Virus record (IMG/VR): IMGVR_UViG_3300028837_002133
Location: 1 to 24,439 of that record
Reading direction: 5' to 3' (one strand)
Source of the DNA: a virus
Length of the DNA: 24,439 nt
The translations under genes were made by a program, and so were the position numbers. Position 1 is the first letter of the stretch; the number at the start of each line of letters is the position of its first letter. Positions 1 to 24,439 of the stretch are shown here, piece after piece. Below the pieces are notes generated by a model. That model did not search any database. It was not told where the DNA came from and worked only from the letters and a program-made list of their open reading frames with translations.

Positions 1-657
1 ATCACAACGTGAGCAAAATTCTTCATGTATCTTTTTTACATCGTCATCAGTACGAATTGGTCTTCCAGCAGCGACCCACCTCTTCACAGCGAGCCAATAA
101 ATATCTAATAAAGTAACAACGCCTGGGAAATCAGGTATATGTTCAGATGCATTACTCTTTATCTCATCTTTGTTAAGATTTCCATCTATTTCTATTATAT
201 CCCTTTGGCACTGTTTACATCCATCAATTCCTACTGCATGCTTTAATATTGTGCAATAAGCTTGAATTTGTACATCGCCTCGTGGGGTTAATTTATTCAT
301 AAAATTTCGGTACGGGCATACACCCCATTCAGATATAAATACCCATTCTTCTTCATTTTTATGTATATAACCTATTGGAATTGGTGGCGGAGAAGTGTTT
401 TCAATAAATGGATAAACAATTTCCTGATTACTAGTATAATATGGACACGGCCATGTAGGTTTTATAAGTGGATTTTCTTTACATGTTTTATTAGATATTA
501 GAAGTGGTTGCCGTAAAATACATTGTGAACATACTGATTCATTTATCTCTTGCTTATATTGTTTACAAACACCATGTGCACAACGATGCACTTCTTTACT
601 CGTTCCATCATTAGATTTAACAACAATTCTTCTGCGTTTTTGACAGGGTAAATTCAT
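1..657 (-). CDS. Cysteine-rich protein downstream of the tail tip (partial, runs off the window)
   Basis: The frame is open from an ATG at 657 to base 1 with no stop, giving 219 residues of an incomplete protein. The start overlaps the stop of the preceding gene as TAATG and has AGGA about 8 bases upstream. There are 13 cysteines, mostly in CxxC-type pairs (43/46, 147/150, 215/218). Residues 26-49 (C-x4-C-x11-C-x2-C-x2-R) match the spacing of a segment in the neighbouring 125-residue protein, so the two are probably related metal-binding proteins. A proline-rich stretch lies near residues 89-95, and the last visible part (AGRPIRTDDD, then FCSRC) suggests another cysteine cluster beyond the edge. 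Position after the tail-tip gene suggests a virion or tail-assembly role. No enzymatic motif is seen and the function is unknown. Confidence 0.8.
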   Translation of the reverse strand, partial: MNLPCQKRRRIVVKSNDGTSKEVHRCAHGVCKQYKQEINESVCSQCILRQPLLISNKTCKENPLIKPTWPCPYYTSNQEIVYPFIENTSPPPIPIGYIHKNEEEWVFISEWGVCPYRNFMNKLTPRGDVQIQAYCTILKHAVGIDGCKQCQRDIIEIDGNLNKDEIKSNASEHIPDFPGVVTLLDIYWLAVKRWVAAGRPIRTDDDVKKIHEEFCSRCD

Positions 658-1034
658 TACCATAATCCTAGAGAACAATGTATTTCTAAATTTTTCATTA
701 ACTCATCAATAGGAAAAATAAATTCACATTGACTGTTTTCACATACTCTAGTTTTTTTATCACACTTGATACATTTTTTACAGTATGTATCAAAAAGATG
801 TTGACATACTTCTTGTGTACGTTGCTCCCCTTTAATAGAAATGTCTTCTTTTAACGATTCAATTTGTTTTTCGTCTTCTTTATCCGGCAAGGTGCGGTGA
901 GGACATATTTTACAAGTATCCCCGTTAATTGGTTCAGCAAAACGTGTACATTGTGAATTTACACATCTAGAAAAATGTAAATTTAACCTTGTTTCTAAAA
1001 TCACTTCTTGATATTTACATATGTAATTTTGCAT
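657..1034 (-). CDS. Small cysteine-rich, probably zinc-binding protein
   Basis: This 125-residue protein has 12 cysteines (6, 24, 29, 41, 44, 77, 85, 88, 91, 98, 103, 120) and a charged Lys/Glu stretch between two cysteine clusters. The first cluster (C24-x4-C29-x11-C41-x2-C44-x2-R47, with an internal IN) has exactly the spacing found at residues 26-49 of the next gene. The second has CKKCIKC and CENSQC. This is typical of structural zinc sites, though disulfides in an extracellular virion part are also possible. The ATG lies two bases after the stop of the tail-tip gene and has no good Shine-Dalgarno site, so translation is probably coupled. There is no signal peptide or membrane segment. 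The function is not recognised. Confidence 0.75.
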   Translation of the reverse strand: MQNYICKYQEVILETRLNLHFSRCVNSQCTRFAEPINGDTCKICPHRTLPDKEDEKQIESLKEDISIKGEQRTQEVCQHLFDTYCKKCIKCDKKTRVCENSQCEFIFPIDELMKNLEIHCSLGLW

Positions 1035-1036
1035 TT

Positions 1037-3961
1037 TTATGTCGCTTTAGGTTCATATTGTTCACCTTGATTAGGTGAATCAGGATCACCGGGTAAAGGT
1101 TCACAATCACCCGCATAAGAATCAGGATCGGGTATACCTTTTGGATACTTAACCATATATGGGGATGTTTTCCCTGTACAATAACCACAATTGTCACGCA
1201 AAGCTTGAATTTCTGTTTTCTTTTGCATATAAAACATTAAAGCAGTAAAAGGAGCCCCAAAAGTATGACAAAAAGATGATACTGATCCGGTACAAGGGTT
1301 GCCACATATACCACGATTACATGGACCACCTCTACAACCACCAAGAATTTTTCCCGATGTAACAAGATCAGGTGTAATATACCATACTATTACTTCATAA
1401 ACACATCCACTACCATATTCTGGTTGACCACATGCTGTTCGCTCTTTCTTTTTATCTTTATCAGAACCACTAACGGGAGCATCTTTACTCATTTGTTGTT
1501 CTTGTTGAGTTTGACGTACACTTTGTGCAATCTCCAATGCTTTGAAAGCTGGGTCTTCTTCTTCAAGTTCCATAAAATCTGATATTTCACAATAAATAGA
1601 TGGAATAGTATCATCTACATCAGATGGGTGCCGATCCCCAGCCGTCATAATAAGTTGCATACCATCTCCAGCATCTTGATAACCACCACGTAATATATGG
1701 CCTACCGGTGGAGTAACTTCAAATTCATAACCTGCACCAGCCCACATTTCTTCACCCGCTAACGGAAAAATAGATATTGCAGCTTGTTCAGCAGGCCAAG
1801 CCCAGTAATAAACTTCATCAGTTCCAGCAAGAACTGGGGTCCAACATTCAAAGTGAATTGCATTATTATCCGGACTATATGTGATATTTTCAATTACTAC
1901 TTTAATTGGGTTTGAGGAAAATTCTGCTACATCCAAAGTAATACAATCAAAAATATCAAGATCAAGATGTTTTAATGGTACATCAAATTCAACAAGCTTC
2001 CAACTATTAGCTTGTCTAATCATCCAAAAAGTTGCTGATTTAAGAATAGTATCATATGTATTTTGAGTATAATATTTACAAGATTCTGAATGAAGTCCAT
2101 ATTTAGAAATATTATGTTTAAGAATAATTTTTAATTTGACATCATCATCTTCTTCAATACCAGCTTCAGTTTTTTGCCAATCAACAACATGTTTAGTAAC
2201 AAGGTCTTCTGTTTCAGTTAATTTAATTTGAAAAGTATTAGCAATGATATCACTCTCAGTGAGTGTACGTACTGAAGACGGTTCTTCAGAAAGATATTTA
2301 AGGTAAATTACATTATTCCTGATATAAGCAGCACAACGTGTTTGACGTGCTATATCACGAATCAATTCTAAAACATTCATGCGTTCCTTTATCCAAAAAT
2401 TAGTTGGGTATTTTGTCATTTTGGATTCAACATAAGTGAAGCTAGTTGCATCTTTTGTTAAACTAGTATATTTATCCACTAACCATTCAATAACGTTAAC
2501 TGGATTTGGCCCTACATCTGATGTAAATGAAATATAAATATCATCTCCCCAATCACTATCATGTTGGCTTAATTTTTTATCCATACCTATTTCAACTACA
2601 GTATAACCAACATAATTTGTTTCATAGACAGTATAATAATCTGTTGGAACTTCCATAAGTAAACTACGACCACTAGCTTGTTTTCTATAAGCAGCGACAT
2701 TATCAATTGTACCAGGAATAAGGCTAACAATATAAAGGAGTTCTCCTTCTTCTTCTACATACACTTCTGAACCAGCTGGAATCCAAACAAATCCTGCTGA
2801 TTCCATATCTTCATAAGCTTTCCATGATTCAGATGGACCTCCTACCGGTCCTTGTTTCCACATCCCAGGCTGATTACAACTTTCTGTTGTTTCATGCGGT
2901 TCATTTCGTACCCATGCAGTTTTAGAAGCCGTCTCTTCCCAATTAAATCCCGCTTCTGTTTGAACAATTCCGTAAGCATGATCCTGTACCGCTTTACAAG
3001 TTTCATGCTCCCATTCAGTATACTTAGGATGTTCACGGTCTCGAACTGTGAAATAAGTACCATTAAATGTGCCTCGAAATTTAGCACTATCAATATCAAG
3101 TGTAATATATTCCCCCTGCGGAAAGTTTTCACCGCCTCGAATATTTAATTCAGTGTGTTCATAAGATATTTCTTGTTCTTGTCTCCAAAGAAGGTTACAA
3201 ATTTCTTGATGTCGCTGTGCAACGCATTCTAAATCGGGTGTATATTCATATGAACTTTGAATAGCATATGCTCCATCAGTTTCTTGAGAAACTGTAGAGG
3301 TTTCCCCTGCAGGGACACTAGGACATTGAATATAGCGGGCTTGACATATTCGTGGCTCAAGCGTAAAATCATGTATACCTTCACCATGTTGTAAGTAACC
3401 TCTTCTAGGGGCACGTATTTGTATTGCTTTCATATTACATACTTGCCCAAAGATTAAAGGCCACGTTTTACCTAATGCCTCTTCAGGGATAGAAGGAAAA
3501 TCTCCTTCCTCCATTGAAAAAGCAACTTCAGTATCCTCAACCCGTGTTAATATATCAAATGATAATGTTCGATCACCTTCGCCCCAAATTATTGGACTAC
3601 AAATTTCCCCCTGAAAAAGAAGAAACTTATGATCCAATGTTAAAGATTCATACACTTGATAAACCCAAACTAAACGTTTATGAATATCACATTCATTAAA
3701 AATTTTCTTGATATCACCGTCTACATCATCAAGAGTTACCTTAATTGATTGGGCATCACTAGACCCCTTTACCATTAGTGCTGTATCGAATCCACTAACT
3801 TGAATAATAGTGGGATACGGATAATCTGCATTATTGATTTTTTGATCTGAGTACATAATTTTTTGCCCGTCTTTGATCCATTCGATCTCAATGAGCAAAA
3901 TAGGTTCTGTACCTAGATTTTTTTGAAGAAGATTTAATGTTTGTGGCGTGACTTGTCTCAT
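1037..3961 (-). CDS. Tail tip / baseplate hub-like protein
   Basis: This 974-residue protein follows the distal-tail-like genes, where siphoviruses encode the tail hub and tip. The first ~180 residues (MRQVTPQT..., an all-beta start ending in TWPLIFGQV) resemble the N-terminal domain of phage tail-tip proteins of the DUF2163/hub type. A middle part around residues 500-720 has mixed alpha/beta sequence with MNVLELIRDIARQTRCAAYIRNNVIYL, which resembles a hub domain. The last ~120 residues are unusual: charged, then cysteine- and glycine-rich (GGCRGGPCNRGICGNPC), with a proline/aspartate-rich tail. The ATG overlaps the stop of the previous gene (TAATG) behind a purine-rich GAGGAGAAGGAG. Likely role: closing the distal tail tube and contacting the host surface. 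The cysteine-rich end is followed by two more cysteine-rich genes, which may act with it. The family call rests on position and N-terminal pattern, not on a search. Confidence 0.75.
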   Translation of the reverse strand: MRQVTPQTLNLLQKNLGTEPILLIEIEWIKDGQKIMYSDQKINNADYPYPTIIQVSGFDTALMVKGSSDAQSIKVTLDDVDGDIKKIFNECDIHKRLVWVYQVYESLTLDHKFLLFQGEICSPIIWGEGDRTLSFDILTRVEDTEVAFSMEEGDFPSIPEEALGKTWPLIFGQVCNMKAIQIRAPRRGYLQHGEGIHDFTLEPRICQARYIQCPSVPAGETSTVSQETDGAYAIQSSYEYTPDLECVAQRHQEICNLLWRQEQEISYEHTELNIRGGENFPQGEYITLDIDSAKFRGTFNGTYFTVRDREHPKYTEWEHETCKAVQDHAYGIVQTEAGFNWEETASKTAWVRNEPHETTESCNQPGMWKQGPVGGPSESWKAYEDMESAGFVWIPAGSEVYVEEEGELLYIVSLIPGTIDNVAAYRKQASGRSLLMEVPTDYYTVYETNYVGYTVVEIGMDKKLSQHDSDWGDDIYISFTSDVGPNPVNVIEWLVDKYTSLTKDATSFTYVESKMTKYPTNFWIKERMNVLELIRDIARQTRCAAYIRNNVIYLKYLSEEPSSVRTLTESDIIANTFQIKLTETEDLVTKHVVDWQKTEAGIEEDDDVKLKIILKHNISKYGLHSESCKYYTQNTYDTILKSATFWMIRQANSWKLVEFDVPLKHLDLDIFDCITLDVAEFSSNPIKVVIENITYSPDNNAIHFECWTPVLAGTDEVYYWAWPAEQAAISIFPLAGEEMWAGAGYEFEVTPPVGHILRGGYQDAGDGMQLIMTAGDRHPSDVDDTIPSIYCEISDFMELEEEDPAFKALEIAQSVRQTQQEQQMSKDAPVSGSDKDKKKERTACGQPEYGSGCVYEVIVWYITPDLVTSGKILGGCRGGPCNRGICGNPCTGSVSSFCHTFGAPFTALMFYMQKKTEIQALRDNCGYCTGKTSPYMVKYPKGIPDPDSYAGDCEPLPGDPDSPNQGEQYEPKAT

Positions 3962-4344
3962 TACTCCTTCTCCTCAAATTCAAGAGTGATTGTCATTGTT
4001 TCTCCGCCGGGGAAACCATATGCTCTCGCCTCTCCAATAAATTCAAATGGATTATTTTGTAAATAACCAATCCATATGCTATTATTATGATCAGTAACAC
4101 GCATAGCACATCGATAATAAACCTTGAGAAAAGCTTTTAATTCTAATGCCTTATTACGAGCAAGGGTAAAATCCCACTGTAATCGTTTGCGACCTTTTTT
4201 AGGTTTTTTGTATGTATATAATGTGCCATTCATAGTTCTTATTGAATTTAATGTCGCAGTTAATTGAACTGAATCGCCCCAATTAGGACTAGGAAGTGTA
4301 GTCGTTGTTTGATATCCAGGATGTGGTGCATCTATTTTGAACAT
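3961..4344 (-). CDS. Distal-tail-like protein
   Basis: This 127-residue, beta-rich protein has no membrane or signal segment. It contains RLQWDFTLARNKALELKAFL, then RVTDHNNSIWIGYLQNNPFEF and a final TITLEFEEKE. That arrangement matches the C-terminal domain of the gene just upstream (LAINFIGLKKTEIDAVLTFL, IIDWEGREWVGVI, FTFEFEG), so the two are likely tandem paralogues. Small proteins of this pattern sit between the tape measure and hub genes and form rings at the tail end. The start overlaps the preceding stop (TAATG) with no obvious Shine-Dalgarno site, so it is probably translated by coupling. It probably joins the tube to the 974-residue tip protein. The exact assignment (distal tail ring or adaptor) is inferred. 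Confidence 0.65.
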   Translation of the reverse strand: MFKIDAPHPGYQTTTTLPSPNWGDSVQLTATLNSIRTMNGTLYTYKKPKKGRKRLQWDFTLARNKALELKAFLKVYYRCAMRVTDHNNSIWIGYLQNNPFEFIGEARAYGFPGGETMTITLEFEEKE

Positions 4345-5774
4345 TATACTACCATATATGTTGCATACTGAATTATATCCATAGTATGAATAAAACCACG
4401 GTTATAAATTACTTCTAAACTTAATACATCTGTAAGATTCATACTATTATCTTGCATATAACTTTCAACTAAAACGCCTTCAAATTCAAAAGTAAATGCC
4501 CAATTATCCTTGCCGTCTTGAGTAGCTGATTCATTCGGTGTCATAATAACACCTACCCATTCCCGCCCTTCCCAATCAATGATGCGAATTTCTTCTCCAG
4601 TATAATTATAAAGAAAAGTTAATACCGCGTCGATTTCAGTTTTTTTGAGTCCAATAAAATTAATAGCAAGTGTATTAACTTTTGGCCAATTTGGGTCAGC
4701 AAAAATACTTAATTTCCCCCCACGTGTTTCTCTATTTATTCGATTAACTGCATACCTATCAATATTATCTAATTCCGGTGCCCGTAATATAATTGTATCT
4801 GTAGGTTCTCCAATACCTGGATATACAAGTTTAAATCGCGTCGTGCTAGAGTCATGTTGAATAACTGGAATTACAGACGGGGGTGGAGAAGGAGCATTAG
4901 GGATTGTATTGTCCCCAATAAAAAGTGTATAATCTTTGTCACCACATATCTTATCAATATAGTATGTTAATGCGTGACCAACTATAGCACTATGTTGTAT
5001 AGTACGAACAAAATCACCATTAACATTAACTACGGATAATAATGAAAGATCAGTAGGCAAAATATTCTTACTTTTACCCTCAGAAACTAGTTGTACAAAA
5101 TTAATTGTACTTTCAGCTATATCTCGTTTCCATGCTTCCTGTACAAAATTTATAGTATGATTTGATGTTTCCTCATAAGTACGATTAAGACGTTGTATTA
5201 AATTAAGATCGTCATCGATTTCTACTGGTAACCAAGGACAACCTAAAATACCACTCACTTCTTGCTTTAAACTTGTAAGATAATGATTAATATAGAAATA
5301 ATGTGGCCCCTTCCACTCAAGAGCATGACTAAGATTCATTGTTTGAATAATAGATCGAGACAAACCGGCATCATAAGTGACGGCCTGTTGCAAATTCATT
5401 GTTGTTTCTATAGGGAAGAAATCTGATTCAATAAGTATATCATGTATATTTTGGGACAATACTAAATTAGTTGTTACAATAGCAGTATAAGTAGGATTTG
5501 CTTGTTGTATAATATTTAATGTATTTTCACAATCAAGAAAGAAACAAGAATTTGCCCATTGATTTAATCCTAGATTATTACTAACATTTTCATAATACAC
5601 ATCCGGAACACGACTATCATAATCATCAGTAGAAATGCCACCGGGATTAATATCAATACCACCAACATAATGGCTTGTTATAATGCGTATCTGTACCATC
5701 CCAACAAATATCTGTAAGCGCATCAATACTACTAATATCTTCACTATCTCTAATGGTAGATGTAAATTGTCCAC
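4344..5774 (-). CDS. Tail protein with Q-type repeats and distal-tail-like domain; 5' end frameshifted
   Basis: The uninterrupted frame gives 476 residues from a GTG at 5774, but that start has no ribosome binding site and the first ~30 residues are an out-of-frame reading of a repeat. The genuine start is probably the ATG at 5832 (separate entry), with a +1 shift near 5675-5692. From about residue 31 the sequence is coherent. It begins with a blade remnant (ITSHYVGGIDINPGGIS) and a cap (DYDSR...YYENVSN). About ten units of ~20 residues of the form T(M/I/L)(N)(L/F)xQ follow (e.g. TLNIIQQAN, TINFVQEAW, TINFVQLVS), then a proline linker (APSPPPS), a distal-tail-like domain (about 308-437) and two last Q-type units. 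The blade, cap and Q units also occur in the 730-residue neck gene. Likely role: a tail-end ring protein carrying an elongated decoration or adhesin arm. Whether the full-length protein is made is unknown. Confidence 0.65.
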   Translation of the reverse strand: MDNLHLPLEIVKILVVLMRLQIFVGMVQIRIITSHYVGGIDINPGGISTDDYDSRVPDVYYENVSNNLGLNQWANSCFFLDCENTLNIIQQANPTYTAIVTTNLVLSQNIHDILIESDFFPIETTMNLQQAVTYDAGLSRSIIQTMNLSHALEWKGPHYFYINHYLTSLKQEVSGILGCPWLPVEIDDDLNLIQRLNRTYEETSNHTINFVQEAWKRDIAESTINFVQLVSEGKSKNILPTDLSLLSVVNVNGDFVRTIQHSAIVGHALTYYIDKICGDKDYTLFIGDNTIPNAPSPPPSVIPVIQHDSSTTRFKLVYPGIGEPTDTIILRAPELDNIDRYAVNRINRETRGGKLSIFADPNWPKVNTLAINFIGLKKTEIDAVLTFLYNYTGEEIRIIDWEGREWVGVIMTPNESATQDGKDNWAFTFEFEGVLVESYMQDNSMNLTDVLSLEVIYNRGFIHTMDIIQYATYMVV

Positions 5775-5832
5775 TGATAAGATATAATATATCAGTCGAA
5801 CTACCAGCCCAGGGAGTAGCAGTAGTGGCCAT
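5653..5832 (-). pseudogene. Frame-separated N-terminal blade repeat of the downstream tail gene
   Basis: An ATG at 5832, 8 bases after AAAGG, opens a 59-codon frame beginning MATTATPWAGSSTD and ending at TGA (5653-5655). Residues 7-49 are a clear copy of the blade repeat of the 730-residue neck protein (PWAG...LYLISGQFTSTIRDSEDISSID...ICWDGTDT). After this the match jumps to the +1 frame (ITSHYVGGIDINPGGIS), which equals the second half of another blade. About 20 codons that would complete the second blade are missing, so a deletion inside the array that changed the frame explains the structure best. No classical slippery heptamer is visible at the junction. Alternatives are an assembly indel or unusual recoding. 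Confidence 0.7.
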
Positions 5833-5855
5833 TTTCTTTACCTTTTAATAAAATA

Positions 5856-5889
5856 TCCAGACGCAGGCACAAATACACCAGCGCCTGGA
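5856..5889 (-). terminator. Hairpin terminator between virion genes
   Basis: Two 12-base arms at 5856-5867 and 5878-5889 pair at 11 of 12 positions on the minus-strand transcript (one G-U pair, one T-T mismatch) around a 10-base loop. A T-rich stretch TATTTTATT follows directly. It lies between the stop at 5908 and the start at 5832. It would reduce transcription into the tail-tip genes. Confidence 0.65.
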
Positions 5890-5907
5890 TAACCGAGGGA
5901 GAGAGAA

Positions 5908-6399
5908 TTAACCACTCACAGTGTAAGTAACTTTTAACGTGTCGCCATTCCCAACATTAACAACCGAACTAAAGGCTGCCGTTGCCCATAGGGTACCAGC
6001 ACCACCGGTTTTAGTATTATCGCTTGTAACAAAAATACCTTTTAATGCAGCAGTAGCATTGATACTAAAATCAACTGTAGCAGCATTTGTAATTTGACGA
6101 GCGGCGGCAGCACCAGCAGTCCATTGCGGCCGTGTTGCTTCCGTATAAGCAGTGCTCTCTGACCAACCAGCATGACTAGCCATTGTGTCAGCATCAGAAA
6201 ATGCGGTCCAGGTACCGACAAGACCAATATACCAAGTTGTAGTCTGTGCGCCTGCATGAAATTGTGTCTCTAAAATATGATTCATACCTACATCCACAAT
6301 ACCGTTTGGAATACGATATAAACCAATCAACTTGCCAGCTTCATTGCGATGTTCAATAAGAAACCAACCGTGCGGTTTGAAAATACTTTTCCCATTCAT
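5908..6399 (-). CDS. Beta-rich virion protein of unknown function
   Basis: This 163-residue protein has an excellent ribosome binding site (GGAGG, then TTTTCTA before the ATG). It starts with a segment containing WFLIEHRNEAGKLIG and GIVDVGMNHILE. It continues with a Thr/Ala-rich beta pattern (TWYIGLVGTW, DTMASHAGWSE, ITNAATVDFSINATAALKGIFVTSDN) and ends GNGDTLKVTYTVSG. Proteins with this layout (GIVxVGxNHxL, WYIGL, SHxGW, GIFxTS) are common in phage structural regions but have no agreed function; I know the pattern but not a proven role. A terminator follows it, so it closes the transcript segment containing the tape measure gene. A surface or tail decoration protein is a reasonable guess. 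Confidence 0.7.
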   Translation of the reverse strand: MNGKSIFKPHGWFLIEHRNEAGKLIGLYRIPNGIVDVGMNHILETQFHAGAQTTTWYIGLVGTWTAFSDADTMASHAGWSESTAYTEATRPQWTAGAAAARQITNAATVDFSINATAALKGIFVTSDNTKTGGAGTLWATAAFSSVVNVGNGDTLKVTYTVSG

Positions 6400-6507
6400 T
6401 AGAAAACCTCCGAATTATTACGGACTATCGTTACAAATAACTAGTGCCAGTTACGTCGGAAAGCCCGTTCATTCCGCGTAGTATTCAAACGTTGACACTG
6501 AACCATA

Positions 6508-9500
6508 TTAACTAAGTGTAGAAGTTCCACGACGTAATTCGCGTCGTAAAGCTTGTGCGATTTCACGCGCCGTTTGTCGTGATGTTTCACCTTGTGCAAC
6601 AGAAACATTAATATCACCGACATTATTTACAACGCCCCCTTGATCTCGATACTGGGGTTGTTGTCCGGCATTAATTGCTTGTAATTGTGAAAAGAATTGT
6701 CGGGATGATTTAGCATTGATAATAGTCTCACCAGCACTGGCCATTACTGGAATCCTATCTCTTCCTCTTGGTTTATAAAGAGCAAGGCCACCATGCTGAT
6801 GGTACCGCGGTTTAATCAATTTACCGTTATACGCATTTTCTCCTGTGCTCATACTTCTTGCTGCTCTTGCACTAGCTTCTGCTGCTACTATTGCAGCTTG
6901 TGCTGCTGCTCGCATCGCTGAAGCAAGATCATAAGCAAGATTGGTATTATTACTAATTGAATTTCCCAACCCCCGCATTGCAGTATCAGTATTATTTGTA
7001 GCTGTTTGTACATTAGTAATTACGTTAATTAAATTATTACCATAATCACTACACATAGCAATTTTCTCAGCTACACTATCAAAGCCACCTTGTAATCTAT
7101 AAGTTTGTTGTAATATATCATTAGTGCTTATTTCCATATCCATAAGACGCCAAATAGCTTTATCAATATGAGGAACAATAGTATCAAAAGTTGTTCCAAT
7201 AGCAGGTACCTTTTGAATAGTTGAATCAATTTTCTGCGTCAAAAGATCAAAAGTTTGTGTCATTTGTTCAACTGGCTGTACTGATACTATTTCACCACCC
7301 TCAGCCCCGACTTGAGCAGCACCTTCAACCCCCGCCCCAACACTGGGATCACCTCGCCGGCTTAGTGTTTCTTGATATTGTTGTTCTTTTTGCGTTTGTT
7401 GATCCATCAATTCAAGAAGTTGTTGATATTTTGTTTTATGTGTTGTTAATTCACTTGTTACTCCTTTTGCAGCAGTTTGAAATTCCTCTGTTTTTGTTTT
7501 TGAAATATCAATTGTTTTTGAAACCTCTTTTTGCTTATTGTCGCCCCTTTCAACTTCCTTTGCCCAATTGCTAGTTTGGCTAGCAATAGCAGCTGTATAT
7601 GCTTTAGATGCTTCTAAAGTACCGGTATCTATTCTCTCAGCCACCTTTCTCTTCTCTTCAGTTTTACTAAAATCACTTTCAATCATTTTTACTGCTGCAT
7701 GCAGTCTATTAGCATTTCCAGTTGTAAGACGCCCCTTCTCTTTTTCTGCATTAACCATTGTATGGATAAATTTAAGATGCTCTTCATCTATATATTGACC
7801 TTTTAATGCAGCACTAGAAGCATTATTAATTGCCCCTTCCATGCGATTATAACTTGCAACCGCTATAGCTCCCATTTTCTTATATTCTTTTGATGCATCT
7901 TCTATACTGCCACCATGTGCTATTGTTTTTTTAACTATATCGGATAAACTTATATCTATTGGATGCATATCAACTGAATCAATGATATCCTTAACATTGT
8001 TCATTGTTATCTCTAATTCAGTATTCAATTGAAGTAATTTTATTTCATCTTCTCTATATTGCTCTATATCTTTTTGTGCTTTGTCCCATGCAGAGCCTAA
8101 AAATTGACTCGGGTCTTCATAAGGAAGACGTGGACGGCCTAAAACTTTTTGTGCCGTGTCACTTAATTCACCTTCAATGTCACCAAAATCAGCTTTTAAA
8201 CTAAATACTGTTTTATTAAGAAGTGTTTGAAGACGTGCAATTTCAACTTCCCAGCTAAATTTAGCCCGCTGCATTGTTTCCATAACACCGGTATTAAAAC
8301 CTTTCAAACCTTCTTCAAGGCCGAGCATCTCAGCAATTTGCATATCTTTTTTGCTGAAAAGATTCTTCATAATTTCAGCTTCAACTTTTGTTCTTCTTTT
8401 ACGTAAGTCTGTCGATACTTGACCTCTTTGATCTTCTTGTTTAGCAAGTTGTTCATTGATATCATTCCAAACAGCACGAAGTTCATCAATTCTAGAAATT
8501 TTTCTTTCTAAATTATCCTGCCATTGCCTCATGTCTTTTTCTTGCGCTGATCTCAACCCTGCTAGAAATTCTGCTTCTTTTTTCCCCTCTTGATTTCTTG
8601 CTCGTGCAAGTGCTTCCATTGCTTGGAATTCAGCACCGCGATTATCCATTTCTCTCGCATGGCGAATAGTTTCTAATGCCATTTCCTGAGCCTTATGAGT
8701 TATTTCAAGTGCGTTTTTATGTTTTTCCTCATCGACGCCGGCTTTAGCATATGCCTCACTTGCTCGAGCTAATTTATAATCAATTTCCTCTAGCATCATA
8801 CGATGCTTTACAGCACTTTTAGCCTTTTCAAGTTCTAACTTGTAATCTTGATTATGAATACGTTGGCTCATACTCATAGCACGCTTATTTGATCTTTCAT
8901 GGTATTTAGCAAAGTCTTTTTGAACGTCGGCTAATTTACTAATAGCATCGCGACCCCTTTTAATACTACTATCCCACATACCATCAGTATAATTTTTTGC
9001 TGATTTAACACCAGCTTCAATAATATCAGTAAATTGACTCCAAACCTTAGAAACTTCAGATAAATAATTCCAAACATTTTGTTCATTACTTTTCCACAAT
9101 GCTTTATCGCGTTTAGCCTGCTCTATACGCATTTTATCAAAGTGTTTATTCATCCGTGTAGCTTCTTCATCAATCCTTTGATACATTTGCCTTATAGTTT
9201 CACCTGTTTTTTCCGCTGCTGATTTTCCCCCAGTTAAACCGAAAGTAAAATCATTTAGCGCTTCATAAGCATCAACAACAGCATTTCTTATTTTTACCCA
9301 GCCTTCAACCATAGATGTAATAAAAAGTACACCTATTTTAGCTGTCCACGCAAGAAGTGTCCCTATATCCTGAAATGTTATTTTAAGAGTTTGAGCGTCA
9401 GGAATTATTTTAACAATCCATTCAAGTAATTCTGCAAGAGCGGGTTGAGCCTTTTCCCACATTTCCATAAAAGTTAATTTAATCTCATTTATAGCTTTCC

Positions 9501-10947
9501 TAATTCTGTGCGCTGGAACTTGAGAGTATTCTTCAAATTCATCTTTAGCGGCTTCAGTTGCCCCTTTAATTTCATTGAATGTTTCAGTCATAAGTTTACC
9601 ACCATTAGTCATAATACCCATATAACCAACAACAGCACGGACACGGTTAAAGTATTCAGCCATTTCTTGACTGTTACCACCTGTTTCTTTTGCAAGTTCT
9701 TTTAATACTCCAGTTAAACTACCAAATTTCTTTATAGCTTGTTCAGCAGTACGTACCCCCCACACCTTAAAAAGCTCCTTCATCTTTTCTGTAGGTTTAA
9801 TAAGCTTCAACATTACAGCACGAAGTTGTGTAATAGACCTATTAACTCGTACACCTTGACGAGTCATAACAGCCATGGCTGCTGCTGCTTCTTCAAATTC
9901 GACCCCCATCTCAGCGGTAAGAGGCATAACAGCACCAAGAATATCAGCAAATTCACTAAGACGTAAACGACCGAGTTCAATTGTTTTAAATAATGTACCT
10001 GCAACACGTGTAGCTTCTTCAGAAGACATGCTATAGCTATTCATAACTGAAGACATAGCATTTACAGCATCCCGCGTGTCAGCATGTGTAATAAGTGCTA
10101 ATTCTTGTGCTGTACGTAAAAAGTCAAAAGCGGAAGCAGCTTCTACAACTTGGTTCGATAATGTTTGATATAAACCTTCTGCAACAACATCAGCAGTGAT
10201 ACCTAAATCTGCTGATAATTGACGCACCTTATCTGAAATTCTATCCATATCCCCTAATAAAGCTGGGGCAATAGTTTTAACTTCTGCGATTGCTAAACGA
10301 AACTCAATAGAAGCACGTGCAGCGTCCGTAAATGCACTTACAATACCACTCATAGCACGAATAATAACTTGTGCTTGTATAATCCTAATAATAGTTTTCC
10401 AGTTAATAGTAATTGTTTTTGCAGCGGCGGCCCCCTTTTTTCCTGCCGTCTGCATTTGATTACCCATAGTTTGGACAGCCGCACCGGTGTGCTTCAACTG
10501 GTTTTGCAGACTCTTATTAGCTTTGTTCATATTACTACTAATTTTAGTAGTAGAACTTGCAGCTTTACTACTACTTGCTGCAACTTGATTTGCCATTGCA
10601 GCGGTACTTATACCCACGCCTCCGACAGCCTGAGTATACATAGCACTCATATTCTGAGCGGATGCGGCCACTGTTTGCATTTGACTACCACTTCGAGCCA
10701 TAGCTGTAGCAGCACCACCTGTTGCGGCTTGAATACTTCTTAAACCAGCAGCAGCAGCCTTAGTAGCTTTAGCTACCGCTTTCATAGAACTAACAGCGGG
10801 AACTGCTTTCTTACTAAATTGGCGCGCAGCATTAGCAGAACTAGTTAAAGCCTGCTTAAATTCATTCAAGCGTTTACGTATATCAGAAAGTGCTTTAACT
10901 GCTTGTGCAGCATCAAAGCCTAGTTTTTGTGTAACTTCGTTAGGCAT
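6508..10947 (-). CDS. Tail tape measure protein
   Basis: At 1479 residues this is by far the longest gene. It follows the G/T chaperones and a minor tail gene, the classic tape measure position. The N-terminus is Ala/Ser/Met-rich helical sequence. Residues ~220-455 match the phage minor-tail tape-measure domain (PhageMin_Tail type: DLGITADVVAEGLYQTLSN, GRLRLSEFADILGAV, GVEFEEAAAAMAVMTRQG). A hydrophobic stretch near residues 525-550 could be the membrane segment expected of tape measures, and long charged coiled coil fills ~600-1250. The C-terminus (GGLALYKPRGRDRIPVMASAGETII, ~1385-1410) is typical of the family. By the usual ~0.15 nm per residue it predicts a tail of roughly 220 nm. The ATG has GAAGG 7 bases upstream and lies just after the TAG stop of the preceding gene. 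No lysozyme or peptidase domain is evident. Confidence 0.95.
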   Translation of the reverse strand: MPNEVTQKLGFDAAQAVKALSDIRKRLNEFKQALTSSANAARQFSKKAVPAVSSMKAVAKATKAAAAGLRSIQAATGGAATAMARSGSQMQTVAASAQNMSAMYTQAVGGVGISTAAMANQVAASSSKAASSTTKISSNMNKANKSLQNQLKHTGAAVQTMGNQMQTAGKKGAAAAKTITINWKTIIRIIQAQVIIRAMSGIVSAFTDAARASIEFRLAIAEVKTIAPALLGDMDRISDKVRQLSADLGITADVVAEGLYQTLSNQVVEAASAFDFLRTAQELALITHADTRDAVNAMSSVMNSYSMSSEEATRVAGTLFKTIELGRLRLSEFADILGAVMPLTAEMGVEFEEAAAAMAVMTRQGVRVNRSITQLRAVMLKLIKPTEKMKELFKVWGVRTAEQAIKKFGSLTGVLKELAKETGGNSQEMAEYFNRVRAVVGYMGIMTNGGKLMTETFNEIKGATEAAKDEFEEYSQVPAHRIRKAINEIKLTFMEMWEKAQPALAELLEWIVKIIPDAQTLKITFQDIGTLLAWTAKIGVLFITSMVEGWVKIRNAVVDAYEALNDFTFGLTGGKSAAEKTGETIRQMYQRIDEEATRMNKHFDKMRIEQAKRDKALWKSNEQNVWNYLSEVSKVWSQFTDIIEAGVKSAKNYTDGMWDSSIKRGRDAISKLADVQKDFAKYHERSNKRAMSMSQRIHNQDYKLELEKAKSAVKHRMMLEEIDYKLARASEAYAKAGVDEEKHKNALEITHKAQEMALETIRHAREMDNRGAEFQAMEALARARNQEGKKEAEFLAGLRSAQEKDMRQWQDNLERKISRIDELRAVWNDINEQLAKQEDQRGQVSTDLRKRRTKVEAEIMKNLFSKKDMQIAEMLGLEEGLKGFNTGVMETMQRAKFSWEVEIARLQTLLNKTVFSLKADFGDIEGELSDTAQKVLGRPRLPYEDPSQFLGSAWDKAQKDIEQYREDEIKLLQLNTELEITMNNVKDIIDSVDMHPIDISLSDIVKKTIAHGGSIEDASKEYKKMGAIAVASYNRMEGAINNASSAALKGQYIDEEHLKFIHTMVNAEKEKGRLTTGNANRLHAAVKMIESDFSKTEEKRKVAERIDTGTLEASKAYTAAIASQTSNWAKEVERGDNKQKEVSKTIDISKTKTEEFQTAAKGVTSELTTHKTKYQQLLELMDQQTQKEQQYQETLSRRGDPSVGAGVEGAAQVGAEGGEIVSVQPVEQMTQTFDLLTQKIDSTIQKVPAIGTTFDTIVPHIDKAIWRLMDMEISTNDILQQTYRLQGGFDSVAEKIAMCSDYGNNLINVITNVQTATNNTDTAMRGLGNSISNNTNLAYDLASAMRAAAQAAIVAAEASARAARSMSTGENAYNGKLIKPRYHQHGGLALYKPRGRDRIPVMASAGETIINAKSSRQFFSQLQAINAGQQPQYRDQGGVVNNVGDINVSVAQGETSRQTAREIAQALRRELRRGTSTLS

Positions 10948-10948
10948 T

Positions 10949-11458
10949 CTATACCTTCACTACTTTCATAAATTTACGCGGATCAGGTAATTCTGTAAAC
11001 TGGCAGAAAGCTATAAATGCAATACGCCCTATATCTTGAAAATGATATGGGGTTGGATGCGTTAAACCACTACGAGAAAATACACCGCCCTGTCCGTAAA
11101 CAGCACGGTTGTATTCATTATAGGCGAGATACCGTAAGGTACTACGATATTTGAAATGATAACGATATGAGCTAGGATCAAGTTCTAGACCACTACCAGC
11201 CCCGGAGGCTAGTCCCAATGACTCACGATCTTTTTGACTTAACTGTGGACCATATGGAACTACCGTACCGAGTTCATTAGCAAGTTTTTGAAATGTGGCC
11301 CTAGATGCTTTAGACCATGTAGGAATGACGGCAAATACAGTTGCATTAAGCCAATCTCTTCCCGCTTGCTTCAACCAATTTTCTAAGTATTGATGAAGCT
11401 TTTCTTTATAACCTTTTAAGTTAAAATCAAGCGCGCGAAAATCAACTTTAAATTTCAT
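10949..11458 (-). CDS. Minor tail protein between chaperone and tape measure genes
   Basis: This 169-residue protein begins MKFKVDFRALDFNLKGYKEKLHQYLENWL, with a helical first third, a glycine/serine loop near residue 85 and an aromatic-rich second half (YRYHFKYRSTLRYLAYNEYNRAVYG, PTPYHFQDIG). The ATG overlaps the TAA of the T-frame as TAATG, with AGGAG upstream, so its translation is probably tied to the frameshift product. It ends in TAG, with a second in-frame TAA two codons later that overlaps the start of the tape measure gene. Its position matches minor tail proteins that help load or end-cap the tape measure, but I recognise no named family. Confidence 0.75.
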   Translation of the reverse strand: MKFKVDFRALDFNLKGYKEKLHQYLENWLKQAGRDWLNATVFAVIPTWSKASRATFQKLANELGTVVPYGPQLSQKDRESLGLASGAGSGLELDPSSYRYHFKYRSTLRYLAYNEYNRAVYGQGGVFSRSGLTHPTPYHFQDIGRIAFIAFCQFTELPDPRKFMKVVKV

Positions 11459-11736
11459 TATCGTCGTCTCCTACCTCGAATCTTTGCTGGTTTAAGATTC
11501 GGATGAGACCCACCACCCATCATCGCTTTAGCTTCTTCAGCATTCTCGTAAGAACGCAATTGTTCGTAAGCAATAATTAAAGCTTGGGTCCATACATCGC
11601 AATCATCCCAAGATTCTTTAACATTTGGCGGACGAATGCCGATTAATTCACATCCACGCCAGACGGCGTATTCTGCAGTTCGGTATTTTGGCCAAAGGAT
11701 TCGTTTGACTCCTCCGCCCGCCCAAGTAGAAAAACC
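11458..11736 (-). CDS. Tail assembly chaperone, -1 frame extension (G/T-type)
   Basis: The -1 frame relative to the gene at 11643-12164 is open from just after a TGA at 11761-11763 to a TAA at 11458-11460. It has no start codon or ribosome binding site of its own. It reads as genuine protein (GGGVKRILWPKYRTAEYAVW, then RPPNVKESWDDCDVWTQALIIAYEQL, then a basic RGRRRR end). This matches the second half of two-part tail assembly chaperones, made in many long-tailed phages by programmed frameshifting like lambda G-T. Fusion near 11730-11736 would give a protein of about 234 residues. The T-like part is expected to bind tape measure and tube subunits. The boundary is approximate because the slip point is not proven. 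Confidence 0.8.
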   Translation of the reverse strand, partial: GFSTWAGGGVKRILWPKYRTAEYAVWRGCELIGIRPPNVKESWDDCDVWTQALIIAYEQLRSYENAEEAKAMMGGGSHPNLKPAKIRGRRRR

Positions 11737-12164
11737 TCTCGCGCCATCTTTAACTTGTCTTCATCGAGTGCATTGGCTTGCATTACACACAGGACAACAC
11801 GATTAACTTCAACATCAGAAAGACCGGCTTCACGAAGTTCCTTATCCCATTCAAGATAAGTAGACGGGTCTTCAATATTAACTCGTGCCCATTCAACTTT
11901 ACTAGGTTCTAACGATACAATAACTAAATAAGCAAGCCGTTGATTATTGTAATGTTCTATTTGTTGACGGTATGATGTATCTTTAACATTAGGTTTCCAA
12001 CCATCCTTTGTACGAATTCCAGGCGCCTTAGGCTCAGGAACAAGATCATCAAATTCCTTCATAGATGTTACAGCTGTGGCCCTAACAATAATATCTTCCT
12101 CTAATCGGGGAAGAACAAGGACTTCCATATTTGGACCTTTAATTTCAACGCCACTAATTTTCAT
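11643..12164 (-). CDS. Tail assembly chaperone, first frame (G-type)
   Basis: This 173-residue soluble protein follows the tail tube genes and precedes the tape measure gene, as lambda G does. It has a strong ribosome binding site (GAGGGAG, 8 bases before ATG). It starts with a short beta region (MKISGVEIKGPNMEVLVLPR) followed by a helical domain (LAYLVIVSLEPSKVEW, YLEWDKELREAGLSDVEVNRVV). The last ~30 residues (after about 144) are low-complexity and probably serve mainly as the overlap with the -1 frame. The abundant short form and rarer fusion with the -1 frame would together chaperone the tape measure. It lies directly behind a palindromic terminator that follows the highly expressed tube genes. 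Confidence 0.8.
   Translation of the reverse strand: MKISGVEIKGPNMEVLVLPRLEEDIIVRATAVTSMKEFDDLVPEPKAPGIRTKDGWKPNVKDTSYRQQIEHYNNQRLAYLVIVSLEPSKVEWARVNIEDPSTYLEWDKELREAGLSDVEVNRVVLCVMQANALDEDKLKMAREVFLLGRAEESNESFGQNTELQNTPSGVDVN
11730..11736 (-). promoter_or_regulatory. Candidate -1 ribosomal slippage site
   Basis: Within the overlap of the two chaperone frames (11643-11760) the transcript reads GGTTTTT, with frame-zero codons GTT TTT. The A-site Phe tRNA would re-pair perfectly after a -1 slip, but the P-site pairing is imperfect, so this is not a canonical heptamer. A GC-rich stretch containing GGGCGGGCGGAGGAG follows downstream, as does TTTGGCCAAA, which could form structure. Other places in the overlap cannot be excluded. 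Confidence 0.35.
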
Positions 12165-12188
12165 AATCTTTTCTCCCTCTTGTAAATA

Positions 12189-12216
12189 TAGTGGGGATGA
12201 AATTTCATCCCCACTA
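12189..12216 (-). terminator. 28-base perfect palindrome behind the tail tube genes
   Basis: The bases from 12189 to 12216 form a perfect palindrome (arm TAGTGGGGATGAAA). The minus-strand transcript would form a stem of up to 14 pairs with a small loop, followed by the T-rich TATTTAC. It sits between the tube gene stop (12228) and the chaperone start (12164). A partial terminator or RNA-stability element that keeps tube mRNA more abundant than downstream mRNA is the likely job. Confidence 0.65.
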
Positions 12217-12227
12217 AGATTTAACTA

Positions 12228-12989
12228 TTACAATTCTAAACACTCAGTAGCATAGTCACTACGATTTATAGTGACTTGACTCACGTTACAACGACCAGAA
12301 ACGGCAATTGTAGCTTCCCCAAGGTCATACTCTAATGATTCCCAACGGAAATCATCCAGAGTTACCTTTTCGTCCGCATCTGTACCACAGGGTAAGCAAT
12401 GAAGAACTACCATATCGATAGCATAAGGCTCACACAAGTCATCAGAACTTGAAACCCATTCCGTAGCTTCACCAACTTGTTTGATTGCATCAACAGGTGT
12501 AATATCTTTACCACTTTCTGTGGTAACATATTCATAAACAAATTCTAAGGACACATCAACTGGCTGCTCATCACCTTCGCGTACCGTATCAAGGTCGCCT
12601 CGGTCGAGCAAGTATTCGTATTCCTTCGATTCTGTCCATGTAAGATTTCCTTCACCAATTTTTACCTTAATCTTTTGAGGTAAAAATGTAATTGCATCAC
12701 TTTGAGACGGTACAGCCGCGCCCCAAGCAGGTTTAAACTCAATATTCGTTGTTGGACTTGCATCAAGGGGTGTTCGACCAATAACAGTATATGTTGTGGT
12801 GTTACCCACAGTGTTAACAGTAAATCGTGCGCCGACAGATACCAAATCAACATCAGTTGCATTCAAAATAACTGTGTTAATATCGACATCGGTATCCGTT
12901 CCCCCTGGTGCCCCTTCTGCAATTACTGCATTACCACTTAAACCATCTTGAATATAGATGAGGCAATCACGTAATTCAATACGTGCCAT
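12228..12989 (-). CDS. Major tail tube protein, short paralogue
   Basis: This 253-residue beta-rich protein starts MARIELRDCLIYIQDGLSG. It has a strong AAGGAG site before the ATG. It is a paralogue of the next upstream gene: residues from about 110 to the end (KVKIGEGNLTWTESKEYEYLLDRGD, EGDEQPVDVSLEFVYEYV) are nearly identical in protein and closely similar in DNA, while the N-terminal third has diverged. Position before the G/T chaperones and tape measure gene identifies it as the tube protein. Cysteines near HCLPCGTD and SGRCNVS are conserved in both copies. It lacks the ~105-residue insertion of its sister, so it is the undecorated form. Confidence 0.85.
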   Translation of the reverse strand: MARIELRDCLIYIQDGLSGNAVIAEGAPGGTDTDVDINTVILNATDVDLVSVGARFTVNTVGNTTTYTVIGRTPLDASPTTNIEFKPAWGAAVPSQSDAITFLPQKIKVKIGEGNLTWTESKEYEYLLDRGDLDTVREGDEQPVDVSLEFVYEYVTTESGKDITPVDAIKQVGEATEWVSSSDDLCEPYAIDMVVLHCLPCGTDADEKVTLDDFRWESLEYDLGEATIAVSGRCNVSQVTINRSDYATECLEL

Positions 12990-13003
12990 AATTTATTTCT
13001 CCT

Positions 13004-14071
13004 TTACAGTAATTCTGTACAATCAGTAGAATAATCACCACGATCCACAGTAACTTGACTTACATTACAACGACCAGAAACAGCAATTGTAGCTTCCCCA
13101 AGATCATACTCTAATGACTCCCAACGGAAATTAGTTAAAGATGCCCTTTCATCTTGATCAGTACCGCAAGGTAAACAGTGAATAACTACCATGTCAATAG
13201 CATAAGGTTCACACAAGTCATCAGAACTTGAAACCCATTCCGTAGCTTCACCAACTTGTTTGATTGCATCAACAGGTGTGATATCTTTACCAGTTTCCGT
13301 GGTAACATATTCATAAACAAATTCTAAGGATACATCAACTGGTTGCTCATCGCCTTCGCGCACCGTGTCAAGGTCGCCTCGGTCAAGTAAGTATTCATAT
13401 TCTTTCGATTCTGTCCATGTGAGATTCCCCTCACCAATTTTCACCTTAAGTCTCTGAGAAATAAATGTAATTACATCATTCTGTGATGGGGTATTTACGC
13501 CCCACGCAGGTGAAAATACAACATTCGTCACTGGACTAATGCCACCTTTAGTTGTTTCTGTAATAACAACATTACCCGTATCAAGGTCTACATTAGCACC
13601 TACTATCATATTACAATCCGTCTCTACCAAATCCACAGCAAATGTAACAACCCAATCGGTGTCAGGACCAGGACCGCCTGTTACCGTTACATTATTAGCA
13701 CCAATAGTTGATAGCCCCTCTAAAGCAGCTGCAACAGCGGCATTAGTAGAATTCCATAAAAGATTTGCTGTTACCTGACCGTCAAAGTTAAGGGTAAAGT
13801 TTCCAGATGAAGCTGTTTGATCAATATTAATAGTTTGTACTTCATTAGTTCCAGTTCGTTCTTGGACAGTGTATGTTAAAGTATTACCCGCAGTATTAAC
13901 AGTAAAACGCGCACCAATAGGTACCAAATCAACATCAGTTGAATTCAAATTAACTGTGTCAATATCAACATCAGTATCAGCCGCGCCGGGCGTCGTTTCT
14001 GCAACATTTGCGCTGCCACTTAAACCATCTTGAATTAAGATGGCGCAATCACGTAATTCAATGCGTGCCAT
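13004..14071 (-). CDS. Major tail tube protein, long paralogue with inserted domain
   Basis: This 355-residue protein shares start (MARIELRDC) and C-terminal two-thirds with the 253-residue sister gene directly downstream. It carries an extra domain at about residues 74-178 between TYTVQERT and SPVTNVVF. The ribosome binding site is strong (GAGGAG, 8 bases before ATG). The pair comes from tandem duplication followed by insertion or loss of a decoration domain. Several long-tailed phages make plain and extended tube subunits from one gene by frameshifting; here two separate genes could do the same. Either or both may be incorporated in the tube; which is dominant cannot be told from sequence. 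Confidence 0.85.
   Translation of the reverse strand: MARIELRDCAILIQDGLSGSANVAETTPGAADTDVDIDTVNLNSTDVDLVPIGARFTVNTAGNTLTYTVQERTGTNEVQTINIDQTASSGNFTLNFDGQVTANLLWNSTNAAVAAALEGLSTIGANNVTVTGGPGPDTDWVVTFAVDLVETDCNMIVGANVDLDTGNVVITETTKGGISPVTNVVFSPAWGVNTPSQNDVITFISQRLKVKIGEGNLTWTESKEYEYLLDRGDLDTVREGDEQPVDVSLEFVYEYVTTETGKDITPVDAIKQVGEATEWVSSSDDLCEPYAIDMVVIHCLPCGTDQDERASLTNFRWESLEYDLGEATIAVSGRCNVSQVTVDRGDYSTDCTELL
13538..13852 (-). other. Inserted beta domain in the long tail tube protein
   Basis: This segment has no counterpart in the short tube protein. It reads VQTINIDQTASSGNFTLNFD, ...AAVAAALEGLSTIGANNVTV, TGGPGPDTDWVVTF. The pattern (QTI...G.FTL.FDGQ.T, AAAL..L..IG..NV.VTGGPG, VTF) recurs as an add-on domain in many phage tail and head proteins, where it is thought to be surface-exposed. 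Boundaries come from aligning the two paralogues by eye and may be off by a few residues. Confidence 0.75.
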
Positions 14072-14083
14072 AATCCACTCCTC

Positions 14084-14338
14084 TTATATTGATAGATACA
14101 TTTCATAACGACCATCCACTGCAGCCTGTCGAATACGATCTTCACGACTTATTTGACCGAAGTGAATTAACCTTATAGAATCGCCCCGACTCTTACGTAG
14201 AGTAAGGCACCCAATTAACGATTCATCGTCGCCTGGGTTTGAACCATACTTGTATATTGGAATTGGTTCTAGCATTGCTTCTTGAAGTATGCCGCCCCAT
14301 TGAACAATATCATAAGCATTTTCCTGAGACATTAACAT
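14084..14338 (-). CDS. Tail terminator-like protein, C-terminal part after an in-frame amber codon
   Basis: An 84-residue frame starts at ATG 14338 with no convincing Shine-Dalgarno site. The same frame is open upstream for ten codons (VDINFLLTNR) back to a TAG at 14369-14371 that ends the preceding 65-residue frame. So 14084-14566 is one 160-codon gene with one amber codon. The sequence (ENAYDIVQWGGILQEAMLEP, IPIYKYGSNPGDDESLIGCL, then FGQISREDRIRQAAVDGRYE) reads as the second half of a tail completion/terminator protein. The position, between head-closure and tube genes, fits. It is made either by readthrough or suppression, or by weak internal initiation. Confidence 0.65.
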   Translation of the reverse strand: MLMSQENAYDIVQWGGILQEAMLEPIPIYKYGSNPGDDESLIGCLTLRKSRGDSIRLIHFGQISREDRIRQAAVDGRYEMYLSI

Positions 14339-14368
14339 TCTATTCGTAAGTAGAAAATTAATGTCTAC

Positions 14369-14566
14369 CTAGATTCTCCAATAATTTTTACTAAGTTCTC
14401 TGACGAATGGACCATTAACACGAAGTTCAGCATGATCTTCCCGTATATCTCCTGGCTCACGCTCGTCTACGCCCTCAACCAAAAGCGGTATACCAATCCC
14501 GGTTACAATAGCAGAAAAATAGTTTGCGACGGAAGCAAAAACCCACCGTGCTAGATTCTCGTTCAT
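14369..14566 (-). CDS. Tail terminator-like protein, N-terminal part ending at an amber codon
   Basis: The ATG at 14566 has AGGAG 8 bases upstream; an earlier in-frame TTG at 14587 lacks such a site. The 65 residues (MNENLARWVFASVANYFSAI, ...LLVEGVDERE, ...HAELRVNGPFVRELSKNYWR I) end in TAG. The helix followed by beta strands and the location just before the tube genes suit a tail terminator (role of lambda U or SPP1 gp17). At half the usual ~130-160 residues it is too short alone, and coding clearly continues in frame after the TAG. The gene would be essential, so a plain nonsense mutation should be lethal. Confidence 0.65.
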   Translation of the reverse strand: MNENLARWVFASVANYFSAIVTGIGIPLLVEGVDEREPGDIREDHAELRVNGPFVRELSKNYWRI

Positions 14567-14600
14567 TGCTTCTACTCCTAGTATCAATCCGGTAATTATT

Positions 14601-16793
14601 TTATGACGTTGTTATTTGACTATTTAAGACAAATTGTTCTGTCAATTGAATGTGGTAAATTTGCTCAGGTTTTACTCCTTTTACTTCTTTAGCAACTATA
14701 ACCCAAGCAGTATGCTGTTCAAATTCTTCGATATTTTTAATTTCATAACGCCTGTTATTATAAATAAGCCAATCATCATTTACAATTTCATAATCAATAG
14801 GTAAGTCTCTAGCGTCAATAATAAACATTCGAGTTCCAGCATCATATGAACCCCCATAGACAAACATTTTATTTGCTGAGATATGGGCTATTGTTTGTAT
14901 AGCTTCTCTTGCAATTTTAACAGGTAAAACAATACATTTTCGTATTGTAATTGCACTCTTATCTACAGTTTTTACACCTGTTTGATAATCAGTTTCAGCA
15001 TTAATAAGTTTATAAAGATCAACCTTATTCCCATATTGCCGTTTCAAACTATATAATGTCTTACGTATAAATCTATTTAGCATACTGTTCCCTCCAATTT
15101 CCGTAGTGGGGGGGGGCATTACATTTGCTGATACAATTTGATTAAATAATATGGTATTGATTGGAAATTGACCGATTGCTTTAATTGTAGTTTGATTTAA
15201 GCTTAGGGTATTACTTAAAGATCGAAAATATTCAACATTAGATGAAAGTACTTGAACAAAATTAATAGTGTTATCTGTTAATTTCTCATAAATTAAACCA
15301 CCAATTCTCTCACTAATAGCATTAGTACATATACCAACTACTACATTATCAATTGCACTAACATCTTCACTTTCTTTAAGTGTAGATGTAAATTGCCCGC
15401 TTTGAAGATAGAGTTTATCATCACCAGCACCACACCAAAGTGTATTACTACCATCCCAAGAAATACCAGTTGGATCAGTATCAATACTACCAACAGCATG
15501 ACTAGTTATTAAAGTAGATGTAAATTGTCCACTTTGAAGATATAATTTATTATCAGTTATTCCACTCCAAGGTGTATTTGTCCCATCGTAAGAAATACCA
15601 TGAGGTATTAAATCAATACCATCAATTACTTCACTATCTTTGATAGTAGAACTAAATTGCCCGGATGTTAAATATAATTTATCAGCTTGAGCACCAGACC
15701 AGGGTGTATTATTATTATCTGCTGATATATCTGTGATAGCAATGTCAATCCCATTAATATCTTGACTTGTTTTAAGTATAGATGTAAATTGCCCACTTTG
15801 AAGATATAATTTATTAGCATAATCACTTGACCAAGGTGTATTCGTACCGTCCCAACAGATACCAATTGCAAAAGACGGAGAGAGACTACTTACATCTTCA
15901 CTATCTTTTATAATAGATGTAAATTGTCCTGATTGCAAATACAATTTATGTGTCTGTTCACCAGCCCAAGGTGTATCGTAAAGTTTTGCCCCGCTTGCAT
16001 TCTGCACAAATGTTATAGTATCAGTTAATGATCGATTAAAAATGGAACCTGATTGAGATGCACTTTGATTTAATGTAATTGCATTAGTTACTGATTTCTC
16101 GATAATTTCCCCGCTAATATCAAGTCTACTATCAACATCATTGGTACAAACATTTCCTGGAGTTGAATCAATATCACCAATATATTTACTAGTTTTAATA
16201 GTAGAAGTAAATTGTCCTGATTGTAAATATAATTTATCGGCTTCCCAACCGCACCAAGGAGTATTTACACCGTCATAAGAAATACCAGTAGGATATATAT
16301 CGGTACCGTTAATATCTTCACTAGTTTTAATAGTAGAAGTAAATTGTCCCGATTGTAAATATAATTTACCATCTGTAATATCAATCCAAGGAGTATTAGT
16401 ACCGTCATAAGAAATATCAAGAGGAGCGGTACCAGTAACATTTTGACTTGTTTTAATAATGGACGTAAATTGTTCTGATTGTAAAAATAATTTATTACTT
16501 TCATTACCGCACCAAGGTGTATTAATACCATCCCAAGATATACCTCCAACATCATTATCAATAATACTAACATCTTCGCTATCTTTAATAGTAGAAGTAA
16601 ATTGTCCACTTTGAAGATAAAGTTTATCATTTGCTTGACCGCACCAAGGAGTATTAGTACCGTCCCAAGTTATACCAGTAGAATATATTTCAATACTATT
16701 AATATCTTCACTAGTTTTAATAGTAGAAGTAAATTGTCCTGATTGTAAGTAAAGTTTATCGTCCGCTTGACCACACCACGGAGTATCAGCCAT
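14601..16793 (-). CDS. Blade-repeat neck protein fused to a head-closure-like domain
   Basis: This 730-residue frame has three parts. Residues 3-219 are five blades of 42-45 residues (TPWCG...DKLYLQSGQFTSTIKTS...GISWDGTN), followed by a cap and Q-type module (220-273: CTND.DSRL...IIEK, AITLNQSAS, ITFVQNAS). Residues 274-491 are five more blades, again with cap and Q-type repeats to ~563. Residues 571-730 are a separate-looking domain (MLNRFIRKTLYSLKRQYGNK, ...DDWLIYNNRRYEIKNIEEFE) that fits head-closure proteins in size and position. Five-blade blocks of ~44 residues suggest two small beta-propellers, as in tachylectin-2-like lectins; this is inference. The start has GGGA about 9 bases upstream. 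A C9 run and an internal Shine-Dalgarno plus ATG at 15083 mean the last domain may be made alone. The likely role is a neck protein with optional host- or glycan-binding decoration. Confidence 0.75.
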   Translation of the reverse strand: MADTPWCGQADDKLYLQSGQFTSTIKTSEDINSIEIYSTGITWDGTNTPWCGQANDKLYLQSGQFTSTIKDSEDVSIIDNDVGGISWDGINTPWCGNESNKLFLQSEQFTSIIKTSQNVTGTAPLDISYDGTNTPWIDITDGKLYLQSGQFTSTIKTSEDINGTDIYPTGISYDGVNTPWCGWEADKLYLQSGQFTSTIKTSKYIGDIDSTPGNVCTNDVDSRLDISGEIIEKSVTNAITLNQSASQSGSIFNRSLTDTITFVQNASGAKLYDTPWAGEQTHKLYLQSGQFTSIIKDSEDVSSLSPSFAIGICWDGTNTPWSSDYANKLYLQSGQFTSILKTSQDINGIDIAITDISADNNNTPWSGAQADKLYLTSGQFSSTIKDSEVIDGIDLIPHGISYDGTNTPWSGITDNKLYLQSGQFTSTLITSHAVGSIDTDPTGISWDGSNTLWCGAGDDKLYLQSGQFTSTLKESEDVSAIDNVVVGICTNAISERIGGLIYEKLTDNTINFVQVLSSNVEYFRSLSNTLSLNQTTIKAIGQFPINTILFNQIVSANVMPPPTTEIGGNSMLNRFIRKTLYSLKRQYGNKVDLYKLINAETDYQTGVKTVDKSAITIRKCIVLPVKIAREAIQTIAHISANKMFVYGGSYDAGTRMFIIDARDLPIDYEIVNDDWLIYNNRRYEIKNIEEFEQHTAWVIVAKEVKGVKPEQIYHIQLTEQFVLNSQITTS
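15081..15095 (-). promoter_or_regulatory. Internal ribosome binding site and start for the head-closure domain
   Basis: Inside the 730-codon frame the transcript carries GGAGGG (15090-15095), six bases, then ATG (15081-15083). The site is as good as the best gene starts in this window. Initiation here would give a 160-residue protein of normal head-closure size, ending at 14601. Confidence 0.75.
15108..15116 (-). repeat. Run of nine C at the repeat/head-closure junction
   Basis: The coding strand reads ATG, nine C, ACTACG, giving MPPPTT in the present frame. It is the longest homopolymer of G or C in the window. One base more or fewer would end the upstream frame at TAG or TAA immediately inside the internal start at 15083. 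Confidence 0.9.
15321..15974 (-). repeat. Blade repeat block B (five units)
   Basis: Five tandem coding units of 41-45 codons (residues 274-491) share TPW(S/C/A), KLYLQSGQF(T/S)S, (I/L)K.S and GI(S/C)(W/Y)DG.N. They are closely similar in DNA as well. The final unit ends in CTN and leads to the same cap as block A. The array is coding, not intergenic. Confidence 0.9.
16137..16787 (-). repeat. Blade repeat block A (five units)
   Basis: Five tandem coding units (residues 3-219) of the same family as block B. The third unit is the most divergent (LFLQSEQF) and the fourth lacks the usual CG after TPW. The block ends in NVCTND plus a cap resembling that of block B, so the five-unit-plus-cap block appears to have been duplicated as a whole. 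Confidence 0.9.
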
Positions 16794-16795
16794 AA

Positions 16796-17431
16796 TTATT
16801 TTCCCATATCATTTACCGCTTGGATTACTTCAATTAAACTGACATCGTTTATATGATGACAGGGATAATCAAAATGTGCCCAAATTTTAAATCCAGCTGC
16901 CTTCACCTTTTGACAAAATGAATAATCACCACCCATTTCTACTGTACCATCTTCTTTCCATTGTCGCATAAATGGTTGTTTATTTTTTAATTTTGAAATT
17001 ACGCGTCTCGCTACTAAAAAACAACCACTACCAATTGCATCAACCTCTTGTAATCCATTTGTATTAGAATGTGGTCGATAAGCTTCCTCTTTATCATCCC
17101 AATTAAGAGCATTAAAATACCAGGGTTGATCGCCTTTTACTTTATTGCACCAAACAGGAGTTGGACAACCTATTAAATCACAATCATATTCCACTAAATC
17201 TAATGGGTTGTTAATGGGAGGGTTGTCGTCATCAATACTTAACCAATACTCTTCCCCACCGTTAAGAAAATCCTTCATACAATGGTGTAAATTATTGACA
17301 TATGGAGAATGAGTTGGACAATCATGACGAATTTGATAACGACGATCGGCTAACATTTTACAAATGGTGAAATGAGTTAGCTTGTGCAGCCACCCTGAAC
17401 CATTCGGCACCGTAATGTAGATTGATGTCAT
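16796..17431 (-). CDS. GT-A-like glycosyltransferase
   Basis: This 211-residue soluble protein starts MTSIYITVPNGSGWLHKLTH. It carries an aspartate motif LSIDDDNPP (DDD at 67-69), fitting the metal/nucleotide-sugar site of GT-A enzymes. It also has VDAIGSGCFLVARR (130-143), GGDYSFCQKVKAAGFKIW (167-184, a likely catalytic-acid region) and a late histidine pair (192-193). This order is that of family-2-like glycosyltransferases, here compact. The ATG overlaps the stop of the HNH gene (ATGA), so translation is coupled. Lying next to the blade-repeat neck gene, it may glycosylate a virion protein or modify a host surface sugar. Substrate and acceptor cannot be read from the sequence. Confidence 0.75.
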   Translation of the reverse strand: MTSIYITVPNGSGWLHKLTHFTICKMLADRRYQIRHDCPTHSPYVNNLHHCMKDFLNGGEEYWLSIDDDNPPINNPLDLVEYDCDLIGCPTPVWCNKVKGDQPWYFNALNWDDKEEAYRPHSNTNGLQEVDAIGSGCFLVARRVISKLKNKQPFMRQWKEDGTVEMGGDYSFCQKVKAAGFKIWAHFDYPCHHINDVSLIEVIQAVNDMGK

Positions 17432-17853
17432 TTTCTTGAATTTATTAAATATTGAATGGCTGAGGTCAAAATTTTAATATCATCTTTTGCGTTACTTAAA
17501 AGTGTATTACAATGATAACAAAGTAATCCTCTAATTTCACCCGTTTGGTGGTTATGGTCAACGTGAAATCTTCCCATGCCTCCTGGTGTTTCTGTTCCAC
17601 AAATTTTACATCTTCCACCTTGTTTTTCTAATAATTTATCATAATCTTTTAGAGTAATACCATAAGAACGTAATAAGTGATTTTCTTTTGATCTTTTTTT
17701 TGCACATTCAATACAGTATGTATCAGTTGATTTATAACCACAAGAATTAACATTAAATTCACTTAATGGTTTGACTATTTTACATTTTGTGCAATATTTA
17801 CTATCTTTGGTTTCAAGTTGTTCTAATTCTTTCCGTCTCTTCTTACTAATCAT
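17428..17853 (-). CDS. HNH endonuclease of the endonuclease VII type
   Basis: This 141-residue protein has an N-terminal cysteine knuckle (C21-xx-C24, C47-xx-C50) and a second one around the active site (C82-xx-C85, C112-xx-C115). The core is HVDHNHQTGEIRGLLCYHCN (97-116), characteristic of the recombination endonuclease VII family: His/Asp/Asn for metal binding and catalysis, cysteines for zinc. Copies inside late gene clusters are often free-standing homing endonucleases rather than DNA-packaging resolvases. No interrupted gene flanks it, so it is free-standing and not in an intron. It lacks a clear ribosome binding site and follows the preceding stop by two bases. It may help mobilise the accessory stretch. 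Confidence 0.9.
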   Translation of the reverse strand: MISKKRRKELEQLETKDSKYCTKCKIVKPLSEFNVNSCGYKSTDTYCIECAKKRSKENHLLRSYGITLKDYDKLLEKQGGRCKICGTETPGGMGRFHVDHNHQTGEIRGLLCYHCNTLLSNAKDDIKILTSAIQYLINSRK

Positions 17854-17855
17854 AA

Positions 17856-18404
17856 TTATACTTTAATATAAGTGGAAAGAATCTCAACTTGTAGATCAAT
17901 TTTAGCATCAACCCATTTCTTTTTCAAATTCTTACGGATACCCCGATAATTTTGTTCACTAGGATCGAGGCACTTCGCTCGCGCAGCTACAATTTCTGCA
18001 CTTGGAGCAGGGGCCACTTCTAAATCTTCTAATTGCTTTCTAGCTGTAATACCTTGTAAAACATCTGTGTCAAGGAATTCAGTAGGCATTCGCACCATAG
18101 CCCGTTGATCATAAAATGTTTCAAACTCAGTTTCATCAATAATTGAAACAGTATCAGGAAATTGCACAACAGCTGCGTTGGCAAAATCCTCAGGAACTAA
18201 AGTACATGCAGTACCATGATCGGCACCTGTACCTAAATTCTCAATTTTATCATAAAACCAACCAGTACCTTTTGAATCGATAAATTTAGACCATGGTTGA
18301 TTATCACGTATAGATGAATCAATTGCATTAAAATTAGGCCAATCAGCTTCACCAGTAGGGCGCCGCTTCAAAAGTACTTTAATAGGAACTAAATCAGTTT
18401 TCAT
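17856..18404 (-). CDS. Conserved-looking protein of unknown function
   Basis: This 182-residue soluble protein has GAGG seven to eight bases before the ATG. It starts MKTDLVPIKVLLKRRPTGEA. An acidic middle section contains a recurring FPDTVSIIDETEFETFYDQR pattern, and a basic helical end reads GIRKNLKKKWVDAKIDLQVE. No catalytic motif, membrane span or signal is visible. It sits between the sulfotransferase-like fragment and the HNH gene, downstream of the coat protein. A structural or head-completion role is possible from position only. I do not recognise the family. Confidence 0.6.
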   Translation of the reverse strand: MKTDLVPIKVLLKRRPTGEADWPNFNAIDSSIRDNQPWSKFIDSKGTGWFYDKIENLGTGADHGTACTLVPEDFANAAVVQFPDTVSIIDETEFETFYDQRAMVRMPTEFLDTDVLQGITARKQLEDLEVAPAPSAEIVAARAKCLDPSEQNYRGIRKNLKKKWVDAKIDLQVEILSTYIKV

Positions 18405-18406
18405 TT

Positions 18407-18493
18407 TTAACCTCGTAGAAAATTTTGGAGTAAGTTAGTTAATTCTAAATCTTTACGTTTATCACTAAAGTCTTCGACTATTAATAAGTATAT
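18407..18493 (-). pseudogene. Likely displaced C-terminal coding of the P-loop gene (+1 frame)
   Basis: Overlapping and following the TAG stop of the gene at 18465, the +1 frame is open from 18493 to a TAA at 18407-18409, just before the next start. It reads IVEDFSDKRKDLELTNLLQN and then FLRG. It has no start codon or ribosome binding site, so it would be translated only after a frameshift. The charged, helical sequence fits a continuation better than chance non-coding DNA, but the stretch is short. Confidence 0.4.
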
Positions 18494-18701
18494 TCAATTG
18501 TTCTTGAAAATATTTAATAGAGCATTGATTACTTAACATAGTTTGATTAAGATCACGAAAATCTAAATCTTCATAATAACCTTGTGGATTAGCTGCATCA
18601 GGATCACGAAAACGTTCACCAGTAGATATTCCTAAATTATTATGCAATAATCTAGCAATAGTGCTGCTGCCGCAACGACCTGGACCTAATACAATAATCA
18701 T
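18465..18701 (-). CDS. Truncated P-loop / sulfotransferase-like protein
   Basis: This 78-residue product begins MIIVLGPGRCGSSTIARLLH, a P-loop of the kind that binds the 5'-phosphosulfate end of PAPS in sulfotransferases. NPQGYYEDLDFRDLN follows, also typical of phage and bacterial sulfotransferase-like proteins. Full members are around 200 residues, so most of the domain, including the usual second PAPS-contact region, is missing. The frame ends in a TAG-TGA-TAA triple stop while the +1 frame stays open to 18407. The start overlaps the previous stop (TAATG) with GGGAG upstream. It is probably a decaying accessory gene. A minimal P-loop phosphotransferase is the alternative. Confidence 0.6.
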   Translation of the reverse strand: MIIVLGPGRCGSSTIARLLHNNLGISTGERFRDPDAANPQGYYEDLDFRDLNQTMLSNQCSIKYFQEQLNILINSRRL

Positions 18702-18979
18702 TAATCGCTCCCAGGTTTTTCAGGAAGTTCTACATGTGGGCAACGATCGCATAAACGTTCAACAACTCGACCAACCCATTTCATCACTTCTGAATTTTGA
18801 ACAAGTGCAGTTGTCCCTCTTTCTACAAGATGGACAAGAGTTCCCCTGTAATAATCTTCAAGTTTTTCAAGTCTTTTAGATAGATGCTGTTCACGTTTCC
18901 AGTCGCGCCAAATAAAGAAAATGACTACACCTACTAATGGCCCAAATTCTTTGAGCATAGAAACCAAATCAAAACTCAT
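18701..18979 (-). CDS. Small single-pass membrane protein (holin-like candidate)
   Basis: This 92-residue protein has AGGA eight bases before the ATG. Residues ~11-24 (FGPLVGVVIFFIW) form one membrane segment. It is followed by a basic WRDWKREQ boundary and an amphipathic helix or coiled coil (LSKRLEKLEDYYRGTLVHLVE). A short cysteine-containing end follows (CDRCPHVELPEKPGSD). One-helix proteins with a charged helical tail can be holins, holin partners or virion-associated membrane proteins. No endolysin gene is visible in the window to support lysis. It lies directly after the coat gene terminator, so it starts a new transcript segment or depends on readthrough. Confidence 0.65.
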   Translation of the reverse strand: MSFDLVSMLKEFGPLVGVVIFFIWRDWKREQHLSKRLEKLEDYYRGTLVHLVERGTTALVQNSEVMKWVGRVVERLCDRCPHVELPEKPGSD

Positions 18980-19005
18980 TGTCTTATTCCTATATTAGAT
19001 TAAAA

Positions 19006-19033
19006 TTGGGGTAGGGTAGGAGCCCTACCCCAA
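19006..19033 (-). terminator. Strong terminator behind the major coat protein
   Basis: Perfect 11-base arms (TTGGGGTAGGG at 19006-19016 and its complement at 19023-19033) flank a 6-base loop. On the minus-strand transcript the hairpin is followed by TTTTAAT. It lies 18 bases after the coat gene stop. It would limit transcription beyond the coat gene and raise its mRNA relative to the accessory genes. Confidence 0.85.
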
Positions 19034-19051
19034 TAAATTTCCATGCTCAGG

Positions 19052-20464
19052 TTAACTAAGCAGAACGCAACCAAGATTTTTATCAAGCAACGCAACACCA
19101 CACAGAAGGTCCAAGGTTACAATTGTACCCTGGCTGGTAATATCGTATTGCATCGATACACGCATTGCAATGTCATTGTAAACGCCAACGCTAGAACGGA
19201 CACCAAGAGTAGTATCCGGCAGAGCTAATGGACGAGATACAAGTGCAAGAGCATTGCGATGGAACGCAAGGTTAAACGAACCAATCGGGCCTGGATAAGC
19301 CTTTGCTGCATTCATTACAATTGCATCCAACGGACGATCAAGCCACACATGTTGACCAGTAGCACTGGCATAAGCCTCAATAATGGTGTATACATGACGA
19401 TTAGCACCCGTACCAAAAGCAATCATTTGCCCGGTAGTAGGCGCCATATTGGCTGTATAACCCTCAAGATTAATAGCCTTTGCATAAGCAGCCGGATAAG
19501 AAACAGCAACATTAACATCACACGCCTTAAAAGCGGTAATGACAGCATTAGTAGTTACAGCAGCCGTTAGCCCACTTGTCATGACAATCTCAGTGGTATC
19601 ACCGGCACCAACGGTAGCCGATTCAATAACATGAGGTTGCCCTTCACCTGCGACCCAAACATACTCACCGGCAGCAACTTCATAACCCGTAATGGTGCAA
19701 TTCATTGTTGTTTCACCCTTGGGTTCACCTTCATCCATGACGCCTGAGCCTTTACTAACATTAGCAGTATCAGCTAATGACGGTACATTTTGATCCATAT
19801 AGGAATCAAAACCAAGTAAACGACCCAATGAAGCCTCACGTAAAGCTGTACCCTCATCACCACGTTTTTCAGCACTGATAAAGAGTTCAGTCTTCAGTAA
19901 TTCAGTCTCAGCACTCGGGCTAAGAACGATATTACGACCAGTTGGATAGGCCTTGTTGACATTCATCTTTTCTCGACATTCCAGGAGATAATCTTTAGCG
20001 TTATTTATAGTCATCTCTTGGAGACTACCAACCGAATTATCAAGGAATAGATGTGCTTGACCAATCAAAACACGATCTACAGTCCGAGCAATTTGTTGAG
20101 CGGCGGGAGTAAGATACAGGTCTACTAAATCCTGAAATGCCTTACTAGACTCACCGTCTTTGATAGTAAAGGTAACGTATACATGCTGATCCAGCGGGAC
20201 CGGCACATTAGTTGCAATAGCATCTTGTGCTACTACAGAATCAACGTCGGTCTTACGTGCCGTAGTGAACGTACCAGGCCGGCGTGTATTTACAACGTCA
20301 CCATAATTAGCAACTTCGTCGCTAAAATCCCGATGGACAAGGCGAGCCATGACCATATTCTCTTCGAGAATGGCCAAACCTTCCTGAGCCCAAAGCTGCG
20401 GAATCAATGCAGTATTGTTATTGGCAAAACAAGCCAAAACAGGATTCGCATACAATAGTTTCAT
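19052..20464 (-). CDS. Major coat protein, P22 gp5-like
   Basis: This 470-residue protein follows the scaffold gene and precedes a strong terminator. Ribosome binding site AGGAG, seven bases before ATG. The segment around residues 58-135 (VVNTRRPGTFTTARK, VPVPLDQHVYVTFTIKDGES, DLVDLYLTPAAQQIA, VDRVLIGQA) is characteristic of P22-type coat proteins. They build the HK97-fold shell and need an internal scaffold. A beta-rich region near 235-375 (GYEVAAGEYVWVAGEG, TGQMIAFGTGANRHVY) may be the extra surface domain of this family. The C-terminus is hydrophobic with cysteines. Unusual: the first 13 residues (MKLLYANPVLACF) match the start of the scaffold protein. Confidence 0.9.
   Translation of the reverse strand: MKLLYANPVLACFANNNTALIPQLWAQEGLAILEENMVMARLVHRDFSDEVANYGDVVNTRRPGTFTTARKTDVDSVVAQDAIATNVPVPLDQHVYVTFTIKDGESSKAFQDLVDLYLTPAAQQIARTVDRVLIGQAHLFLDNSVGSLQEMTINNAKDYLLECREKMNVNKAYPTGRNIVLSPSAETELLKTELFISAEKRGDEGTALREASLGRLLGFDSYMDQNVPSLADTANVSKGSGVMDEGEPKGETTMNCTITGYEVAAGEYVWVAGEGQPHVIESATVGAGDTTEIVMTSGLTAAVTTNAVITAFKACDVNVAVSYPAAYAKAINLEGYTANMAPTTGQMIAFGTGANRHVYTIIEAYASATGQHVWLDRPLDAIVMNAAKAYPGPIGSFNLAFHRNALALVSRPLALPDTTLGVRSSVGVYNDIAMRVSMQYDITSQGTIVTLDLLCGVALLDKNLGCVLLS
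20426..20458 (-). repeat. Shared N-terminal peptide motif, coat copy
   Basis: Codons 3-13 of the coat gene encode LLYANPVLACF. The same motif begins the scaffold gene (21460-21492). In DNA the core CCTGTTTT(G/A)GCTTGTTTTG differs at one position between the copies, so shared ancestry or gene conversion is more likely than chance. Confidence 0.85.
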
Positions 20465-20484
20465 GGTAAACTCCTAATTTTTTG

Positions 20485-20526
20485 TGCCCTGTTAGGGCGA
20501 TATGACTGTGCCCGTACAACAGGGCA
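20485..20526. repeat. Inverted repeat in the coat gene leader
   Basis: Perfect 9-base arms TGCCCTGTT and AACAGGGCA (20485-20493, 20518-20526) enclose 24 bases with further GGGC/GCCC complementarity. The structure ends about 10 bases before the AGGAG of the coat gene. There is no T-run on the minus-strand transcript side, so an mRNA-stabilising or translation-affecting leader is more likely than a terminator. Confidence 0.55.
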
Positions 20527-20574
20527 GATTACAGTCTCAAGAAAATCTAATACTCGCCCCCTTCTTTATTTATT

Positions 20575-21507
20575 TTAGTCGCGTTTCTTTAGCCCCAAGG
20601 CTTCTGGGTTTTCCCTACGGAGCTTACGATACTGTTCAGAAGTCAGTTTCGTAGGATCAATGCGACCACCATCACCCGATGTGACGCCACCGGTAGCGGC
20701 TCCAGACCCAATTCCACTAACAACATTAGCACGGAATAAGTTACCCCAATACTCTGGTAACTCTTTCATTCGTTGCACAGCTTCTTGTGGCGTCCGGAGA
20801 GTGATAATTCGTTCTCCAGTCTTTTCATCAATATCCTGAAAATCAACCATTGGAGCCATTTCCCCAATCTCAGCACCAGCGTCATCCGTTTTGTCTCGCA
20901 TTTGTGTCATTGGAGTTAATAGACCAATAATTTGAACTGGGTTGAAAGCTTCTGCTCCGACTGCCGCATCTTGAAGCGACCGGTGAATAACAGAACCTTT
21001 ATACATCGTCTCCCATTTAACAGCAGAATCACGAAATGTTTTTAACTCATTTTCATACCGATCGCGTTCTTGTTTCCGTTCATATTCTGCCTGTTGCTCT
21101 TTAGTACGAAATGTTTTTTGCAAATCTTGCAATTCGGCCTCGAACTTACTTCGTTGTTCTGAGGCGAGATTCTTGTCAGCAAGCATCTCTTGATAAGCAC
21201 CTTCCAATTTCTTATATTTTTCTTGGTGCTTCCGACGATCATCTGCAAGATATGTATTTACATCCTCTTGTGAGAATGCTTTTGCCTTTGCTGCTTCAGC
21301 TTCTTCATGTGCTTGACGAGCTTCAGCAGCTTTTCTATCAGCCTCTTCTCGCGCTTTTGCAGCATTTTCTTCAGCTTGTTTCAGGCGCGTTTCAATATTA
21401 ACTTGGCCACCATCATCGAGATCAGAACTTCCTCCATCACCCGCATCACCACCACCATCAAAACAAGCTAAAACAGGGTGACAATACAATAATTCAAATT
21501 GAGACAT
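20575..21507 (-). CDS. Capsid scaffolding protein
   Basis: This 310-residue protein lies directly before the coat gene. The chosen ATG at 21507 has GGAGGG eight bases upstream; the in-frame ATG at 21525 precedes that site and has none. Residues 1-16 (MSQFELLYCHPVLACF) share LLYxxPVLACF with the coat protein. A Gly/Asp-rich hinge (DGGGDAGDGGSS) comes next, then a long charged coiled coil (~35-155, EENAAKAREEADRKAAEARQ). A less regular middle is followed by a basic helical end (LTSEQYRKLRRENPEALGLK, ending KRD). Coiled coil plus a basic C-terminal helix is typical of internal scaffolds; in P22 the C-terminal helix binds coat protein. Unlike most scaffolds it has a conserved hydrophobic N-terminal peptide, which may be a second assembly contact. 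Confidence 0.85.
   Translation of the reverse strand: MSQFELLYCHPVLACFDGGGDAGDGGSSDLDDGGQVNIETRLKQAEENAAKAREEADRKAAEARQAHEEAEAAKAKAFSQEDVNTYLADDRRKHQEKYKKLEGAYQEMLADKNLASEQRSKFEAELQDLQKTFRTKEQQAEYERKQERDRYENELKTFRDSAVKWETMYKGSVIHRSLQDAAVGAEAFNPVQIIGLLTPMTQMRDKTDDAGAEIGEMAPMVDFQDIDEKTGERIITLRTPQEAVQRMKELPEYWGNLFRANVVSGIGSGAATGGVTSGDGGRIDPTKLTSEQYRKLRRENPEALGLKKRD
21460..21492 (-). repeat. Shared N-terminal peptide motif, scaffold copy
   Basis: Codons 6-16 of the scaffold gene encode LLYCHPVLACF, matching codons 3-13 of the coat gene. Immediately afterwards the two proteins are unrelated (DGGGDAG versus ANNNTAL), so the similarity is confined to this short leader. Confidence 0.85.
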
Positions 21508-21599
21508 TATAGTCCCTCCTAACATTTGTTAGTTAATGCCCTATTAATAAAAGCATATTTAATGTTCTTAATAGGTATCAGAACAAAATGCATTAAACA

Positions 21600-22124
21600 T
21601 TATCCCATACGACTTAGAATAATTAAATCACTATCACGTAAAAATGGTTTCAATATTCGCCACGCTGTGGCACTTGGAACCCCATGCATAAGATGTTCTA
21701 TTTGTGCTTGGTTACGGGCATAAGTAGTTCGTACAGATGCATATCCTTGGCTAACAACACCTAAATTTTCTACCTCAATATCAGGATCAATTCCATCTAA
21801 TAAAGCATGAGTAATTTCCCAACAAGCAATTTTAATTATTTCTGGAACGACGGCGTCGTCACCACGTGGAAATTCTAATTCTTGTGACGCTTCTGCGTCC
21901 CGAATTTCCTCTTCTGTTATATCATATTCATAACCATCGGCATCGTACAGGATACTATAAACAGCATGTTTATATCCTTTAAAATTAAGCCCGTCGATTA
22001 TACGTGTTGCCGCAACAAGAGCTTTAGGACGCTCAGTAGCATCTGAACCATACCACGCTTCTTCATGGAGTCGATTACTAAAATAACTATTAGCTTCTAC
22101 AAGTGTACCGTAATATGATGCCAT
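21600..22124 (-). CDS. Head-tail adaptor / connector protein
   Basis: This 174-residue protein has a strong AGGAG eight bases before ATG. The N-terminus (MASYYGTLVEANSYFSNRLH, then W..... ERPKALVAATRIIDGLNFKG) matches the pattern of phage head-tail connector proteins (gp6/gp15-like adaptor, sometimes called DnaT-like in databases): xYxxxxEAxxYFxxRxxxxxW with ALxxATRxID. A DAEASQELEFPRGD stretch and a helical EIIKIACWEITHALLDG follow, and then a short tail. It would form the ring below the portal. The neighbours (portal, small beta protein, scaffold) support this. It overlaps nothing and is followed by a 74-base gap. Confidence 0.8.
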   Translation of the reverse strand: MASYYGTLVEANSYFSNRLHEEAWYGSDATERPKALVAATRIIDGLNFKGYKHAVYSILYDADGYEYDITEEEIRDAEASQELEFPRGDDAVVPEIIKIACWEITHALLDGIDPDIEVENLGVVSQGYASVRTTYARNQAQIEHLMHGVPSATAWRILKPFLRDSDLIILSRMG

Positions 22125-22136
22125 TACTTAACTCCT

Positions 22137-22436
22137 CTAAATTGCAAGCCATTTGTAAGCTTGAGTAGCAGCGCCACCAATTACATAAATTTTTCGTGCA
22201 TCATCTATAGGAATTTCTACCTTTTCCCCAGCGGTAAGTGGCCAACCACTACCAACTGCCACTTGATTATTTTCTCCAACATAAATTGTGTCAGTATTTC
22301 CAGCAGTAGCTTCAATTGTAACACTATGAGATACATCAAAAGGTTCAGTCGTTAAAGCTTGAACCGCTACCCCTACAACACCATTATTTGTTATAAATTT
22401 TGACTTCGTTTGTTTTCCAATTATAACGGGAAGCAT
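22137..22436 (-). CDS. Small beta-rich head protein of unknown role
   Basis: This 99-residue protein starts MLPVIIGKQTKSKFITNNGV and ends in a KIYVIGGAATQAYKWLAI pattern. The central TDTIYVGENNQVAVGSGWPL then AGEKVEIPIDD suggests a compact beta-sandwich. Small proteins with xYVG....GxPLxxGExxxL and YVIGG near the end are frequent in phage head modules, where decoration of the capsid or portal vicinity is suspected. Ribosome binding site GGGGGA upstream. It ends in TAG, with an in-frame TAA two codons later; the AGGAG between them is the ribosome binding site of the next gene. Function is unproven. Confidence 0.7.
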   Translation of the reverse strand: MLPVIIGKQTKSKFITNNGVVGVAVQALTTEPFDVSHSVTIEATAGNTDTIYVGENNQVAVGSGWPLTAGEKVEIPIDDARKIYVIGGAATQAYKWLAI

Positions 22437-22439
22437 TTA

Positions 22440-24272
22440 TTAGTCCCCCTTTTTCTTTGTATTACGGCCACCACCACGCACAGGCTTTTTTGTCGTTTCT
22501 TTTAAAGTTGTCTCTGTTGCCGCTCCTCTTTCTTCTTGACCCTCTTTTTCAGGTTCAATGGAGGCATCAGGTACTCCACGAGCGGCTGGATTTTCTCCAC
22601 CCCCTTGTTGAACTGATGTTTGAGCAAGTAAAATACGTCGTGCCCGTTCTGCATGATCTTCACGAGCTTGTAAATATTCATCTTTGGGAAAACCGAGAGC
22701 CATGGAAGCAGTTTGCTCACTACAAAGTCCGGCTTCTTTAGCTTGAATAATGATACTTGGATCACTTGTTGTATATTCAGCTTGTTCAATTTCACGGAAA
22801 ATTTTATCCATTGTAATCACATCAATTTTACCGCTGAGTAGAGCCATTACAATATTTCTTGCTAATTCTTTCTTTATTGTTCTCCCCGGCACTGTATACA
22901 TCAAATCAGATAATTTTCCCGCTTCTGTGATGCGATCATCATCATTTTTAAGACTATAACGATCTGGATATTTAACAGTAGCGACGCGTTGTTTTTTAAT
23001 ATTTTTATCTTCAAAAGTCGCCCAATGATAAGCAATTTTTCGTTCGGCGCATTCTAAAATTAAACCAACATATGAAAGTCCAGCTTCTAAGCCTTGATCA
23101 CTTAATTTGAGTGCTTCAGCAGATGTTACTCGCCGGCCTACTTTATTTTGTACTGCTAAATTAACTAACTTACGAATATCGTCTTCAAGTTTTTCTTGCA
23201 ATTTAATTGATGCTTCTAAGGGTTCAGGAGAAGGGTGAATAAATGCAGGTTCTTGTGCGCGTAAATCATAAATACGTCCATGGGACGGTCCCACACGAGC
23301 TTCTTTAGTCATTGCTCGTTGACCGCCGGCTGTAGCAGTACCGTCTGGATTTACACCATGCTTTAAGTGGTCACCAACGGCTCGCATATCCTGTTGTTCA
23401 ACATAAAATGGAAAATTAGCTTTCAAGGCATAGGCAACGTCACTTGAACAAAGATTAAGTAATGCAACTTGATGTCTTGTTACATCTTTTATTAAACTGT
23501 CACCAATATCTAGCATAACAAAGGGAATTTGTCGTATAGCGAGGATAATTGGTTCTTCACCTGTTGCTGGCTCCCCGTCAGGGGTAATAGAATTCCCTTT
23601 ATCATCATAAAATTGAACACGAACAAAACCATCATCTTTGTCAATCCATAAAAGTCGATATCGCTCATATTCCCCACTCGGTAATTCAATAGCAGAAATA
23701 TCATGACTTATAAAATCAAGTCCCTTATCACGTAAAAGAAGTGCTTGAAATTCATTAGGTTCTTCTGGCTTTGTACAGGACCAAGAAAGAATGTCTTCTA
23801 TTTTATAACGATAGAGATATGGACGTGCTTTTCCAACGTCAGCAAGAGTCGGTCCAGTAATACGTGGCGAATCAATAAATACGCCGACTTTGCCCATAAC
23901 TAATAATTCAGTGAGAATATCAACCCCAACAAATGCATTCATAGATGTGCCGCGCATATCTACGCCCCCCGCTTCTCCTGCACATGCTTGCATATATGCT
24001 TGGCTACCACCTTGTCGAATAACATCTCGCATCCGTTGAAAAATTGCATTTCTAATATCATTAACAGCAGCTTTAACATATGCTGGTGTTGGTGATATCT
24101 CCATTCGATCATAATAATCTGTATCAGATTCACGTTCAGAGAATTTTTTCAAATTATTTTGAACAAAATATTGACCACCCTCATAACATTCACGCCATTC
24201 CTCCCAAAAAGACATATCATAGGCAATAGAAGGGTGACGCGTATCAATAATTCTAAACTTATCCTCTGCCAT
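22440..24272 (-). CDS. Portal protein
   Basis: This 610-residue protein is the first complete large gene of the head module. The N-terminal part (TRHPSIAYDMSFWEEWRECY, NNLKKFSERESDTDYYDRME, VKAAVNDIRNAIFQRM) has the layout of DUF4055-type phage portals. The middle contains VALLNLCSSDVAYALKANFP, FVEQQDMRAVGD and a C-terminal helical region (LSDQGLEAGLSYVGLILECA ERK) with the usual dodecameric-portal crown/stem pattern. The end is Lys/Arg/Gly-rich and disordered (KKPVRGGGRNTKKKGD). It forms the unique vertex for DNA packaging and joins the adaptor encoded downstream. The start is an ATG after an AGGA-rich stretch. The upstream terminase gene is not within the window. Confidence 0.85.
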   Translation of the reverse strand: MAEDKFRIIDTRHPSIAYDMSFWEEWRECYEGGQYFVQNNLKKFSERESDTDYYDRMEISPTPAYVKAAVNDIRNAIFQRMRDVIRQGGSQAYMQACAGEAGGVDMRGTSMNAFVGVDILTELLVMGKVGVFIDSPRITGPTLADVGKARPYLYRYKIEDILSWSCTKPEEPNEFQALLLRDKGLDFISHDISAIELPSGEYERYRLLWIDKDDGFVRVQFYDDKGNSITPDGEPATGEEPIILAIRQIPFVMLDIGDSLIKDVTRHQVALLNLCSSDVAYALKANFPFYVEQQDMRAVGDHLKHGVNPDGTATAGGQRAMTKEARVGPSHGRIYDLRAQEPAFIHPSPEPLEASIKLQEKLEDDIRKLVNLAVQNKVGRRVTSAEALKLSDQGLEAGLSYVGLILECAERKIAYHWATFEDKNIKKQRVATVKYPDRYSLKNDDDRITEAGKLSDLMYTVPGRTIKKELARNIVMALLSGKIDVITMDKIFREIEQAEYTTSDPSIIIQAKEAGLCSEQTASMALGFPKDEYLQAREDHAERARRILLAQTSVQQGGGENPAARGVPDASIEPEKEGQEERGAATETTLKETTKKPVRGGGRNTKKKGD

Positions 24273-24381
24273 TATTTTTTCCTCGTCGTGCTACTGCTCG
24301 TCTAATTCGCCATAAATCTAATCGTACTTGCAACCACTTTAATTTCAGTTTTTCCAGAGTTGATATAGGACGTTTCTTCAT
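24259..24381 (-). CDS. Possible 40-residue basic protein overlapping the portal start
   Basis: ATG at 24381 has GGAG eight bases upstream and opens 40 codons (MKKRPISTLEKLKLKWLQVR, then LDLWRIRRAVARRGKNNGRG) ending at TAA 24259-24261, 14 bases into the portal gene. It is strongly basic with Leu/Trp spacing of an amphipathic helix. It overlaps another frame (24302-24436) almost entirely, so only one is likely to be real. No family recognised. Confidence 0.35.
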   Translation of the reverse strand: MKKRPISTLEKLKLKWLQVRLDLWRIRRAVARRGKNNGRG

Positions 24382-24439
24382 TATATATCTCCAAGTAATC
24401 TGCGGCCTTCTTCAGAAGGTCTGGATCATCTTTCATACC
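24302..24439 (-). CDS. End of an upstream gene or small protein (runs off the window)
   Basis: The frame is open from the window edge through an ATG at 24436 (MKDDPDLLKKAADYLEIYNE, then a basic/hydrophobic end RFMAN) to a TAG at 24302-24304. It may be the C-terminus of a larger gene or a 44-residue protein. If the TAG is read through, nine more codons (TSSSTTRKK) lead to a TAA that overlaps the portal ATG as TAATG, the overlap style used at several other gene borders here. Which frame is translated in this region cannot be settled. Confidence 0.4.
   Translation of the reverse strand, partial: GMKDDPDLLKKAADYLEIYNEETSYINSGKTEIKVVASTIRFMAN

Follow-up and report, generated by a model that had tools for sequence, protein, structure and literature searches.

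A propeller-repeat gene in the head-tail region

The stretch of DNA analysed here, referred to as the window, comes from an uncultured tailed virus of bacteria; its IMG/VR record is 24,439 bases long, with 37.7% G+C. Its tailed-phage structural genes encode a portal protein (PHROG 145), a P22-type coat protein and two similar tail proteins; an ORF of 1479 aa is probably the tape measure, judged by its size and position. The gene under study is a 730-aa ORF that joins repeats to a head-closure domain, and the following features were assigned to it and to the genes beside it.

14601–16793, minus strand: 730-aa ORF with ten repeats (2 x 5), a beta stalk and a head-closure domain
16125–16784, minus strand: repeat set 1, five ~44-aa repeats (TPWCG..DKLYLQSGQFTST), a presumed five-bladed propeller
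15306–15974, minus strand: repeat set 2, five repeats, a presumed second propeller
15117–15305, minus strand: NTLxLNQ-type stalk, from repeat set 2 to the C tract
15108–15116, minus strand: C9 homopolymer, read CCC CCC CCC (Pro3), at the joint of the repeat/stalk part and the head-closure part
15090–15095, minus strand: Shine-Dalgarno sequence GGAGGG of the internal start, -9.8 kcal/mol
15081–15083, minus strand: internal ATG of a 160-aa head-closure protein, kept in the related contig L004
15077–15079, minus strand: TAA that closes the upstream frame at C8 or C11, 4 bases after the A of the internal ATG
15073–15075, minus strand: TAG that closes the upstream frame at C7 or C10, 8 bases after the A of the internal ATG
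14601–15083, minus strand: head-closure (stopper) domain, a stand-alone gene in most relatives
16796–17431, minus strand: glycosyltransferase-like gene adjoining the fusion, weakly similar to PHROG glycosyltransferases
17428–17853, minus strand: endonuclease VII gene, within an inserted cassette
17856–18404, minus strand: 182-aa cassette gene, present too in L076, L101 and L102
18701–18979, minus strand: 92-aa gene, which immediately precedes the neck gene in cassette-free relatives

By its position, the 92-aa gene is probably a head-tail adaptor. The tail genes at window 12228–12989 and 13004–14071 lie in tandem, are mutually similar (about 66–71% in pieces) and differ in length; they probably encode major tail proteins, and two such copies occur also in several relatives. 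In L017 (4596–5226) and L010 (2039–2941), the coat protein gene is split by group I introns, for which Rfam RF00028 gave E values of 5e-11 and 5e-7, respectively, both under the gathering score; the L017 intron contains an endonuclease VII-like ORF.

The ~44-aa repeat comes in fives. Its count is 5, 10 or 15 in 20 of the 23 closed ORFs that bear it, and the five-repeat module is found on many phage proteins with differing C-terminal parts (L023–L057), 5, 10 or 15 repeats being the usual number. The AlphaFold model of the propeller has a pLDDT of 34, and a profile match of the window repeats to the P68 tail fibre is weak (E = 0.24). A broken copy of the repeat lies on the minus strand at window 5496–5832, where one blade, with an ATG near 5832, goes out of frame and the end of a last blade then resumes in the frame of ORF 4344–5774. 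This copy looks like the product of a deletion between repeats that involved no homopolymer.

The head-closure domain and its fusions in relatives

A Foldseek search with the predicted model of the C-terminal domain (pLDDT 70.8) matched the T1 stopper (9l0e, E = 1.7e-5) and further neck or stopper structures, including the SPP1 gp16 complex (7z4w, E = 3e-3), together with 152 viral models at E <= 0.001. In relatives the gene order is coat, 92 aa, neck, 84 aa and tail proteins, placing the neck gene in the head-tail region. Profile searches of the neck family returned weak matches to PHROG 161 (Hc1) for 20 of its 24 members (best E = 1.8e-4) and to Pfam PF05521 for 8 of the 24 (best E = 0.011), none of which reached the curated family cut-off. 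Predicted stopper fold and gene position together identify the C-terminal domain as a head-closure protein, and the assignment made in the initial annotation, from sequence alone, is upheld by the fold match to the T1 and SPP1 stoppers. Neither the ORF nor its neck domain had a match among 50,697 phage records searched at the DNA and protein level, tblastn with the 730-aa ORF included, and the neck alignment found no relative in bacterial and archaeal genomes. Its profile matches to unrelated solved proteins were taken as chance.

Homologous fusions occur in other records. The more distant L076 (contig 3300009788_000272) carries the 92-aa gene, the 182-aa gene, a glycosyltransferase-like gene 77% identical to that of the window, and fifteen repeats leading into the neck domain, so that only the endonuclease VII gene is missing from its cassette. 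The propeller-neck fusion of L076 is uninterrupted, with neither a C run nor an internal ATG, and its junction recurs in L075, from another sample. Judged by these sequences, the propeller-neck fusion is real: the joint exists, and it persists where tract and internal start are absent. Because L076 and L075 are fused without the tract, the fusion works without a switch.

Other relatives extend the same neck protein at its C-terminus. L069 and L009 bear a different, kelch-like propeller there. L087 and L088, whose neck ORFs run to 1646 and 1749 aa, continue into a very long series of NTLTLxQ-type repeats; we read this sequence as a stalk that exceeds a thousand residues by a wide margin, attached to the neck C-terminus and capped by a lectin-like domain, and the extended head-closure protein is probably a neck fibre. 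Since relatives fuse different modules to it, the head-closure protein repeatedly acts as a mounting point for arms.

The cytosine run and the internal start

At the joint, the peptide that spans the tract reads ...ANVMPPPTTEIGGNSMLNR. The C9 reported in the initial annotation as the sole long C/G homopolymer, lying between repeats and head-closure domain, is confirmed at 15108–15116. It is the only C/G run longer than six in the window, where a first-order model expects about 0.04 runs of nine or more. Outside this clade, viral loci that are related or bear propellers, 769,628 bases in total, hold four C/G runs of seven and none of eight or more. By this model and this comparison set, the coding homopolymer is rarer than chance. 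CCC is the rarest proline codon in the window, used for 30 of 278 Pro codons.

The frame through C9 is open to the stop of the ORF (14601–16793). The frame arithmetic given earlier also holds, with C9 fused, C8 ending at TAA and C10 at TAG just past the internal ATG. Both stops overlap the conserved Leu-Asn-Arg codons just after this ATG, and neither non-fusion frame runs for more than about 13 codons past the tract. Alternative-frame stops come equally close to 6.2% of codons; because near stops are found at this 6% of codons, the stop/start overlap alone is weak evidence.

Twelve bases separate the C9 from GGAGGG, and six more precede the ATG. The strength of this Shine-Dalgarno sequence is strong evidence for the internal start that had been proposed: it ranks first among 149 internal in-frame ATGs and equals the best gene starts. 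The ATG is kept in L004 behind a Shine-Dalgarno sequence of -10.1 kcal/mol that differs in its letters (AAAGGGGG). A free neck protein from this ATG would start MLNRF and be a few residues shorter than its stand-alone homologues. RNA structure at the C9 site is ordinary (z = 0.31), with no stimulatory structure for a programmed frameshift. A second arrangement of this kind, C9 followed by a Shine-Dalgarno sequence and an ATG, occurs at L133:6146–6189 in an in-frame ORF of 156 + 98 codons with 63% G+C. Among the viral-contig loci listed for C9, GGAGG and ATG, L133 alone has at least 100 codons upstream in frame and at least 60 downstream.

Within the clade, by contrast, this one site has C9 in the window, A+C8 in L004 and, in L005, a run of C11 or longer. 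L004 is 86% identical to the window in DNA, and its A+C8 yields an in-frame fusion, with frames and stops arranged as in the window. Over 7,171 bases, the record L005/L013 (contig 3300008517_000768) differs from the window only by one SNP (14370) and two extra Cs. This contig ends inside the C run, making C11 a minimum; C12 or more is possible, and 12 would be in frame. The longer tract fits mixed lengths, and it could be an artefact of PCR or assembly slippage. In the count across related genomes suggested in the initial annotation, this C11 is the only sign of length variation, and it appears only at a contig end; the records that span the tract (the window and L004) are both in frame. Comparison of the window with L004 revealed only 59% identity in the 100 nt upstream of the tract, an unchanged C8 plus ACTACG, and about 86–91% identity downstream. 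This pattern suggests that the C run either is kept or sits at the edge of an exchanged module.

A candidate switch, its alternatives and known systems

We propose that the gene encodes a neck-anchored adhesin, in which two presumed propellers on a beta stalk would be carried N-terminal to a head-closure ring protein. The C9 at the joint may act as a hypermutable contingency tract where slippage shifts the frame. In-frame lengths (C9, C6 and C12, and A+C8 in L004) would display the propellers covalently on the neck, and at other lengths the propeller chain would stop just past the internal ATG and be released. The essential head-closure protein would be made in every state from the strong internal start, and switching would therefore cost no assembly function. 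In the fused state, armed and bare subunits may mix in one ring. The earlier logic, that one base sets fused versus released while downstream translation is kept, agrees with the frames and the internal start; switching in vivo, release, a binding role and mixed rings are what we infer from them.

The most likely of the readings, though no more than an even call, is that a hypermutable C tract toggles anchored and released propellers with the neck protein always made from its own start. Confidence stands at about one half because no contig has an out-of-frame tract with both flanks and because the data are sequence records, not reads. That the virus encodes a homopolymer phase-variation switch, with the adhesin on the neck ring or released and the internal start keeping the ring protein, is tentative and falls somewhat short of an even chance on the sequence.

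A fixed gene with two products would account for much of the same evidence and is possible, if rather unlikely. The outer start would yield the fusion and the internal start the free head-closure protein, giving a partly armed ring, while the C run would be a proline linker that is slippery by chance and whose length changes are rare, harmful or artefacts. The in-frame state of both tract-spanning records, the strong and conserved internal start, the fusion of L076 and L075 without a tract, and the placing of C11 at a contig end alone are all as this reading would have them. It leaves unexplained why a pure C run persists at 37.7% G+C, when every other proline codon is used more often than CCC, and why the tract is longer in a record that otherwise differs by a single SNP. 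Slippage could instead be programmed in expression, with the genome fixed at C9 and the polymerase or ribosome slipping to give fused and released forms in a set ratio, as happens in phages whose proteins gain domains through a programmed frameshift. In Listeria phages, which seldom use CCC, this codon serves for +1 shifting (PMC5009743), and the early stops in both other frames would suit such a device. We judge it improbable: RNA structure is not unusual, the genomic frame already gives the fusion and the internal start the free neck protein, and L005 differs in the length of the genomic tract itself.

The initial annotation named a miscount of the tract as the main alternative, under which propeller and neck would be separate overlapping genes. 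In its favour, runs of a single base are prone to error, most relatives have the neck gene by itself, and the stop/start overlaps are neat in both other frames. However, L004, a separate contig, is in frame by a different route (A+C8), and L076 and L075, from two samples, show the same kind of fusion without a tract; an error of this sort is largely excluded and has very little probability left. Equally slight is the chance that the C run pairs with GGAGGG, coupling neck to propeller translation, or that it marks a recombination joint of arm modules. The jump in identity at the tract between L004 and the window would suit the joint, and pairing is possible, as CCC.CCA with UGG.GGG in the window and as C5 with G5 in L004. 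Yet C9 ranks 43rd of 64 synonymous choices, and the strength of pairing hardly changes from C6 to C12. Because pairing by C9 is neither optimal nor length-dependent, masking of the Shine-Dalgarno sequence needs no pure run, and it was rejected as the cause of the run.

Among the means by which phages vary their displayed adhesins are invertible segments, diversity-generating retroelements and programmed frameshifts. If the switch proposed here is real, slippage at a homopolymer, backed by a fail-safe internal start, would offer a simpler way to produce mixed virion populations, and one that is inherited. The switch aside, phages of this little-described group appear to use the head-closure protein repeatedly as a mount for arms of propeller, stalk or lectin-like type. 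Searches of the open-access literature turned up no description of a homopolymer switch in a phage structural gene.

The window's domain resembles SPP1 gp16 and the T1 stopper (PHROG 161 Hc1, PF05521) in predicted fold, in its gene position between coat and tail, and in weak profile matches. Unlike these stoppers, the window protein has large N-terminal display modules, and its relatives have C-terminal ones. Lactococcal 936 phages carry the neck passage structure and TpeX as ancillary carbohydrate-binding modules on neck or tail, and TpeX arms only part of the subunits, via a programmed frameshift (PMC6669499). The TpeX switch is translational and acts on the major tail protein, whereas the window has the head-closure protein as its anchor and a homopolymer at the joint, and would make the bare protein from a separate start. 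The staphylococcal phi11 (PMC4901313) and P68 receptor-binding proteins are five-bladed, and the window repeats likewise come in fives; those propellers are on the baseplate or tail, and the window's presumed propellers would be on the neck; any homology between them is putative. Besides the lactococcal decorations, the nearest described parallel is homopolymer phase variation in bacteria such as Campylobacter (PMC6321876), where the length of a coding C/G run of 8–11 sets the reading frame, as proposed for the window. What would set the window apart from the Campylobacter loci is that its tract lies in a virus structural gene and is a candidate toggle between fusion and release, not between on and off.
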